A stretch of DNA of 64,000 nucleotides from an uncultured Acidimicrobiales bacterium (GTDB taxonomy: Bacteria > Actinomycetota > Acidimicrobiia > Acidimicrobiales > SZUA-35), in assembly GCA_938029215.1 (NCBI GenBank), contig CALHFG010000093.1:1-64000 (forward strand), written 5' to 3'. The position numbers and the translations under genes were made by a program. Below the pieces are notes generated by a model, which worked only from the letters and a program-made list of their open reading frames with translations, ran no database searches and was not told the DNA's origin. Below are positions 1 to 64,000 of the stretch, piece after piece (the stretch's first letter is position 1; the number at the start of each line of letters is the position of its first letter).

Positions 1-216
1 AATGTCCTGGTCCACGATTTCGATCAGCTCCGCAGTCACTACCACCTGGCCCGAAGCCACCATCTCGAGCGATCCGACTCCGGAGGAATCGCCACCAGTC
101 AGAGCCAGCAGCTGCAAGCCGAAGTACACGACGACCGCGACAATGCCGCCGAGTACCGCCAGGCTGGCGAAAACGCAGCCTCCAACGGCTCCGGTCTTCT
201 TGCCGAAATCCTCCAT
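1..216 (-). CDS. Small membrane protein, partial (3' end outside window)
   Basis: The minus strand is open from an ATG at 216 to the window edge (72 codons). It reads as a short charged N-terminus (MEDFGKKTG), then one long hydrophobic segment (about residues 11-34, GGCVFASLAVLGGIVAVVVY), then a polar part rich in Asp, Ser and Val. This looks like a single-pass membrane protein, whereas the overlapping plus-strand ORF is a Ser/Thr/Pro-rich shadow. An in-frame GTG at 234 is an alternative start; neither has a clear ribosome-binding site. It diverges from the pfa operon. I do not recognise a family, and the C-terminus is missing. Confidence 0.45.
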   Translation of the reverse strand, partial: MEDFGKKTGAVGGCVFASLAVLGGIVAVVVYFGLQLLALTGGDSSGVGSLEMVASGQVVVTAELIEIVDQDI

Positions 217-349
217 CGGATTCCAGTGTCCCACGCTGCGATGGTCAAGAACCGTTAGCGTCGAGTGCCGTGTTTCGGCCGACTTCTGGCTGGCGAAAAA
301 TGACCGAGGGGTAACCGGTTCCTGAGCGACACCGACAGTGGCGCGTGGT

Positions 350-355
350 TACAGT
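350..355 (+). promoter_or_regulatory. Candidate -10 box of the pfa operon
   Basis: TACAGT ends 8 nt before the ATG at 364, the TANNNT layout seen before many starts in this window. It would give a leaderless or nearly leaderless pfa transcript. No good -35 was seen. Confidence 0.3.
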
Positions 356-363
356 TGGCCTCA

Positions 364-1950
364 ATGACGGGGATAGGGGTTTGGACAAGCGCGGAATCAC
401 CAAACTTTGGACCTCACATCTCGGCCGCAATCCACCGAGTTCGCGAGACCGCATTCGTGCTGCAGGATCCCAACACCGGCCAGTTTGGCTTGGGTATCGG
501 CGGTCACCTGGAAACAAGCGGTGCTGGCCCGTGGCCGGTGTCGGCCGTGCTCGCACCGATGTATCCCGAATGGCTGGGTGACCGAAGCTTCACCGAGATT
601 CACCGCACACGCTTCCCCTATGTCACCGGCGCCATGGCTAATGGGATCGCTACCACTCGGCTGGTCATCTCGATGGCGCGGGCGGGGTGCCTGGGCTTCT
701 TCGGAGCCGGCGGTCTGCACTTTGACCGCGTTCGGGTGGCGGTAGATGAGCTGAACGAAACTCTGGGAGAGGACCTCCCGTGGGGATGCAACCTCATTCA
801 CTCTCCCAACGAGCCAGCCCTCGAAGAGGCCGTGGCCGATCTCTACATCCGGCAGAGGGTACGGAAGGTCTCCGCCGCGGCGTACATGTCGCTTACCCCC
901 GCCATCGTTCGCTACGCCTACAGCGGCATCTACCTAGATGGCAACGGCGTTGTTCAGCGACCCAACATGGTGTTTGCAAAGATCTCTCGGCCCGAAGTAG
1001 CCCGCTACTTCATGAACCCCGCCCCAAAGCCCATGCTCGACACGCTGGTTGCGGGCGGGAAGTTGACCGCGGCCGAAGCCCAGTTGGCTCAAACCCTGCC
1101 GGTGGCCGAAGATTTCATCGTCGAGTCCGACAGTGGGGGCCATACCGACAATCGGCCGTTGGCACCGCTGTTCTCCTCTATACAAGTAGTGAGGGACGAG
1201 TCGGTAGCGATCCACGGAAGACCGATCCGTCTCGGCGCGGCCGGCGGAATCGGAACCCCTCAGGCCGTGGCCTCAGCCTTTGCGCTCGGAGCATCGTTCG
1301 TGCTCACCGGCACAGTGAACGAGGCGTGCATCGAGAGCGGCCTGTCTCCAGCAGGCAAGGAGATGTTGGCCACCGCAGACATTGCCGACGTCACGATGGC
1401 GCCGGCCGCTGACATGTTCGAACTTGGTGTCGAATTGCAGGTGCTGAAGCGTGGCACGATGTTCGCCCCGCGGTCCAAACAGCTCTACCAGGTGTACCGG
1501 TCCTACCCGTCGCTCGATTCCATTCCGCCCGACATCGCTCGCGAACTGGAAACCAACGTGCTCAACATGACCTTGGACCAGTGTTGGGCGACCACCAGGG
1601 CCTTCTGGATGGACCGCGACCCCGACCAAGTGGCTAAGGCCGAGGCCGACCAACGGCACAAGATGGCGCTCACGTTCCGCAGCTACCTCGGCCTTTCGAG
1701 CCGGTGGGCGATCGACGGCGAAGCCGATCGGCAGCTGGACTATCAGATCTGGTGTGGCCCGGCGATGGGAGCCTTCAACCAGTGGACCGCAGGAACGTTT
1801 CTGGCCGAGCCCGCCAACAGAACCGCGGTCCAGGTGGCCCTAAATCTGCTTGAAGGGGCCGCGGTAGTAACCCGAGCGCACCAACTTCGGTCTTATGGGG
1901 TGCCGGTGCCTTCCGAGGCCTTCAACTACCGACCACGACTCCTCGAGTAG
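364..1950 (+). CDS. pfaD: PfaD-type trans-acting enoyl reductase (PUFA/polyketide synthase)
   Basis: About 528 aa, the usual length for PfaD, an FMN-dependent TIM-barrel enoyl reductase related to nitronate monooxygenase. It saturates selected double bonds on the ACP-bound chain of PUFA synthases and acts in trans. Diagnostic stretches are visible: the early MANGIATTRLVISMARAG, the glycine-rich GCLGFFGAGGL, the flavin/active-site region ESDSGGHTDNRP and the phosphate-binding LGAAGGIGTPQA. I chose ATG 364 over the TTG at 355 because a TACAGT box ends just before it. The next gene begins 81 bp downstream on the same strand, and the three pfa genes look like one operon. The enoyl-reductase-first gene order matches myxobacterial pfa1-pfa2-pfa3. 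Family assignment is firm; the product of the pathway is unknown. Confidence 0.93.
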   Translation: MTGIGVWTSAESPNFGPHISAAIHRVRETAFVLQDPNTGQFGLGIGGHLETSGAGPWPVSAVLAPMYPEWLGDRSFTEIHRTRFPYVTGAMANGIATTRLVISMARAGCLGFFGAGGLHFDRVRVAVDELNETLGEDLPWGCNLIHSPNEPALEEAVADLYIRQRVRKVSAAAYMSLTPAIVRYAYSGIYLDGNGVVQRPNMVFAKISRPEVARYFMNPAPKPMLDTLVAGGKLTAAEAQLAQTLPVAEDFIVESDSGGHTDNRPLAPLFSSIQVVRDESVAIHGRPIRLGAAGGIGTPQAVASAFALGASFVLTGTVNEACIESGLSPAGKEMLATADIADVTMAPAADMFELGVELQVLKRGTMFAPRSKQLYQVYRSYPSLDSIPPDIARELETNVLNMTLDQCWATTRAFWMDRDPDQVAKAEADQRHKMALTFRSYLGLSSRWAIDGEADRQLDYQIWCGPAMGAFNQWTAGTFLAEPANRTAVQVALNLLEGAAVVTRAHQLRSYGVPVPSEAFNYRPRLLE

Positions 1951-1988
1951 AACTCGAACGACTCCGCTTCCGTCGTGTGAACCATTCA

Positions 1989-2020
1989 TCGCGCAACGCC
2001 CATTTCGCGCAACGCACATT
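1989..2020 (+). repeat. 16-bp tandem duplication in the pfaD-pfaA spacer
   Basis: Two adjacent copies of TCGCGCAACGCMCATT (15 of 16 identical) lie between the pfaD stop and the pfaA ribosome-binding site AAGGA (2023-2027). They probably arose by slippage; no function is evident. Confidence 0.7.
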
Positions 2021-2031
2021 TCAAGGACAAC

Positions 2032-5000
2032 ATGCCCTCCAACGACAAGCCCAGCAAGACCACGGAAAAGCTGGGACGTCAACCCATAGCGGTGGTCGGG
2101 GTCTCGGCGCTGTTCCCGGGCTCGGTCGATTCCACCGGTTTCTGGGCTGACATTCTCGATGGCACCGATCGGATGACCGATGTGCCCGCCAGTCACTGGC
2201 TGATCGAGGATCACTACGACGGCGACATGTTCGCACCCGACAAGACCTATGGCCGACGAGGTGGCTTCCTCGACACCGTCGACCTCGACGTGATGAAGTT
2301 CGGCATTCCTCCGACTGTCGTTCCTTCCACCGACACCGCCCAGCTGTTGGCTCTCATCGTTGCCCAGCGGGTGCTCGACGACGCCACCACCGGCCAATTC
2401 TCTGAGCTCGACCGGTCCCGAGCATCGGTGATCTTGGGCGTGACGTCCGGACAAGAACTGTTGGGCTCCATGGCCAGTCGAATGAACCGGCCCATGTGGC
2501 TGCAGGGCATGCGTCGGGCCGGTGTTCCCGAAGATGTAGCCCAAGCGGCCTGTGCCGAGATCGCCGATCTTCACCCCGAATGGACAGAGAGCACCTTTCC
2601 CGGACTTTTGGGGAACGTCGTGGCCGGTCGCATTGCCAATCGATTGGATCTTGGTGGAACCAACTGCGTGACCGACGCCGCATGTGCGTCGTCGTTCTCG
2701 GCGCTGTCTATGGGCGTCAACGAGCTGTACCTGGGGGACAGCGATCTGGTGATCGCCGGTGGTGTCGACACCATGAACGACATCTTCATGTACATGTGTT
2801 TCTCCAAGACGCCGGCCCTGTCGAAATCTGAAGACATCCGACCGTTCTCCGACCAAGCAGACGGAACCATGCTCGGTGAAGGCATCGGTATGGTCGCCCT
2901 CAAGCGGTTATCCGATGCGGAACGTGATGGCAACCACATCTACTGCGTGATCAATGGTGTTGGGTCCAGTTCCGACGGCCGTTCCAAGAGCGTTTACGCC
3001 CCGGTATCAGCCGGCCAGGCTCGGGCACTGTCCAACGCGTATGAGAAGACCAGCTATGGCCCCGACACGGTCGAGTTGATCGAAGCGCACGGCACCGGAA
3101 CCGTGGCCGGTGATGCGGCAGAGTTCGGAGGACTCCAGATCGCCTTCGATGCTGCGGGCCGTCAAGACCGCCAATGGTGCGCCCTCGGGTCGGTGAAGAG
3201 CCAGATCGGTCACACCAAAGCCGCGGCCGGCGCCGCAGGCCTGTTCAAAGTGGTGATGGCGTTGCACCACAAGGTGCTACCCCAAACCGCGAAGATCGAT
3301 ACCCCAAACCCCAAGCTTGACCTCGAGAACTCTCCGTTCAGTCTCAACTCCACCAGCCGACCCTGGGTTCGGGGCAGTGACCACGAGCGCCGCGGCTCGG
3401 TCAGCTCGTTTGGCTTCGGCGGATCCAATTTTCATGTGGCTTTGTCGGAGTACACCGGTCCCGGTGTTCAGGCTCCACGCCTTCGTACCAGCGACTCCGA
3501 ACTGGTGGTGCTTACCGGCCCCGATGGCGCCGCAGTGGTCGCACGGGCAACGGAGTGTCTCGAAGCGGCAACGATCGATGGCTACCTTCAGTGGCTGGCG
3601 CAGTCGACTCAGCTCCAGTTCGATGCCACCGATCATGCTCGATTGGCACTGGTGGCCAGCGACGAAGCCGATCTGCGCTCCAAGCTCGAAGATGCGATCG
3701 CTCACATCACCCGCTCACCCGACGAGGCCTTTTCCACTCCGAGCAAGATTCACTACGGCATCGGTCAAGCCGACGGCGACATCGCCTTTGTCTTTCCCGG
3801 CCAGGGAAGCCAGTACGTGGGGATGGGCGCCGAGCTGGCAATGCACTACGGCGAAGCGATGGGTGCTTGGGATGCCGCTGCCGACATCGATTGGGAAGAT
3901 ACACCGTTGCAGTCGGTGGTCTTCCCGCCAACGTCGTTTGTTGCAGGGGGAGCTACGGCACAGCAGGACCTCCTCACCGCCACCCAGTGGGCACAGCCAG
4001 CCATCGGTGCCACCAGCCTGAGCATGCTTCGGCTGCTTCGGTCCTGTGGCGTTTCTCCCTCGCTGGTCGGCGGCCATAGCTTTGGCGAGATCACCGCGCT
4101 CCATGCCGCGGGCGTGCTTTCTGAGACCGACACGATTCGTGTCGCGCGTAAACGAGGCGAGCTTATGGCCGAGGCCGCCCAGGCTCCCGGGTCGATGACC
4201 GCCGTGGCTCGAACGATCGACGAGGTCCGAGCGCTCGTGGAGGCCTCGGGGATCGACGTGGTAGTGGCCAACCACAACAGCCACACGCAGGTGGTGCTTT
4301 CTGGAGCGACTGATGAGATCGAGCGGATGGAGGCTCGTCTGAAGGACGAGGGGATCACGGCGAAACGGTTGCCGGTGGCCACCGCCTTCCATTCGCCAAT
4401 CGTCAGTGGGGCCAGTCAAGAGTTCACGGCCTTCCTGCAGGACATCGACTTCGGCAGCGCCGAGCTGTCGGTATACGGCAACGAGACCGCTCAGCCTTAC
4501 CCCGGCAAACCCAAGGCGATGCGGAAGCAGTTGGGACGCCAGCTGGCGAACTCGGTCCGGTTCGTCGAGATGATCGAAGACATGTACGCCAACGGCGCGC
4601 GAACGTTCGTGGAGGTCGGCCCCGGCTCCACTCTCACCGGACTCATTGGCAAGATTCTCAAGGGTCACGAGCATCGGGCAATCGCAACCGACCGTCGGAA
4701 GCAGTCGGGGCTGGCTCCGTTCCTCGATGCGTTCGCTCAGCTGGCAGTCAGCGGTGCATCGGTCGACTTCGGTCCGCTTTGGTCTGAATACGGCTCACTG
4801 CAAGACCCACATCAGACCGACAAGCCCAAGCTGGCCATTGGCATCAACGGCGCAAACTACGGATCTCCCTATCCGCCCCAGGATCTCGCCGAACTTGCTG
4901 GTCCCAACTCTTCTCCGCCGGCGCCAGCGCCAGCGGTCGCCGCGGCCAACAGCAATGGGCATGCGCCACGCACGGGTCCCGAGCCTGACACCAAACCGTC

Positions 5001-7425
5001 CCCCCTGCCCGCCACTGCAAAACCCGCTGGCGCCGCGCAACAACCGACCCGCAGTTCTCAGCCCGCTCGCACTTCAACGACTCCGTCGTTGAACGCACCG
5101 TCACCGAAAGCACCGTCACCGAAAGCTCCCATGGAAACGCTCCCAACCCGAACAGCCTCGCCCGCCACCCTCAATGGCTCGTCTCCGTCCCCGGCGTCGG
5201 CGAACACGCTGGCCGCCTTTGCCGCCATACAACAGCAGACCGCCGAAGCTCACGCCGAGTACCTGCGGACCGTGGCTCAGGTCCACACCGCGTTCCTCGC
5301 AACGACCCAGCAGAGCATTGCCGTCCTCGGCCAGCTTTCAGGCGTTGATACCCCGATCGCCCCCGCACTCGAAACACCCCAGGCCCTCGCCGCTCCGGCG
5401 CCGATCACCGCGGTCCCAAGTCCGCCGGTCCCTGCCCCAACGGTTGCACCCAGCCCGGCACCTGCGCCGACGGTGCCAGCGGCACCTGCCGCCGTGATGC
5501 CAGCGGCACCTGCGCCGACGGTGCCTGCCCCTGTTGTGGCTGCGCCGAAGGTGCCTGCTCCTGTTGTGTCTGCTCCTGTTGTGTCTGCTGCTCCGGTTTC
5601 GGTTGGTGGTGGGGTTGATGGTGATGGGTTGATGGGTGTGTTGTTGGGGGTGGTGTCGGAGAAGACGGGGTATCCGTCGGAGATGTTGACGATGGGTATG
5701 GAGCTTGAGGGGGATCTTGGTATTGATTCGATCAAGCGGGTGGAGATTTTGTCGGCGATGCAGGATGAGGTTCCGTCGTTGCCTGAGGTTGATGCGGGGG
5801 TGATGGCGGAGTTGGTGACGTTGGGTCAGATTGTTGATTACATGTCCGGCCAAATTGCGTCCTCATCGCCACCGGGATCCAACGGTCACGATCCGACAGG
5901 GTCGGGTCATTTCACGACAACCGAGGCTGACGCTGCCCTCGGTCGTTTCGCACTTAGCAGCGTCACCGCCCCCGCCACCGGCTCCCCAATTCCCGGCCTC
6001 ACCGCCGGACCTATCGCCGTCACCAACGACGGCGGCGGCATTGGTGCATCGCTGGTAGCGCTCTTGAACAACCAAGGTGCAGTCGCCCAACTGGTCGATA
6101 CGCCGGACTCGTCACACCGCGGGGTCATCTTCCTCGGCGGCCTCGCCGACATGGACAACATCATCCAGGCAGCCGGGGTGAACCGAGCCGCGTTCGCTGC
6201 GGCTCGATCGGCCGCTCCATCTGTTCAGGACGGCGGAATGTTCGTCACTGTCACCGACCTCGGCGGCACGTTCGGGGTCCATCCAGGCATCGGTGGTTCC
6301 GATCCTCTCCGATCATGGAGCGCCGGGCTCACTGGATTGGCCCGGACGGCAGCAATCGAATGGCCCAAGGCTGGGGTGCGGGCAATCGACATCGATCGCG
6401 GCGGGCGCGACGCCGATGCCATCGCAGCCGCACTCGCGGCCGAGCTTTTTGCCGGCGGTCCAGAATCTGAGGTCGGCCTCGCCGCCGACGGCACCCGATC
6501 AACGCTCGTGAGCACCAGATGCGCTGTGGAACACGGCCCGCAACTTCTGGGCAGCGACGACGTCATTGTCGTATCTGGCGGTGGTCGTGGTGTCACCGCA
6601 TCCACCATGATTGAGCTGGCCGCCGCAACGGGGGCAACGTTTGTGCTGCTCGGACGGTCGGCCCAAACGATCGAAGCGGATCTGTATGAGTCGGCGTCCG
6701 ACGATGCCGCACTGAAGCGCATACTCCTCCAGGAAGCCACTTCGTCTGGCGAGAAGGTCACGCCCGCCGAGCTCAACAAGCGGGCCAACGCAATACGTGC
6801 CAACCGCGAGATCAGCGACACGGTGGCAGCAATCGAAAGAGTCGGTGGCCAGGCTCGTTACCTGTCCGTGGACGTCACCGATCGTGCGGCCGTCGCGGCG
6901 ACTCTCGGTCAGGTCCGATCTCAGTTTGGTCCTATCACGGGCCTCGTCCACGGTGCGGGAGTTCTCGCCGACAAACTCATTGCCGACAAAACCGATGAAC
7001 AGTTTGATCTTGTGTTTGACACCAAGGTCGGCGGGCTGCAGTCGCTTCTCGAAGCGACGGTCGGCGATCCGCTGAAACTGTTGTGCTTCTTTTCCTCGGT
7101 GGCCGCTCGGACCGGCAACCAAGGTCAGGCCGACTACGCCATGGCCAACGAAGTCCTGAACAAGGTTGCCCAAACCGAACGTCATGGTCGAGGGACGGCG
7201 TGTGTGGTGAAATCGCTTGGCTGGGGCCCCTGGGAAGGCGGAATGGTCAGCCCAGCACTCAAGGCGCACTTCGAATCGATGGGCGTGAGCCTCATACCCG
7301 TTGACGTCGGCGCCCGCATGCTGGTCGATGAGATCGCCAGCCCGCAGACCGACGATGTCGAGTTGGTCCTTGGCGGCGGCGTACTGCCCGAGAACGGAAC
7401 AGCGGTCGGGGTAGCTCGGGCGTGA
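2032..7425 (+). CDS. pfaA: PUFA synthase subunit, KS-AT-ACP-KR megasynthase (PfaA/Pfa2 type)
   Basis: 1797 aa. Domains in order: ketosynthase (residues 15-460) with Cys218 in DAACASS, His353 in EAHGTGT and His394 in GHTKAAAG; malonyl-type acyltransferase (about 590-880) with Ser683 in GHSFGE; a long Pro/Ala/Val linker; one acyl carrier protein with the phosphopantetheine serine Ser1233 in LGIDSIKR; and a PfaA-type ketoreductase (about 1505-1790) with GGGRGV and Tyr1702 in QADYAMANE. Together these iteratively load, condense and reduce the growing chain. Start ATG 2032 has AAGGA 4 nt upstream. The stop overlaps the next gene by 4 bp (GTGA), so translation is probably coupled. Oddities: PfaA homologues normally have several tandem ACPs, only one is present here, and that ACP stretch (about 5530-5845) uses strongly G/T-ending codons unlike its neighbours. 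The PKS-type dehydratase that ends myxobacterial Pfa2 is absent. Confidence 0.93.
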   Translation: MPSNDKPSKTTEKLGRQPIAVVGVSALFPGSVDSTGFWADILDGTDRMTDVPASHWLIEDHYDGDMFAPDKTYGRRGGFLDTVDLDVMKFGIPPTVVPSTDTAQLLALIVAQRVLDDATTGQFSELDRSRASVILGVTSGQELLGSMASRMNRPMWLQGMRRAGVPEDVAQAACAEIADLHPEWTESTFPGLLGNVVAGRIANRLDLGGTNCVTDAACASSFSALSMGVNELYLGDSDLVIAGGVDTMNDIFMYMCFSKTPALSKSEDIRPFSDQADGTMLGEGIGMVALKRLSDAERDGNHIYCVINGVGSSSDGRSKSVYAPVSAGQARALSNAYEKTSYGPDTVELIEAHGTGTVAGDAAEFGGLQIAFDAAGRQDRQWCALGSVKSQIGHTKAAAGAAGLFKVVMALHHKVLPQTAKIDTPNPKLDLENSPFSLNSTSRPWVRGSDHERRGSVSSFGFGGSNFHVALSEYTGPGVQAPRLRTSDSELVVLTGPDGAAVVARATECLEAATIDGYLQWLAQSTQLQFDATDHARLALVASDEADLRSKLEDAIAHITRSPDEAFSTPSKIHYGIGQADGDIAFVFPGQGSQYVGMGAELAMHYGEAMGAWDAAADIDWEDTPLQSVVFPPTSFVAGGATAQQDLLTATQWAQPAIGATSLSMLRLLRSCGVSPSLVGGHSFGEITALHAAGVLSETDTIRVARKRGELMAEAAQAPGSMTAVARTIDEVRALVEASGIDVVVANHNSHTQVVLSGATDEIERMEARLKDEGITAKRLPVATAFHSPIVSGASQEFTAFLQDIDFGSAELSVYGNETAQPYPGKPKAMRKQLGRQLANSVRFVEMIEDMYANGARTFVEVGPGSTLTGLIGKILKGHEHRAIATDRRKQSGLAPFLDAFAQLAVSGASVDFGPLWSEYGSLQDPHQTDKPKLAIGINGANYGSPYPPQDLAELAGPNSSPPAPAPAVAAANSNGHAPRTGPEPDTKPSPLPATAKPAGAAQQPTRSSQPARTSTTPSLNAPSPKAPSPKAPMETLPTRTASPATLNGSSPSPASANTLAAFAAIQQQTAEAHAEYLRTVAQVHTAFLATTQQSIAVLGQLSGVDTPIAPALETPQALAAPAPITAVPSPPVPAPTVAPSPAPAPTVPAAPAAVMPAAPAPTVPAPVVAAPKVPAPVVSAPVVSAAPVSVGGGVDGDGLMGVLLGVVSEKTGYPSEMLTMGMELEGDLGIDSIKRVEILSAMQDEVPSLPEVDAGVMAELVTLGQIVDYMSGQIASSSPPGSNGHDPTGSGHFTTTEADAALGRFALSSVTAPATGSPIPGLTAGPIAVTNDGGGIGASLVALLNNQGAVAQLVDTPDSSHRGVIFLGGLADMDNIIQAAGVNRAAFAAARSAAPSVQDGGMFVTVTDLGGTFGVHPGIGGSDPLRSWSAGLTGLARTAAIEWPKAGVRAIDIDRGGRDADAIAAALAAELFAGGPESEVGLAADGTRSTLVSTRCAVEHGPQLLGSDDVIVVSGGGRGVTASTMIELAAATGATFVLLGRSAQTIEADLYESASDDAALKRILLQEATSSGEKVTPAELNKRANAIRANREISDTVAAIERVGGQARYLSVDVTDRAAVAATLGQVRSQFGPITGLVHGAGVLADKLIADKTDEQFDLVFDTKVGGLQSLLEATVGDPLKLLCFFSSVAARTGNQGQADYAMANEVLNKVAQTERHGRGTACVVKSLGWGPWEGGMVSPALKAHFESMGVSLIPVDVGARMLVDEIASPQTDDVELVLGGGVLPENGTAVGVARA

Positions 7426-10400
7426 CACGAGGGAACAACCCGCCCGAAGAGGACCTTGTCGTGCCGTTCCCTCCAGTAGCGATCGTGGGGAGGGCCTGTC
7501 TACTTCCCGGCGCATCCTCACCCGAAGAACTTTGGGATGCTGTTGTCAACGGTCGTGACCTCGTTGGCACGGTTCCTGCCGATCGTTGGGGGATGGCGCC
7601 GGCCGATGTCCTTTCCAATTCGCCGCAACCGGACCGCACCTGGTCTGACCGCGGGGGTTACGTGGAGGGCTTCGACAAGATCTTCTCCCCAGACGGGTTC
7701 AGGGTGCCGGCAGGGGATATCGCAGGTCTCGACCCTGTATTCCAATGGACGTTGCATACCGCGCGAGAAGCGTTGCGCGACGCCGGTCATAGCGAGGCGG
7801 ACCCGGCTCGGTTTGGGGCGGTGTTCGGCAACCTGTCGTTCCCCTCCGCACAGATGGCTGCGTTTACCCAGGCCGTCACCATCGAAGGCCTGGCGGGGTA
7901 TGGACCGGAGGCTCTCGATGCCGCCAACCTTCAGACGCCCGATGCTCGAAACCGGTTCACCTCAGGCCTTCCAGCCCTCATCTTGGAACGAGCGCTCGGG
8001 CTGGGATCGGGTGCTGTCGCCCTCGACGCCGCCTGCGCCAGCAGCCTGTACGCAATCAAGCTGGCCTGTGATCGACTGCATGATGGCTCGGCTGATCTCA
8101 TGCTCGCCGGTGCCGTCAACAGCGCAGATGACCTGTGCATCCATCTTGGATTCTCGGCGCTCACCGCTCTTAGCCGCACGGGGCAATCACGCCCGTTCAA
8201 CAACCAGGCCGACGGCCTGGTCCCAGCCGAAGGCTGTGGCTTCGTGGCGCTCAAGCTCCTCGACTCCGCCCGTGCCGACGGCGACACGATCCACGGAATC
8301 ATCCGAGGTGTCGGACTATCCAATGACGGCCGGGGCCGAGGCCTTCTGGTGCCCTCGAGCGATGGGCAAACCCGGGCGATTTCCCAGGCGATAGATCAGG
8401 CAGGCATCGACCCTGCCACCGTCTCACTGCTGGAGTGTCACGCCACTGGCACCCAGGTAGGGGACCGCACAGAAATCGCCTCGTCGGCGGAGGTGTACCG
8501 GCAGTGTTCCGGGCTCCCGATCGGCAGTCTGAAATCGAACCTTGGACACCTGATCACCGCGGCCGGCGTTGCTGGCCTCATCAAGGTGCTCGAGGCGATG
8601 CGGCACCAGACGAGGCCACCAACTCTTCATGTCGAGCGCCCGATCCCCGAGGTGAAGGGCTCACCATTCCGATTGTTGGCGGACGCGGAACCGTGGGATC
8701 GCACGCTGACCAACGCCGGGGTGTTGCGAGCTGGCGTCTCCGCGTTTGGGTTCGGCGGAAACAACGCGCATCTGATCGTTGAGGAGCCAGGCGAGGCATG
8801 CACACCAGAACCGCTCGCACCCGAAAGACCTTCGGCCCCGATCGCCATCGTCGGCATCGGCGTCACCGCAGCTGCGGCGGTCGGACGAGCCTCGTTTGCG
8901 GATGCGTTGATCTCTCAGCGAGCCTGTCTCGATGACGACGGTCAGGGCTCGATGGATGCTGTGTCGCTCGCCCTGAAAGGTCAGAAGTTCCCGCCGAACG
9001 ATCTCAAAAAGACTCTGACCCAACAGTTGGCGATGCTCCAGGTCACCGACGAAGCGATCGCCGACGCCGGTCCACTGCCGAACGCATCTACCGGGGTCTA
9101 TGTCGGCATGGGCACCGACCCTGAAGCAGCCCGGTTCGGGGTTCGTTGGCGGCTGGCAACGATGGCCAAGCACTGGGGTGCCGACGATGATTGGTTGGCT
9201 GTTGCACGGGATGAAGTCGGGTCACCTCTCGACGCCGCCGGGGTGCTGGGAACCATGCCCAACATCGTGGCTAACCGTCTGAACAGCCAGCACGACCTGG
9301 CGGGACCAAGCTTTACCGTGAGCTCGGAGGAGCGCAGCGGAATCGATGCAATCAACCTGGCTGCCAGGGCGCTTCGGGTCGGCGAAATAGACGCGGCCCT
9401 CGTGGGCGCGGTGGATCTATCGTGTGAACCGGTTCACCAGGTTGCCAGCGACGCGTGCCTTCCGCCAGATCGCCAAACCCCTGGTGATGCCGCAGTGATG
9501 CTCATCTTGAAGCGTCTCGACGATGCCGAACGAGACCAGAACACCGTGTATGCGGTTCTCACCGACGGACGGACCGACCGTTCGGGACGCCCGCAATCCG
9601 ACCGCCCCGATCTTCAATTGGGTTTGGCCGACGGCGCGCGATCGGTGAACCACCTCTTCGGTCACGCTCACGCCGCCTCGGGTCTCCTGCACGTAGCTGC
9701 GGCTGCGATTTCGTTGCATCATCGCGTGGAGCCCGGAAACGCGCCACTGTTGCCCAGCAACCCAGGCACAGGAACCGGCCTGGCGCCCGGCGTGGGGCCC
9801 CGAACCGCCTCGGTCGTTGTCGACGCGATGGACGGCATCATGTCGTCGTCAATTCTGTTGGCCGAAGCTTCGAACCACCCCGCTCCCTCATCCGTTGCAC
9901 CACCAACCGTTCATGTGTTCTCCGGTCGAGACGCCGCCGAAGTTGTGAGGAACGCCAGGGCGGGCCTGGAGTCAGACGGAGGGCCAGCCCGCCTGGTAGT
10001 CATTGCCGATGGAGTGACCCAACGAGCCGAACGAATCGAGCGAGGGTGCGACCACATCGAGCACGGAAATCCTGCGGGTGTTGGCGTTCACTTTCAAGCT
10101 TCGCCGATTTCGGGCGAGCTTGGGTTCGTCTACACCGCCGCAGGAGCCGCATACACCGGGATGGGGGAGCAACTGTTGCGGGCCATGCCCGAACTGGTGG
10201 ACCCGGTGGGGGAGCGCTTTCCGCTGAGAGATATGGCGGGATGGGTCTATGGCGAAGGAGCGGCCGCCGACCGGCAGACATCTCCCGACGATTACCTGTG
10301 GGGATCGTCGCTGCTGTGTCAAGCGCACACCGTGCTGTCGAGGGACGTTCTGAAACTCCAGCCCACCGCGGCCATCGGATACTCATCTGGTGAGACCAAC

Positions 10401-13400
10401 AGCCTGCATGCGCTCGGCATATGGGGCGACATGGACGCAATGCGCGCCGACATCGCCGACTGCCGGATGATGACCTACGAACTGGGTGTCGACTTCGCCG
10501 CCATCGCGCGAGCCTGGGGCACCGAACACGCCGACTGGGCGATGTGGAACGTGTTGGCACCGCGAGCCGAAGTGGAAGCGGCGGTTAGCGCGGAAGATCG
10601 TGTCCATATCGCGATCATCAACACCGAGACCGACCTCGTCATCGGTGGCGATTCCGATCGTTGTGATGCCGTTGTTGCGGCCCTAGGTGCCCGTCGATGC
10701 CGACCGGTTGGCTACAACCTGGCGTGTCACGTGCCAGAAGTTGCCGCAGCCTTCCATCAGCCCTGGGTCGACGTCCACACCCGGGCGGTGACGCCCCAAC
10801 CCGGGCTCCGGGTGTACTCCAACGGCGTCAACGGTGCCTACGAGGTGAGCACCGAGGCGTGCGCCGACGCAATCACCCGCCAAGCGGAAACCACGCTCGA
10901 CTTTCCGGCCACCATCGATGCTGCATATGCCGACGGGGTTCACGTGTTCGTCGAACATGGTCCCGCCGGCGCCTGCACGAACTTCATTGGTCAAATCCTC
11001 GCCGGCCGGCCCCACCTTGCGGTTCAGCTGGACCGGCGAGGGCGAAACGTCCAGCAGGTGTATGACGCCGCTGCCGCGCTGCTTGCCGCCGGAGTCGACG
11101 TCGATCACCGAGCCCTCGGCGATCGGCTGCGGGCTACACCACCCGCGGAGTCCGATGCAGACGGACCCGTCATGGCGTTCCCAGCCCATCCCGACCCGGT
11201 CCGCCTCCCGCCTCGCCCGACCGCCGCTGTTGCTGGGCAGTCGCAGCAGGCTGGGCAGTCGCAGCAGGCTGGGCGAGCACAAATTCATCAGGCTTCGACG
11301 CCACCTGTTAGGAGAACTGAGACATCAATGAACGGCTCGCCTGCACAGCTCATGGCCCCCGCGCCGACCCTCCCGTCGGTCTTTTCACCGGTCCCGCCCA
11401 TCGGGCCAGACGACAAGCCAGATCCTGTTGACCCTCACCACGATGCGGCGGTTGTCATCCAACAGCATGTCGACACCGCAGCCGGTTTGCATAGTCAATT
11501 TCTTCAGCAGCAAGCGGCGATACACCAACAGTTTCTCCAGATGAGAGCAGCGCTCCCGTCGATCGATGCCGATGCGGAGATCCACCCCCACCAGCCGGTA
11601 ACCCTTCCTCCTCCAGCCGCAACGCCGCCGACGGTCACACCGCCTCGCGAGCCCAAGACGGATTCGAAAACCGGTCCGCAGTGGAACAAGGAGCAGCTGA
11701 AGATTCATTCGTCCGGTCGGATCGCCGACCTCTTTGGGCCGATGTTCGAGCCCCAGTCTGCCCGCACGATCCAGTGTCGAATGCCGGAGCCGCCCTTGCT
11801 TTTGGCCGACCGAGTCACCGGACTTGTGGCAGACCCTGGTGTCCTAGGCAAAGGGACCATTTGGACCGAGACCGACGTGCACGCCGATTCGTGGTATCTG
11901 AACGACGGCTACATGCCGGCCGGTTTCATGATCGAAAGCGGTCAGGCTGACCTGATGCTCATTAGCTATATGGGCATCGACCTTCCCGGAGTCGGTGCGG
12001 TCGCCACCGAAGCCGAACGTTCCTATCGACTTTTGGGATGCACCCTTACCTACCACGGCGACCTTCCATCACCCGGCGAGACACTCGAGTATGAGATTCG
12101 GATCACCGGACACGCACAACACGGCGGCATCCGGATCTTCTTCTTCGAGTACGACTGCACCGTGAACGGCGAGCCGCGGTTGACCGTCCGCGACGCGCAA
12201 GCCGGCTTTTTCAACGCGACCGAACTCGCTGAAGCGTTAGGGGTTCTGTGGACTCCCGAGACCGGTCGCGCCGACCTACGTCCGGATGCCCGCGTCGACC
12301 CGCCTGCGATCACCGGTACCAAGTCGTCGTTCTCTCGCAGCGATGTTGTGGCCTTCAGCGAAGGTCGAGTGGTCGAATGCTTCGGCCCCGAGTATGCATG
12401 GACCCACACCCACACTCGAACGCCCAGCATTCAGTCCGGCCCCCAGCTCTTCATCGACGAAGTCACTCAGTTCGACCCCATGGGAGGGCCCTGGGGTCGA
12501 GGGTTCATGCGTTGTGAAACGACGATTGCCGACGACGCGTGGTTCTTCGACGGCCACTTCAAGAACGATCCGTGCATGCCCGGCAACTTCATGGTCGAAG
12601 CTTGCATTGAAGCCCTTTCGTTCTATCTGGCCGGCTTGGGGTTCACCGCCCAACGCGACGGTTGGCGATTCCAGCCCCTGCCCGATCAGCCGTTTGAATT
12701 GAAGTGTCGGGGTGAGATCAATCCCCAAACCAATCACGTTGCCTACGAGGTGCATGTGGAAGAGGTCCACGCCGGTCCTCACCCAACGGTCATTTGCGAT
12801 GTGGTGGGATATGTCGACGGCAAAGCTGCGTTTCATGCTCACCGCATCGGTGTGGAGCTGGTGCCGGATTGGCCGCTCACCTCAATGCCAGAACTGTATG
12901 AGCACGTGGTTGAGCCCGGGCCGGTCGCCACCGATTCTGAAGGTTTCCCATTCGATTGGAAGGCCATGATTTCCTGCGCCTGGGGTCGGCCTTCGGAGGC
13001 ATTCGGTTCGATGTACCGAATGTTCGACGGAACCCGCCGCTCGCCGCGGCTGCCCGGCGAGCCGTACCACTTCATCAGTCGAATTACCGAGGTGAACGGG
13101 GAGCTAAACGTCTGCGAAGCAGGAATGAAGATCGTCTGCGAATACGACATTCCCGACGACGCGTGGTACTTCGATGAAAACGGCACCGAGACAATGCCGT
13201 TTGCTGTGCTCCTCGAGGCGGCGCTGCAGCCCTGTGGATGGGTTGCGTCCGCTGTAGGTTCGTCCACCGGGTACGAGGACGACATGTTGTTCCGAAATCT
13301 CGACGGAACAGGAACCTTGGTTGACGAACTAACGCGGACCGCTGGCACGCTGACCACTCGGGTCGAGCTAACAAGTGTTTCTGTTGCTGGTGGCATGGTC

Positions 13401-15860
13401 ATCGAGGGGTTCGACGTCGAGTGTCTCCTGGGGGACCGGGTGGTCTACCGGATGGACACCGTCTTCGGCTTCTTCCCCCCGGATGCCTTCGACAATCAAG
13501 TGGGGCTCCCGATCACGGACGTTCATCGAGCCCGCCTCAACTCGAGCGGCCCCCATAGTCACACGGTCGATCTCACGGTGGAACCCGAGCGATACGTGGG
13601 GGGCTCGGCTCGCCTGGCCGCCCCGATGCTGCGAATGCTCGATCGCGCCACGCACGTTCGGGGAGCGGGCGCAGCCGGCCTAGGAGTGGTTCGCGGCGAG
13701 AAGGACGTCGACATAACCGAATGGTTTTTCAAGGCCCACTTTTTCCAAGACCCGGTGCAACCGGGATCGCTGGGAATCGAAGCCCTCCTCCAGCTGCTGC
13801 AGTTCTTCATGCTCGACACCAACATGGCAGCGCCGGGCGCAGAGTTCGAACCGATCATGTTGGGCACGCCAATGTCGTGGAAGTATCGCGGTCAGGTCAC
13901 CCCAAAGAATTCGCTGATCTCTTCAACGATGGAGATCACCGAGGTCGGAAGCGACGAGCGCGGTCCCTTCGTTATCGGCACCGGTTCCCTCTGGTGCGAC
14001 GGCCTCCGAATTTACGAGGTTTCGAACATGGGTATGCGTCTCAAGGATGTGCCCTCGCCCGACTCGCGCTTTGAGCTCAGAAGTGATGTGCCACTCGATC
14101 ACGCAAAGCATGCGCTTCGTACGTATTGGCAGCCTCGGCGAGCCACGCCAACCGACTGGCTGGGCGATGACCTGATGGATGGTCTCGTCGATCGGTACGT
14201 CAACCGAATCATCATGCCGAGTCCGGAGTCGCTGGACAAGCTCCAGGGTCGGTCGGTCATCTTTCTTGCCAACCATCAGGTCCAGATCGAGTCGCTCATC
14301 GTTTCGAACCTGCTGCCAGCCCTCACGGGCGTGAGCATGACCACGGTGGCGAATGCCAAGCATCAACGGCGATGGATTGGACAAGTAATCGAGAACCTCG
14401 ACTCGTTCCCCGGAGCCACCGCCGTTGATCAGATCGCCTATTTCGATCAATCCCGACCCGACACGATGCTGGACCTCATCGATTTGGTCCGCCAACGAAT
14501 GCTTGCCGGGCCGTACTCGTTCTTTGTGCACATCGACGGAACCCGATCCCAGAGCTGTCGAACACCCACCCAACGGTGTAGTTCGGTCTTCATCGATCTT
14601 GCAATGGAGATGAACGTTCCGATCGTCCCCATGCGATTCACCGGTGGTCTCCCGGTTGAACCGATCGCAGGCAAGTCCGAGTTTGGCGTAGGTCATCGAC
14701 CCCAGGATTACTGGCTGGGGGAGTTCATCGAGCCCGACACCTTGCGCTCCATGCCACTTCGACAACGCGTCGATCACATCGTTGGAGCAATCAACGACCT
14801 GGCCATGCCGAACGCTGTCGAGCAGCCGCTGCTGCCCGATCCCGAGTTTGCCGAGACGGTTCAACAATGGCAGCTCGAGTCGGGAACCGGGGAGGTGTTC
14901 GCCGCGATGTGGACCCTTCTGTCCCAGCAAGTAAGTCCTGGTCCTGACACCCGAGCTCTCGTGGAAGCCGCGCGTTCGGGCGTACTTCGCTCCGACGGTA
15001 CCGAGCGGGGTGATTGGCTAGCGAGGACCGGCAAGCTGTTTCTCGGAATGGATCGATCGACCACGACCTCGCATCGAATTGTGGTGAACCGAACCAGTCA
15101 CCCGCACCTGGCCGATCACGCGATCAACGACGTACCCGTCGTTCCGGTTGTATACGCGCTGGAGTGGTTCGCCCGTCAGGCCAACCAGCACCTGCGGGGG
15201 TACGGGTTGGCCGAGCTCACCGGTCTGAAGGTTCTCAAGGGCATTGTCGCCCCTCACTTCTTTGCCGACGGTGACCTGCATCTCCTTGTTTCCGCAACGA
15301 CGGTGAAAGCCGCCGATGAACCGGTCTTGCTATTGGAACTCGCCGACGAGATCAGCGGGAGAGTTCACTATCGGTGCTCGGCACGGCTAACACCAGATGG
15401 CGGAACCGTTGCATCACCGATTACCGATCGAGCATTCACCAGCCCGACCGCTTCGTCGGGCCTATCCCACTACTCCACCGGTGTGCTCTTTCATGGCCCG
15501 GCGTTCCACGTAATCACCGCCGCTCCCGTCGTTGCAGCCGATGGAATGCATGCGTCGATGGTCGGTCTCCTCGGCCGAGGTTGGCCATCGGAAGCGTGGG
15601 TCTCGGACCCAGCGCTACTCGACGGTGGCTTGCAACTTGCGCTTCTGTGGACCGATCACCTGTTGGGCGGGCCGTCGCTACCTACGTCGGTCGGTGCAGT
15701 TCGAATCTTCGGTGGTCCCGTCGAAGGGCCGGTGGCTGCGACCCTCACGGCTCGGAGTTCAAATGCCAACCGGGCGATCTGCGACGTTTCGTTCAAAACC
15801 GGCACGGGCGTGTTGGTGGCGGAGATGATTGGCGTCGAAACCCACCGGCTCCTTGCCTGA
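7422..15860 (+). CDS. pfaC: PUFA synthase subunit, KS-CLF-AT-DH-DH-acyltransferase-DH megasynthase (PfaC/Pfa3 type)
   Basis: 2812 aa, GTG start overlapping the pfaA stop. Domains: ketosynthase (12-455; Cys205 in DAACASS, His340, His376); a second ketosynthase-like domain (about 475-800) with the active-site cysteine replaced (TVSSEE near 632-637), hence a chain-length factor; acyltransferase (about 895-1200; Ser988 in GYSSGE); a linker; two FabA-like double-hotdog dehydratases (about 1450-2200), in which only the second and fourth hotdogs keep the catalytic His (His1712 in GHFKNDPCMPG, His2106 in AHFFQDPVQPG); a PlsC-like acyltransferase (about 2275-2450) with NHQVQIES, an HX4E variant of the usual HX4D, and DGTRS; and a C-terminal PKS-type dehydratase (His2566 in LADHAIND, Asp2734 in LLDGGLQ). 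The PlsC domain suggests direct transfer of the finished chain to a lysophospholipid. KS-CLF-AT-DH-DH-AGPAT is the known Pfa3 layout of myxobacteria; the extra terminal DH is unusual. Confidence 0.92.
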   Translation: MTRGNNPPEEDLVVPFPPVAIVGRACLLPGASSPEELWDAVVNGRDLVGTVPADRWGMAPADVLSNSPQPDRTWSDRGGYVEGFDKIFSPDGFRVPAGDIAGLDPVFQWTLHTAREALRDAGHSEADPARFGAVFGNLSFPSAQMAAFTQAVTIEGLAGYGPEALDAANLQTPDARNRFTSGLPALILERALGLGSGAVALDAACASSLYAIKLACDRLHDGSADLMLAGAVNSADDLCIHLGFSALTALSRTGQSRPFNNQADGLVPAEGCGFVALKLLDSARADGDTIHGIIRGVGLSNDGRGRGLLVPSSDGQTRAISQAIDQAGIDPATVSLLECHATGTQVGDRTEIASSAEVYRQCSGLPIGSLKSNLGHLITAAGVAGLIKVLEAMRHQTRPPTLHVERPIPEVKGSPFRLLADAEPWDRTLTNAGVLRAGVSAFGFGGNNAHLIVEEPGEACTPEPLAPERPSAPIAIVGIGVTAAAAVGRASFADALISQRACLDDDGQGSMDAVSLALKGQKFPPNDLKKTLTQQLAMLQVTDEAIADAGPLPNASTGVYVGMGTDPEAARFGVRWRLATMAKHWGADDDWLAVARDEVGSPLDAAGVLGTMPNIVANRLNSQHDLAGPSFTVSSEERSGIDAINLAARALRVGEIDAALVGAVDLSCEPVHQVASDACLPPDRQTPGDAAVMLILKRLDDAERDQNTVYAVLTDGRTDRSGRPQSDRPDLQLGLADGARSVNHLFGHAHAASGLLHVAAAAISLHHRVEPGNAPLLPSNPGTGTGLAPGVGPRTASVVVDAMDGIMSSSILLAEASNHPAPSSVAPPTVHVFSGRDAAEVVRNARAGLESDGGPARLVVIADGVTQRAERIERGCDHIEHGNPAGVGVHFQASPISGELGFVYTAAGAAYTGMGEQLLRAMPELVDPVGERFPLRDMAGWVYGEGAAADRQTSPDDYLWGSSLLCQAHTVLSRDVLKLQPTAAIGYSSGETNSLHALGIWGDMDAMRADIADCRMMTYELGVDFAAIARAWGTEHADWAMWNVLAPRAEVEAAVSAEDRVHIAIINTETDLVIGGDSDRCDAVVAALGARRCRPVGYNLACHVPEVAAAFHQPWVDVHTRAVTPQPGLRVYSNGVNGAYEVSTEACADAITRQAETTLDFPATIDAAYADGVHVFVEHGPAGACTNFIGQILAGRPHLAVQLDRRGRNVQQVYDAAAALLAAGVDVDHRALGDRLRATPPAESDADGPVMAFPAHPDPVRLPPRPTAAVAGQSQQAGQSQQAGRAQIHQASTPPVRRTETSMNGSPAQLMAPAPTLPSVFSPVPPIGPDDKPDPVDPHHDAAVVIQQHVDTAAGLHSQFLQQQAAIHQQFLQMRAALPSIDADAEIHPHQPVTLPPPAATPPTVTPPREPKTDSKTGPQWNKEQLKIHSSGRIADLFGPMFEPQSARTIQCRMPEPPLLLADRVTGLVADPGVLGKGTIWTETDVHADSWYLNDGYMPAGFMIESGQADLMLISYMGIDLPGVGAVATEAERSYRLLGCTLTYHGDLPSPGETLEYEIRITGHAQHGGIRIFFFEYDCTVNGEPRLTVRDAQAGFFNATELAEALGVLWTPETGRADLRPDARVDPPAITGTKSSFSRSDVVAFSEGRVVECFGPEYAWTHTHTRTPSIQSGPQLFIDEVTQFDPMGGPWGRGFMRCETTIADDAWFFDGHFKNDPCMPGNFMVEACIEALSFYLAGLGFTAQRDGWRFQPLPDQPFELKCRGEINPQTNHVAYEVHVEEVHAGPHPTVICDVVGYVDGKAAFHAHRIGVELVPDWPLTSMPELYEHVVEPGPVATDSEGFPFDWKAMISCAWGRPSEAFGSMYRMFDGTRRSPRLPGEPYHFISRITEVNGELNVCEAGMKIVCEYDIPDDAWYFDENGTETMPFAVLLEAALQPCGWVASAVGSSTGYEDDMLFRNLDGTGTLVDELTRTAGTLTTRVELTSVSVAGGMVIEGFDVECLLGDRVVYRMDTVFGFFPPDAFDNQVGLPITDVHRARLNSSGPHSHTVDLTVEPERYVGGSARLAAPMLRMLDRATHVRGAGAAGLGVVRGEKDVDITEWFFKAHFFQDPVQPGSLGIEALLQLLQFFMLDTNMAAPGAEFEPIMLGTPMSWKYRGQVTPKNSLISSTMEITEVGSDERGPFVIGTGSLWCDGLRIYEVSNMGMRLKDVPSPDSRFELRSDVPLDHAKHALRTYWQPRRATPTDWLGDDLMDGLVDRYVNRIIMPSPESLDKLQGRSVIFLANHQVQIESLIVSNLLPALTGVSMTTVANAKHQRRWIGQVIENLDSFPGATAVDQIAYFDQSRPDTMLDLIDLVRQRMLAGPYSFFVHIDGTRSQSCRTPTQRCSSVFIDLAMEMNVPIVPMRFTGGLPVEPIAGKSEFGVGHRPQDYWLGEFIEPDTLRSMPLRQRVDHIVGAINDLAMPNAVEQPLLPDPEFAETVQQWQLESGTGEVFAAMWTLLSQQVSPGPDTRALVEAARSGVLRSDGTERGDWLARTGKLFLGMDRSTTTSHRIVVNRTSHPHLADHAINDVPVVPVVYALEWFARQANQHLRGYGLAELTGLKVLKGIVAPHFFADGDLHLLVSATTVKAADEPVLLLELADEISGRVHYRCSARLTPDGGTVASPITDRAFTSPTASSGLSHYSTGVLFHGPAFHVITAAPVVAADGMHASMVGLLGRGWPSEAWVSDPALLDGGLQLALLWTDHLLGGPSLPTSVGAVRIFGGPVEGPVAATLTARSSNANRAICDVSFKTGTGVLVAEMIGVETHRLLA

Positions 15861-15879
15861 GCGGCCATCGGTCAGAAAT

Positions 15880-15895
15880 AAAGTGCGATCACTTT
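15880..15895. promoter_or_regulatory. Inverted repeat between pfaC and the peptidase gene
   Basis: AAAGTG-CGAT-CACTTT, a perfect 6-4-6 inverted repeat 18 bp before the next start. It could be an operator or part of a weak terminator for the pfa operon; the arms are AT-rich and no T-run follows. Confidence 0.35.
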
Positions 15896-15912
15896 CGACC
15901 CGTTGAAAGAGT

Positions 15913-18060
15913 GTGGATAATCGCATCTCTCGTTTCGTCATCGGCATGTTGCTTTGCCTGGCCATGACCGTTGTTGCCGTTCCGCCTGCTGACGCAGTCG
16001 ATGGGCTAGCGATTCGGTCGACCACATCGTTCGTTGTTGACCCCGTCGACGAGTCGATTCGAGTCGACGCTACGTATTCGGTCACCAACGTGACACCGGA
16101 CCGACGGACGAGCCGCGGTATCACCCAGTACTACTACAGCGGACTGTCGGTGCCCGTGCCGGCGGAAGCGGTGGATGTCGGCGCCGTTCGGTCCGACGGT
16201 CGTACGCTCAATGTGAGCTTCGATGAAGAGGACGCCGATCAGTTCAGTCGGTTTGCTGCAGTCTCGTTCGGACGCAATGTGTTCTATCGAAAGACCACGA
16301 CCTTCACGGTGTCATACCGGTTGCCATCGGGGGCGGCGCGATCGGACGACTCGGGCGTCCGAGTCAATCCGGCTTACGCCGTTTTCGGCGCCTACGGCGT
16401 CGGCGACCCCAATGCGGTGACGGTCCGGGTTGAAGTGCCGGCCGACTTTGATGTGACGGTCGAGGGAGGATCGGCTGAACTCGTAGAACAGGATGGTGTA
16501 AAGGTCTACGAGGTTGCCGACATCGAAAACCCGGAGGACTTTTTCCTGTTCGTGGTGGCTCGAAACGATGACGCCCTGTCACGTCGGGTGGTCGACATCG
16601 GTGACGATCGCAAGGTAGAGATTCTGCACTGGCCCGGCGACACCGAGTGGGCAGACTTCGTTGAGAACGAACTCGAGACAGGCTTCGTGGAGTTACAGGA
16701 ACTGATCGGGCAACCGTTTGAGGACCAGAACCTGGAGATTATCGAGTCGGTCGATCCCTCCCTGCAGGGCTATGCCGGCTGGTATATCCCCGAAGACGAG
16801 TTGATCGAGGTCAGTGAGGATCTTGACCGATCGCTGATCTTGCACGAACTCTCCCACGCCTGGTTCAACGGCGATCTCTTTCAGGAACGTTGGATCACCG
16901 AAGGCCTGGCCGAGGAGTACTCCAGCCGCGCCTTGGAGGCATCCGGGGAGCGGCTTGACTGGCCAGCAGCCCCGTGGGGCAGTGAGAAGGACCGTCAGCA
17001 GCTGAACCGGTGGAACCCCTTTGTCGTCCCCGAAGACGAGCGTTTCGAGGTCGAACGCTATGGCTACAACACGTCCTGGTACGTCATTCGCCAACTCACC
17101 GATGAGATTGGCGTGGAGGCCATGAGCGAAGTCATCGATTCGGTGATGGACGGTGTCACGGCCTATCCAGGCGATGGCGAGGCCGAACCAGCGACCGGAA
17201 TCGACAACAACTGGCGCCGCTTCCTGGATCTTCTCCAAGAGCAGGAGGAGTCTGAAGAAGCCGAGGATCTCTTCAGGAAGTTCGTGGTCACCGATTCTCA
17301 GAAGACCGTTCTCGATCGACGAGCTGAAGTGAGGCTCCGCTACCAGGAGGTGCAGACCGAGGGGGCTGAATGGGCACCCCCGGTTGGTCTTCGGGAACTC
17401 ATGACTATTTGGAGGTTCGTTGATATCGACGACAGTTTCGACGCGATTTCGGAAACTCTCGCCGCCCGAGACCAGCTAGCCGAACAAAGCAACCCGTTGG
17501 AATTGACCGTCCCCGCGTCGCTCGAGGCGAGCTATGAAGGCGCCGAGGAGGTCGAGGACCTCGTCGATCTCACCGCCGAACTCCAAGGGTACGAACTGGC
17601 GGCGGGAACGATTGCGACCGCCGAAGCCGAGATGGCTGCTGACCGCGGGGTCATCGAACGCATCGGTCTCATCGACACCGACTACAACCCTTTGCTGCAG
17701 TCGGCCCGGTCGAGCTTCGAGGCAGGTTCTCCCCAGTCTGCAATCGGCGACGCTGAGAACTTGATCGCCGGGTTTGCGGCCGCCCAAGAACGCGGCACGG
17801 AACGGACGCTCTATGCGGGGGCTGCGCTGCTCGCCTTCGGGATGCTGGTTCTCGCGGCTGTGATATGGCGCCGACGGCGACGGACGCCAGAAGATGAGAG
17901 CGCTCCGAATTCAACGTTGGTCGAGGACAAGATTGGGGCAACGGCGACGGAGGTTCCGGCTATGGAACCGGCGAGTTCTTGGGTAGCTCCGGAACTGTCG
18001 GCCTCGTTTGGGACCACACCACGCGAGCCGGGCGGCGCACCCCCCTCTAGCGGGAGCTAG
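15913..18060 (+). CDS. Secreted, membrane-anchored M1-like zinc metallopeptidase
   Basis: 715 aa. The N-terminus is a signal peptide (ISRFVIGMLLCLAMTVVAVPPADA). Residues 311-315 form the zinc site HELSH, followed by EGLAEEY about 20 residues later, which supplies the third zinc ligand; this is the gluzincin arrangement of the M1 family. A C-terminal hydrophobic helix (about 636-655, GAALLAFGMLVLAAVIW) followed by RRRRR would anchor it in the membrane with the peptidase outside. Start GTG 15913 gives the cleanest signal peptide; an in-frame ATG lies 11 codons further on. Substrate unknown. The gene is 52 bp downstream of the pfa operon on the same strand, but nothing links their functions. Confidence 0.75.
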   Translation: MDNRISRFVIGMLLCLAMTVVAVPPADAVDGLAIRSTTSFVVDPVDESIRVDATYSVTNVTPDRRTSRGITQYYYSGLSVPVPAEAVDVGAVRSDGRTLNVSFDEEDADQFSRFAAVSFGRNVFYRKTTTFTVSYRLPSGAARSDDSGVRVNPAYAVFGAYGVGDPNAVTVRVEVPADFDVTVEGGSAELVEQDGVKVYEVADIENPEDFFLFVVARNDDALSRRVVDIGDDRKVEILHWPGDTEWADFVENELETGFVELQELIGQPFEDQNLEIIESVDPSLQGYAGWYIPEDELIEVSEDLDRSLILHELSHAWFNGDLFQERWITEGLAEEYSSRALEASGERLDWPAAPWGSEKDRQQLNRWNPFVVPEDERFEVERYGYNTSWYVIRQLTDEIGVEAMSEVIDSVMDGVTAYPGDGEAEPATGIDNNWRRFLDLLQEQEESEEAEDLFRKFVVTDSQKTVLDRRAEVRLRYQEVQTEGAEWAPPVGLRELMTIWRFVDIDDSFDAISETLAARDQLAEQSNPLELTVPASLEASYEGAEEVEDLVDLTAELQGYELAAGTIATAEAEMAADRGVIERIGLIDTDYNPLLQSARSSFEAGSPQSAIGDAENLIAGFAAAQERGTERTLYAGAALLAFGMLVLAAVIWRRRRRTPEDESAPNSTLVEDKIGATATEVPAMEPASSWVAPELSASFGTTPREPGGAPPSSGS

Positions 18061-18107
18061 TCGGCCAGCGCCAGTCGAATAGTTTCCGGTCCTGACGGGG
18101 CTCGGCG

Positions 18108-18113
18108 TAGTCT
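18108..18113 (+). promoter_or_regulatory. -10 box TAGTCT of the FAD oxidoreductase gene
   Basis: TAGTCT ends 5 nt before ATG 18119, so the transcript would be leaderless. Confidence 0.4.
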
Positions 18114-18118
18114 CTTGC

Positions 18119-19333
18119 ATGAGCGAATTGTCGGCAGAGATTGCGGTCATAGGTCTGGGTCTCATCGGCTCGGCGGCTATGAGGCACCTGGTGCTCGCTG
18201 GCAGATCTGTGGTCGGCATCGGTCCGGCGGAACCGGCCGACTGGGCCGTCCACGACGGACCATATGCGAGCCACTATGACAACGGGCGTATCACCAGACG
18301 CCTGGACGCTCGCCGAGAGTGGGCGATCCTCGCTCGCCGAGCGATCGAGCAGTACTCCACGATCGAAGCAGAATCAGGCATCGCATTTCACAACCCGGCC
18401 GGCCTCACGTTTGTACGCAAAGACCCCGAGGGCATAGCCAACCAGCGTGATGTTATTGATCACCTTGGATTGCCGGTGACCATTGGGAAAACCGAATTAG
18501 GCGACGGACCCCGCCATTACTCCTTCCCGGACAACTGGACAACCCTCACCGAACCAGCTCCGGCCGGCGCCATCGATCCTCGGGCGATGGTTAGGGCCCA
18601 AGTGATCGCCTCCGAGCGTCACGGCGCCACCGTCGTCGGGGAGCCCGCCCGTGTGCTTCGCCGAAGTGAATCAGGGTGGCGGATCGAAACGGCAACGAGC
18701 ACCGTTGAGGCCAGTTCGGTACTGCTTGCCACGGGCGCCTACCTACAGGACCTCCACGATCTGGAGGTTCAGGCCAGCGTTCGACCCGAAGCCGTCATTC
18801 TCGGCAGGATCTCCGACGGCGAGGCGGAGCGGTTGTCGGACCTCGAATCAGTCATCTATCTGCTTGACCACCCGCAGATCGACGACGTCTACGTGTGTCC
18901 GCCGGTGCGGTATCCCGATGGTCACGTTCACATCAAAATGGGAGGTTCACACACCGCCGCCCGCGAGATGACCACGGAGTTGGCCAAACGAAAGTGGATG
19001 GCTGGTTCCGATGCCGACGAGCAGTTGTCCGTCATGACCGAGGTCCTGACCACGATCTTGCCCGACGTGGCATTCGAGTCCTTCCAGATGAAGCCCTGTC
19101 TCATAACCGACACCGCCTCAGGTCTTCCCTACGTGGACATTCTCGCCCGAGGTCTCTACATGGCTGCTGGGGGAAACGGCCACGCCGCAAAGAGTGCCGA
19201 CGGGATTGGCGCGCTCGCGTCGGAGCTCATTTTGAACGAGGGTGGCTGGACCGATCCTGAACTGGCGAGGGACGCCTTTGCGGTTCGACTCGGCTCATGG
19301 TCGCCGAGCGAGGGCTCACGCCACGGCAACTGA
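18119..19333 (+). CDS. FAD-dependent amine oxidase, DAO / sarcosine oxidase family
   Basis: 404 aa, a single DAO-fold protein. The N-terminal Rossmann motif IAVIGLGLIGSAA binds FAD, and the C-terminal GLYMAAGGNGHAAKSADG is the second conserved FAD contact of the family. KPCLITDT in the C-terminal half resembles the position where monomeric sarcosine oxidase and N-methyltryptophan oxidase hold FAD through a cysteine, so covalent flavin is possible. The expected reaction is oxidative demethylation or deamination of a small secondary amine with release of hydrogen peroxide; the substrate is not inferable. Its stop (TGATCA) abuts that of the convergent anti-sigma gene with no spacer. Confidence 0.8.
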   Translation: MSELSAEIAVIGLGLIGSAAMRHLVLAGRSVVGIGPAEPADWAVHDGPYASHYDNGRITRRLDARREWAILARRAIEQYSTIEAESGIAFHNPAGLTFVRKDPEGIANQRDVIDHLGLPVTIGKTELGDGPRHYSFPDNWTTLTEPAPAGAIDPRAMVRAQVIASERHGATVVGEPARVLRRSESGWRIETATSTVEASSVLLATGAYLQDLHDLEVQASVRPEAVILGRISDGEAERLSDLESVIYLLDHPQIDDVYVCPPVRYPDGHVHIKMGGSHTAAREMTTELAKRKWMAGSDADEQLSVMTEVLTTILPDVAFESFQMKPCLITDTASGLPYVDILARGLYMAAGGNGHAAKSADGIGALASELILNEGGWTDPELARDAFAVRLGSWSPSEGSRHGN

Positions 19334-20062
19334 TCAGTTGGGGGAGCTGGCGTAGACGATTCGCTCCGATGGCCCGGCGGGCTCGGTAGCGACCGTCTCG
19401 ATGCTCACCGCAAACCCGTCGGCGTCGGTTGGATCAACGTCCCAGGTTTGGTCGACCTCCTGTTGGTCGGGATCTCGGACGAAGCCGACAAACTCTGCGC
19501 CGCCGTCTACGAGCTTCCAGAGAACATAGATCTCGTCTTCACCGTCGAGCGGCACAAAGTCCTGATCGATAAAGCCGACTCTTCCCAGCGCGGCCGACTC
19601 GGCCAGCTGGGCCGGAGGGGCGTTGTCTGCAAGGTTTGTCAACGCAACCGTGGCGAGGTCGGAGGCGGCCGCCAGTTCGGCCGTAGGTGAGGTGCCGGTG
19701 CGACCGAGAACAGCGATGCTTCCCGCTATTACCGCCAACGCAGCTGCCAGTGCGAACAACGCGGCTCGGCTCCGTGACTCCGATCGACCTGCATCGTGGA
19801 CCGGACGGGGATCGACACCGGCCGGATCGGAGAGCTGGTCGGGGAGTGCCATCAACCGATCCATCAGATCGTCGCTGACCGGACTTTGCTCATCGAGCAC
19901 CGAAAGCGCCCCGGCTCCGCGTTGGAGGTTGGAGACTTCGGTCTGACAGTCATCACACGCGGAGAGATGTCGGGAGTATGCGTCGTATTCGTCGTCGGAC
20001 AGTGCGCCCAAAACGAACACGCCAGCGAGTTCATGCATGGACTCGAACTCTTCAGATTCCAT
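19334..20062 (-). CDS. Anti-sigma factor, RskA-like with zinc-finger HC2 motif
   Basis: About 242 aa. The cytoplasmic N-terminus has HX3CX2C (HLSACDDC), the zinc-binding anti-sigma motif. After it comes one transmembrane helix (ALFALAAALAVIAGSIAVLG) and an extracytoplasmic RskA-type domain with DEIYVLWKLVDG. I use the ATG at 20062 (MESEEF) rather than the track start at 20086, because it overlaps the sigma gene stop by 11 bp, the normal coupling for such pairs. It should sequester the ECF sigma factor encoded immediately upstream until an envelope signal triggers its cleavage or release. Convergent with the amine oxidase gene. Confidence 0.85.
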   Translation of the reverse strand: MESEEFESMHELAGVFVLGALSDDEYDAYSRHLSACDDCQTEVSNLQRGAGALSVLDEQSPVSDDLMDRLMALPDQLSDPAGVDPRPVHDAGRSESRSRAALFALAAALAVIAGSIAVLGRTGTSPTAELAAASDLATVALTNLADNAPPAQLAESAALGRVGFIDQDFVPLDGEDEIYVLWKLVDGGAEFVGFVRDPDQQEVDQTWDVDPTDADGFAVSIETVATEPAGPSERIVYASSPN

Positions 20063-20690
20063 CGATTTCACCCACCAATCTCGCAAGCTGTTGCAGCCCT
20101 CGTCGGATCCGGGACTTCACTGTTCCTTCCGGCTCACCGAGCCGTTCCGCTACCTCTACGTACGTAAGGCCTTCGAAGTACGCCAATTCGATCGCCTTTC
20201 GTTGAGATTCACCCAATTGATCGAGTGCAGCCCGAACCTCGGACTGTCGCTCTTTCCGTTCCATTTCTTTACCAACGGTCGGCGAGACAGCGGCAAGCTG
20301 TTGTTTCATTGAGGTCGCGATTCTGGCGTGGCGGCCTTCGACTCGTAGATGATCGATGCTGGCATTGCGGGTGAGGATCGTCAGCCACGCGAACAAGTTG
20401 CCACGTTGAGCATCGAACTGAGCTGCCTTGGTCCACAGGTTGGAAAACACGACCTGGGCGACGTCCTCGGCCGCCTGGGGATTCTGGGTCAACTTGAGGG
20501 CCCTGCTGTACACAAACGACCCGTACTCTGACACCACGGTGGCGAAGGCGTTTCGGTCTTGCTGGGCGACACGGCGAACAAGGTTGTTTGCCTCGACCGA
20601 GCTCAGCGAGCCCGGATCTGTGAAGCCCTCTGCCACCGCCCAATCATGCCTTCGCTTCGGATCATTGCCACCGGGCCACCCTGACGCCAA
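20052..20690 (-). CDS. ECF RNA polymerase sigma factor (SigK-like)
   Basis: 212 aa from a TTG start; a GTG at 20636 giving MAEGFTDPG is an alternative. Region 2 is clear (FVYSRALKLTQNPQAAEDVAQ, then QRGNLFAWLTILTRNASIDHLR), as is region 4 (LDQLGESQRKAIELAYFEGL with TVKSRIRRGLQQL). The downstream, overlapping anti-sigma gene with a single membrane helix places the pair in the SigK/RskA-like group, which responds to envelope or redox stress. The DUF1800-DUF1501 pair is transcribed divergently about 115 bp away and is a candidate regulon member, but I see no diagnostic ECF promoter. Confidence 0.9.
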   Translation of the reverse strand: MASGWPGGNDPKRRHDWAVAEGFTDPGSLSSVEANNLVRRVAQQDRNAFATVVSEYGSFVYSRALKLTQNPQAAEDVAQVVFSNLWTKAAQFDAQRGNLFAWLTILTRNASIDHLRVEGRHARIATSMKQQLAAVSPTVGKEMERKERQSEVRAALDQLGESQRKAIELAYFEGLTYVEVAERLGEPEGTVKSRIRRGLQQLARLVGEIDGI

Positions 20691-20805
20691 CGGGCCGGCC
20701 TAGGTCCGATGGCCTATTTCTGACGAGCGGTGTCCCCTACGAGTGCCCTGTCATGCGTAGAAGTCTTGTGACCACGAGGTCGCACGGAGATCGACGGAGG
20801 TCGCC

Positions 20806-22953
20806 ATGACTACCGCAACCTGGACTGCAACCCGCTCGCGCAAGCGGGGCGCGGTCGCACCCATCGGAACGCCCACATACCCGGGTCTCACGCGCCTGGA
20901 CTCGTTGTCTCGGCAGTATCGACAATTCGACGCCGACGCCGCTCCCGGGGGAAACATTTCCCTACTACTGCGAGGCGGGGACTACTTCGGTATCTACGTG
21001 GAGGTCTCCACCAACCGTGGGCGACGCCAGTTCAAGTTCATCCCCACCGATGCCCGCCCCCGACGCCGTCACGGCTATCGGTATCTGGCCGGCCTCGGGG
21101 CAACCGTTCGTGACGGGCAGTTGAATCCTCGGGTTCTGACGCTGGGCGCGATCGTCCGTGCAGTCGAGCCCGGCGTCGTGATCACTGAGGTCCGGTCGGT
21201 CTTTGTTCGAGTTCGTGGTCAGTTGGATATCTCGATGGACCGTGCACCTGTAGCGGGCATCGAGCCAGCGCCCACGCCCACCACTTCGGTCCCAACGCCC
21301 GATACTCCACCGACGTCGCCCTCCGCCACCTCGACGACAACCTCGATCACAACAACGTCTATCGCAACAACCTCGACCAGCACAGGATCGCCCGTCCCGG
21401 TCGACCCCGACGGTCCGATACGCACCGCAGCCGCGGTGCGGTTCCTTAATCAGGCAACCTTTGGGGCAAGCCACGCGGCAATCACTGAACTGCAGAGTAT
21501 TGGGACCTACCAGGCGTGGATCGAGGCCCAGATGCGGGCACCGATCTCGCTGACCCAGCCATGGACCGAAGCCAACTCGAACGGATCGAATTCGGCGTAC
21601 CGGCACTACGTCTGGTGGGAGAACGCTCTCACGGGGCCAGACCAGCTCCGACAGCGAATAGCGTTCGCTCTGAGCCAGATCTTCGTGATCTCCGATCTCG
21701 ACTACCTCCTCAGCAATGGCCAGTACGGGGTCACCCAGTACTACGACATGCTGGCCAGGAACGCGTTCGGCAACTTCCGAGACCTGCTCGAGGAAGTGAC
21801 GTTGCACCCCGTCATGGGGATCTACCTCAGCATGGTTCGAAACCAGCGGGCTGATCCCGTTCGAAATATCCGTCCCGATGAGAACTTCGCTCGGGAAGTA
21901 CTCCAGCTGTTCAGCATCGGGCTGTACGAGCTGTCATCGGATGGAACGGTTCAGACACGTTCAGGAGTGCCTATTCCGTCGTTCGATCAAGAAACCGTCG
22001 AGAACTTCGCCAGAGTCTTTACCGGTTGGAACTTTGCCGACACCGGTTCGTGGGACTCGAACCGCGCTCGCGATCTCCGCTTGCCGATGACGCCGTTCGA
22101 GGACTACCACGACACCTCTGCCAAGACCCTTTTGCGGGGCACAACCCTGCCAGCTGGCCAAGGTGCTCGCGAGGATCTCGGGGCCGCGTTGGACAACATC
22201 TTCGACCATCCCAATGTTGGCCCATTCATCGCACGACAACTCATCCAAAAGTTGGTGACGAGCAATCCGAGTTCGGGATATGTGGGCCGAGTGGCCGCCG
22301 CGTTCAACAACAACGGTTCAGGAGTTAGAGGCGACCTCGGGGCGGTGGTGAACGCCATCCTCATTGACCCAGAGGCTCGCTCCGGCCATAGGACGGACCC
22401 GACAACCTTCGGCAAGGTCAAAGAACCGATCATGCGTCTCACCCAACTGTGGCGAGCGTTCGACGCCTTCCCAGGTCCAACCGCTGAGGGCCGGTACCGA
22501 ACTCGCTTCAGAACTCTGGATGCAATCAGCTCGGTGTTCGGTCAGGCGGTGCTCGAATCTCCGTCGGTCTTCAACTTCTTTCGGCCCGACCATCCGCTGG
22601 AGCCCGGCGGTGCCTTGGTTGCGCCGGAAAGCCAGATCCTCTCCGAGGTCAACTTGGCGACGACCAACAACATGCTGTTCGCCCAGGTCTATGGCCTGAA
22701 CAACCGAGTGGAAGGCCAGGGAAATCAAACGTTCATCACAATTGATCGAGAGATGCAGCTGGCATCTAACCCCGTTGAGCTTGTGGACCATCTGAACGAC
22801 CTGTTGATGGCCGGATCGCTCTCATCTGACTTTCGAACCGCGCTGGTCCAGCACCTGAACACCCATCCAAGCGACGACGAAGGGCTCCTCTACCGGGTCA
22901 TGGACGGCATCTTCTGCATCGTTGCCTCTCCCTTCCATCACGTCCAACAGTGA
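20806..22953 (+). CDS. DUF1800 domain protein
   Basis: 715 aa. Start ATG 20806 has a good ribosome-binding site (GGAGGT). Residues 1-150 are a basic, beta-rich region of unknown type without an obvious signal peptide, then a Thr/Ser/Pro linker (about 150-200), then the DUF1800 domain starting at VRFLNQATFGAS and running to the end with FAREVLQLFSIGLYEL and VFNFFRPDHP. DUF1800 proteins are almost always encoded beside a DUF1501 protein, as here (4-bp overlap), and are thought to act together at or outside the membrane; their biochemical role is not established. The lack of a visible export signal on this partner is odd, given that the partner has a Tat signal. Confidence 0.85.
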   Translation: MTTATWTATRSRKRGAVAPIGTPTYPGLTRLDSLSRQYRQFDADAAPGGNISLLLRGGDYFGIYVEVSTNRGRRQFKFIPTDARPRRRHGYRYLAGLGATVRDGQLNPRVLTLGAIVRAVEPGVVITEVRSVFVRVRGQLDISMDRAPVAGIEPAPTPTTSVPTPDTPPTSPSATSTTTSITTTSIATTSTSTGSPVPVDPDGPIRTAAAVRFLNQATFGASHAAITELQSIGTYQAWIEAQMRAPISLTQPWTEANSNGSNSAYRHYVWWENALTGPDQLRQRIAFALSQIFVISDLDYLLSNGQYGVTQYYDMLARNAFGNFRDLLEEVTLHPVMGIYLSMVRNQRADPVRNIRPDENFAREVLQLFSIGLYELSSDGTVQTRSGVPIPSFDQETVENFARVFTGWNFADTGSWDSNRARDLRLPMTPFEDYHDTSAKTLLRGTTLPAGQGAREDLGAALDNIFDHPNVGPFIARQLIQKLVTSNPSSGYVGRVAAAFNNNGSGVRGDLGAVVNAILIDPEARSGHRTDPTTFGKVKEPIMRLTQLWRAFDAFPGPTAEGRYRTRFRTLDAISSVFGQAVLESPSVFNFFRPDHPLEPGGALVAPESQILSEVNLATTNNMLFAQVYGLNNRVEGQGNQTFITIDREMQLASNPVELVDHLNDLLMAGSLSSDFRTALVQHLNTHPSDDEGLLYRVMDGIFCIVASPFHHVQQ

Positions 22954-24383
22954 GAAACGAGTTCACGACCATGACGAACCAGCCAGCCAAATCCCACCAG
23001 AACCTCCAAATATCTCGGCGCCGCTTTCTCTCGGTAGCAGGTGCTGCCGGAGCGGGTGTCGCAATGGCAACCTTGCCCTTCAGGCAGTCGGTGGCCCATG
23101 CCCAGGGTGATGCTCGAAGTCTCGTCTGCGTTTTCCTCTCCGGAGGTGCGGATTCAGCCAACATGTTCGTCCCACTCGGGTACGGCGAGAGCGGCAAGGA
23201 CTACGGGACATATCGGGCGACCCGCGGTGCGTTAGCGATTTCGCAAGACTCGCTGATCCCGTTTGCAAACGGAGATTTTGGGTTCCATCCCGGACTTCCG
23301 GGCCTGGCCGCCATCGCTCAGCAGAATCGGCTCGCCGTGATCCAGAACGTCGGACCGCTTGCCCGGCCCACGACACGGGCCGACGTTGAGGCGCAGAGGT
23401 CCCTTCCCGAAACGCTGTTTGCTCACGACGCACAGGCGAAGCTCTGGCAAACCGCTCGACCCACACTGACAAGCTCGCGAGGGTGGGGCGGTTCGATCGG
23501 GGCCGCAATCAACGGAGCAGCAGATATCGCTCCAGCCTTCTCGATCGGAGGTTCTAACATCTGGCAGTCGGCCCAAGGAGCTCCCTACACCCGACTGTCG
23601 CCGACCGTGTCGATCGAACGGCTCAACGGGTACGACGCATCCACCCGATCGTGGATTCCGTCCTTCGGTGGCGTGGAGGAGGTTCTGGGACAGTCGATTC
23701 GTCTTGCCCGCCAATCGGGGTCCGCCCTCGAACGGGCAATGGGTGACTCGATGGAGCACGCCATCCTGACGACCGAGCGGCTCCAGGCCGCGACGGCGAA
23801 CTCGGCCGACAACAACGTGGGAATGGACGAGATTGGCGGAAATCGCCTAGGTCTTCAGCTGCAGATGGTGGCGCGTCTGATTCGCAATCGAGAAGCCCTC
23901 GGGATGTCGCGACAGGTGTTCTTTGTTCGCATGGGCGGCTGGGATACCCACGGCGAACAAGCAACACGATTCCCGGCCCTTCTTCGTCAGTTCGACCAGG
24001 CGCTGACGTCATTCAACCAAGGTCTCGACTTCCTCGGAGTTGCGGACTCGGTCACTACGTTCACCGCGTCCGACTTTGGGCGCACACTCACCAGCAACGG
24101 CGACGGGACTGACCACGGATGGGGTGGGCATGCGTTTGTCATGGGCGGAGCGGTACGACCCGGCACCTATGGCACCTTTCCGAGCCATGCCGTGGTCGAC
24201 AATCCCGACGACACCGGTGATCGGCGAAGCAATTTCGCCGGTCGGATCATTCCGACAACCGCTGTGGCCCAGTACGGGGCCACGCTGGCTCGGTGGATGG
24301 GACTGAGCGAGACCCAGCTCGACCGAGCCTTCCCAGAGCTGGGCAATTTCGCGAGCCGTGACCTTGGTTTCCTGAACAGCTAG
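22950..24383 (+). CDS. DUF1501 domain protein with Tat signal
   Basis: 477 aa, overlapping the DUF1800 stop by GTGA. It carries a twin-arginine signal (SRRRFLSVAGAAGAGVAMA) ending near AHAQ. The DUF1501 fold belongs to the alkaline phosphatase/sulfatase-like superfamily, and typical segments are seen: VFLSGGADSANMF, FFVRMGGWDTHGEQ, TFTASDFGRTLTSNGDGTDHGWGGHAFVMG. The likely metal-binding residues Asp and His are present in these blocks. Export in folded form through Tat suggests a cofactor or metal inserted in the cytoplasm. The substrate is unknown. Probably a complex partner of the preceding DUF1800 protein. Confidence 0.88.
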   Translation: MRNEFTTMTNQPAKSHQNLQISRRRFLSVAGAAGAGVAMATLPFRQSVAHAQGDARSLVCVFLSGGADSANMFVPLGYGESGKDYGTYRATRGALAISQDSLIPFANGDFGFHPGLPGLAAIAQQNRLAVIQNVGPLARPTTRADVEAQRSLPETLFAHDAQAKLWQTARPTLTSSRGWGGSIGAAINGAADIAPAFSIGGSNIWQSAQGAPYTRLSPTVSIERLNGYDASTRSWIPSFGGVEEVLGQSIRLARQSGSALERAMGDSMEHAILTTERLQAATANSADNNVGMDEIGGNRLGLQLQMVARLIRNREALGMSRQVFFVRMGGWDTHGEQATRFPALLRQFDQALTSFNQGLDFLGVADSVTTFTASDFGRTLTSNGDGTDHGWGGHAFVMGGAVRPGTYGTFPSHAVVDNPDDTGDRRSNFAGRIIPTTAVAQYGATLARWMGLSETQLDRAFPELGNFASRDLGFLNS

Positions 24384-24413
24384 GTTCCGAAGCTCCCAGG
24401 GGTTCGGGTAGGA

Positions 24414-25409
24414 CTAGATCGCAGCGAGTCGACCCGCGGTCTCGGTCAGGCGGGACCGGATCTCATCGGTCTCCGGGCCACCGTCGACGATCTCAAGGTC
24501 ATAGACCATCGCCAGTTGGGCGATCTGGCCGGTTGCCTGCCCAATCCCGGACACTTTCATTTCGAACTCGACAAATCCACCGACCTCAGAGGCCGTCTCA
24601 TCGGCATACCACGGAACCCGGTCGTGGAGCTCCTGCAGGGTGGTGGCTACTCGCAACGTGACGGTGATCGATTGATTGCCGCCGAGGTTTGACGCAACGA
24701 ATGCCGCGGGGTCACCACCGGGGATGGGCCGCTGGTTGAAGCGGACCCCTGCCAGCCGAGCGTTGGTCATTCTGTCGAGCCGAAATGTCCGCCAGTCCTC
24801 CCGTCGACTGTCCCAGGCGAGCAGATACCAGCGTTGATCGATCGCCACGAGTCGGTGCGGTTCCACCAGGCGCTCGGTCTCATCGCCGGCCTTGCTCAGG
24901 TACGTGAAACGCATTTCTTCTGAGTCCCGGCACGCCGCAGTTGCGACCAGAATCGTATTGACGTCGGCTTGTTCGCGTTGCGATCTTGGCCATCGGTAGG
25001 TGGAAACGTTCGACGTAATTGCGTTCGTTCGGCGTCGAATTCGATCCGGAAGTAGCGCTTCCAGTTTGGCGAGCGCACGGAGCGCCGTTTCTTCGATGCC
25101 TTCAACCGGAGCCGACGTCGCAGACCACAGACCGACGGCCAGCGCAACGGCCTCGTCGTCATTCAGCATGAGCGGTGGGAGATCGCTGCCGGCGGCCAGT
25201 TGATACCCACCTTCGACGCCGGGTGTGGCGTCCACCGGGTAGCCGAGACCGCGGAGTCGGTCGATGTCGCGCCGAACGGTGCGCTCGGTGACTCCCAGGT
25301 CGCTTGCCAATTCGCTGCTTCGCAATCGGCGGTGGGTCTGCAGCATCGACAACAGCTGGAGCACTCGGGATGTTGGATCGGTTCGTCCCGCAGCCGGATC
25401 TTTTTCCAT
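24414..25409 (-). CDS. WYL-domain transcriptional regulator (HTH-11 + WYL)
   Basis: 331 aa from ATG 25409. An N-terminal winged helix-turn-helix of the DeoR/HTH-11 type (LQTHRRLRSSELASDLGVTERTVRRDIDRL) is followed by a WYL domain with DQRWYLLAWDSRREDWRTFRLDRM and a C-terminal WCX extension. The track ORF extends to 25754, but that extra part overlaps the divergent ABC gene and has shadow composition. Such regulators usually control the adjacent divergently transcribed genes, here a DrrAB-like exporter, in response to a ligand bound by the WYL domain. The 55-bp divergent spacer holds the exporter promoter (TTGCGG, 18 bp, TAGTGT), so mutual regulation is likely. Confidence 0.88.
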   Translation of the reverse strand: MEKDPAAGRTDPTSRVLQLLSMLQTHRRLRSSELASDLGVTERTVRRDIDRLRGLGYPVDATPGVEGGYQLAAGSDLPPLMLNDDEAVALAVGLWSATSAPVEGIEETALRALAKLEALLPDRIRRRTNAITSNVSTYRWPRSQREQADVNTILVATAACRDSEEMRFTYLSKAGDETERLVEPHRLVAIDQRWYLLAWDSRREDWRTFRLDRMTNARLAGVRFNQRPIPGGDPAAFVASNLGGNQSITVTLRVATTLQELHDRVPWYADETASEVGGFVEFEMKVSGIGQATGQIAQLAMVYDLEIVDGGPETDEIRSRLTETAGRLAAI

Positions 25410-25427
25410 TTTCTGATCATCCTCACA

Positions 25428-25457
25428 TTGCGGACAGATTCTGACCCTTTCTAGTGT
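25428..25457 (+). promoter_or_regulatory. Promoter of the DrrAB-like exporter
   Basis: -35 TTGCGG (25428-25433), 18-bp spacer, -10 TAGTGT (25452-25457), 7 nt before ATG 25465. It supports that ATG over the GTG at 25456, which lies inside the -10 box. Confidence 0.55.
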
Positions 25458-25464
25458 GGCGTTC

Positions 25465-26487
25465 ATGCTCACAAACACCTCCCCGGCAATAGAGGCCCAC
25501 GGGCTAAGCAAGCGTTTTGGTGACGTCGTCGCACTGGATGGACTGGACCTCGAGGTCCAGCCGGGGCGAGTCCTGGGTTTGCTCGGTCCCAACGGCGCCG
25601 GCAAGACAACTGCGGTGTCGATTCTCACCACACTGCTCGAACCCGATAGTGGCTCGGCCACCATCGCGGGGGCTGACCTCGCGACCCAACCGGGTTTGGT
25701 TCGGGAGCGGATCGGTCTGTCGGGCCAATACGCAGCCGTCGATGAGGTGCTCACCGGCCGTGAGAACCTCCAGATGATCGGCCGGCTCTATCATCTGGGC
25801 AAGAAGGCTGCCAAGGCTCGCGCCCAAGAACTCCTCGAGCGATTCGAACTCACCGATGCTGCCGATCGGCCAGCCAAGGGGTATTCGGGAGGAATGCGGC
25901 GTCGTTTGGATCTCGCCGGCTCGTTGGTAGCGGCGTCGCCGGTCTTGTTTCTCGACGAGCCGACCACCGGCCTTGACCCACGCAGTCGTTTGGAGCTCTG
26001 GGACATCATTCGAGAGCTGGTAGCCGACGGCACCACGCTCCTGCTCACGACCCAGTACCTGGAGGAGGCCGATCAGCTCGCCAACGACATCGTCGTTATC
26101 GACAAAGGACGAGCGATCGCACGCGGCACCAGCGATGAACTGAAAGCCCAGATGGGAGGCGAGCGGCTCGAACTGATCATCAGCGATGAAGCCGATCTGG
26201 ACCGAGCGAAGTCTTTGCTGGCGGCCCACACGCCGTCGGGTCGGGTCGATGATGTAGAAGTTCGTCCCTCCACCCGCACCCTATTGAGCCCGGTCGCCCA
26301 CGGCATTGAGACGCTCGCGGCGGTCATCGACCAGCTCGGCTCGAACCGAATTGCCGTATCCGACATTGGGCTTCGCCGACCCACTCTCGACGACGTCTTC
26401 CTCACGCTCACCGGCGAACCTGCCGCCCAAAGCCCCAAGCCAACAGACCCGGCTGCTACCGCCCTAACAGAAACGATTAACGCATGA
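25465..26487 (+). CDS. ABC transporter ATP-binding protein (DrrA-like)
   Basis: 340 aa from ATG 25465. Walker A GPNGAGKTT, signature YSGGMRRRLD, Walker B LFLDEPTTGLD and the switch region TTQYLEEADQLA are all intact. The C-terminal region after the nucleotide-binding domain (GERLELIISDEADL to TLDDVFLTLTGEP) is the extension found in the daunorubicin-resistance DrrA subfamily. It powers export by the following permease, with which it overlaps by 4 bp (ATGA). The likely role is drug or lipid export, with WYL regulator control. The substrate cannot be deduced. Confidence 0.9.
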   Translation: MLTNTSPAIEAHGLSKRFGDVVALDGLDLEVQPGRVLGLLGPNGAGKTTAVSILTTLLEPDSGSATIAGADLATQPGLVRERIGLSGQYAAVDEVLTGRENLQMIGRLYHLGKKAAKARAQELLERFELTDAADRPAKGYSGGMRRRLDLAGSLVAASPVLFLDEPTTGLDPRSRLELWDIIRELVADGTTLLLTTQYLEEADQLANDIVVIDKGRAIARGTSDELKAQMGGERLELIISDEADLDRAKSLLAAHTPSGRVDDVEVRPSTRTLLSPVAHGIETLAAVIDQLGSNRIAVSDIGLRRPTLDDVFLTLTGEPAAQSPKPTDPAATALTETINA

Positions 26488-27287
26488 CCTCCCTCGCCCA
26501 CACCGTGAACGACATCGCTGTCGTCGCCCATCGCAACGTGATCAAGATCACCCGGGTTCCCGAGGTTCTGGTGTTCGTTCTTCTGTCGCCGATCATGTTT
26601 GTCTTGCTGTTTGCGTACGTCTTCGGCAACTCAATCAACATCGAAGGAGTCAGCTATCGCGAGTTCTTGATCGCTGGAATTTTCGCCCAAACGGTGGCCT
26701 TCGGCGCAACGTTTACTGGCGCGGGGATTGCTGAAGATATGCAGAAGGGAATCATCGACCGCTTCCGTTCGCTGCCGATGTCGCGCTCGGCAGTACTGGT
26801 GGGGCGAACCCTCAGTGATGTGATTTACAACGTGCTGTCGCTCATCATCATGTCGCTCACCGGCCTGCTCGTGGGGTGGCGGATCAGGGGATCAATTCTC
26901 GAAGCGTTGGGCGGCTTCCTGCTACTGATCACCTTCGCCTACGCCCTTTCGTGGGTGATGGCCTATGTCGCTCTCCACGTCCCGAGCCCCGAGGTGATCA
27001 ACAATGCCTCGTTCATGGTGATCTTTCCGCTCACGTTCATCGCTAACACCTTTGTTCCGTCCGACGATCTTCCCGGACCGCTGCGGACCTTTGCTGAGTG
27101 GAACCCGGTGTCATCGGTAACCCAAGCGTCACGCGAACTCTTTGGCAACATCCCTGCCGGGACGCCCGAACCCACGGCCTGGCCTCTCGCCAACCCGGTC
27201 ATATACACGCTCATCTGGTCCGTCGTGATCGTCGCGATCTTCCTGCCGCTGAGCGTCAACCGATACAGCAAACGGGCCAAGGGGTAA
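26484..27287 (+). CDS. ABC transporter permease (DrrB-like, ABC-2 type)
   Basis: 267 aa with six predicted membrane segments, including LVFVLLSPIMFVLLFAYVFG, the central block around LSLIIMSLTGLLVGW and the last helix VIYTLIWSVVIVAIFLPLSV. The ABC-2 signature region is visible as MSRSAVLVGRTLSD. ATG overlaps the stop of the ATPase gene, so the two form a two-gene exporter operon. A strong GC-rich stem-loop follows 8 bp after the stop and probably ends the transcript. The pair resembles daunorubicin-type exporters; half-size subunits would form a 2+2 transporter. Confidence 0.9.
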   Translation: MTSLAHTVNDIAVVAHRNVIKITRVPEVLVFVLLSPIMFVLLFAYVFGNSINIEGVSYREFLIAGIFAQTVAFGATFTGAGIAEDMQKGIIDRFRSLPMSRSAVLVGRTLSDVIYNVLSLIIMSLTGLLVGWRIRGSILEALGGFLLLITFAYALSWVMAYVALHVPSPEVINNASFMVIFPLTFIANTFVPSDDLPGPLRTFAEWNPVSSVTQASRELFGNIPAGTPEPTAWPLANPVIYTLIWSVVIVAIFLPLSVNRYSKRAKG

Positions 27288-27295
27288 TGCTCGTA

Positions 27296-27320
27296 GGGAC
27301 GGGGCCGATGGCCCCGCCCC
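27296..27320. terminator. GC-rich stem-loop between convergent genes
   Basis: GGGACGGGGCC-GAT-GGCCCCGCCCC forms an 11-bp stem with one mismatch and a 3-nt loop, lying between the convergent permease and SPFH genes. There is no long T-run, only TGTGTT on the plus side. Confidence 0.5.
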
Positions 27321-27324
27321 TGTG

Positions 27325-28116
27325 TTAGCTGCGATCTCCCGAGTCACCCAGGTAGATACGAGCGTTGCCGTTGGTTCCCAGCCGCTCCATGGCCTCGATC
27401 TCTCGAAGCCGCAGAAGCGCAGGGTTGTCGGCGTATGCCTGGGCGCCCTCGGCGCGGAGCCGTAGCTCATCGGCCTCGGACTCGGCCTCGATCCGTGCGA
27501 TCTCGGCGTCGGACTCGGCCCGAATGCGTCGAGACTCCGCATCGGTTCGGGCCTCCACCAGCTTGGCCTCAGACAGACGCTCGGTCGACAAAACCTGGTT
27601 CATGATCGTCTGAAGGTTTCCCGGAAACACCAGGTCCTTCACATCCGAACGCAGGATCTCTACGCCATAGTTTGCAGCCTCGGCCTGGACCTCACCCAGG
27701 ATGTCGGTCGATAGCTGGTTCCGGTTGGTCAAAATGGCTTCCAACGTCATCGTTGCCAGCGATCGACGGGCCGCCAGCTGTACGTCGGAGTACAAACGGT
27801 CCTCATACGACGCCACCCGCTGCATCGCCGCAACAGGATCGGTCACCTGGAACTGGGTCACCATCGTGACTCGAACCGCGACCTTGTCCGAGGTCAGGAT
27901 CTCCTGACCCTTGATCGTAAGCTCCCGCTGACGCATATCGATCAGCCGGACACGAACATCGGGGCCCTTGCGAAAGAACGTGCGCTGCTTGATCTCGTGG
28001 CGGCCAGCTTCCAACACGTCGGTGAGACGGCCATCCTCATATCGAAGACCCCGATGGGTGTCCTCGATGACGATCGACGTCGGTCTGTTGTACTGCATAG
28101 TGTTGGTGTGGTTCAT
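27325..28116 (-). CDS. SPFH/Band-7 (slipin-like) protein
   Basis: 263 aa from ATG 28116, chosen over the track start because GGAGG lies 6 nt upstream. A Band-7 domain occupies about residues 15-190 (RTFFRKGPDVRVRLIDMRQREL, VAVRVTMVTQFQVTDPVAAM), followed by an Ala/Glu/Arg-rich coiled coil (EARTDAESRRIRAESDAEIA). Slipins oligomerise on membranes and organise microdomains or control proteases. This one has no N-terminal transmembrane segment, so it must attach by oligomerisation or through a partner. No NfeD-type partner is adjacent, which is unusual for bacterial slipins. Confidence 0.85.
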   Translation of the reverse strand: MNHTNTMQYNRPTSIVIEDTHRGLRYEDGRLTDVLEAGRHEIKQRTFFRKGPDVRVRLIDMRQRELTIKGQEILTSDKVAVRVTMVTQFQVTDPVAAMQRVASYEDRLYSDVQLAARRSLATMTLEAILTNRNQLSTDILGEVQAEAANYGVEILRSDVKDLVFPGNLQTIMNQVLSTERLSEAKLVEARTDAESRRIRAESDAEIARIEAESEADELRLRAEGAQAYADNPALLRLREIEAMERLGTNGNARIYLGDSGDRS

Positions 28117-28215
28117 CGCGCACCTCCATGGCGAGCGGGTAGTCGATTGCGAAATTGGTACCGGGACAGGACCCGATGTGAGGGACGGCATTAGTCAAGA
28201 CAGGAGAGTCGAGAG

Positions 28216-28232
28216 ACGGGAGTCGAACCCGT
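28216..28232 (-). other. tRNA T-arm-like hairpin (no complete tRNA)
   Basis: On the minus strand ACGGG-TTCGACT-CCCGT has the exact 5-bp stem and 7-nt loop of a tRNA T arm. Upstream I find no matching acceptor strand, D arm or anticodon arm, so it is not a functional tRNA. It may be the 3' relic of a tRNA or chance. Confidence 0.3.
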
Positions 28233-28323
28233 CGTAGGTAGCCACGTTGAGTGCCGCCTCTGAGTGCCGCCGGCACCGGGGGTCACCGTAAAGCATGCCG
28301 ACCGATCGCGCTCCGGAATTATT

Positions 28324-28352
28324 GGTTCGATCCCGAACCGCAGACCTAGATT
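28324..28352 (+). promoter_or_regulatory. Promoter with overlapping palindrome before the thioesterase gene
   Basis: TAGATT (28347-28352) ends 6 nt before ATG 28359. GGTTCG-ATCC-CGAACC (28324-28339) is a perfect 6-4-6 palindrome covering the expected -35 position, so it may be an operator. Confidence 0.4.
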
Positions 28353-28358
28353 GACTTG

Positions 28359-28778
28359 ATGAGCCCTGATCTTGTCGTCGGAATGAAGCACAGCATCACC
28401 TACACGGTGCCCGAGACCAAGACCGTGCCGCATGTCTATGAAGACTCCGGCGACTTTGCCGTTATGCCTGCCGTTTTTGCGACCGCGTTCTTAGTTGGGC
28501 TGTTGGAGCGAGCGTGCCTTGAAGCACTGATTCCCTACCTCGACTGGCCCAACGAGCAGACGGTCGGTACCCACATCAATGTGTCGCACACCGCTGCGAC
28601 CCCACCCGGGTTAACCGTCACCGTCAACGTTGAATTGATCGAGATCGACCGGCGGCGATTGCTCTTCAGGGTCGCAGCCAACGACGGGGTCGACGACATC
28701 AGCACCGGAACCCACGAACGATTCGTCATCGATGCAGCCAAGTTCACCGCCGGGGTCGCCGCGAAGGCAGCAGGTTAA
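28359..28778 (+). CDS. Hotdog-fold thioesterase, fluoroacetyl-CoA thioesterase (FlK)-like
   Basis: 139 aa. The conserved core FATAFLVGLLERACLEAL, then TVGTHINVSHTAATPPG and ERFVID at the end match the FlK-like hotdog family. Members hydrolyse acyl-CoA thioesters or act as housekeeping proteins of unknown substrate. Residues corresponding to the Thr/Glu/His catalytic set of FlK may be the Glu in LLERAC and the His in THINVSH; this is inference from spacing. ATG 28359 is preferred over TTG 28356 because it follows TAGATT by 6 nt (leaderless). There is no functional link to its neighbours. Confidence 0.75.
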   Translation: MSPDLVVGMKHSITYTVPETKTVPHVYEDSGDFAVMPAVFATAFLVGLLERACLEALIPYLDWPNEQTVGTHINVSHTAATPPGLTVTVNVELIEIDRRRLLFRVAANDGVDDISTGTHERFVIDAAKFTAGVAAKAAG

Positions 28779-28792
28779 GCATCGGGCCTTGG

Positions 28793-28846
28793 CCTCCCGG
28801 CCGCATGCGCAATCAAGGGGAGCAAGATCACGCAGGGGCCGGGAGG
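28793..28846. repeat. 10-bp perfect inverted repeat, long loop
   Basis: CCTCCCGGCC (28793-28802) and GGCCGGGAGG (28837-28846) are perfectly complementary, separated by 34 nt. They lie between the thioesterase stop and the dacB start, so either a terminator or a structured 5' leader. Confidence 0.5.
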
Positions 28847-28905
28847 AGTGGTTAACCCGCACGAACAACGCTATGTGGCTCACATTTCGCCTGTGTAAAC
28901 ACAGA

Positions 28906-30306
28906 ATGAACAGACGCCGCACCATTGAAGTCCGGTTGTGCTTTGATCTTGTGGTGCCAACAGGTAGTGGGAGAGTTGCTGCCGTTGTTCTTTCAATGGT
29001 GGCGGCCGGCTGCTCGACTACCACCTCCGTTGACGCTCCGATCGTCGCCGGTGTGACCCAGTTGACCGATGCCGCTGCCCCTAGCTCCGCCGCACCAACA
29101 TCGATCGAAGTCCCCGAGACCTCAACCCAACCGATGCCGACGACCCAAGTCGTGCCGACGCCCACATCTACACCCACACCGCGGTCTGAACTCGACGCAG
29201 ATCTCGCGTGGATTTCAGCAAGTCTGGGATCGAATGTGCAGATTTCTGCTTCGGTACGCACGCTGGATGGTGCCGAGATATGGGCGCTGAACGCGCATTC
29301 GCGTCTGCATCCCGCCTCGAACCAGAAGCTCGTGGTGGCCGCCGGCGTTCTGGAACTGCTCGATTCCGAGCATCGCTTCACCACCGAAGTCTCGATCGAC
29401 GCTGATAGCCCTGGGTCTCTGTTTGTGCGGGCTGGAGGCGATCCGACGATGACCTCGGTGCGGCTCGCCGAGCTAGCGAATGAGGTGGCTGCTGCGACCT
29501 CGGGATCGTTTGATCGTTTGGTTGTGGATACCGGTCGGTGGCAGACCGCATACCGGGCGCCGGGGTGGCAGGACTGGCATATCCCCACCTACGTCGGTCC
29601 GTTGAGCGCGTTCATGCTGGACGACAACCGCTGGAACAAGTCGGAGGATTTCATCGCGGCGCCAGACTTGACAAACGCCAGCCGATTCGCCTCGCTGTTG
29701 CGATCCGCCGGTGTGGCCGGAGGCCTCGTTCCCGAACTGGGCTCGGCGCCGCAGTCGGGCACCGTTGTGGCTGCTTCCGCATCCCAACCGGTGGGACGCC
29801 TGGTGGTGTCGATGATGAGATCCAGCGACAACCAGACCGCTGACGCCCTGGTGAGAGAGCTTGATGCGGTGGGTGGCAGCGGGGCAACTACCTCCGGAGG
29901 CCTCAATCGGATCCGTTCCGCGCTGCGCTCGTCTGGCGTCACGCTCGACGGAATCGACGGCGATGGGTCCGGGTTGAGCAGGGCCAATCTTCGTTCCGCC
30001 TCTGAGTGGACGGGACTCCTGGCGACGGTGACCGACGAGCCCTGGTTTGACGACTTTCACACCGCGCTCCCGGTCGCCGGTCGGTCGGGCACGCTGTCGG
30101 CCCGATTGCAAGCTGTGCCGACCTTGGGGAACGTACGGGCCAAGACCGGCACGATCATCGGCGGTCGGTCGCTGTCGGGCTACCTCACCCTGGCGTCCGG
30201 CGAAGACGTGGCCTTCAGCATCGTGGTGAACGGCGATGGGAGTCATGACATGCTCGACGAGATCGATCGCTGGGTCGAGGCGCTCGCAGCCGGAACGCTC
30301 AGCTAG
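28906..30306 (+). CDS. dacB: D-alanyl-D-alanine carboxypeptidase/endopeptidase (PBP4, peptidase S13)
   Basis: 466 aa from ATG 28906. The three penicillin-binding motifs are present: SxxK as SNQK within HPASNQKLVV, SxN as SDN in MRSSDNQTAD, and KTG in RAKTGTIIGGRSLSGYL. An N-terminal hydrophobic stretch ends in a lipobox (MVAAGCS), so it is probably an exported lipoprotein with a Thr/Pro-rich spacer. It trims or cleaves peptidoglycan cross-links outside the membrane. The track start 28732 overlaps the thioesterase gene and a hairpin, so I reject it; the true start is uncertain because no Shine-Dalgarno is clear. It shares the CTAG of its stop with the convergent MFS gene. Confidence 0.88.
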   Translation: MNRRRTIEVRLCFDLVVPTGSGRVAAVVLSMVAAGCSTTTSVDAPIVAGVTQLTDAAAPSSAAPTSIEVPETSTQPMPTTQVVPTPTSTPTPRSELDADLAWISASLGSNVQISASVRTLDGAEIWALNAHSRLHPASNQKLVVAAGVLELLDSEHRFTTEVSIDADSPGSLFVRAGGDPTMTSVRLAELANEVAAATSGSFDRLVVDTGRWQTAYRAPGWQDWHIPTYVGPLSAFMLDDNRWNKSEDFIAAPDLTNASRFASLLRSAGVAGGLVPELGSAPQSGTVVAASASQPVGRLVVSMMRSSDNQTADALVRELDAVGGSGATTSGGLNRIRSALRSSGVTLDGIDGDGSGLSRANLRSASEWTGLLATVTDEPWFDDFHTALPVAGRSGTLSARLQAVPTLGNVRAKTGTIIGGRSLSGYLTLASGEDVAFSIVVNGDGSHDMLDEIDRWVEALAAGTLS

Positions 30307-31766
30307 TGCACCCGCGAACTGGGCTCTTGGGACGCGAGTTCGGTGTGTTTGCGAAGGTTCCAAAGAGGGAAGACCGCCAAACACATCACCACGAATCCGA
30401 CGATTGCCACGGTGGCGAAGCCCTCCCGAACCGCATCGGCGATCTGTGGTCCAGCATCGATGTCTTCGCCGGCCAAAAGCTGCTGAACCGGCTCTACCGA
30501 TCCCAGGTTCTGGCCAACCACCAGGAGCAGGATGGCCCCGCCGCCTGCGGTACCTAAGGTAAATCCTTGGTTGCGCATGAACTGATGAGCCGCACCAGCT
30601 CGACCGATCTGGCGCGGTTCGGTGCAGTCTCGCAGCAATGACCACGCCGAGTTTGTGGCGAGGCCGATCCCGGCACCGCCAGCGAACAGTCCCGCGAAAA
30701 CCCCCGCCACCGGCCAGTCGAGCAGTCCGAACGTTGCGGTTGCTGCAGACCCAACAATCCCGGCGGCTAGTCCAACGGTCATGACGTCCACGCCGGTCAT
30801 CCGGGCCTGCAGAACGCTGGAAAGATTGGCGCCGCTGGTCCATCCCATGATGAAAAACAAGACCGCCCACGCGGCCGAGTCGGCCGACCACCCACGCCCA
30901 GCCGACACATACAACGTCACGTAGATGTTGGTTCCGAACGCAGCAGCGATCATCAGCGAAGGGGTGAGCCCGAGGCTTCGGTAGGGGTGTCCGGCGACAT
31001 GCTCGAGGCGAAGGACCGGCCGTTCCACTCGTCGGGCCCGAACCACAAAGAGTCCAACCGCCAAGGCAGTGATCCCCAGAAGCGGGATGGACCGGACACC
31101 GAGCTCGTCGACGGCGGCGATCGTGCAGAAGGTGACGACACCCGCCAGGGCTGCGCCAATCCAGTCGATCGACGGCGCTTCGGCACCGGGTTGACGCTCG
31201 GGGAAGGTGTCCCGGCCAGCCACTAGGCAGGTGAGGCCGAGCGGAAGGTTCACGAAGAAGATCCATCGCCACGACGCAACATTGAGCAGGAGTGCGGCCA
31301 GTGCAGGAGCAGTGGCACCCATCAAACCCCAGATGGTCGAGTTGGCTGCAAAGGCTCGTGGCGTGAGCGATGTGGGATAGGCCAGGCTGACGGCGGCGAT
31401 ACTGCTCGCGAAGAGCCCACCCGACGCAGCTCCCTGTATTAGGCGGAGGACGATCAGCACAAAGATGTTGCTAGCCAAGCCCGCCCCGAAGCCAGTGACG
31501 GTGAAAAGGATGGTGGCCGCGACGAAGACCCGGCGGGACCCGACGGCATCGACCAGGGGCCCGGCGATAATCGTGCTCAGACCCGACGCAAAGAGGTACG
31601 AGGTCACGATCCAGGGGAGAAGATCGATTCGACCAAGGTCTGCAGCCAACTGGGGGAGTGCCGCCGCGACCGCAGTCCCCTCGAAGGCGACAACGGCGAC
31701 GCCCATGTAGATCGCCACCGAAATCTTGCGGTACTGCGGCGACAACAGACCGGGTTCGGATGGCAC
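30303..31766 (-). CDS. MFS multidrug exporter, DHA2 (14-TMS, EmrB/QacA-like) type
   Basis: About 487 aa, strongly hydrophobic throughout with 14 likely membrane segments. Motif A-like GPLVDAVGSRRVFVAATILF follows the second helix, and motif C-like GLMGATAPALAALL is in the fifth, as in proton-driven drug exporters. I place the start at GTG 31766 because TACCGT lies 6 nt upstream (leaderless pattern); the track TTG is at 31790. The 3' end overlaps dacB so that both genes use the same CTAG for TAG stops on opposite strands. The substrate is unknown. Confidence 0.85.
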   Translation of the reverse strand: MPSEPGLLSPQYRKISVAIYMGVAVVAFEGTAVAAALPQLAADLGRIDLLPWIVTSYLFASGLSTIIAGPLVDAVGSRRVFVAATILFTVTGFGAGLASNIFVLIVLRLIQGAASGGLFASSIAAVSLAYPTSLTPRAFAANSTIWGLMGATAPALAALLLNVASWRWIFFVNLPLGLTCLVAGRDTFPERQPGAEAPSIDWIGAALAGVVTFCTIAAVDELGVRSIPLLGITALAVGLFVVRARRVERPVLRLEHVAGHPYRSLGLTPSLMIAAAFGTNIYVTLYVSAGRGWSADSAAWAVLFFIMGWTSGANLSSVLQARMTGVDVMTVGLAAGIVGSAATATFGLLDWPVAGVFAGLFAGGAGIGLATNSAWSLLRDCTEPRQIGRAGAAHQFMRNQGFTLGTAGGGAILLLVVGQNLGSVEPVQQLLAGEDIDAGPQIADAVREGFATVAIVGFVVMCLAVFPLWNLRKHTELASQEPSSRVH

Positions 31767-31772
31767 CCGACC

Positions 31773-31778
31773 ACGGTA
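31773..31778 (-). promoter_or_regulatory. -10 box TACCGT of the MFS gene
   Basis: TACCGT on the minus strand ends 6 nt before GTG 31766. Confidence 0.35.
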
Positions 31779-31837
31779 TCGACGCGACAAAGGGGCTCCC
31801 TTCGGTAGTGAAGGAAACCCCTTTGACGTTGGTGTGC

Positions 31838-32314
31838 TTAGCCTGCCAGTTTGGCTTCGAGCTTGTCGATGGCCATCTTCCAGCCGCCGGCCCCGGGGGA
31901 GTCCTCGGGAACACCGACGTGGGTCATGACCATCTTGGTTCCGCCGTCAGCCGCACTGAGTTCGACAACGACCTGGGTCTCCATCGGAGTTCCCGCGGGC
32001 ATCCCCATGGACTCCGGTGTGAGTGGTGTGCCGTCGGCATCGCACAGCGCATCGGTATACACCAGCCGTGACGTTGGCTCGACCTCGGTGAACGTGCCGG
32101 TGAACCACATCTCCATCGGCCCGTTGGGGGTTTCCATCGCCATGCAGATCAACCGTTTGCCGCCGACCTGAACGTCCATGTCTGCCGTGGGAATGCTGGC
32201 ACCCATGGGGCCGTACCACGAGCCGAAGTGCTCGCCTTCGGTCCACATCTGCCACACCAGTTCGATAGGTGCGTCGAAGGTTCGTTCGATCACTGTTTGC
32301 GGGATTTCACTCAT
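31838..32314 (-). CDS. SRPBCC / AHSA1-domain protein
   Basis: 158 aa from ATG 32314, overlapping the stop of the ArsR gene by ATGA. The fold signature RTFDAPIELVWQMWTEGEHFGSWYGP near the N-terminus and the C-terminal GWKMAIDKLEAKLA helix are typical of the activator-of-Hsp90-ATPase-1 like group. Such proteins bind hydrophobic ligands in a helix-grip cavity. ArsR-AHSA1 two-gene operons are common in bacteria and usually autoregulated, but the bound ligand is unknown. The 200-aa track ORF includes ArsR antisense-frame sequence and is not the real start. Confidence 0.85.
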   Translation of the reverse strand: MSEIPQTVIERTFDAPIELVWQMWTEGEHFGSWYGPMGASIPTADMDVQVGGKRLICMAMETPNGPMEMWFTGTFTEVEPTSRLVYTDALCDADGTPLTPESMGMPAGTPMETQVVVELSAADGGTKMVMTHVGVPEDSPGAGGWKMAIDKLEAKLAG

Positions 32315-32667
32315 GGTTGAGTCTCTTTCTGCTTGCCTTGTAGTTGTTCTAGATAGGTGTCGAGGCGGTCGAAGCTGGCTTCCCAGACCGCACGATATTG
32401 CTCGGCCCAGTCCGAGACTTCTTGGAGCGGTGCAGCGTCGATGCGGCACGGCCGGTATTGAGCTCGCTGGGTCTGGGTAATGAGTCCGGCCCGCTCCAGC
32501 ACCTTGATGTGCTTGGATATCGCCGGTAGCGACATGTCGAAGGGCTCGGCGAGTTCGTTGACACTGGCTTCACCATCGACGAGGCGACCAAGAATCGCCC
32601 GCCGAGTTGAGTTTGCGAGTGCGGCAAACGTTGCGTCGAGACGGTCATCGATCGTTGCGGTTGTCAT
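32311..32667 (-). CDS. ArsR-family winged-helix repressor
   Basis: 118 aa. The winged-helix region is LANSTRRAILGRLVDGEASVNELAEPFDMSLPAISKHIKVLERAGLI. There are no cysteine pairs of the metal-sensing kind, so it is probably the non-metal ArsR type that pairs with AHSA1 proteins. GAGG lies 6 nt before the ATG. The palindrome ATTAACC-TTTG-GGTTAAT 46 bp upstream is a strong operator candidate for autoregulation. It is translationally coupled to the SRPBCC gene. Confidence 0.9.
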   Translation of the reverse strand: MTTATIDDRLDATFAALANSTRRAILGRLVDGEASVNELAEPFDMSLPAISKHIKVLERAGLITQTQRAQYRPCRIDAAPLQEVSDWAEQYRAVWEASFDRLDTYLEQLQGKQKETQP

Positions 32668-32712
32668 GCGTGGCCTCGCTTTCTCGAAGTTGCCGATTCT
32701 CGATCGATCATG

Positions 32713-32730
32713 ATTAACCTTTGGGTTAAT
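32713..32730. promoter_or_regulatory. ArsR operator candidate
   Basis: ATTAACC-TTTG-GGTTAAT: perfect 7-bp arms with a 4-bp centre, in the promoter region of the ArsR-AHSA1 operon, in unusually AT-rich DNA (TTAATTAA follows). Confidence 0.7.
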
Positions 32731-32844
32731 TAACTGATCAGTAAACTATGGCTACCCGAGGCCCGTGTCAAGCCCAAAACGAGAACTGGTGCCCGGCCCA
32801 CCGGTTCGGGTGGTCGGACACCAGTAGTTGGACCGGTGCGTTGG

Positions 32845-33405
32845 TCAGCAGGCTCGGCCGGCCATCCCCGCCATCTTGGTGACGATGTCAGCATCGTCTG
32901 CGGTAGCGACTTCGGCATCGAAGATTCCAGGGCGACGAGCTCCATCGCCAAATGCCTTGATGCCGTGGTAGGCACCAGCAGCAAGATCAGACGGAACAAC
33001 CGGCGTCTGATTGAGGGCGGTCGCAAGGTCCCAGGTGTGGACGGTGACATCCATGGTCATGATCTGCAGTGAGTTGTCGAGTGGTTGTTCTCCACCGAAA
33101 CCCTGAACGATCGTTTGGAGCGCGCCCGGCTGATCAAGAGCGGCCAGCACTGCATCTCTCGCCTCGGCCCACGACTCCTGTGGGTTGGCACCCGCAACCT
33201 CGGCCTCTGCCATCTCTGCGGGTCCATCGGCGCCGGCGGCCTGGCTACGGACGCGTTTCAGGCCAAAGATCGTGTGTCCCAAGACCTCGCGGGCACTCCA
33301 AGCCTCGCACGGAGACTGGGCGTCCCAGTCGCTATCGGAGGCCCGATTGACCACGGCATCCATCGCATAGATCGCCTTTGTGTAGTTTCGAAGATTGTCG
33401 CTCAT
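32845..33405 (-). CDS. TIGR03086 family (mycothiol-dependent / DinB-like) metal-binding protein
   Basis: 186 aa. The N-terminal pattern NYTKAIYAMDAVV...SPCEAWSAREVLGH and the later MDVTVHTWDLATAL match TIGR03086, actinobacterial members of the DinB four-helix superfamily. The His in VLGH and the His in VHTWDLA are the expected metal ligands. Relatives include mycothiol-dependent maleylpyruvate isomerase, so a thiol-transfer or isomerisation role is possible, but no substrate can be named. It lies about 180 bp from the ArsR gene and diverges from the Gfo/Idh gene. Confidence 0.85.
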   Translation of the reverse strand: MSDNLRNYTKAIYAMDAVVNRASDSDWDAQSPCEAWSAREVLGHTIFGLKRVRSQAAGADGPAEMAEAEVAGANPQESWAEARDAVLAALDQPGALQTIVQGFGGEQPLDNSLQIMTMDVTVHTWDLATALNQTPVVPSDLAAGAYHGIKAFGDGARRPGIFDAEVATADDADIVTKMAGMAGRAC

Positions 33406-33467
33406 GGCGTCAGTACATCAGCGAGTGGAAGCTCTGGCAACGGGGAGTCTCTTCTTGGGCTTGCGGG

Positions 33468-33473
33468 TAGTTT
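33468..33473 (+). promoter_or_regulatory. -10 box TAGTTT of the Gfo/Idh/MocA gene
   Basis: TAGTTT ends 6 nt before ATG 33480; leaderless layout. Confidence 0.4.
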
Positions 33474-33479
33474 CGAGTG

Positions 33480-34598
33480 ATGGCTGTTCGGGTGGGTGTT
33501 TTTGGGACGAGTTGGTGGGCGGACACGATGTATCTGCCGCCGCTGACCAACCATCCGGATGCCCAGGTTGTTGCGGTGTGTGGACGTCGAGCGGAGCCCG
33601 CCGAAGAGTTTGCGTCCCAGTGGGACATCCCACATTGGTTCACCGACCCAGAAACGATGTTGCAGGAGGTCGAACTGGACGCCGTGGTTATCGCTACCGC
33701 GAACGACAGCCACCACCCGCTCGCACTATTGGCCCTGCAGCACGGATTGCACGTCTTGTGCGAAAAGCCGCTGGCACTCGATGCAACTCAAGGGGCCGAA
33801 ATGGTCCAAGCCGCGGCGGCGTCGAATGCGATCACATTGGTGCCGTTCACCTATCACTACATGCCGGTTAACCAGTGGGTTCAACGGCTGGTGGCGGAGG
33901 GCTACGTGGGCAGGCCGCTGCACGCGAACCTGCGGTACTACACCGGCTTTGGATTCGACGACAGCTACTCGTGGCGATTCGATCGAGAGATCGCGGGTTC
34001 GGGAATCATTGGTGACATCGGGTCCCACTTCATCCACCTCGCGCGCTTTTTGCTAGGAGAGGAAGAAACATCAATCTCGTGCATGGCGTCCACCTTCACC
34101 GAACGCCCGGCCCGCCCCAACGGCACCGAGTATGAGCGCCTGGAAGACAGCGCGGCCATGAACATCCGGTACCGATCTGGGGCGTATGGAATCATCCAGG
34201 TTAGTTCAGTCTGCTGGGAGGGAACCCCGTTTGGGCAGACCCACCATCTTGAGATACACGGAGATGCTGGGACAATCTATGCCACCTGCGACTGGGACAC
34301 GGTCCAAGAGGTTCGCGGTGTGAAGCGTGGCGAGGACGGGGGACCGCACGCTCTCCCGATCCCTGATGACATCTGGAATGGCGTGCGCCGCGACACTGTC
34401 CACAACACCTATCGGGACCTGTTCCGCAACACCGATGTCATGACCCGCGGCTGGGTGACCGCGATTTCTGAGGGTCGACCAATCTCGCCCGACTTTGCCG
34501 AAGGGCAGTCGATCCAGCGGGTCCTTGACGCCGCAGTCGAGAGCGCCGCCACGGGAGGGTGTCCTATCTCGTTGGCTCAACCCGAGGAGCAGAGTTAA
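33480..34598 (+). CDS. Gfo/Idh/MocA-family oxidoreductase
   Basis: 372 aa. The NAD(P)-binding N-terminus (RVGVFGTSWWADTMYLPPL) is followed by the family motif EKPLALDATQGAEMV, where Lys is the conserved catalytic/cofactor residue, and the C-terminal GFO_IDH_MocA domain with GIIGDIGSHFIHLARFLLGE. The HFIH region supplies the usual catalytic histidine. Members oxidise or reduce sugars, inositols and related polyols with NAD(P); the substrate cannot be inferred from context. It ends overlapping the convergent SRPBCC gene by 4 bp. Confidence 0.88.
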   Translation: MAVRVGVFGTSWWADTMYLPPLTNHPDAQVVAVCGRRAEPAEEFASQWDIPHWFTDPETMLQEVELDAVVIATANDSHHPLALLALQHGLHVLCEKPLALDATQGAEMVQAAAASNAITLVPFTYHYMPVNQWVQRLVAEGYVGRPLHANLRYYTGFGFDDSYSWRFDREIAGSGIIGDIGSHFIHLARFLLGEEETSISCMASTFTERPARPNGTEYERLEDSAAMNIRYRSGAYGIIQVSSVCWEGTPFGQTHHLEIHGDAGTIYATCDWDTVQEVRGVKRGEDGGPHALPIPDDIWNGVRRDTVHNTYRDLFRNTDVMTRGWVTAISEGRPISPDFAEGQSIQRVLDAAVESAATGGCPISLAQPEEQS

Positions 34599-35029
34599 GG
34601 AGACTCGAGCAGCTCCTTCAGCCGTTGATAGTCGGCCTTCACCGACCGCCGGACCAGAAGCTTCGTCAACGGGTTGAAAAGTTTCATCAGGCCACCCGGC
34701 TCTCCGGCCACAATGGCCCTCACGACACAGCTTTCGTTCGTCGTTGGCGTGACGGCGCGCGTTATGTCCAACGGGAAGGTGCTCTTGGTGGAGATGATGC
34801 GAATGTGGCGCCCCGGTTCGAACTCGGTGACCCGGAAACTACTCAAGATCTCCTTGCCGCCGAATCCTGCGACCTGGTCGTAGGTGGACCCCACCGCAAT
34901 CGGCGGAGCGCTTGTCCACACACACGATTGCATCCCCTTCTGCCACGTGGTGTTCAGGCTCATGTCGCTGACTACCTCAAACACTTCGCTTGCTGGCCGG
35001 TCAATCGCAATATCGGTCTGGAGGCGCAC
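34595..35029 (-). CDS. SRPBCC family protein (polyketide cyclase/dehydrase-like)
   Basis: 144 aa from a GTG start. The helix-grip signature RLQTDIAIDRPASEVFEVVSDMSL at the N-terminus and a C-terminal amphipathic helix (LVRRSVKADYQRLKELL) identify the fold. The family covers lipid-binding proteins and cyclases; most stand-alone members are uncharacterised. It diverges from a secreted metallopeptidase gene and overlaps the convergent oxidoreductase by 4 bp. No partner suggests a ligand. Confidence 0.75.
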   Translation of the reverse strand: MRLQTDIAIDRPASEVFEVVSDMSLNTTWQKGMQSCVWTSAPPIAVGSTYDQVAGFGGKEILSSFRVTEFEPGRHIRIISTKSTFPLDITRAVTPTTNESCVVRAIVAGEPGGLMKLFNPLTKLLVRRSVKADYQRLKELLESP

Positions 35030-35121
35030 GTGCGCAGACTAACAGCGACGCTGTCGAGCGTCAGTGGCCGATCCGTTTGGCCCATTCAAGGTTTTTCCTC
35101 AATAGGCCGAACGATCTACCA

Positions 35122-36336
35122 ATGTTTACTTCTGCCGCTCGCCTCTCCGCCCCTCTTGCTGCCCTTCTGATGGTAGGCACGGCCGTTCTCGGTTTCGGCT
35201 CTGCGGCTTCGGCCGCTGAGGCCGATTCGATTCAGGCTGTCTATGTCGTCGCCAGTGATGTCACGCCGGTTGCCAACCGCCAAAGTGCTATCGCCGCCAA
35301 TATCGAAACGGTGAACCAGTGGTTCGCGGAACAAACGGGCGGTCGGACCCCAATCTTCAATCGAGACGGAGCCGGTTCGATTTCGGTGCCCATCGTGACA
35401 TTGGCCGAATCAAAGGCCACGATCGCCGGTTCCTTGGACGGTGACGCAACATTCGAAGCCCAAATCGAAGCCGCCGTCGCTGGCGCAAGCGACAGTCGAT
35501 TGTTCATCGTCTACGAAGGGACCGAGTCCAGCGGAGCTTGTGGCTATGCCGGCCGTCTGTTGGTGATCCCAACCGAGAACTGCAACATATTCCCAAACGC
35601 ATCGGCGAGGTTTCCCTACGGCATCACCTACTTGATGGCCCATGAGCTGACGCACATGCTCGGTGCGGTTCCGTCGTGTGCTCCGAACTACCTCCCCGGC
35701 GGTCACCTCACCGGTGATCCTCGAGACATTCTCTATCAGCCCACTGCAACGACGCCGGGACGCGACTGGCAGAACCTCATGCTCGATCCCGGCAATGACG
35801 ACTACTTCAACCACGGCCGCAGCGACTGTCGCGACATTGCCGATAGCCCACTGCTGTCCGCCGCACCCGATACCGAACCACCAGTCACCGACCCGTCGGG
35901 CTTCAACGGAGCGATGTCGACGGCGACAACCATCGAGGAACTACGGGCGTCGACCACCTACAAGCCCGCCGAGCACGGCGACATCCTTCGGCTCTATCGA
36001 GCGGTGTTTAACCGAGAGCCTGATGTTGCGGGAGCGAAGTACTGGATCGACGAGATCGCCGAGGGCCGGAACGTGGGCTTTGAAGAAATCGTGACCTACA
36101 TCGCTACGCCGGATCAGCCTGAGTTCGCGGCCGCCTACGCCGACGTCGCAACGAATTCCCAGTTCCTTACCCGGGTCTATGACAACATGCTCGGCCGGGT
36201 GCCGGACGTCGACGGGTTCAACTATTGGCTCGGGCTCATGGACAATAGCGGCCTTACCCGACCTGAAGCTGTGCGCTGGGTCTCGGAGAGTCAGGAATTC
36301 GAGAACCTCTACCCGTACGAAGCGCTGGTCCGGTAG
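35122..36336 (+). CDS. Secreted zincin-like protein with C-terminal DUF4214 repeats
   Basis: 404 aa from ATG 35122, which starts a clear signal peptide ending ASAAEA. The middle contains MAHELTHMLG, an HEXXH zinc site, plus paired cysteines around it, suggesting an extracellular metallopeptidase. The last 140 residues contain two DUF4214-type units (ILRLYRAVFNREPDVAGAKYW and FLTRVYDNMLGRVPDVDGFNYW), a module common in S-layer-like and secreted actinobacterial proteins. A related DUF4214 protein is encoded convergently just downstream. Its 3' end carries a 21-bp tandem duplication that includes the stop codon. Confidence 0.78.
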   Translation: MFTSAARLSAPLAALLMVGTAVLGFGSAASAAEADSIQAVYVVASDVTPVANRQSAIAANIETVNQWFAEQTGGRTPIFNRDGAGSISVPIVTLAESKATIAGSLDGDATFEAQIEAAVAGASDSRLFIVYEGTESSGACGYAGRLLVIPTENCNIFPNASARFPYGITYLMAHELTHMLGAVPSCAPNYLPGGHLTGDPRDILYQPTATTPGRDWQNLMLDPGNDDYFNHGRSDCRDIADSPLLSAAPDTEPPVTDPSGFNGAMSTATTIEELRASTTYKPAEHGDILRLYRAVFNREPDVAGAKYWIDEIAEGRNVGFEEIVTYIATPDQPEFAAAYADVATNSQFLTRVYDNMLGRVPDVDGFNYWLGLMDNSGLTRPEAVRWVSESQEFENLYPYEALVR

Positions 36337-36366
36337 GGCTACAACCTGGTCCGGTAGGGCTACAAC
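36325..36366 (+). repeat. 21-bp perfect tandem duplication spanning a stop codon
   Basis: Two identical adjacent 21-nt units start at 36325 and 36346. The first contains the last codons and the TAG of the zincin gene; the second repeats that TAG in frame. This is a recent slippage product. Confidence 0.9.
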
Positions 36367-36445
36367 AACGTGGTGAAGCTGATGCGGTTGTTGGCCGCCC
36401 TGGCGTCGATGGCTTCCTGGCTCGAACCCTTGTCTTCGGGGAACG

Positions 36446-37210
36446 CTAACTGGCTCTGGCCGAGGCCGGATCGCAGCTCTGGGTTTCAAACGCCAACAGC
36501 AGTGACTCCGCCTCCTCGTCGAGTGGCTCAAAAATCCCATTGGGCGAGAGTATGAACAACAAGTCCAGACGACCGGCCACGATATGGCCGACCGCGATAT
36601 CCGAGCCTGTCAGTTCTGAGGTGGTCGGCCCGGCGAACACGAGAAACCTTCCGGGCAGCTGGGGCGACTCGTCGGCAAGCTGACAGGTCTGCTGGACCCG
36701 CACTTCAAACAGCGAAGCGAACGGATAGGAGTTGATGAACTCAGCGCTGTTCGTCACGAAGAACACGGTCTCGTGGCGAGGTAAACGAACGTTCTCGGGA
36801 TTGTTGCCGTGAAGGTTTGTGCCATCGACGAGATCCAACCAATAGTCACGACCGGCTTGGTCATAATTCCGGCCGAGAACATTGCTGTACATCTCGGTCA
36901 CGAACTCTTCATTGGTCTTGTCTGCGTAGGTGTTGGCCCACTCTTGAGATTCGGCCATGAATCCGGCAATCGCAAAGACCGAGAATCCTCGGTTGTTGAT
37001 GTCTATCCAGTACTTTGCTCCGTCGAGGTCGGGAGCGCGGCCAAAGATTGCTTGATACAAGCGCAGGATCTGAGCGTGAGATTTCTGGTCGTAGTCGAAC
37101 TGGTCGAGAAGATCTTCGATCGACGTTGCATCCTCGACAGCGGCGCCCGCCGGGGCGACAGCACTCAGCAGGAGAAAAACCGTAACCAACGCCGCTATCG
37201 ATCTCCGCAT
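36446..37210 (-). CDS. Secreted DUF4214 domain protein
   Basis: 254 aa with a signal peptide (MRRSIAALVTVFLLLSAVAPAGA). Two DUF4214 units follow: ILRLYQAIFGRAPDLDGAKYW and FVTEMYSNVLGRNYDQAGRDYW, similar to those in the convergent zincin gene. The remaining C-terminal 90 residues contain two cysteines and a beta-rich segment, without a recognised domain. TACTAT lies 6 nt before the ATG, giving a leaderless promoter and supporting this start. Function unknown; the family is often attached to cell-surface or adhesive proteins. Confidence 0.78.
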   Translation of the reverse strand: MRRSIAALVTVFLLLSAVAPAGAAVEDATSIEDLLDQFDYDQKSHAQILRLYQAIFGRAPDLDGAKYWIDINNRGFSVFAIAGFMAESQEWANTYADKTNEEFVTEMYSNVLGRNYDQAGRDYWLDLVDGTNLHGNNPENVRLPRHETVFFVTNSAEFINSYPFASLFEVRVQQTCQLADESPQLPGRFLVFAGPTTSELTGSDIAVGHIVAGRLDLLFILSPNGIFEPLDEEAESLLLAFETQSCDPASARAS

Positions 37211-37216
37211 ACGGGA

Positions 37217-37222
37217 ATAGTA
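37217..37222 (-). promoter_or_regulatory. -10 box TACTAT of the DUF4214 gene
   Basis: Minus-strand TACTAT ends 6 nt before ATG 37210. Confidence 0.45.
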
Positions 37223-37260
37223 CGAACTGCACCGGTCTCGGCCAAATTAAGATTCTCTGC

Positions 37261-37295
37261 AAAACGCAAAGAACCGCCGGCAAAGCCGACGGTTC
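37261..37295 (-). terminator. Rho-independent terminator of the cold-shock gene
   Basis: On the minus strand GAACCGTCGGC-TTT-GCCGGCGGTTC, an 11-bp stem with one mismatch, is followed by TTTGCGTTTT. It starts 23 bp after the csp stop. It is the clearest intrinsic terminator in the window. Confidence 0.8.
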
Positions 37296-37317
37296 CTTAC
37301 CTATTCGAATTCGGTGA

Positions 37318-37515
37318 TCAGACGACGCGAACGTTCTGAGCCTCGTCACCCTTACGGCCGGGGGCGACGTCGAACTCTACGGTCTGACCTTCGTCAAGTG
37401 ACTTGTAGCCGTCACCCGCAATGTTGGAGTAGTGAACGAAGATGTCGTCCTCTCCGTCACGTGAGATGAAGCCGAAACCTTTTTCGACGTTGAAGAACTT
37501 AACTTTTCCTTGCAT
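37318..37515 (-). CDS. Cold-shock protein (CspA family)
   Basis: 65 aa, the usual length. RNP1 (KGFGFIS) and RNP2 (DIFVHYSNI) nucleic-acid-binding motifs are intact. It binds single-stranded RNA/DNA and acts as an RNA chaperone. The gene is monocistronic with an intrinsic terminator. The upstream spacer to the divergent GH12 gene is about 250 bp, consistent with a structured 5' leader typical of csp genes; it contains TAGGGT about 50 bp upstream of the start as a possible -10, and nothing else I can identify. Confidence 0.95.
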
Positions 37516-37766
37516 ATCTGTCTTTCGATTTGAGCAAACCTGATGTCGCTCCTACATCTACCCTAGGTCGCTCAGGCCCCAAACCTCCAATTGTTTGACA
37601 GAGGATCCTGAGACTGACCCGAATTTGCCGGCCTGACCAGCAAATCCGCAGGTCAACGGCGAATGGTCCCAGATCGTCCCGAAGGTCCACTTTTGGCCCG
37701 TCGGTGTTCACTAGGGTCTGTTGCGAAATCATTACGGCGAACATCCCTAAGGCGCGACAGATTCCA

Positions 37767-39050
37767 ATGAAAACGAAATTGCTCACTCTTCTTTGCGCGG
37801 CCCTCATGGCTGCGTTGACCGCCGCGGTGGCTCCCTCGGTCGCCTCGGCCCAGGAACGTCCCACGTGTGAGAGGTCTGATTCTGATCCTGATGGGGATGG
37901 CTGGGGTTGGGAGAATGGCCGGAGTTGCAAGGTGGCTCCGAACCAGCCGACGAACGATGGCCATCCCACATGTGAACGATCCGATTCGGATCCTGATGGT
38001 GACGGGTGGGGTTGGGAGAACGGTCGCAGCTGCAAGGTGCGTCCCGGTCAGGCTGGGCCCGCTAATGGGGGACATCCCACGTGTGAGCGGTCTGATTCGG
38101 ATCCTGATGGCGACGGGTGGGGTTGGGAGAACGGTCGCAGCTGCAAGGTGGCGCCCGGTCAACCCACCCAACCAAACAATCCTCCGGCTCCGGCGCCCCA
38201 ACCGGGTATGTCCAGCACGACCAGCCCGATCCACGGCTTTGCTGGTCCGGACTGTGTGGGGCCCACAAACAACCACAACCCGCCCAACATGCGATTCGGC
38301 GACTTCATCTTGATGAACAACGCCTGGAATGCAGGAGCGTCCAACGGTCAGTGGTGGCAATGTACGTCTCTCAAGGCCAACCCGAACGGCTCGGTGGCCG
38401 CACGCTGGAGCTACGACTGGCTCAACGAATGGAACGTCAACGGGCCCGTCTGGTCCGTGAAGTCCTATCCCGAGGTGATCTACGGCGCGAAGTCTCGCGG
38501 TGAGGTGTCGGCCGACAAAGCGACCACCGGTTTGCCCGAGCGGTACCGGAACCTCGACGACTTCCGGATCGATTTCGCCTACAGCAGCTCAGAGACCACC
38601 AAACGCAGCAAGACCGTGAACGGCAAGACGGTGTATGGCGAAAAGAACGTGGCAATCGAGAGCTTCTTCCACAGCAGCTGCGACATTCGGCGCGGCGCCA
38701 GTGGCTCGAACCGCACCTACGAGATCATGGTGTGGCTGGACCACGGACCCGAACGGAAGCCAAACGGGCAGTCGGGCTATAAGGGCGATGTCACCATCGA
38801 TGGGCTGCGGTGGGAGGTCTGGACCAAGGGAGCCAAAGATCCTGGCTACATCGCGTTCTATGCCAAGAGTCCCGTGCGTTCCGGATCTCTGGAGTGGAAC
38901 GACTTCATCGATTGGGCCCGGAACAACGGTGCGGCCCGAGGAACGCGCCCGTTCAATGACGACTGGTGTATGGGCAACATCCTGTTCGGCACCGAGATCT
39001 GGTGGGGTGAGGGCGAGTTCTCGCTCGATTACCTCCGGATCAGCCGTTAG
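37767..39050 (+). CDS. Secreted GH12-like endoglucanase with three CBM10-like repeats
   Basis: 427 aa from ATG 37767. A signal peptide (KLLTLLCAALMAALTAAVAPSVASA) is followed by three near-identical 25-residue units at about residues 32, 67 and 104, each containing SDPDGDGWGWENGRSC and two cysteines, resembling CBM10-type cellulose-binding modules. After a Pro-rich linker comes a concanavalin-like domain of glycoside hydrolase family 12: SYPEVIYGAK, YEIMVWLDHG with the likely nucleophile Glu, and ILFGTEIWWGEGEFSLDYL with the likely acid/base Glu. The expected activity is cleavage of beta-1,4-glucan or xyloglucan outside the cell. The repeat DNA is almost identical, so recent duplication is likely. 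It stands alone; no other polysaccharide gene is near. Confidence 0.82.
   Translation: MKTKLLTLLCAALMAALTAAVAPSVASAQERPTCERSDSDPDGDGWGWENGRSCKVAPNQPTNDGHPTCERSDSDPDGDGWGWENGRSCKVRPGQAGPANGGHPTCERSDSDPDGDGWGWENGRSCKVAPGQPTQPNNPPAPAPQPGMSSTTSPIHGFAGPDCVGPTNNHNPPNMRFGDFILMNNAWNAGASNGQWWQCTSLKANPNGSVAARWSYDWLNEWNVNGPVWSVKSYPEVIYGAKSRGEVSADKATTGLPERYRNLDDFRIDFAYSSSETTKRSKTVNGKTVYGEKNVAIESFFHSSCDIRRGASGSNRTYEIMVWLDHGPERKPNGQSGYKGDVTIDGLRWEVWTKGAKDPGYIAFYAKSPVRSGSLEWNDFIDWARNNGAARGTRPFNDDWCMGNILFGTEIWWGEGEFSLDYLRISR
37860..38150 (+). repeat. Three tandem 75-bp coding repeats
   Basis: Units at 37860-37934, 37965-38039 and 38076-38150 encode identical 25-residue modules and differ at only a few third positions; spacers are 30 and 36 bp of variable Pro/Gln/Gly codons. 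Confidence 0.9.
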
Positions 39051-39107
39051 AGCAATCTCCGACCGCAGTCGGGTTGGGCGCTGAGAGGAAGCTGTGAGAG
39101 TCTGGAA

Positions 39108-40574
39108 GTGCGACTCTCGAAAGCAGCTCCTGGAATGGTTGACAAGCACGCATCACTAAACCCGGGACCACCGACCACCGTCGTACTGTTCGGCGCCACC
39201 GGTGACCTGTCCAAGCGAAAGCTGATACCCGGCCTGTTCCGGCTGACGACCAATGAACTGCTGCCCCATCTGCGAATCGTGGGGACCTCGCTCGACGATC
39301 ACACCCAGGAGTCTTTCCTGAACTTCGCTCGAGAGTCCCTGGCCCAATTCGAGGGGAATATCTCCGATGAAGAGTGGGCCAACTTCGCTCGACGTCTCAC
39401 CTGGGCACCGGGTGGCACCGCCAAGGCGCTGAAGAAAGCCGTCGCCAAAGCCGAAGCCGGGTTGGACGAGCCTCAGAATCGATTGCACTACCTCTCCGTA
39501 CCGCCTCAAGCCGCGCTGGCCGTGATCAAGACCTTGGATCAGGCCGGGCTTGCAGAGGGGGCCCGAATCGTGATGGAGAAGCCCTTCGGTACCGATCTGG
39601 AAAGCGCCCGCCGTCTCAATGCGTCGGTGCACGAAGTGTTCGACGAAGAACAAGTCTTCCGCATCGATCACTTCCTCGGCAAAGAGGCCGCCCTCAACAT
39701 CTTGGCGTTCCGGTTTGCGAACGGGCTGTTCGAGCCGATCTGGCACCGGAACATGATCGACCACATCCAGATCGACGTGCCCGAGGCATTGGGCCTAGAA
39801 CAGCGAGCTGCTTTCTATGAGGCGACCGGCGCCTACCGAGACATGGTGGTCACCCATCTGCTGCAGGTGATGGCCTTTACCGCTATGGAGGCTCCTACGT
39901 CGTTGGCGCCAGCCGCGATTACCGAGGAGAAAAACAAGGTATTCCGGTCCATGTTGCCCATCGGCCCCGACGACGTCGTCCGGGGCCAATACTCCGGCTA
40001 CCGAAACGAAGATGGCGTCGACCCCGAATCGGAAACCGAAACGTTCATTGCCCTTCGGTGCTTTGTCGACAACTGGCGGTGGGCAGGCGTCCCGTTCTAC
40101 CTGCGCACCGGCAAGAACATGGCCGAAGGGATGCGGATCATCTCCATCGCCTTCAAAGAGCCACCCAAGTCGATGTTCCCACCAGGATCCGGAATTGGGC
40201 AGTCGGGCCCGGACCACCTCACCTTCGACCTGGCCGACGAATCCAAGATGTCGCTGTCGTTCTATGGCAAGCGGCCGGGGCCGGGGTTTCGGCTCGACAA
40301 ACTCTCGATGCAGTTCTCGGTAGGGGAGACCAACAGCTCCGCGCATGTCCTTGAGGCGTACGAGCGGTTGATTCTCGACGCGGTTCGCGGCGATCGAACC
40401 CTCTTCACCACCGCCGCTGGTGTTGAACGCCTTTGGGAAGTATCCAAAGAGCTGATCTCTGACCCACCTCCGGTCCGGCCCTACGCCAAGGGAACCTGGG
40501 GACCAAACCAGATTCACCAACTCATTGCCCCTCGCGCTTGGCGCCTTCCCTTCGAACGTGCCTGGAGGGGCTAG
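39108..40574 (+). CDS. zwf: Glucose-6-phosphate 1-dehydrogenase
   Basis: 488 aa. The nucleotide-binding motif [11 protein letters not shown] and the catalytic segment [10 protein letters not shown], with the active-site His, are intact, as is the substrate-binding [11 protein letters not shown]. It converts glucose 6-phosphate to 6-phosphogluconolactone with NAD(P), the entry to the oxidative pentose phosphate pathway. The GTG at 39108 is used because GAGAGT, near the TANNNT consensus, ends 6 nt upstream; ATG 39135 is an alternative. No other pentose phosphate gene is adjacent, unlike the tal-zwf-opcA operons of many actinobacteria. Confidence 0.95.
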
Positions 40575-40628
40575 GGGTTCTGCGTTCTGGACTGAATCCG
40601 ATGCGCAACGTGTGCCAGGATCGTGGCC

Positions 40629-41372
40629 ATGAGCGAATTGGGCACGATCGCATGGGCGGAACGCACGGGCGGCAAGATAACCGATGCCGACAAGCAGGAA
40701 CTGAATAGCCGGCTCGGCGCGGTGTTCGAGGCTGCGGCTCGACCGGCACCGGAGTTCCCGCTCGACGCAACATTCGAATCGTTGGCCCCTCCTGATAGTG
40801 AGCTTTGCGTCGAGGCGTCAGCGCTCTGGAATTTGGTTGCGCCGGAGTGGCTGGCGGCTCACGGCTATCGCACCTGGTACTTTGCGCGTGCGCTGGCCGA
40901 GCTCGACGCAATCGAGGTCGATCCGGAACTGCTCTATGTGGCATCGATTCTTCACGACCTCGGGCTCACCAAGCACGCCGTCCCAAGCAACGCGACGCCG
41001 TGCTATGCGATCAACGGAGGCCGCGAGGCAGGACTTCTGACGGCCGGACATCGCAGTCGAGAAGATGCCGACGTGGTCTATGAAGCGATCGCCATGCACC
41101 TCAACGTGAGCGTGTCGATCGACGACGGCGAGGTCGCGTACCTTGTGGCCGCCGGAACTTTGATCGACGTAACGGGTCCCCGACTGCAGCTCCTTCCCAA
41201 CGAACTGTTGGCGGCGATTCTCGTAGAACATCCGCGTGGTGAGTTCGCCGACAAGATCAGCACCGTGATGCACAAATGTGCGGCCCGGTACCCCGACACG
41301 CGGTGCGGCTACATCGGTAATGATCTCAACTTCGATGAGCTCGCCAAGCAGCATCCTCTCGACTCGGTGTGA
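40629..41372 (+). CDS. HD-domain hydrolase-like protein
   Basis: 247 aa. The HD dyad is in VASILHDLGLTKHA, preceded by the first-ligand region RTWYFARALAE. It is close to the group of HD proteins related to cyanamide hydratase and 5'-nucleotidase-like hydrolases, including AINGGREAGLLTAG and AIAMHLNVSV. The substrate is unknown. ATG 40629 is two codons after the track GTG at 40623; neither has a clear Shine-Dalgarno. It is followed in the same direction by a PIG-L deacetylase gene, without evidence for a shared pathway. Confidence 0.75.
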   Translation: MSELGTIAWAERTGGKITDADKQELNSRLGAVFEAAARPAPEFPLDATFESLAPPDSELCVEASALWNLVAPEWLAAHGYRTWYFARALAELDAIEVDPELLYVASILHDLGLTKHAVPSNATPCYAINGGREAGLLTAGHRSREDADVVYEAIAMHLNVSVSIDDGEVAYLVAAGTLIDVTGPRLQLLPNELLAAILVEHPRGEFADKISTVMHKCAARYPDTRCGYIGNDLNFDELAKQHPLDSV

Positions 41373-41413
41373 ACCCCTGACCTGGGGCGCTGTTCAACCC
41401 TCAGTCACACGAA

Positions 41414-41419
41414 TAGAGT
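41414..41419 (+). promoter_or_regulatory. -10 box TAGAGT of the PIG-L gene
   Basis: TAGAGT ends 6 nt before ATG 41426. Confidence 0.45.
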
Positions 41420-41425
41420 TTCTCG

Positions 41426-42127
41426 ATGGAACCGCTCCCTGAAGATTGGACTCGAGCCCTCGCTGTCGTGGCTCACCCCGATGACATGGAGTACGGAGCG
41501 GCTTGCGCGGTCGCAAAGTGGACCGGGGCTGGCAAGGATGTGCGGTACCTGTTGGTGACCCGAGGTGAGGCTGGCATTGCAGCGATGCATCCTGAAGAGT
41601 CGATTCGGGCTCGGGCCGGTGAACAGGAACGGAGCTGCGCCGCTGTTGGAGTCGAGAATCTCGAGTTCTTGGATTACTCCGACGGTTTGGTCGTCGAGGG
41701 GCTCGAACTACGTCGAGACCTGGCGGCTGCCATACGTGCCCACCAGCCGGAGGTCTTGATCTCGATCAATCATCGGGACTCCTGGGGAGGTCCAAGCTGG
41801 AACCACGCCGATCACCGCGCCGTCGGGCGATCACTCATCGATGCCGCCCGGGACGCCGGCAACCCGTGGATCTTTACCGATGCTGGTCCTGCGTGGTCCG
41901 GCACTCGGTTCATCGCGTTCAATGCGTCACCGCAGTCGGGCCACTTTGTGGAGGTCTCCGAGGCCCACGTTCAGGCGGGGATCGCCTCGCTGGAGTGCCA
42001 CGCGATATACCTAGAGAATCTCGACGAGCCCCCCGATCCGACGGCCATGATTCAGGGCGCGGCAGAGGCCTCGGGGGCAGTCAACGGCGTGCCGCTCGGA
42101 ATCAATTTCGAGCTGGTATTCGTCTAG
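41426..42127 (+). CDS. PIG-L family (LmbE-like) deacetylase
   Basis: 233 aa. The zinc-binding motif AHPDDMEYG and the distal NHADHRAVGRS with the third ligand His are intact. The family removes acetyl groups from N-acetylglucosamine-type substrates; relatives include MshB and Mca of mycothiol metabolism. This one is shorter than typical MshB (about 300 aa), so it is not confidently MshB. It has a leaderless promoter. The downstream NDMA-dependent alcohol dehydrogenase has its own promoter. Confidence 0.88.
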   Translation: MEPLPEDWTRALAVVAHPDDMEYGAACAVAKWTGAGKDVRYLLVTRGEAGIAAMHPEESIRARAGEQERSCAAVGVENLEFLDYSDGLVVEGLELRRDLAAAIRAHQPEVLISINHRDSWGGPSWNHADHRAVGRSLIDAARDAGNPWIFTDAGPAWSGTRFIAFNASPQSGHFVEVSEAHVQAGIASLECHAIYLENLDEPPDPTAMIQGAAEASGAVNGVPLGINFELVFV

Positions 42128-42197
42128 TCAGACAACAAGGCGTGTTTGCAGCTGCCTACACGAGCTGGGAAAGTCTTTCCCCGACGGTACGCAGGGC

Positions 42198-42203
42198 TAG
42201 GTT
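42198..42203 (+). promoter_or_regulatory. -10 box TAGGTT of the NDMA-ADH gene
   Basis: TAGGTT ends 6 nt before ATG 42210. Confidence 0.45.
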
Positions 42204-42209
42204 CTAGCC

Positions 42210-43361
42210 ATGAAAACGCGCGCTGCCATCTTGTGGGATCAGGGCCAGGAATGGACGGTGGAAGAGATCACACTTGGTGCTCCTGAGCCCACGGAACTGA
42301 TCATAAAGACCGCTTTCGCGGGCCTTTGCCACTCCGATGAACATCTGGTGACGGGCGACATCGCAATCCCTCCCGAAGCTGTTGAGGCAATGGGGGCGCC
42401 TCACTTCCTTCCCTGCATCGGTGGGCATGAGGGCTCTGGTGTTGTTGTCGAGGTGGGTTCGGCGGTGTCTGGCGTCGTCGTTGGTGACCATGTGTCGGTG
42501 AGCTTTGTTCCTTCGTGTGGCACCTGCCATTGGTGTGCATCGGGTCGTCAAAACCTGTGCGACATGGGCGCTGGCACTCTGGCGTCGGGGATGTTGTCTG
42601 ACGGCCAATATCGACATCACAGCAGTGACGGCACGCCGCTCAATCGCATAGCGCAGCTGGGCACCTTCTCAGAGCACATGCTCGTTCATGAGGCGTCGGT
42701 TATCAAGGTCGATCGCGATCTGCCGCTGGATGTCGTTTCACTCGTTTCGTGCGGTGTCGCGACCGGGGTGGGATCGGCGCAGAACCGAGCCGGCGTTTCC
42801 TCGGGTGACACGGTAGTGGTTGTGGGGATCGGCGGAATCGGGGCCAACGCAGTGCAAGGGGCTCGCATGGCGGGAGCAGCGAACATCGTCGCCGTCGACA
42901 CCAATTCGCGGCGAATGGAGAAGGCTCAAGAGTTTGGCGCAACCCACTTCTTTTCCTCGTTTGCCGAGGCGATCGCGGCGGTGTCGGAAATGACGCAGGG
43001 CATCATGGCAGACTCGTGCATTCTGACACCCGGCGTCACCACCGGGGACCTGATCGAACCAGCGATGAACGTAATCTCAAAAGACGGCACCGTGGTCGTC
43101 ACGGGCCTCGCCCCGATGCACCAGCGCGAGGTCACCATGGATCTGTTCAATCTGGCGATGTGGAACAAGGAGATCAAGGGGACCATCTTTGGCTCAGGGT
43201 CTCCCCGCGTCGAAATCCCTCGCTTGCTCCGCCAGTATCGACAAGGTCAATTGAAGCTCCACGAACTAATCACCCGAACTTATTCCTTGGACCAGATCAA
43301 CGAGGGCTACCAAGACATGCGAGACGGGAAGAACATCCGAGGCGTCATCGCGTTTAGCTAG
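42210..43361 (+). CDS. NDMA-dependent zinc alcohol dehydrogenase
   Basis: 383 aa, a class III-like medium-chain dehydrogenase. Catalytic zinc ligands are in AGLCHSDEH and GGHEGSG, the structural zinc site is CGTCHWCASGRQNLC, and the nucleotide fold motif is VVVGIGGIGANAVQGA. The opening KTRAAILWDQGQEWTVEEI is characteristic of actinobacterial alcohol dehydrogenases that keep the nicotinamide tightly bound and are re-oxidised by an external acceptor such as mycofactocin (assayed with N,N-dimethyl-4-nitrosoaniline). No mycofactocin biosynthesis gene is in this window, so its acceptor must be encoded elsewhere. Confidence 0.92.
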   Translation: MKTRAAILWDQGQEWTVEEITLGAPEPTELIIKTAFAGLCHSDEHLVTGDIAIPPEAVEAMGAPHFLPCIGGHEGSGVVVEVGSAVSGVVVGDHVSVSFVPSCGTCHWCASGRQNLCDMGAGTLASGMLSDGQYRHHSSDGTPLNRIAQLGTFSEHMLVHEASVIKVDRDLPLDVVSLVSCGVATGVGSAQNRAGVSSGDTVVVVGIGGIGANAVQGARMAGAANIVAVDTNSRRMEKAQEFGATHFFSSFAEAIAAVSEMTQGIMADSCILTPGVTTGDLIEPAMNVISKDGTVVVTGLAPMHQREVTMDLFNLAMWNKEIKGTIFGSGSPRVEIPRLLRQYRQGQLKLHELITRTYSLDQINEGYQDMRDGKNIRGVIAFS

Positions 43362-43376
43362 ACCCGGCGCCAAGAC

Positions 43377-43799
43377 CTACTTGCGTTCGGCCGCGGTTTT
43401 GATAGCCAGGTTCTCTGCTTCGAGTGAGACAAGCGCTCGCTTTCGCATTGCTCGCTCGACCAAGCTCGCACCCAGGCCGGAGACCTCCAGCGTGAGCTCG
43501 TTTCGGCAACCCTTCTTCTCGCGTTTGACCCTGTGGGTGGCCGTCAGTGTGCTGAGGCCCAATTTTCGCTTCCAGGCGAAGACCCTTTTCTTGTGGTCAA
43601 CCTGAGTCACGGTCCACACCGCAGCGAGGAGATCGGGCTGCCACAGCTTGAACTGATCGCCGGGTTCTAGTTCGCCTGGAACTAAACGCTCGAGCTTCTC
43701 GATCGTCGGCGTGATGTTCGGCAGGTTGTCGATGTTGGTCGTTATCTCCCAGACCCGAGGAACCGGCGCATTGATCTTGATCGAATGGGAAATAGACAC
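43377..43799 (-). CDS. SRPBCC family protein
   Basis: 140 aa from GTG 43799, which lies 7 nt after TAGCCT (43807-43812, minus strand), better than the track start at 43844. The opening ISHSIKINAPVPRVWEITTNIDNLP and the body VWTVTQVDHKKRVFAWKRK fit the polyketide-cyclase/lipid-transfer helix-grip fold. The C-terminus is very basic. Ligand unknown. It is convergent with the alcohol dehydrogenase gene with a 15-bp spacer and is the third SRPBCC protein in this window. Confidence 0.75.
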   Translation of the reverse strand: MSISHSIKINAPVPRVWEITTNIDNLPNITPTIEKLERLVPGELEPGDQFKLWQPDLLAAVWTVTQVDHKKRVFAWKRKLGLSTLTATHRVKREKKGCRNELTLEVSGLGASLVERAMRKRALVSLEAENLAIKTAAERK

Positions 43800-43942
43800 C
43801 GCCGTAAGGCTAGTTGCTCGTGTGTGCGGCCGAGACGGCGTCACGATCTATCGGCGGCTGTTTCGCGGACATTTGGAATAGTTTGTCTGGCCGTCGCGTT
43901 TGTAGCCGTGGCTGTTGTGTGGCAGTCACGCTGAGAAAGGCC

Positions 43943-43948
43943 TATTGT
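43943..43948 (+). promoter_or_regulatory. -10 box TATTGT of the YeeE-like operon
   Basis: TATTGT ends 7 nt before ATG 43956. Confidence 0.4.
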
Positions 43949-43955
43949 CCGTACT

Positions 43956-44435
43956 ATGTTTGATGTACTACCTGAACGATTGCCATGGTTCGTGGGCGGG
44001 CCGGTTCTTGGTCTTCTCATTGTCGGCCTGTTTGTCGTTGCCAATCAGCCCCTTGGCGCCAGCGGTGCCTATGTTCAAACCAGCGGGCTTTTCCGTCGCC
44101 GCGAGGGGGTCGTCATTTGGCGGGTGTGGTATTTCGTTGGGCTCTTCCTCGGCGGAGTGCTCGCCACCCAAGTCCTGCGCGACCCAGCCGGTTTTCGCAG
44201 CGGGTACGACGCCCTCCGCGATGTGTTCCCCTTGGCGGTGACGGTGCCTCTGGTCTTTGGGGGCGCAACTCTGCTTGGCTATGGCGCAGCGGTCGCCGGC
44301 GGCTGCACGTCGGGTCATGGGATGTGTGGCACCGCCCAGCGATCGCCGGCAAGCATGGCCGTTACCGCGACCTTCATGGTCACGGCAATCGCCACCACAT
44401 TCTTCCTTAGCCTCGTCACTGGAGGTGCGCTGTGA
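43956..44435 (+). CDS. YeeE/YedE-family membrane protein (sulfur transport), first half
   Basis: 159 aa, four membrane segments. The family motif GYGAAVAGGCTSGHGMCG with its conserved cysteines, which contact thiosulfate in YeeE structures, is present. YeeE/YedE proteins import thiosulfate or related sulfur species; in many bacteria the protein is split into two adjacent halves, as here. The stop overlaps the next gene by GTGA, so the halves are made together. It is the first gene of a block including a GntR regulator, a persulfide dioxygenase-like protein and a redoxin, all consistent with sulfide/thiosulfate handling. Confidence 0.88.
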   Translation: MFDVLPERLPWFVGGPVLGLLIVGLFVVANQPLGASGAYVQTSGLFRRREGVVIWRVWYFVGLFLGGVLATQVLRDPAGFRSGYDALRDVFPLAVTVPLVFGGATLLGYGAAVAGGCTSGHGMCGTAQRSPASMAVTATFMVTAIATTFFLSLVTGGAL

Positions 44436-44914
44436 GCAGCGGAATCAACGGTCGCAAGGCGATGACCATGAACCTCACCGGGTTGGCGTTCGGCATCATG
44501 TTCGGAGCTGTGCTTGGCGCCTCCAACCTTCATGAGTACGACACGATTCACGCGATGCTCGCCTTTGAAGAGCTGGATGTGTTCTTCTTTATGGGTTCGG
44601 CGATCCTGGTTTCGGCGCCGCTGTTGTGGTTGCTTGAACGGCGCGGTCTGAGCACCCCGCTAGGGGGAAAGCTCACCCTGTCGCGTTCGATGCCCGAAAA
44701 GCATCACCTCAAGGGCGGCGCGCTGTTTGGGATCGGTTGGGCGATCGCGGGCACGTGTCCGGCACCGACACTTGTCATGATCTCATCCGGTGCGTGGCTT
44801 GGACTTATCTCACTTCCGGGAATCTTCCTCGGTCTGCATCTTCGGGAACGTGAGCAAAAACGATCGCTCGAGAAGCTCGTATCCGTCGTCGAAGATCAAT
44901 CGGCAGGGGTCTGA
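44432..44914 (+). CDS. YeeE/YedE-family membrane protein (DUF6691), second half
   Basis: 160 aa. It has four hydrophobic segments and the motif GIGWAIAGTCPAPTLVM, the counterpart of the cysteine motif in the first half. A GTG start overlaps the upstream stop. Together the two halves rebuild an eight-helix YeeE-like channel. The C-terminus is charged and cytoplasmic (REREQKRSLEKLV). Uptake of thiosulfate or a persulfide species is likely from family knowledge; direction and substrate are not shown by the sequence. Confidence 0.85.
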   Translation: MSSGINGRKAMTMNLTGLAFGIMFGAVLGASNLHEYDTIHAMLAFEELDVFFFMGSAILVSAPLLWLLERRGLSTPLGGKLTLSRSMPEKHHLKGGALFGIGWAIAGTCPAPTLVMISSGAWLGLISLPGIFLGLHLREREQKRSLEKLVSVVEDQSAGV

Positions 44915-44993
44915 GGGCGGGGGCTATTGACTGGTGGGTCGGATGACCGCTTGCCGAGACATTCAGACAATTGTCAGGTAATGTACGCCACGC

Positions 44994-45758
44994 ATGACAA
45001 TCAATGAACTGGACCGCAACAGCCCCTTGCCTTTGTGGGCTCAACTCGAAGGAGAGCTGAAGCGTCGGCTCGACGCGGGCGAGTTCGCCGACGGGGCGTT
45101 CCCTACCGACCTTCAGCTCACCGAGGCCTATGGCGTGAGCCGGCACACGGTGCGCGAGGCCATTCGGCATTTGAACAAGACCGGCTTTCTGAAGCGGGAA
45201 CGCGGTCGCGGCACCGTTGTAAATCGTGCTGAGTTCGAACAGTCGCTCGGCACGCTTTACAGCTTGTTCCAATCCGTGGAGTCGAGCGGCGTCGAGCAGA
45301 CCAGTTCGGTGCTGCAGTTGGAAGTTGTGAAGGATTCTGCTGCGGCGGCTCATCTCAGCCTGCCCGAGGATGCAGATCTGGTTCTGCTCGCTCGGCTTCG
45401 TATGGCTGGCGGTGCCCCACTAGCTGTCGATCGGGCGTGGATGCCCGCGAGCATCGGGCACGTCCTGCTGGATCGCGACTGGTCTCACACGGCGCTGTAC
45501 GCAGAGCTGCGAAAGGCGAAGAAACCGGTCCCGAGCCAGGGCTGGGAACGGTTGACCCCAACGATCCCTGGAGCCTCGGACCGCAAGCTGCTTGGCCTGC
45601 GCAAGGTTGATGCCGCGTTCTATCTGGAACGTCTGGGATGTGACTCGGACAACAAGCCCGTCGAGTGGCGGACAACTGTGATTCGGGGCGACCGGTACCG
45701 CTTCGTCACCGACTGGTCCGCCGGTACCTCTACCGCCCTTCGCCCAAGCGCTTCCTGA
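44994..45758 (+). CDS. GntR/HutC-family regulator with UTRA domain
   Basis: 254 aa. The N-terminal winged helix is LPLWAQLEGELKRRLDAGEF...LTEAYGVSRHTVREAIRHLNKTGFLKRERGRGTVV (GntR type), and residues about 95-245 form a UTRA effector-binding domain (PEDADLVLLARLRMAGGAPLAVDRAWMP). It sits between the transporter halves and the persulfide dioxygenase gene and probably controls them. AATGTACG occurs upstream of this gene and inverted in the promoter of the next one, a candidate recognition element. The effector is unknown; UTRA regulators sensing sulfur compounds are less common than sugar sensors. Confidence 0.88.
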   Translation: MTINELDRNSPLPLWAQLEGELKRRLDAGEFADGAFPTDLQLTEAYGVSRHTVREAIRHLNKTGFLKRERGRGTVVNRAEFEQSLGTLYSLFQSVESSGVEQTSSVLQLEVVKDSAAAAHLSLPEDADLVLLARLRMAGGAPLAVDRAWMPASIGHVLLDRDWSHTALYAELRKAKKPVPSQGWERLTPTIPGASDRKLLGLRKVDAAFYLERLGCDSDNKPVEWRTTVIRGDRYRFVTDWSAGTSTALRPSAS

Positions 45759-45792
45759 GAACCCTGGTTGCCGGGGTTCTGAACGGCAGCGG

Positions 45793-45821
45793 TTGACGTG
45801 AACGACAAATGACCGTACATT
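45793..45821 (+). promoter_or_regulatory. Promoter of the MBL-rhodanese gene
   Basis: -35 TTGACG (45793-45798), 17-bp spacer, -10 TACATT (45816-45821). The inverted AATGTACG-like element overlaps the -10, consistent with repression by the adjacent GntR protein. Confidence 0.6.
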
Positions 45822-45839
45822 TGCACTAAGGGATGTGGC

Positions 45840-47246
45840 GTGTGCCACTCAAACCGCAAAGGCATCGATGTCATGATCTTCGAACAGCACTACTTGGATT
45901 GCCTCTCACAGGCGTCGTATTTCATCGGCGACGAAACGACCGGGCGGGCGATCCTGGTCGATCCGCGCCGCGACATCGAGCCGTATCTTGAAACGGCGTC
46001 GCAGCATGGAATGACGATCGAGATGGTCATCGAAACCCATCTCCATGCTGACTTCCTGTCTGGTCATCTTGAGACCGCTGCGGCGACCGGGGCCACAATC
46101 GCCTTCGGGTCGAAAGCTGAGACCGAGTTCGAGTCACGGAAGCTGGCCCATGGTGAGCGCATCAACCTCGGCGAGGTGGAGCTCGAAATCCGCCACACAC
46201 CGGGTCACACGCCGGAGTCGATCAGCGTCGTCGTTTATGAGAACGCGCAGGATGAGGTGCCGTATGGTGTCTTGACCGGCGACTGCCTCTTCATCGGCGA
46301 CGTCGGTCGGCCGGACCTTCTTTCTTCTGTCGGAGTCACGTCGAACGAGCTCGCCGGCCAGCTCTATGACTCGCTTCACGAGCAGCTGATGACCCTGCCC
46401 GACGAGACCCGGTTGTACCCCGCCCATGGTGCGGGATCGGCATGCGGTAAGAATCTGTCGAGCGACACCGTTTCTACCATCGGTTGCCAACGCAAAGACA
46501 ACTACGCCGTCCAGCCCATGAGCAAAGATGAGTTCATCGAGGTGGTGACCGCGGGCCAAACCGCTCCTCCTGCGTACTTCAGCTTCGAAGCGGTGCTGAA
46601 CAAGCAGAACCACGGCGTCCTCGACCCCACCGAAGCTCCTTCGGTTCTCTCCCTCGAAGACGTACTTCGGCATCAGGCTGAGGGCGCCGTCATCCTCGAT
46701 ACCCGCGAACCTCCAGTGTTCGCCCAGGGTCACCTGCCCGACTCGATCAACGTTGGTCTATCGGGTCGGTTCTCCGAGTTTTCCGGAGGCATCATCTCAC
46801 ACGATGTGCCGATCGTCCTCGTCACCGAGGAAGGGCGCGAGCTCGAGTCTCGCGTTCGACTGGCCCGGATCGGGTTCGACAACGTCGTCGGTGCCCTCGA
46901 TAGGTCCGTCTCGGCGATCGAAGGGTCAACCCTGTCGGTGATGCCACGGGTCGATGTCGAAGGTTTGATCCAGGCTCGAGCCTCGGTGGAAGATCTGCAG
47001 TTGGTCGATGTTCGGCAACCGGGTGAAACCGCCAACGGCACGGTGGAGGGGGCGATCGTGATCCCGCTCACACAGCTCAACACTCGCATCGAAGAACTCG
47101 ACATGGACCGCCCAACGATCGTCTATTGCGCCGGAGGTTTCCGGTCCATGATTGCGGCCAGTCGAATGAAGGAAGCCGGGTTCGCTGACGTCTCTGACCT
47201 CATTGGTGGCTACGGAGCGTGGAGTTCCCAGATGGTCTCGGCCTGA
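45840..47246 (+). CDS. MBL-fold persulfide dioxygenase-like protein with two rhodanese domains (CstB-like)
   Basis: 468 aa. The metallo-beta-lactamase domain (about 12-230) has the iron-site motif THLHADFLSGH, RHTPGHTPES, GDCLFIGDVGRPDL and YPAHGAGSACG. Two rhodanese domains follow: the first (about 275-365) has no cysteine in its catalytic loop (VTEEGRE), the second (about 375-465) has Cys in VYCAGGFRS. This is the CstB/BLH layout that oxidises persulfides to sulfite and forms thiosulfate. GTG 45840 has AAGGGA 6 nt upstream; ATG 45873 (MIFEQHYL) is where many homologues begin and is a real alternative. The gene has its own promoter downstream of the GntR gene. Confidence 0.9.
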   Translation: MCHSNRKGIDVMIFEQHYLDCLSQASYFIGDETTGRAILVDPRRDIEPYLETASQHGMTIEMVIETHLHADFLSGHLETAAATGATIAFGSKAETEFESRKLAHGERINLGEVELEIRHTPGHTPESISVVVYENAQDEVPYGVLTGDCLFIGDVGRPDLLSSVGVTSNELAGQLYDSLHEQLMTLPDETRLYPAHGAGSACGKNLSSDTVSTIGCQRKDNYAVQPMSKDEFIEVVTAGQTAPPAYFSFEAVLNKQNHGVLDPTEAPSVLSLEDVLRHQAEGAVILDTREPPVFAQGHLPDSINVGLSGRFSEFSGGIISHDVPIVLVTEEGRELESRVRLARIGFDNVVGALDRSVSAIEGSTLSVMPRVDVEGLIQARASVEDLQLVDVRQPGETANGTVEGAIVIPLTQLNTRIEELDMDRPTIVYCAGGFRSMIAASRMKEAGFADVSDLIGGYGAWSSQMVSA

Positions 47247-47253
47247 CGGGTCT

Positions 47254-47312
47254 GGGGAACCGGGCCCTTTCTTCACCACGTTCCTCTGGTGAACCCAAAG
47301 GGCTCGGTCCCG
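47254..47312. repeat. Long imperfect inverted repeat (hairpin) after the persulfide dioxygenase gene
   Basis: GGGGAACCGGGCCCTTT...TTCACCA pairs imperfectly with TGGTGAA...AAAGGGCTCGGTCCC around an 8-nt loop. Arms are about 24 nt with small bulges. It probably terminates or insulates transcription before the TAGGGT promoter of the next gene; there is no T-run. Confidence 0.55.
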
Positions 47313-47324
47313 GACGCGTCGCGG

Positions 47325-47330
47325 TAGGGT
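47325..47330 (+). promoter_or_regulatory. -10 box TAGGGT of the redoxin selenoprotein gene
   Basis: TAGGGT ends 6 nt before GTG 47337, so this gene has its own leaderless promoter. Confidence 0.45.
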
Positions 47331-47336
47331 CCAGTT

Positions 47337-48416
47337 GTGCTCACGACCGGTGTCCTTTCTTCCGACCAGCTGGCTTACATGGGCTGGGAATTGAAACCCG
47401 AGGGACTCTGTCGGGCCGACCGTTGCGTGCCACTGCCAGCAGATATTGATCGCTCCGCCCTGCCGGCGGCCGTCGTCGCCGACCGCTTGGGGATGCCCAT
47501 CCTGACCGACCCGAACTCGGGCGTATCGGCGATCGGTCCCGAGGCTGGACAGCCTCCGCTGGCGTCTAACGTTCTACCCCCTCTCACGCTCGCAGACTTT
47601 GAGGGAAACCCGTTCGACCTCACCCAGATGCACGGACGTAAGTCGCTTCTCATGGCGTGGGCGTCGTGGTGAGGCTGCCGTGACAGCCTGCCCGGGTGGC
47701 AGGCACTGAATGAAGAAACCGCCCCGCTTGGCTTGGACATCGTTCCGATCTCGCTCGACATCGACCCCGAGCTGGCGCGTTATTACACCGGCAAGGCGAC
47801 TGCGCTGACCCACCTGATCGATACCGATCACATCACCACCGAGGCGCTCGGCTTCACCAACGTTCCCATGGCGCTCTGGGTCGACGAGCACGGCATCATC
47901 GTGCGCGGCCCCGAAAGCGCATCGGTGGAGCGGTCATCGCTTAAAGATATGGAGATCGACGAGTCATGGCCCGAGCGCCTCAAGAGTCAGCTCTCGGTAG
48001 CGAAGTCGATTCCCTCGAACCCGGACGCGTACCGGGCCGCCGTACTGGACTGGGCCCGAAACGGATCAGCTTCGAAATTTGTGTTGAGCGAAGCCGAGAT
48101 CGTTGGCCGGTTGTCACCTCGGCACCGCGATGAGGCCGAAGCGGTAGCTGCATTCGAGCTTGGCCAGTACCTCTATCACCAGGCGGGCGGTGGAGCCCCA
48201 GGGGTGAGTGCCGCCCGGAGCTGGTGGCAAAGAGCTCACGACCTCGATCCCGACAACTGGACCTACAAGCGGCAAGCCTGGGTTTTGGTAACCACCGCAG
48301 AGGGGCAGCCGCCTGACCTCATGCAGGGACCCAACGATGTGTTTAGCGGCAACTGGCTCGACGATGTGATCGCAAACGGTGGGGGAGAAGCGTATTCGAC
48401 CCCTTCCGGGATCTAG
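47337..48416 (+). CDS. Thioredoxin-fold (redoxin/TlpA-like) protein, probable selenoprotein with in-frame TGA at 47670-47672
   Basis: Reading TGA codon 112 as selenocysteine gives one 359-residue protein. Residues 1-40 hold a small motif with two cysteines (GLCRADRCVPLP). Residues about 75-190 are a thioredoxin-like domain: the active-site strand LLMAWASW, then the TGA, then GCRDSLPGWQALNEE, and later VPISLDID and the cis-proline segment TNVPMALWVDE. Residues about 200-359 are helical and TPR-like (RSWWQRAHDLDPDNWTYKRQAW). The TGA sits exactly where thioredoxin-fold proteins carry the first redox cysteine, giving U-G-C. Frame, composition and codon bias are continuous across it. A hairpin with a G-rich loop lies 13 nt after it. 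An ordinary pipeline would split this into two ORFs or call it a pseudogene. The alternatives are a sequencing error or a fresh nonsense mutation. It follows sulfur-oxidation genes and precedes a dienelactone hydrolase gene. Confidence 0.75.
47686..47704 (+). promoter_or_regulatory. Candidate bacterial SECIS hairpin
   Basis: GCCTGCC-CGGGT-GGCAGGC: a perfect 7-bp stem with a 5-nt loop containing GGG, beginning 13 nt after the TGA. The first loop G is 22 nt downstream of the TGA. A short stem close behind UGA with G in the apical loop is what SelB recognises in known bacterial SECIS elements. Confidence 0.65.
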
Positions 48417-48435
48417 TGCCGGTGGAGATGGACTG

Positions 48436-49095
48436 ATGGGCTTCCTCACCGCCGCTGACGGTCACCGCTTTGATGCCTACGAAGTGCACCCTCCCAGTGC
48501 GACCGCTTCGGTCGTGATCGTGCAGGAGATCTTCGGTGTCAACCCGCATATTCGATCGGTCGTCGACCGATATGCAGCCATGGGGTACCGAACGATTGCG
48601 CCGGCCCTGTTTGACCGCGTGCAGCCAAACACCGAGTTGGAGTACACCAGCGACGGGATTTCCCGGGGTCGTGAAATCCGGGCCGCCATCCAGTGGGACG
48701 ATTCAATGCTCGACGTCGCCGCTGCGGTCGACCGCGTGGCCGAGACAGGTCCCGTCGGGATTGTTGGTTTTTGCTACGGCGGATCGATCGCCTGGCTTGC
48801 GGCGCACAGTCTGGCGGTGTCAGCCGCAGTCGGATACTACGGGGGCCAGATCAACCTGTTCCGTGGAAAGGAACCTCGAGTGCCCGTCCAGCTCCACTTC
48901 GGGGCCAACGATCGCGGGATTCCGCTGGAATCGGTGGCGGAGGTCGCGGCGATGCATCCCGACATCGAGATCCATGTGTACGACGACGCCGATCACGGGT
49001 TCAACTGCGACGCCCGCGCGTCCTACCACCAGCCTTCTGCCGACCTTGCGAGCGGACGTACCCTTCGGTTCCTTAAGGAAGCCGGTGTGGCATAG
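48436..49095 (+). CDS. Dienelactone hydrolase family protein
   Basis: 219 aa from ATG 48436, preceded by GGAG at optimal distance; the track start at 48379 lies inside the preceding gene. The alpha/beta-hydrolase triad is Cys in VGFCYGG, Asp in GANDRGIP and His in DADHGFNC. It hydrolyses dienelactone-like or other activated esters. It begins 19 bp after the redoxin gene and is probably co-transcribed with it, but a biochemical link is not evident. Its 3' end overlaps the convergent histidine kinase gene by 23 bp. Confidence 0.9.
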   Translation: MGFLTAADGHRFDAYEVHPPSATASVVIVQEIFGVNPHIRSVVDRYAAMGYRTIAPALFDRVQPNTELEYTSDGISRGREIRAAIQWDDSMLDVAAAVDRVAETGPVGIVGFCYGGSIAWLAAHSLAVSAAVGYYGGQINLFRGKEPRVPVQLHFGANDRGIPLESVAEVAAMHPDIEIHVYDDADHGFNCDARASYHQPSADLASGRTLRFLKEAGVA

Positions 49096-50167
49096 CGCCC
49101 GTGTCACTGCGTACCCCAAAGGTCAACGTGAACCGAGTTCCGTGATCGTGACCCGGGATCGGGGACACCACGTCTATTCTCCCGTGCGCCTCGGCGACCT
49201 GTTTGACGATTGCGAGTCCGATGCCGGAACCTTCGCCGTCACCGCGGAAATATCGTTCGAAGATGCGGTCCAGCTGACCTTCCCCGATGCCCGGTCCGTA
49301 GTCGGTCACCGAGATGGAAGCCGGTGGGCCGGAGTCAATATCGACGTCGATAGCGCCGTCTGGTGGTGAGAATCGGCTGGCGTTGTCGACCAGGTTGCTC
49401 AGCGCCCTCTCCATGCTCGCGCCATGGATTCCCAGCAGCAGGCGATCCGGTCCGTTCACTCGGACTGGTGTGCCGTTGGACAACATGCGGTGACGTGTGA
49501 CGACACGGTCGACGATCGCAACCAGATCGTTGTCGGTTTGGCGGACCGTGTTCTGGCGGTCGTGGGCGGCGGACAGAAGTTCCTCGACCGTTAGGTTCAG
49601 CCGGGAAATCAGCGCTTCGCCCCGCAGGGTGCTCTCACGGTATTCCTCTAGCGACGGACTCGGATTGCTCAGAATGACCTCGTTGTTGATGGCCAGAGCG
49701 GCCAGCGGCGTGCGCAGTTCGTGACTGGTGTCCTCCACGAGCCGACGCTGAACCTCTGCAGACTCCGCCAGCCGTTGGAGCATTCGGTCGAACCCGTCGG
49801 CGAGAGCCTGGACTTCTCGGGACTCTCCGGTCAGCTCGATTCGTCGGCCCAGCGAGGACTCCTCGATTGCGTTCGTTGCTTCGGTTAGCTGAATCAGCGG
49901 ACGAACGGCTCGGCGCGACCACCACCAGATGCCAGCCACCGCCGCCGCAGCGAGCACGAGCGCAGCCAGGGGAACAACTGCCGGCACCGTGCTCTCGCTG
50001 GTGGTACCCAGCGTTGCGCTGTGGCCAGCCGTGGGTTGTTCGAAGACCTCATCGCTGTTGCTGGCGGCGAAGACCACTCCAAGCAACAACACGAGTGGCA
50101 GCAAGGCCGAGCCGAGTCCCATAAGCAAGAGTTGCTGTCTGAGAGATTGCGTCCGGAAACTTCTCAT
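49073..50167 (-). CDS. Sensor histidine kinase
   Basis: 364 aa. Two membrane helices (LLLMGLGSALLPLVLLLGVVF and VVPLAALVLAAAAVAGIWWW) flank a very short extracytoplasmic loop of about 30 residues. A HAMP domain follows, then the HisKA box VEDTSHELRTPLAAL with the phosphorylated His, and the ATPase domain with N box LSNLVDNASRF, G1 DYGPGIG and G2 GEGSGIGLAIVK. The tiny sensor loop, and the adjacent ABC exporter, resemble intramembrane-sensing kinases that rely on the transporter for detection. It overlaps the response regulator stop by ATGA. Confidence 0.92.
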   Translation of the reverse strand: MRSFRTQSLRQQLLLMGLGSALLPLVLLLGVVFAASNSDEVFEQPTAGHSATLGTTSESTVPAVVPLAALVLAAAAVAGIWWWSRRAVRPLIQLTEATNAIEESSLGRRIELTGESREVQALADGFDRMLQRLAESAEVQRRLVEDTSHELRTPLAALAINNEVILSNPSPSLEEYRESTLRGEALISRLNLTVEELLSAAHDRQNTVRQTDNDLVAIVDRVVTRHRMLSNGTPVRVNGPDRLLLGIHGASMERALSNLVDNASRFSPPDGAIDVDIDSGPPASISVTDYGPGIGEGQLDRIFERYFRGDGEGSGIGLAIVKQVAEAHGRIDVVSPIPGHDHGTRFTLTFGVRSDTGAMPHRLP

Positions 50168-50859
50168 GTCTCCTCCAACGCATCGGGGGCAAGGCGATAG
50201 CCAACTCCCTTTATTGTCTCGATCATTGCGGGAGCTCCTAGCTTTCTTCGCAGTCGGCTCAGGATGACACGGACGCTGCCGGTGAACGCGTCGGCGTTGG
50301 CGTCCCAGCAGTGCTCCAACAGATCTTCGGCCGAGACGACCTGACCGGGCCGGGTGCAGAAATGGAGCAGCACGGCGAATTCTCGCCCGGTCAGATTTAC
50401 TTCTTGGCCGGCCCGTTGAACGTGGTGGGAAACGGGATCGACGGCTAGGTCGCCGACTGTCATTGTGCCCGCCACTGGTTCGCCACGACGAGCGAGGGCT
50501 CGCAGCCTCGCCGCCAGTTCAGCGATCTTGAATGGCTTGATGAGGTAGTCGTCCGCGCCAGCGTCCAGTCCCGCAACTCGATGCTGAACAGCATCTCGTG
50601 CGGTGAGGATAAGGATCCGTTCGGGCCGTTGAAGATCTAGTTCCGGGCTGTTGGGCGACCGGAGTCGCCGACAAAGCTCCAGGCCATCACCATCAGGAAG
50701 TCCAAGATCCAAACAAACAACGTCGTAGCGGGTGGTGAGCAGATGGTCCTCGGCGGCAGCAACCGTCGCCGCGTGATCGACGGCAAGGTGCTCCTGTCTC
50801 AGCCCGATAAGCACCACCTTGGCCAAGTCGGCGTCGTCTTCGACCAACAAAACTCGCAT
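50164..50859 (-). CDS. OmpR/PhoB-family response regulator
   Basis: 231 aa from ATG 50859. The receiver domain starts MRVLLVEDDADLAKVV, with acidic pocket EDD, phospho-acceptor Asp in VVCLDLGLPDGDG and Lys in YLIKPF; the C-terminal winged helix contains NLTGREFAVLLHF and GSVRVILSRLRRKLG. The track extends upstream into the permease gene, which I reject. It is located 14 bp after the permease stop and overlaps the kinase start, so ATPase, permease, regulator and kinase form one operon. Confidence 0.93.
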   Translation of the reverse strand: MRVLLVEDDADLAKVVLIGLRQEHLAVDHAATVAAAEDHLLTTRYDVVCLDLGLPDGDGLELCRRLRSPNSPELDLQRPERILILTARDAVQHRVAGLDAGADDYLIKPFKIAELAARLRALARRGEPVAGTMTVGDLAVDPVSHHVQRAGQEVNLTGREFAVLLHFCTRPGQVVSAEDLLEHCWDANADAFTGSVRVILSRLRRKLGAPAMIETIKGVGYRLAPDALEET

Positions 50860-50873
50860 CGGTATCGAGTTTG

Positions 50874-53324
50874 TCAGAGCATCGCCGGCCCGGACAGGTC
50901 CGAGGCGGACCTGCTCACCGTCCAGCCCACGACGCCAGCGAGCGCCGGGAACAGTACGACCATGCTCACCAGCGTTGACCATGGCACCACAAAGTTGATG
51001 CTGAACTCTTCAGCCGAGAGCAGAGCGATAAGCGGCAGGTAACCGATCGCGACGCCAGCCAACGCTCCACAGCCGGCAAGAATCGCTGCGATCGAAGCCG
51101 CGAGTGAACGGGTGTTTCGAGGGCTGGCACCGATCGCTACAAGCGTCTTCAGGTCACCGGACAGCTCGGCCACAAAGAGCCCCACGGCCGCAAAGGCGAT
51201 GCCAACGCCAATGGTCAATCCGGCCGCGAGGGCTATCTGTCGCAGACCTGAGGAAGGTTGGGGCTCCTGACTGAACTCCAACAAAAGCTCCGGACCCACC
51301 GCAGTGCGGAGCGCAGCCCTTTCTTCAGCCGAAAGCGGGGAGCTCCCCGATACATGCCACCCCAATCCGACCCGTTCGAAGCCGAGATTCCCAACAAGGT
51401 CGGGGGCGATAAGAAGGTCTGGAATGCGCGAGATCTGTGGCCATGCCGGATCCACCGCTATAGGAGCTCCGTCCCCCAGAATGCCGTTGCTCACCATCAC
51501 GAACTCGTCTGACCTTGCGATCGCCGGAGCCGAGCCGAGAAGGTCAGCTTCGATTCCCAGCGCAGTGAGCAATTCAGGACTGCCAATCCAAGAATCCCCG
51601 ACCACATAGCTGATCTCATTCCCGTTGCTATCGAACGTGCCAAAGCCATAGGTGTCACAGACCAAGCACTGGTCGCTCGCCGGACGACCAGACAACACCG
51701 GTTCGACCCCGAGGGTTGGGCCGAGTGCATCGAAATCCCACTGCTCGACGAGCGGATTCGGGGCGACCGCGGCCTCGATCCGGACGAGGGCGAGAGTTGG
51801 ATCCACCTCGAGAACTCGGTGGCGGGCATCGTCCAGTGCCGCTTGGTCGAGTCCGGAAGGGATACGTGATCCACCGTCATCCGCGCCGGGCAGCCACGCG
51901 ATGAAGGTCGACTCTGCAACGTTTGGTCCTTTCGCAGACGCCCGTTCGTCGAGCGCGGTCGTCACCACAGCGATGCCGACCGGTAGTGACAGCGCCAATG
52001 CCAGGGCTGCCACGATTGCGGCCGATCGCCGATTGCTGCGCTCGATCGCTCGGCCCGCCATTCGTGGCACCAGCTGGAACCGTTTGGTCCATCTTCCCGC
52101 CGTGCGAACGATGATCGGAGACGTCAACAAGACTCCGATCGGGGCCAACAACACCCCGAGCAGTGCCAGCAGGGGATTGAGTCGCGCAAACCCGAAGGCC
52201 AGGGCTAGCCCACCGAGGACCGCACCGACGAGACCAACGAACGCGAGGCGTCCAACCGCGGCCGGTTTGGGGCGTTGCGATGTGAGCAGCGCGGCGACGG
52301 GGACTTCCGACAGTGGACGCGCCGGCCATCGCGACGCCAGGCTTGCCACAACAACTGCCAGAACAGCGTTGAACACGACGATCACCCATGGAAGGTCAAA
52401 TTGCACTCTGTGGCCAACCGAGGCTTCCAATCGAGGCAGCAGCACTGCAACGGCGGCCGCCGCAGTCCCAAGTCCGCACACGACCCCAACGATGCCGACA
52501 ATCGCACCAGACAATGTGGCCGCCGATTTCAGCATCTTCGGCGTTGCCCCGGCTGCAGCTAGCAGTCCGTACTGGCGCGATCGACGCTGGGCGATCACCT
52601 GAAATCCTGCGCCCACCAACAACGCCACTTCAACCATGCCAAGTATCGAGATCACCCCAGCTCCTAGCGTCACGGCCGTGCGAACCGACGGTCCATCGGC
52701 CGAGCTAATGCTGACCGCTCCTTCGCTTGGAAGCGGCAGCTGTCGAGGGTCTCCGTCCACGAGAAACTCGAGGCTTCGTTCCGACTCTCGAAGTCCAAAG
52801 CTGTCTAGCGACGTAAGAAACACGAACTCCTGATCGAGGCGGGTTGGATTCTCTACAACACCAACGACGGTTAGCCGCCTGCCGTCGATCGTAAGCCCGT
52901 CTCCGACAGCCGGACCGTCGACTAGGGCTCGGTCCGATAGCGCCACCTCGGTCTCGTCGGTTGGCCATCTGCCGTTGGTGATTTCGGCTAGAGGCGAGGT
53001 GACTTCGTTGAACGGATCCATCACGATGGCTGTGACACGTTGGGCCGAACCATCGACGGCCAGCGTCGCCGATTCCCGTCGACCCCATGCGAACCTGCCT
53101 TTTGTCAGTGCGGCCTCGGTGTCAGCCGGAGAATCCGTCATGACGGCGAATTGGCCGTTTCCGAATTGGCTTTGCGGCGGCTCGGCCAGGTTAAACGCGG
53201 TGACAGAACCGCCGACGGACAGAGCGACGCCGGATGCGACGAGCAGAACGATTACCAGGTACTGCCTCCACTCCCGGCGTAGTGTGCGTTGGTTCATCTT
53301 CCAAAGCAGGGATCGTGCGCTCAT
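50874..53324 (-). CDS. ABC transporter permease, FtsX-like (MacB/LolCE type)
   Basis: 816 aa. An N-terminal helix (QYLVIVLLVASGVALSVG), a large extracytoplasmic domain (about 45-210), three helices with the FtsX signature (LGAGVISILGMVEVALLVGAGFQVIAQRRSRQYGLLAAAGATPK), a further helix block in the middle, a second extracytoplasmic domain, and a final FtsX block (VAELSGDLKTLVAIGASPRNTRSLAASIAAILAG). Such permeases do mechanotransmission or lipid/peptide handling across the membrane instead of classic transport. It overlaps the ATPase stop by 4 bp. With the downstream two-component genes it forms a probable antimicrobial-peptide or envelope-stress module. Confidence 0.88.
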   Translation of the reverse strand: MSARSLLWKMNQRTLRREWRQYLVIVLLVASGVALSVGGSVTAFNLAEPPQSQFGNGQFAVMTDSPADTEAALTKGRFAWGRRESATLAVDGSAQRVTAIVMDPFNEVTSPLAEITNGRWPTDETEVALSDRALVDGPAVGDGLTIDGRRLTVVGVVENPTRLDQEFVFLTSLDSFGLRESERSLEFLVDGDPRQLPLPSEGAVSISSADGPSVRTAVTLGAGVISILGMVEVALLVGAGFQVIAQRRSRQYGLLAAAGATPKMLKSAATLSGAIVGIVGVVCGLGTAAAAVAVLLPRLEASVGHRVQFDLPWVIVVFNAVLAVVVASLASRWPARPLSEVPVAALLTSQRPKPAAVGRLAFVGLVGAVLGGLALAFGFARLNPLLALLGVLLAPIGVLLTSPIIVRTAGRWTKRFQLVPRMAGRAIERSNRRSAAIVAALALALSLPVGIAVVTTALDERASAKGPNVAESTFIAWLPGADDGGSRIPSGLDQAALDDARHRVLEVDPTLALVRIEAAVAPNPLVEQWDFDALGPTLGVEPVLSGRPASDQCLVCDTYGFGTFDSNGNEISYVVGDSWIGSPELLTALGIEADLLGSAPAIARSDEFVMVSNGILGDGAPIAVDPAWPQISRIPDLLIAPDLVGNLGFERVGLGWHVSGSSPLSAEERAALRTAVGPELLLEFSQEPQPSSGLRQIALAAGLTIGVGIAFAAVGLFVAELSGDLKTLVAIGASPRNTRSLAASIAAILAGCGALAGVAIGYLPLIALLSAEEFSINFVVPWSTLVSMVVLFPALAGVVGWTVSRSASDLSGPAML

Positions 53325-54004
53325 GATCCACTCACTTCAACCGCGCCGTCGCGTAACCGAACCGTCCGGTCGGCGAGGCTCGCCACGGCCTCGTTGTGTG
53401 TCACGACCACGACGCAGCGGCTGGGCGAGCATGCGTCTCTGATTAGGCGCATGATGTTCTCACCCGTGGTCGAGTCGAGCGCTCCGGTCGGTTCATCGGC
53501 GAGAAGGAGTCGCCTGTCGCCAACGAGTGCTCGAGCGATTGCCACACGCTGTTGTTCACCACCCGATAGGTCGTCCGGGAACGCTCGGAGTCGATCGGCC
53601 AGGCCAACCTCGACTAAGCGTTCTTTCGCCTCGGAGCGAGCGCGTTTGGCAGGCACACCATCCAGCTCCAGCGGAGCGGATACGTTCTCGAGGGCGTTGA
53701 GCCCACTCAGCAGGTTCAGGCCCTGGAAGACAAATCCGATGTGTTTGCGGCGAATCTCGGCTACTCCGGTGGGAGACAACCCAGCCATGTCAATGCCGTT
53801 GACCTCAACCGTTCCGCTGGTTGGAGAATCGAGACCGCCTGCGATGGTTAGCAACGTCGACTTTCCCGAGCCGCTGGGCCCCATGATGGCGACCATTTCG
53901 CCTGCCGTAACGCTGAAGTTTGCGCCCTTCAGCGCCGTGGTGCTGTTCGGCGACGTGCCGAAGGTTCTGGAGACTGCGTTCATTCTCAGCGGTAAAGGTT
54001 GCAT
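53321..54004 (-). CDS. ABC transporter ATP-binding protein (LolD/MacB type)
   Basis: 227 aa. Walker A GPSGSGKST, signature LSGGEQQRVAIARAL, Walker B LLLADEPTGALD and switch His in VVTHNEAV are intact; the length and sequence fit the LolD/MacB ATPases that pair with FtsX-like permeases. It is the first gene of the four-gene operon. GGAGGT directly abuts ATG 54004, so the second Met (53983) may be the true start. The upstream region contains GTTCACGTTCGGTTAAC on the minus strand, a possible response-regulator repeat. Confidence 0.9.
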   Translation of the reverse strand: MQPLPLRMNAVSRTFGTSPNSTTALKGANFSVTAGEMVAIMGPSGSGKSTLLTIAGGLDSPTSGTVEVNGIDMAGLSPTGVAEIRRKHIGFVFQGLNLLSGLNALENVSAPLELDGVPAKRARSEAKERLVEVGLADRLRAFPDDLSGGEQQRVAIARALVGDRRLLLADEPTGALDSTTGENIMRLIRDACSPSRCVVVVTHNEAVASLADRTVRLRDGAVEVSGS

Positions 54005-54057
54005 ACCTCCACGCTGAACAAGCGGTTGTTAACCGAACGTGAACGACGGTTGGTTCG

Positions 54058-54819
54058 TCATGGTTCCGGTTGGGCGATTGCCGCCGGACTGAACCCGTAC
54101 GGCAGTTCGAGGCGGTGAGCAGCTAGCAGTTGGCTATCGGCGAGGACCTCCGGGGTTGGTCCGTCGGCGACGACACGGCCGTTGCTGATAATGACCGACC
54201 GCGGGCAGAGCTCCAATGCCAGGGGGAGGTCATGAGTGATCACAAGCTGGGTTAGATCGAGCGACTTCAAGAGATTGGCGAGCTCCCTTCGGCCGAACGG
54301 GTCCAGGCCGCTGGTTGGCTCGTCGAGCACCAGAACGTCGGGATGCATGGCCAGCACCGTGGCGATCGCGACTCGCCGTTTCTCGCCACCGCTGAGATGA
54401 TGAGGGGTCCGGTCCACGAAGTCGATGGCGTCGACTGCGTCTAGAGCCTCACGAACTCTTTCGGCCTGCTGTTCCTTGGTGAGGCCGAGATTCGCTGGGC
54501 CGAACGCCACGTCCTCGCGAACCGTTGGCATGAACAACTGGTCGTCAGCGTTCTGAAACACCATCCCGACGCGTCGTCGAATCTCACTGAGATTGTCCTC
54601 GTTGATCGGGATCCCATTGACTTTGATCGAACCGGCCTGCAGCTCAAGCACCCCGTTGAGGTGAAGCGCCAGGGTGGTTTTGCCAGCACCGTTGGGGCCT
54701 AGGAGCGCCACTTTCTCTCCCGGCTTCACCGTCATCGACAGTTGGTCGAGAACGGCGTGGCCGTTGGGGTAGGAAAAGGTGAGGTCTTCGACAGCGACAG
54801 ATTCGGGGGTGGAGTGCAT
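54058..54819 (-). CDS. cbiO: Cobalt/nickel ECF transporter ATPase (CbiO/NikO)
   Basis: 253 aa. Walker A GPNGAGKTT, Q-loop VGMVFQNADDQLF, signature LSGGEKRRVAIATVL, Walker B VLVLDEPTSGLDPFGRREL. The FQNADDQLF segment is typical of ECF-type ATPases with paired subunits. It is the last gene of the cbiM-cbiQ-cbiO operon, separated from cbiQ by 7 bp. Only one ATPase is encoded, so it presumably works as a homodimer, as in CbiMNQO and NikMNQO. It energises uptake of cobalt or nickel. Confidence 0.93.
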   Translation of the reverse strand: MHSTPESVAVEDLTFSYPNGHAVLDQLSMTVKPGEKVALLGPNGAGKTTLALHLNGVLELQAGSIKVNGIPINEDNLSEIRRRVGMVFQNADDQLFMPTVREDVAFGPANLGLTKEQQAERVREALDAVDAIDFVDRTPHHLSGGEKRRVAIATVLAMHPDVLVLDEPTSGLDPFGRRELANLLKSLDLTQLVITHDLPLALELCPRSVIISNGRVVADGPTPEVLADSQLLAAHRLELPYGFSPAAIAQPEP

Positions 54820-54826
54820 AGGCGTC

Positions 54827-55585
54827 CTAGGTGAGCAGGGCGAGGGTCGCCAGTGAGAGGGAGATGGCGCCAGCGGCAGCGCTCAGCAACCAATCCGACA
54901 AAGTTGCGGCCCGGTGGTCCATTTGGGGCATTGTGCCGGTGAACCCACGGGCGAGCATTGCGCCGTGCACCCGTTCACCGCGTTCATAGGAGCGCACGAA
55001 CATCGCTCCCGCGGAGGTGGCGATTGGTTTGGCTTGCCAAAGCCAGCGTGGGTCGTGGCCGCGGGCGGTCATCGCGACCCGAACCCGAGCCATCTCCTCG
55101 ACTATGAGGTCGAGGTATCGAAACATGAACGCCACGATCGACACAATGACCGTTGGCACTCGGAGACGGCCGAGGCCGCGGACGACGTCCGGGATCGGGG
55201 TGGAGCCAGCCAACACCAAGCTGGCGCCGGTTCCCAAGGTTGCCTTGGCGATTACGTTCCAGCTGGCCCACAACCCCTCGATGGACAGCCCTATGCCGAG
55301 GACCTGGGTTTGGTCGCCACCCGCAATCAGCGGGATGAACAGTGCGAATCCAACGAATGGGAGCACGGCCGCAAAACGGACAACAGCCTGACGTACGCGG
55401 TAGCCGGTGATTCGCATGGCTAGGGCGACGACAACCGCGTTGAGAGCGAACGCCCACACCGCAGTGCGAGGCGTGATCGACACGCCGACTGCGAAGAGGA
55501 ACGCTCCGACGATCTTGGCTTCCGGCGCCAGCCGGTGAATCGGCGAGGTTCCGGGGAGCAGGAGATGTTGGTGTGCACCTGCCAT
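54827..55585 (-). CDS. cbiQ: Cobalt/nickel ECF transporter transmembrane component (CbiQ/NikQ)
   Basis: 252 aa, about five membrane helices. The coupling-helix region contains MARVRVAMTARGHDP and the second Ala-Arg-Gly motif ERGERVHGAMLARGFTG, which dock to the ATPase dimer in ECF transporters. The N-terminus LLLPGTSPIHRLAPEAKI is typical. The gene starts 3 bp after the cbiM stop. It couples ATP hydrolysis to toppling of the CbiM substrate-binding unit. Confidence 0.92.
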   Translation of the reverse strand: MAGAHQHLLLPGTSPIHRLAPEAKIVGAFLFAVGVSITPRTAVWAFALNAVVVALAMRITGYRVRQAVVRFAAVLPFVGFALFIPLIAGGDQTQVLGIGLSIEGLWASWNVIAKATLGTGASLVLAGSTPIPDVVRGLGRLRVPTVIVSIVAFMFRYLDLIVEEMARVRVAMTARGHDPRWLWQAKPIATSAGAMFVRSYERGERVHGAMLARGFTGTMPQMDHRAATLSDWLLSAAAGAISLSLATLALLT

Positions 55586-55588
55586 GGT

Positions 55589-56596
55589 TTATGCCGGAGC
55601 CGGCTTGCGACGGCGACGTTCGCCAACGGCGAAGAACAGGCCGTAGCCGACGGTCATTGCGATTGCAGTCCCAGAGAAGCCCGCTATTGCCAGGCTTGCG
55701 GATTCGTTCGCTACGCCGCTAACGGCGTAGTCGGCGAAGACCCCGCTGTCCAGCAGGTGTTCCTCTGCCTGGTCGGCAAACCCGGTCTCTTCGGCAACGG
55801 TCTCGAGCCCGTCGGGCGAGTCCACCGCGAATTGACTGACGACGGTTGCCATGACGATCGACGCCAGGATCCCGCCGATGACAAAGGTGCGCATTGGGAC
55901 CGGGGAGCGGTCTGCGACGATTTCGCGGTCGAGGTCGGCGATTCCATGAACAAGGTCTGGGCGAGAGGCGACAACCGCGCCTATTGCAAGTGCGGTGATG
56001 CAGCCTTCGCCGATCCCGATCAACAGGTGCACGCCGACCATGGCAGTGAAGACGTTGTCGAAGTCGATCGGTGCCGTGGCCCCAAACAACCATTCGACGC
56101 TAAACGCCATTGCAGACAGAACGACCGAGGCTGCTGCGGCCAAGCCGGCCGCACCGATGATCCCCCCGGCGTTGTTGGGCATGAGTTTTCGGGCAAGCAG
56201 AAACACCGCGTAGCCACCGAACGCGGTAACGATCGCCATGTTGAGAATGTTGTAACCCAGTGCGCTCAGGCCACCGTCGGCGAACAGCAGCGACTGCACC
56301 ACCACAACGATCGTGACCACCAGCGCGCCGGTTGCGGGGCCGAGCAGGATAGCCGCCAACGCTCCTCCGAGAAGGTGGCCGGTGGTGCCAGCCGCAACAG
56401 GAAAGTTGAACATCTGTGCCGCAAAAATGAACGCCGCGGCAATTCCTGCCAGCGGGATTTGCTTGTCTTTGAGCTCGCGGCCGCTCTGGCGCAATGCAAA
56501 CCCCACGACGGCAAAGGAGATTGCCGCGGTGGCGATAGCAACAGGGGTAGACAAGAAGCCGTCGGGGGCGTGAAGGGCAAAGAACAAGCGGAGCAC
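55589..56596 (-). CDS. cbiM: Cobalt/nickel ECF substrate-binding component CbiM fused to a CbiN-like PDGLE domain
   Basis: 335 aa. Residues 1-210 are CbiM: HAPDGFLSTP, the histidine-bearing metal-site motif, and FNFPVAAGTTGHLLGGALAAILLGP. Residues about 235-330 are a PDGLE-type (CbiN-like) region with two helices around SPDGLETVAEETG. Such CbiMN or NikMN fusions are known. In characterised NikM/CbiM the metal is bound by the amino terminus plus His2 (Met-His); here the His is at position 9 because MLRLFFAL precedes it, and no start codon lies immediately before the His codon. A Fur-family box overlaps the promoter. Whether the metal is nickel or cobalt cannot be decided. Confidence 0.9.
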   Translation of the reverse strand: MLRLFFALHAPDGFLSTPVAIATAAISFAVVGFALRQSGRELKDKQIPLAGIAAAFIFAAQMFNFPVAAGTTGHLLGGALAAILLGPATGALVVTIVVVVQSLLFADGGLSALGYNILNMAIVTAFGGYAVFLLARKLMPNNAGGIIGAAGLAAAASVVLSAMAFSVEWLFGATAPIDFDNVFTAMVGVHLLIGIGEGCITALAIGAVVASRPDLVHGIADLDREIVADRSPVPMRTFVIGGILASIVMATVVSQFAVDSPDGLETVAEETGFADQAEEHLLDSGVFADYAVSGVANESASLAIAGFSGTAIAMTVGYGLFFAVGERRRRKPAPA

Positions 56597-56617
56597 CTCT
56601 GGTGTGGACGAGCCCTC

Positions 56618-56657
56618 AACCTAGAGCCGCCGAATCGCTTTCTGCAAATGATTCGCA
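56618..56657 (-). promoter_or_regulatory. cbiMQO promoter with Fur-family box (Nur/Zur-like)
   Basis: -10 TAGGTT (56618-56623, minus strand); the 15-bp near-palindrome TGCAAATGATTCGCA (56643-56657, 7-1-7 with one mismatch) overlaps the expected -35 position. The shape is that of a Fur-family operator; TGC/GCA ends fit Nur-like boxes and the 7-1-7 spacing fits Zur. Confidence 0.6.
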
Positions 56658-56665
56658 AAAAGCCC

Positions 56666-57769
56666 TCAGGTGGGGACGACGTCAATGATTCCGATCGATG
56701 GCCGAGCTCCAAGCCTGATCTGGGGGGCGTGGTGGCGCTCACGCCCGACGCCCGTAGAAACATAGATTGGGCTTCCGAACAACTCGTGCAGTCCTCCGGC
56801 ACCGACAGTTCGCGGCACATCGGAAAGTGTTAATGGTGGCCCAAAGAACGGGATACTGACCTGTCCGCCGTGGGTGTGGCCGGCCACAACCAAGTCAACC
56901 GGGGTCCCGCGAACTCTGAAAATTTCATCGGGCTGATGACCCAGAAGGATTCGCATGTCGGCCCCGACCTGGCCGGTGAGCTGTCGGATCGTGCGCGCGG
57001 CACCAAACTCGTCGTCGCCAAACAGCGTGATGCCGGCGATTTGAAGTGAGGTTTCCCCGATCGTGATCTCCGCGATCCGGTTGTCCAGCACCCGAACGCC
57101 GGTATCACCGGTGATTCTTACCAAGCCAGCGACGGTGTCGGTATTGCCGTTGACTGCAATGACGTGTGGCACCCCTTCGTCCAGTCGTTTCATGGCGGCT
57201 GCGAACTCGGGCCACCGTTCATCGAACTCGGTTGGCGACATATGCCAAAAGTCGCCCGGGATGAGCACGATGTCTGGCTGGTGAGCGATCAACTCGTCGA
57301 TGGCATTGTTTTCATAGCCACCGATCGATGTTGTTTGAAGATCGGCGAGGACCCCAATGCGGAACGTGTTCTTGGCATTGGGCGCCGCGAGGGTGACATG
57401 GTCTACGCGGAGCCAAACCGGTTCAACTCGGGTGGTGTACATCCCGAGCGGCGCCAGGAACAGCAATGCGCACAGCGCGACGGCCAGCGGCTTCGGTACC
57501 GGTGTTGCGCCGAAGAGGGTCACCGCCGCAGCAACCGGGATAGCGACGACGCTGAGGAGGTAGATCAAATGCACCAAGGCAAAGAAATCAAACCCGGCAA
57601 TAACGACCGTTCCGATCATGGCAATCACCGTTCCGGTGACGCCGATGGCCAACGCTCGAAGCGTGGCGATCCACGCGTTCGAACCGCTGCGCAGCGAATG
57701 GGCCGCGCCGGCGCCTGCGGTGAGCCCGAGGAGAAGTGAGCTGGCGAGAGTGAAGAAGTTGAGCGACAT
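56666..57769 (-). CDS. Membrane-anchored metallophosphoesterase (calcineurin-like)
   Basis: 367 aa. Four N-terminal membrane helices (about 1-125) precede a calcineurin-type domain. Motifs: VLADLQTT in place of the usual DxH, PGDFWH, NGNTDT in place of GNHD, LLGHQPDE and AGHTHGGQ. Two of the usual histidine positions are thus Gln and Thr, while the later His residues remain. The order of TM helices then phosphoesterase resembles YkuE/YaeI-like UDP-diacylglucosamine hydrolase relatives. Activity may be altered in metal preference or reduced. It lies upstream of cbiM in the same direction but is separated by the cbi promoter. Confidence 0.82.
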   Translation of the reverse strand: MSLNFFTLASSLLLGLTAGAGAAHSLRSGSNAWIATLRALAIGVTGTVIAMIGTVVIAGFDFFALVHLIYLLSVVAIPVAAAVTLFGATPVPKPLAVALCALLFLAPLGMYTTRVEPVWLRVDHVTLAAPNAKNTFRIGVLADLQTTSIGGYENNAIDELIAHQPDIVLIPGDFWHMSPTEFDERWPEFAAAMKRLDEGVPHVIAVNGNTDTVAGLVRITGDTGVRVLDNRIAEITIGETSLQIAGITLFGDDEFGAARTIRQLTGQVGADMRILLGHQPDEIFRVRGTPVDLVVAGHTHGGQVSIPFFGPPLTLSDVPRTVGAGGLHELFGSPIYVSTGVGRERHHAPQIRLGARPSIGIIDVVPT

Positions 57770-57788
57770 TGGTGACTGGGCTTTGGAA

Positions 57789-58352
57789 CTACCGCGACCC
57801 GAGACCGTTGACCAGGGTGTCGACGATCATCTCGATTTCTTCGGGCGTGGTGGTGATCCCGCGGAAGAGTGTCCGGGCCATCACGGGTCCGCCGACAACA
57901 TCGCAGAGAATCTCGATCGGCACCGAACCACCGATTTCACCGCGCTCGCGGGCTCGTTCAATCACGGTTCGCAGGGGCCGCATCCGCTCGAACTCCAGCG
58001 CTTCCCGCATCTTGGCCAAGTCTGGATCCGATGCAGCGCGCGACTTCAAGTCGAACATCATTGAAGACATTTCAGGCTGGCACATAATCGAAACCGCGAT
58101 GTTGTACATCTGCACCAGATCACCCCGCAGGCTGCCGGTGTCGGGAGCATCGATTTCGGTGACGACATTGCGAATGACGTCGATCAGGAGATCGTTCGCC
58201 GACGGCCAGTTTCGATAGATCGTGGTCTTTGCCACTCCTGATCGAGCGACGACCGCATCGATGGTGAAGCCGGGTATTCCCTCCGAACCGACGACAGCCA
58301 TCGCTGCATCGAGCGCCTTTTGGCGAGCTTCAGGACTTCGTGGACGGGCCAT
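57789..58352 (-). CDS. TetR-family regulator
   Basis: 187 aa from ATG 58352 (MARPRSPEARQ). The helix-turn-helix is FTIDAVVARSGVAKTTIYRNWPSANDLLIDVI. The C-terminal part (residues 75-185), with FRGITTTPEEIEMIVDTLVNGL, is the TetR_C ligand domain found in many actinobacterial members. It diverges from an SDR gene, and the MMPL transporter two genes away has a palindrome at its transcription start; either may be its target. No ligand can be named. Confidence 0.9.
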   Translation of the reverse strand: MARPRSPEARQKALDAAMAVVGSEGIPGFTIDAVVARSGVAKTTIYRNWPSANDLLIDVIRNVVTEIDAPDTGSLRGDLVQMYNIAVSIMCQPEMSSMMFDLKSRAASDPDLAKMREALEFERMRPLRTVIERARERGEIGGSVPIEILCDVVGGPVMARTLFRGITTTPEEIEMIVDTLVNGLGSR

Positions 58353-58437
58353 AACGACCACAAGAGTACAGAGTCGATCACCAACTATCGGGGTCAGAGC
58401 TTCTGTCGCGGCACTTCCGTGACGCGCGTTGGCGCCC

Positions 58438-58443
58438 TACCGT
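58438..58443 (+). promoter_or_regulatory. -10 box TACCGT of the SDR gene
   Basis: TACCGT ends 6 nt before ATG 58450. Confidence 0.4.
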
Positions 58444-58449
58444 TGGCCT

Positions 58450-59157
58450 ATGGCAAACGTAGCGATCGTGACCGGAGCAAGCAGGGGCATTGGGAGAGCG
58501 GTGGCCGAGGCGCTTCATATCGACGGCTTCGAGCTCCTGACCGCAAGCCGTTCGGCCGTAGATGTTCCCGCCGAACGCTGGACTCATGTGGTGGCCGATC
58601 TCGGCACCAGCGATGGTCTTGAAGCTCTTCTCGGTCACCCATTGGCCGGAAGGGCCAGCGTGCTTGTGAACAACGTCGGTCATATCCAAGCGGTCGGCGG
58701 TGTCGCCGCCGAGTCGACCGATGCGGTGCGGGCAACGTTCGACACCAACGTGTTTGGGCCGATCGAGGCGTGTCGGCGGCTTGCCCCCAAAATCGCAGCT
58801 CAGGGTGCGGGGTCGATCGTGAACCTGTCGTCTATCTACGGGCCGATCTCGCCAGCGCCGGCAGTTCTGAGCTACGCCGCCAGTAAGGCAGCCCTGGCGG
58901 CGGTAACCCAGTCACTGGCGCTCGAACTGGCAGGTCAGGGAGTTCGCGTGAACGCTGTTCTGCCGGGGAATATCGATACCGATATGACCCGTGGTGGGGG
59001 AGAGGAGTACGTCGGTCAGGTGGTGGGTCGGACCCCGCTCGGCCGGTTGGGCCGAACCCAGGACATAACGCACGCAGTGCGTTTTCTGATCGATGCCAGC
59101 TTCGTGACCGGGCATCTGCTGGTTGTCGACGGTGGCATTTCGCTCGTCGGAGGCTGA
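58450..59157 (+). CDS. Short-chain dehydrogenase/reductase
   Basis: 235 aa. The NAD(P)-binding TGASRGIGRAVAE, the NNVG motif (LVNNVGH), Ser in NLSSIYG and YxxxK in YAASKAALAAV are intact, and the C-terminus IDASFVTGHLLVVDGGISLVGG is that of a classical SDR. Substrate unknown; FabG-like reductases look similar but are usually about 245 aa. The ATG at 58450 is preferred because TACCGT lies 6 nt upstream. Divergent from the TetR gene and 110 bp before the MMPL gene. Confidence 0.9.
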   Translation: MANVAIVTGASRGIGRAVAEALHIDGFELLTASRSAVDVPAERWTHVVADLGTSDGLEALLGHPLAGRASVLVNNVGHIQAVGGVAAESTDAVRATFDTNVFGPIEACRRLAPKIAAQGAGSIVNLSSIYGPISPAPAVLSYAASKAALAAVTQSLALELAGQGVRVNAVLPGNIDTDMTRGGGEEYVGQVVGRTPLGRLGRTQDITHAVRFLIDASFVTGHLLVVDGGISLVGG

Positions 59158-59181
59158 GACACACGTCACCCAGAAAATCGA

Positions 59182-59242
59182 GTGACAAGTGCGCAAGGAT
59201 CGGCTTACGCTACGAAGCAGTATCGATACAGCCCGGTATCGA
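59182..59242 (+). promoter_or_regulatory. Promoter and operator of the MMPL transporter gene
   Basis: -35 GTGACA (59182-59187), 18-bp spacer, -10 TACGCT (59206-59211). The perfect palindrome GTATCGATAC (59220-59229) sits at the expected start point, and a second TATCGA lies at 59237-59242, 16 nt on. This is a candidate TetR operator. Confidence 0.5.
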
Positions 59243-59267
59243 ATTGCTCAACCCGAGGAGCCCACCA

Positions 59268-61637
59268 ATGTACGCACGACTTGGACGCTGGTGTTACAAC
59301 CATTCATGGCAGGTGCTGGCTACATGGATTGGAATCCTGATCGCAGCTGGTGTCTCGATCGGAACGATCGGCCCGGCCTACGACGGCAGCTTTGAGATCC
59401 CCGAGTCCGAGTCCGCCGATGGTTTCGCCATCATCGACGAGAACTTCGGCGGTCTCGGTTCGGGCCTCCAGGGGACCATCGTGATCAAGGCAGAACAGGG
59501 TCTCGCTGACCCCGCCGTTCAGGCGGCCGTGACCGACTACATCGGAGAGCTCCTGGCCGAGTCAGGCGACGGCGAAGAGTTCGAGGGCATGCAAATCCTG
59601 TCGCCGTACGACCCTGGCGGCGAACGTCAGATCGCCCCCGACGGAACCATTGGCTTTGCGTCGGTCAGTCTGCCCCAGACGACCGATGGCACGGCCGCAT
59701 CGCTGATGGGCGTTGAAATGCACGAGCGAATCGTCGATGGTGAACTGGGGCAGATCCCAGGTCTTCAGGTTGAGATCGGTGGTGCTGCCCTCGCCGAGTT
59801 CGAGCCGCCGGAGTCTGAGCTTCTCGGGCTGGCTTTCGCCGTTGTTGTGCTGATCGTTGCGATGGGTTCGGTGGTCGCCATGGGCACCACCATCGGCGTT
59901 GCGGTCATTGGCGTGGGAATCGGCGGAATCGCGATCGCGCTGTTATCGAACATCACGAGCGTCCCCGATTTCGCGTCGACGATCGGTCTGATGATTGGCC
60001 TGGGTGTCGGGATCGACTACGCGCTGTTCATCGTCACTCGGTACCGAGAGGCACTGGCCGAGGGCTTCGACAGCGAAGGCGCCACGATCGTTGCGATCGA
60101 CACGGCCGGACGATCAGTCATCTTCGCCGGCGCCACTGTGGTGGTATCGCTCCTTGGTCTGTTGCTGGTTGGGCTGCCCTTCATCACCGGCCTCGGGTAC
60201 GGGGCAGCTATCACCGTCGCAATCGTGATGATCTCGTCAGTAACGCTGCTACCAGCCGCTCTGGGGCTGGTGAGAGACAAGGTCAACGTCACCCGGTGGC
60301 GCGGCATGATCGCTTCGGGACTCGTGGCCTTCGCACTGCTGGGCCTGGGCCTGAGCATTTCGCCGTTCCTGATCGGTTTGCCGCTTGCGCTCGTGGTAGC
60401 GATCGCCGGCTACATGCCGTTCGCCGGTCCCTTGAAGAAGGAACTGCCGCCTCGCAAGGAGGTGGCCATTCGAGACACCGTTTGGTACCGCTGGAGTCGC
60501 CGCATCCAAGCCCGCCCATGGGCGTGGGCAATCGGCGGAACAGCCATCCTTCTGCTCCTCACGTCGCCATTGCTCGCCCTCAATATGGGATTCTCCGATG
60601 AGGGGAACTTCCCGGAAGAGACGACCACTCGGAAGGCGTACGACATCTTGGCCGATGGTTTCGGTGCCGGGTCGAACGGCCCCTTCCTCATCGTTACCGA
60701 GGTCACCAGCCCGGCAGACTTCGAGACCCTGCAGGGTCTCAGCGCCGCCCTCAATCAGACCGGCAACGTGCAGTTCGCCAGCCCTCCCATTCCAAACGAT
60801 CCCCAGAATCCGACGGCAGCAATGATCCAGCTGCAGCCGACGAGCGCCCCGCAGGACTCCGAGACTGAGGCTTTGGTCGAAACCTTGCGATCAGAGGTCA
60901 TCCCTGCTGCTGTGGCAGGCACGGACCTGAGCCCGAAACTCACCGGCATCACCGCAGCCAACATCGACTTCACCGGATTCCTCGGCGGTCGCATTCTGCT
61001 GTTCTTCGGTGTCGTGCTGGCCCTGAGCTTCCTGCTGCTGATGACCGTGTTCCGATCGATCATGGTGCCCCTCAAGGCCGTCATCATGAACATGCTGAGC
61101 ATCGGTGCCGCCTACGGCATTGTGGTGGCGATCTTCCAGTGGGGTTGGGGTGGAAGCCTGCTGGGAATCGAACCTGCACCGATCGAGCCTTTCATCCCGA
61201 TGATGATGTTCGCCATCGTCTTCGGCTTGTCGATGGACTATGAAGTCTTCCTGCTGTCGCGGGTGAAAGAAGAGTACGAACGCACCGGCGACCCCGTGAA
61301 CTCGGTCGCCGACGGTTTGGCCATGACCGCCCGAGTCATCACCGCTGCGGCGGCGATCATGGTGGTCGTCTTCGGAAGCTTCCTCTTTGAAGACAACCGG
61401 ATCATCAAACTCTTTGGCCTCGGACTGTCGATGGCGGTATTCATCGACGCAACCCTGGTTCGAATGCTCCTCGTGCCCTCAACAATGCAGCTTCTCGGTG
61501 CCCGCAACTGGTGGCTGCCCGGCTGGCTGGATCGCCTCTTGCCCAACCTCAACGTTGAGGGCGGACACCACGAGCCGCCCACCGGCCCCGATGTCGACGA
61601 GACCGACTTCGACGTCCCGGTCCTGCAACCCCAATAG
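59268..61637 (+). CDS. MMPL/RND-family transporter
   Basis: 789 aa from ATG 59268, with GAGGAG 8 nt upstream. Architecture: one N-terminal helix, an extracytoplasmic domain (about 35-180), six helices including ASTIGLMIGLGVGIDYALFIVTRYR, a second extracytoplasmic domain (about 400-570) and a final block of helices with FAIVFGLSMDYEVFLLSRVKEEY. The paired D-Y motifs (GIDYALF, SMDYEVF) are the proton-relay signature of MmpL3-type transporters. It exports lipids or drugs; lack of a partner adapter gene suggests a lipid or hopanoid-type substrate, unproven. Possibly controlled by the nearby TetR protein. Confidence 0.92.
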   Translation: MYARLGRWCYNHSWQVLATWIGILIAAGVSIGTIGPAYDGSFEIPESESADGFAIIDENFGGLGSGLQGTIVIKAEQGLADPAVQAAVTDYIGELLAESGDGEEFEGMQILSPYDPGGERQIAPDGTIGFASVSLPQTTDGTAASLMGVEMHERIVDGELGQIPGLQVEIGGAALAEFEPPESELLGLAFAVVVLIVAMGSVVAMGTTIGVAVIGVGIGGIAIALLSNITSVPDFASTIGLMIGLGVGIDYALFIVTRYREALAEGFDSEGATIVAIDTAGRSVIFAGATVVVSLLGLLLVGLPFITGLGYGAAITVAIVMISSVTLLPAALGLVRDKVNVTRWRGMIASGLVAFALLGLGLSISPFLIGLPLALVVAIAGYMPFAGPLKKELPPRKEVAIRDTVWYRWSRRIQARPWAWAIGGTAILLLLTSPLLALNMGFSDEGNFPEETTTRKAYDILADGFGAGSNGPFLIVTEVTSPADFETLQGLSAALNQTGNVQFASPPIPNDPQNPTAAMIQLQPTSAPQDSETEALVETLRSEVIPAAVAGTDLSPKLTGITAANIDFTGFLGGRILLFFGVVLALSFLLLMTVFRSIMVPLKAVIMNMLSIGAAYGIVVAIFQWGWGGSLLGIEPAPIEPFIPMMMFAIVFGLSMDYEVFLLSRVKEEYERTGDPVNSVADGLAMTARVITAAAAIMVVVFGSFLFEDNRIIKLFGLGLSMAVFIDATLVRMLLVPSTMQLLGARNWWLPGWLDRLLPNLNVEGGHHEPPTGPDVDETDFDVPVLQPQ

Positions 61638-61660
61638 CACACCCGGTGCCGGGTGCATTT
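61638..61660 (+). terminator. Hairpin after the MMPL gene
   Basis: CACCCG-GTGC-CGGGTG immediately after the MMPL stop, followed by CATTTGC. A possible weak intrinsic terminator. Confidence 0.4.
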
Positions 61661-61731
61661 GCTGCACCCAACACAATCGAGCGGTTCGGCTACGTTTTGC
61701 AGATCGCCGCTAGTCACTGGTCAATAGATGA

Positions 61732-62259
61732 ATGAACCGGATGGCCGAGCCTGGTGATAGCGCGCCCGAGTCGGCGCCACGGCAGCATTGGCTTGGGGTT
61801 CTGCTCGCGGCCGCAGCGGTCGTGCTGATTGGTGTTGCTTGGTTTGGGATGAGCCACTTGCTGTTCCCAGTCGAGCCTCGTGCGGATGTGTTCGGCGGAG
61901 GCTTTTCACATAGCACCGGGTCGTGGCTTTTGGATGACGGAAGCGGATCGGTTGCCTATGACATGCCCGTTCAGGTCAAAGCGGGCCTTTCACCACAAAT
62001 CTTGTCCGTCGACGACGTGCCCGGCCTGCGGGTACGAGGCGTGAGACTCGACTCGCCGAATGTTGTCACGAGCGATATGGAGACAGCAGTGTTCCCGGCT
62101 GAGCTCGACTCATCCACGACGTCGATTCTGTTCGTTTTCGACTTTGACGACTGCTCCGAAGTGCCTGCGACTCTCGACCTTGCCGCACGATTCGATGGTC
62201 CGCTGTTTGTCGAACGTTCGCTTGTTTTCTACGACATCGACTCCACGATTAGGTGCTGA
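61732..62259 (+). CDS. Hypothetical single-pass membrane protein
   Basis: 175 aa (or 172 from the second Met). One transmembrane helix near the N-terminus (WLGVLLAAAAVVLIGVAWFGM) is followed by about 130 residues outside the membrane, beta-rich, with acidic stretches and two cysteines (DDCSEVP and the terminal TIRC). I recognise no family. The composition is typical of real coding DNA here. It is convergent with the oxygenase gene, 24 bp apart. Confidence 0.6.
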   Translation: MNRMAEPGDSAPESAPRQHWLGVLLAAAAVVLIGVAWFGMSHLLFPVEPRADVFGGGFSHSTGSWLLDDGSGSVAYDMPVQVKAGLSPQILSVDDVPGLRVRGVRLDSPNVVTSDMETAVFPAELDSSTTSILFVFDFDDCSEVPATLDLAARFDGPLFVERSLVFYDIDSTIRC

Positions 62260-62283
62260 CACCTCCGTAGGCGACGACTGTGC

Positions 62284-63261
62284 CTACTCGCCCTGGACGA
62301 CGCCTTGGCTCTGTAGATAGCTGATCGTCGGATACTTGGGTGGGTTGCCAGGGCCGTGACAGCTAGGTAGGCACTCCATGGGGTAGTCGGCGTTGGCGTT
62401 AAAGAAGAACGGGACCGAGTAGCGGTCGACGTCGCTGAGGTTTCGAGCGAAGTGACGGGTGCTGAGAACCCGATCGTTCGACCACTGACGGAGTAGTTCG
62501 CCACTGTTGACCACGAACGCGTCTTCGAGCACTGGGGCGTTGATCCACTGCTGCCGACGCTCGCTGAAGATCGTGAGCCCGGGGCCGCCCTGAAGCAGCA
62601 GGGTGAAGAAGGTGGTGTCCACATGGGGCGCGATGCCAAAGCCCTTCTCTTCTGGGGCCGGTGGGTAATGAGACAGCCTTAGGCGAGCGAGGGGATGGGT
62701 GAAGGCGTCTGCGAAGAAGTCCTCTTCGAGGTCAAGGGCCGCGGCGTAGACCGGGACAAGCCGAAGCGCCACTTCCGAAACCAGCCCGTGGTAGCGCTCG
62801 ACCGCTTCGCGGAAGCCGGGAAGTGCCGCGTCGTCGGGCCACTGGTTTTGGTTGAATCCGTTGTCTCGGTCGGTCTTGATGATGAGCGCTTCGTTGAGGT
62901 TGCCTGCATCGCGTCGGGGGAGTTTGCGATGGCCCACCTCGAGGTAGCCCGAGCCGGCCAATGGCCACCCTCGGTCCATTGCGAGGGAGGCTTTGGTGGC
63001 TGAATCGAGAGCATGAAAAGTCTCGGTCCAGGAGAGAATCGACGCCAGCTCCTCCGACGCAATCCCGTGGCCGATGAGCTGAAAGAAACCCACTTCCTCA
63101 GACGCGGTGCGCAACGTCGCCGCGGCGGAACCCGGATCTTTGGTCAGGTCAACGATGGGGATATCTCCCGGCTCAGCCTCCACAGGCGAACTCGTATCCC
63201 ACCGCGCCGATTCGGCTTGTAACGCCCGTTCTTTCGCCTGGGGATCAAACGCCATGGCCAT
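62284..63261 (-). CDS. 2-oxoglutarate/Fe(II)-dependent dioxygenase, isopenicillin N synthase family
   Basis: 325 aa. N-terminal DIOX_N block (IPIVDLTKDPGSAAATLRTASEEVGFFQLIGHGI). The catalytic jelly roll has HxD in IAPHVDTTFFTLLLQGG, the distal His in LSTRHFARNLS and the 2-oxoglutarate-binding RxS in DRYSVPFFFN, so all iron and co-substrate ligands are present. It probably hydroxylates or desaturates a small molecule; substrate unknown. An alternative start is the second Met at 63255. A 51-residue membrane protein gene and an MFS gene lie just upstream on the same strand. Confidence 0.9.
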   Translation of the reverse strand: MAMAFDPQAKERALQAESARWDTSSPVEAEPGDIPIVDLTKDPGSAAATLRTASEEVGFFQLIGHGIASEELASILSWTETFHALDSATKASLAMDRGWPLAGSGYLEVGHRKLPRRDAGNLNEALIIKTDRDNGFNQNQWPDDAALPGFREAVERYHGLVSEVALRLVPVYAAALDLEEDFFADAFTHPLARLRLSHYPPAPEEKGFGIAPHVDTTFFTLLLQGGPGLTIFSERRQQWINAPVLEDAFVVNSGELLRQWSNDRVLSTRHFARNLSDVDRYSVPFFFNANADYPMECLPSCHGPGNPPKYPTISYLQSQGVVQGE

Positions 63262-63279
63262 GGTTGGAGCGTACGCCGC

Positions 63280-63435
63280 TCAATCTCTCCCGCCCACGAG
63301 GAATGCAGCACAGCCCAACATCCATACGGCCGCACCGGCGATGGTCAACCAGTCGCCATCGCGAGCACCGATCACGAGAAACAAGACGCCGCTCAGGCTG
63401 AACATCGCCCATCCAAAGCGGTCATAGCCGGTCAC
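63280..63435 (-). CDS. Small two-helix membrane protein (51 aa), below the ORF-track cutoff
   Basis: From GTG 63435 the minus strand encodes 51 residues ending in GGRD and TGA at 63280. It has two hydrophobic helices (WAMFSLSGVLFLVIGA and WLTIAGAAVWMLGCAAFLVG) separated by the polar turn RDGDW. It lies 9 bp after the MFS stop and just before the oxygenase gene, all on one strand, so it is probably translated from the same transcript. No clear Shine-Dalgarno. No family recognised; a small accessory subunit is possible. Confidence 0.55.
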   Translation of the reverse strand: MTGYDRFGWAMFSLSGVLFLVIGARDGDWLTIAGAAVWMLGCAAFLVGGRD

Positions 63436-63444
63436 CGAAAGATC

Positions 63445-64000
63445 TTAGAAGAACGGGCTTACGAACACCGCAGGTTCGGGTTCGGGCACCGGCTCTGCCG
63501 GCGGGCCCATTCGTAGTGCCCGCATGGCCCACATCCCAACGAGCGGTCCGGGGGCCAGCATGAGGAACGCCCATCCCCATCCGTGTGCGTCCCGGACGAT
63601 AGGAACGAGGAAGATCGTGAACACCGTTAAGACAAAGCCTGCTGCGAGTTGCATGGTGAGGGCAGTCCCGATGTAGGCCGGTGGGCACGTCTCGGTCACG
63701 ATGGTTGAGAATTGTGCGCTATCGGCGACGACCCAGAAACCCCAGACCAAGCCGATTGCGATCACGATGGGTCGAGGCGCATCCACGAGGAAACCAATGA
63801 CAACGGCTACCGACCCGGACCATCTCATAGCGAGTGCAGCTGCTTCGGACCGCGTTCGACGGTCGCTCACGAGACCGGCATAGACCGAACCAGCGGCTCC
63901 TGACGCGATCACCGCAAATGCCGCGAAGCTTGCCTGCCGTGCCGTCCCAAGTACGTCGGTATAGAAGGCGGCGATCCAGGCCCACATGGCGTAGAGCTCC
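63445..64000 (-). CDS. MFS transporter, partial (5' end outside window)
   Basis: 185 residues of the C-terminal half are visible; the frame stays open at the window edge, so the track start at 63987 is internal. Six hydrophobic segments are seen, with a loop motif VYAGLVSDRRTRSEAA like motif A of the second MFS half, and the last helices around GFVLTVFTIFLVPIVRDAHGWGWAFLMLAPGPLVGM. The C-terminus is Pro/Glu-rich. The gene belongs to the major facilitator superfamily; substrate class cannot be told from the half present. Confidence 0.82.
   Translation of the reverse strand, partial: ELYAMWAWIAAFYTDVLGTARQASFAAFAVIASGAAGSVYAGLVSDRRTRSEAAALAMRWSGSVAVVIGFLVDAPRPIVIAIGLVWGFWVVADSAQFSTIVTETCPPAYIGTALTMQLAAGFVLTVFTIFLVPIVRDAHGWGWAFLMLAPGPLVGMWAMRALRMGPPAEPVPEPEPAVFVSPFF

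Follow-up and report, generated by a model that had tools for sequence, protein, structure and literature searches.

A predicted Nur-type operator built into the promoter of a CbiM-type ECF importer operon in an uncultured Acidimicrobiales bacterium

The closest described counterpart of the site reported here is the Nur regulon of Streptomyces coelicolor, in which a Fur-family regulator controls nickel uptake (nikABCDE) and sodF from an operator, tTGCaa-N5-ttGCAA, that lies over the promoter (PMC3919588, PMC7055735). The actinobacterial Zur regulon (znuABC) likewise depends on a Fur-family dimer bound to a 7-1-7 palindrome. Among the NikMNQO/CbiMNQO ECF importers, a 2009 survey left the choice between nickel and cobalt open for 13 of 40 actinobacteria (PMC2667541). 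Our partial coverage of the literature brought up nothing on nikMNOQ as a target of Nur, and nothing on nickel importers of cluster A-I.

We analysed a stretch of 64,000 nucleotides (the window) from an uncultured Acidimicrobiales bacterium, in which CbiM, CbiQ and CbiO domains share one operon, as expected of a NikM/CbiM ECF importer. A conserved box upstream of this operon very probably serves as operator for a nickel sensor of the Fur family, of Nur type, that controls nickel uptake. The target thus differs from that in S. coelicolor, being an ECF CbiM(N)QO importer. The elements of the locus are as follows.

54058-54819, minus strand: CbiO/NikO ATPase (PF00005, 6.9e-37; TIGR01166 passes its cut-off)
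54827-55585, minus strand: CbiQ/NikQ transmembrane coupling subunit (PF02361, 1.5e-32; TIGR02454 passes its cut-off)
55589-56596, minus strand: CbiM substrate-binding subunit fused to a CbiN-like PDGLE domain (PF01891, 2e-55; PF13190, 2.4e-14)
56597-56665, minus strand: 69-bp intergenic region that carries the promoter and the box; a cobalamin riboswitch would not fit into it, and none was found
56618-56623, minus strand: predicted -10 element TAGGTT, with the -35 element 18 bp away (from the sequence; spacing kept in relatives)
56642-56647, minus strand: predicted -35 element TTGCAG, identical with the promoter-proximal half-site (from the sequence and the TAnnnT spacing in relatives)
56642-56658, minus strand: predicted Nur-type operator TTGCGAATCATTTGCAG (TTGCRA-N5-TYGCAR; 26.2 bits with a held-out matrix; the genome's top match to the box model)

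The M, Q and O subunits of the known importers are thus all present, with the N-like domain fused to M; the CbiM differs in carrying a short extension before the conserved His. Its start is likely the TTG at 56587 rather than the GTG at 56596, as AGAGG lies 8 bp upstream of the TTG and the resulting product, MFFALHAPDGF, resembles the MLLALHAPDGF of congeners. CbiM usually starts with Met-His, Met1 and His2 being metal ligands. The short N-terminal extension is seen here (window 56561-56596) and at four further loci (L047, L128, L129 and L132); in MLLALHAPDGF, for example, the His codon follows a CTN leucine codon, so that no start stands at that position.

On the operon strand the box, TTGCGAATCATTTGCAG, runs from 56658 to 56642 and begins 7 bp past the upstream gene; the spacer from the phosphoesterase stop (56666) to the CbiM GTG (56596) measures 69 bp. 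The box contains a 15-mer, TGCAAATGATTCGCA on the plus strand (56643-56657) and TGCGAATCATTTGCA on the minus strand, which forms a 7-1-7 palindrome with six of seven half-site positions matching. The plus-strand AACCTA at 56618-56623 reads as a -10 TAGGTT on the minus strand. Its distance to the 15-mer is 19 bp, and that to TTGCAG, the last six bases of TTGCGAATCATTTGCAG, is 18 bp, giving a predicted promoter of TTGCAG-18 bp-TAGGTT. The preliminary description of this DNA had reported the near-palindrome, the -10 at 19 bp, the 69-bp spacer and an overlap between box and -35, and the sequence bears out each of these, the overlap consisting in the TTGCAG half-site. With its half-sites TTGCGA and TTGCAG around ATCAT, the box spans 17 bp and is identical to the consensus TTGCAA-N5-TTGCAA at 10 of 12 half-site positions. 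As at Nur operators, it overlaps the promoter of a metal-uptake gene: the predicted -35 lies inside it and a Ni/Co ECF operon lies downstream.

Taken by itself, the box pattern is at chance level in both window and genome, which would suit a chance palindrome without a regulator. TGCAA-N5-TTGCA with up to two mismatches has 15 matches in the window against 18 expected, and with one mismatch it has 47 matches in the genome against 93 for a reversed control. Since the bare pattern is no commoner than chance, the case for the box rests on its position and its conservation across genomes. For this comparison a matrix was built from 27 CbiM-upstream boxes found elsewhere in the order, with the window box left out. 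This held-out matrix gives the window box 26.2 bits, a score at which a 4-Mb Markov simulation yields zero expected sites, and the next distinct site in the window 11.7. The preliminary description had proposed a genome scan for further instances. Using a sequence-only Infernal model, we obtained the cbiM operator as the best match in the whole genome and no second convincing box in this 94.6% complete assembly, while instances did emerge at Ni/Co transporter genes of related genomes, as described below. The runner-up in the own genome (C32:31280) is weak and lies within a sigma-factor coding region.

Among 298 genomes from the order, 40 encode relatives of this CbiM, and almost every one of these relatives that we examined has the same box upstream. 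Of 33 such boxes, 18 have a TAnnnT -10 located 16-18 bp from the promoter-proximal half-site, and none has one at 8-15 or 19-22 bp; this fixed distance indicates that the half-site doubles as the -35. The box also accompanies CbiM in nearly all Actinomycetota among the named genomes of an outside sample; some of these overlap the training set of the matrix, and Streptomyces, Microbispora, Kineosporia, Knoellia and Parafrankia are independent of it. In the outside sample, CbiM relatives of Chloroflexota, Omnitrophica, Ignavibacteriae and others have box scores not above chance. Judged by this conservation the box is real and functional, and a Nur operator built into the -35 of the CbiM promoter would be common to the phylum. 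Conservation contradicts a chance palindrome; with the held-out score of 26.2, the fixed promoter spacing and the repeated linkage to Fur genes also against it, that explanation is barely credible, even given the chance-level pattern and the single convincing site in this genome.

Four Chloroflexota CbiM genes (L225, L236, L246 and L251) are preceded by TTGCAA-N4-TTGCAA, a site with one base fewer than the actinobacterial box, and several Chloroflexota CbiM loci also carry a Fur similar to S. coelicolor Nur (ScNur).

The preliminary description had left the box to a Fur-family protein of either Nur or Zur type. Fur-family control is upheld by our comparison, and the matrix scores favour Nur. 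The CbiM-box consensus TTGCRA-N5-TYGCAR agrees with the published Nur box (PMC3919588). Control of the cbiM operon by Zur, with the box as a diverged zinc operator, would find some encouragement in the 13 of 15 bases common to the cbiM box and one of the genome's own znu boxes, and in the fact that the genome encodes a Zur. The common bases, however, include the N5 core, which is unconserved among CbiM boxes, and the matrices part the two classes: for the cbiM box, the Nur-type matrix gives 26.2 and a Zur matrix of only six sites gives 13.1, whereas for the own znu box the same two matrices give 12.7 and 28.0, respectively. The genome's own Zur boxes resemble TGAGAATCATTTCC and have low Nur-type scores, and the cbiM box lacks the TGANAATNATTNTCA-type palindrome of the znu genes. 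As CbiM-linked Fur proteins also fall outside the Zur clade, zinc control appears highly unlikely. Two Zur-type boxes (7226 and 7286) lie between znuA and znuC of this genome (L029:7195-7325, G000:C115), with zur after znuC.

Which metal the operon carries can be approached through the enzymes that the genome encodes. It has a Ni superoxide dismutase (Ni-SOD) with an HCDGPCGVY motif and a SodX-like maturation protease, and in the 94.6% complete assembly we found no CbiC (precorrin-8 methylmutase). No NiFe hydrogenase was found in the genome, nor a true urease, the one weak match being noise beside true ureases near 1e-50. Unlike the S. coelicolor regulon with its sodF, no box was found at the genome's own sodN. 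CbiC is also absent from three congeners and from most genomes with a CbiM of the CbiM-PDGLE type, and Ni-SOD occurs in 15 of 17 CbiM-PDGLE genomes against 133 of 281 others (p = 0.0009, phylogeny ignored); CbiM without PDGLE does not track with Ni-SOD. Since Ni-SOD is present and CbiC absent, nickel fits better than cobalt as the putative substrate of the operon, in line with the earlier lean to nickel. The absence of a B12 riboswitch, also put forward in the preliminary description, was corroborated: neither the window nor a set of 20 CbiM loci has a passing match to any Rfam family, a relaxed scan for the cobalamin riboswitch (RF00174) found none around the operon start, and the best RF00174 match in the genome lies elsewhere, below the gathering score.

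A cobalt sensor governing a cobalt importer would be plausible on family grounds, as the CbiM and NikM families overlap, and one genome of the order (G023) makes B12 and has such a CbiM with its box, while no Ni-SOD, urease or hydrogenase was found in it. The metal ligands of the candidate regulator's clade, described below, also differ from those of Nur. We nevertheless regard cobalt as unlikely, because of the distribution of CbiC and Ni-SOD, because the box also stands upstream of a NicT nickel permease in a relative, and because in G275, where a riboswitch-led cob operon holds one CbiM, the box is found only at the other. That genome's locus (L185, G275:C1:2572500-2585000) has the CbiM paralogue within the cob operon, downstream of the cobalamin riboswitch, and a second CbiM with a Nur-type box.

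The preliminary description had also asked which Fur paralogue is linked to the operon. CbiM has a divergent or adjacent Fur gene in many relatives. Two Fur proteins are encoded in the own genome: the Zur next to znuABC and an orphan (G000:C74:1885-2310, here C74 Fur), which is unlinked to the cbiM operon and has no box found upstream of itself; the linkage thus holds for relatives and not for this genome. In a Fur-family tree, C74 Fur falls in a clade with 15 CbiM-linked Furs (support 100/99), and ScNur forms a separate clade with other CbiM-linked Furs (support 97/87), the order of the deeper forks being unsettled. The top PDB sequence match of C74 Fur is S. coelicolor Nur. We consider C74 Fur, as the apparent ortholog of the cbiM-adjacent Fur in relatives, most likely to be the sensor of the cbiM box.

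The nickel-ligand histidines of ScNur are at sites around 33, 70, 72, 81, 86-90 and 126 (3EYY numbering). At these sites C74 Fur keeps H33, H72 and H90 and has Q at 70, E at 81 and E at 126. Across its clade H33, E81, D85 and H90 are invariant and the structural cysteines are kept, with E or Q at 70, mostly R at 72, and E or D at 126. Most of the nickel ligands of ScNur are therefore missing from the clade, and the metal that it senses may be a different one. The predicted structure of C74 Fur (pLDDT 92.9) fits the Fur, PerR, Nur and Zur folds equally and points to no particular metal. Sequence comparison thus suggests that the site works like a Nur box, with C74 Fur as a candidate regulator that may lie outside Nur proper.

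By analogy with Nur (PMC7055735), the box would be bound by such a regulator with nickel as corepressor, and binding would repress. When nickel is sufficient, the metal-loaded dimer would bind TTGCGA-N5-TTGCAG and mask the -35 in front of cbiM(N)QO, blocking RNA polymerase and stopping the import of nickel. Under nickel shortage, the apo-regulator would leave, the ECF importer CbiM(N)QO would be made, and the imported nickel would feed mainly the Ni superoxide dismutase. This reading would assign nickel to a group of CbiM-type importers whose metal had been left open in actinobacteria. A Nur-type switch is of a known kind; less ordinary are the altered metal site of the regulator's clade and the possibility that a ZnuA/AztC-type importer carries nickel, on which the following observations bear.

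In related genomes that lack this CbiM the box is also found upstream of other transporter genes, namely the NicT permease (L149, which passes the curated cut-off), NicO-like transporters (L134 and L154), and ZnuA/AztC-like ABC operons (L127, L133, L139 and L160), one of them divergent from an ScNur-like Fur. The family of the ZnuA/AztC-like operons is known for zinc and manganese. Such operons are present in 50 of 298 genomes, with box scores above 15 at 21 of 30 loci. They are nearly exclusive of CbiM, at 1 of 40 genomes with it against 49 of 258 without (p = 0.006, phylogeny ignored), and go with NiFe hydrogenase, which is found in 19 of 50 genomes with the operon and 26 of 248 others (p = 8e-6, phylogeny ignored). 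These box-bearing ABC systems are candidate nickel importers. It is possible, although we give it slightly less than even weight, that Acidimicrobiia control nickel import through a distinct Fur clade that kept the Nur box and rebuilt its metal site, with the same box on a ZnuA/AztC-type ABC importer where CbiMQO is absent. If true, the operator would have been conserved while metal sensing found another solution, and nickel would join zinc and manganese among the substrates of that importer family.

Nur-type boxes at ZnuA/AztC-like ABC importer operons were also seen at L267-L296. In G297 a box close to a NifU-like gene, with a hydrogenase gene 2.5 kb away, falls within coding sequence and was set aside, and boxes at unrelated genes (L150, L153, L156/L158 and L161) were not counted as regulon members. 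At L156 and L158, from two genomes of one genus, the box abuts the start of a gene that by eye resembles phage Gp37/Gp68. In three genomes (L152, L157 and L162), genes of the amino-acid-permease family (APC) lie directly downstream of a Nur-type box.
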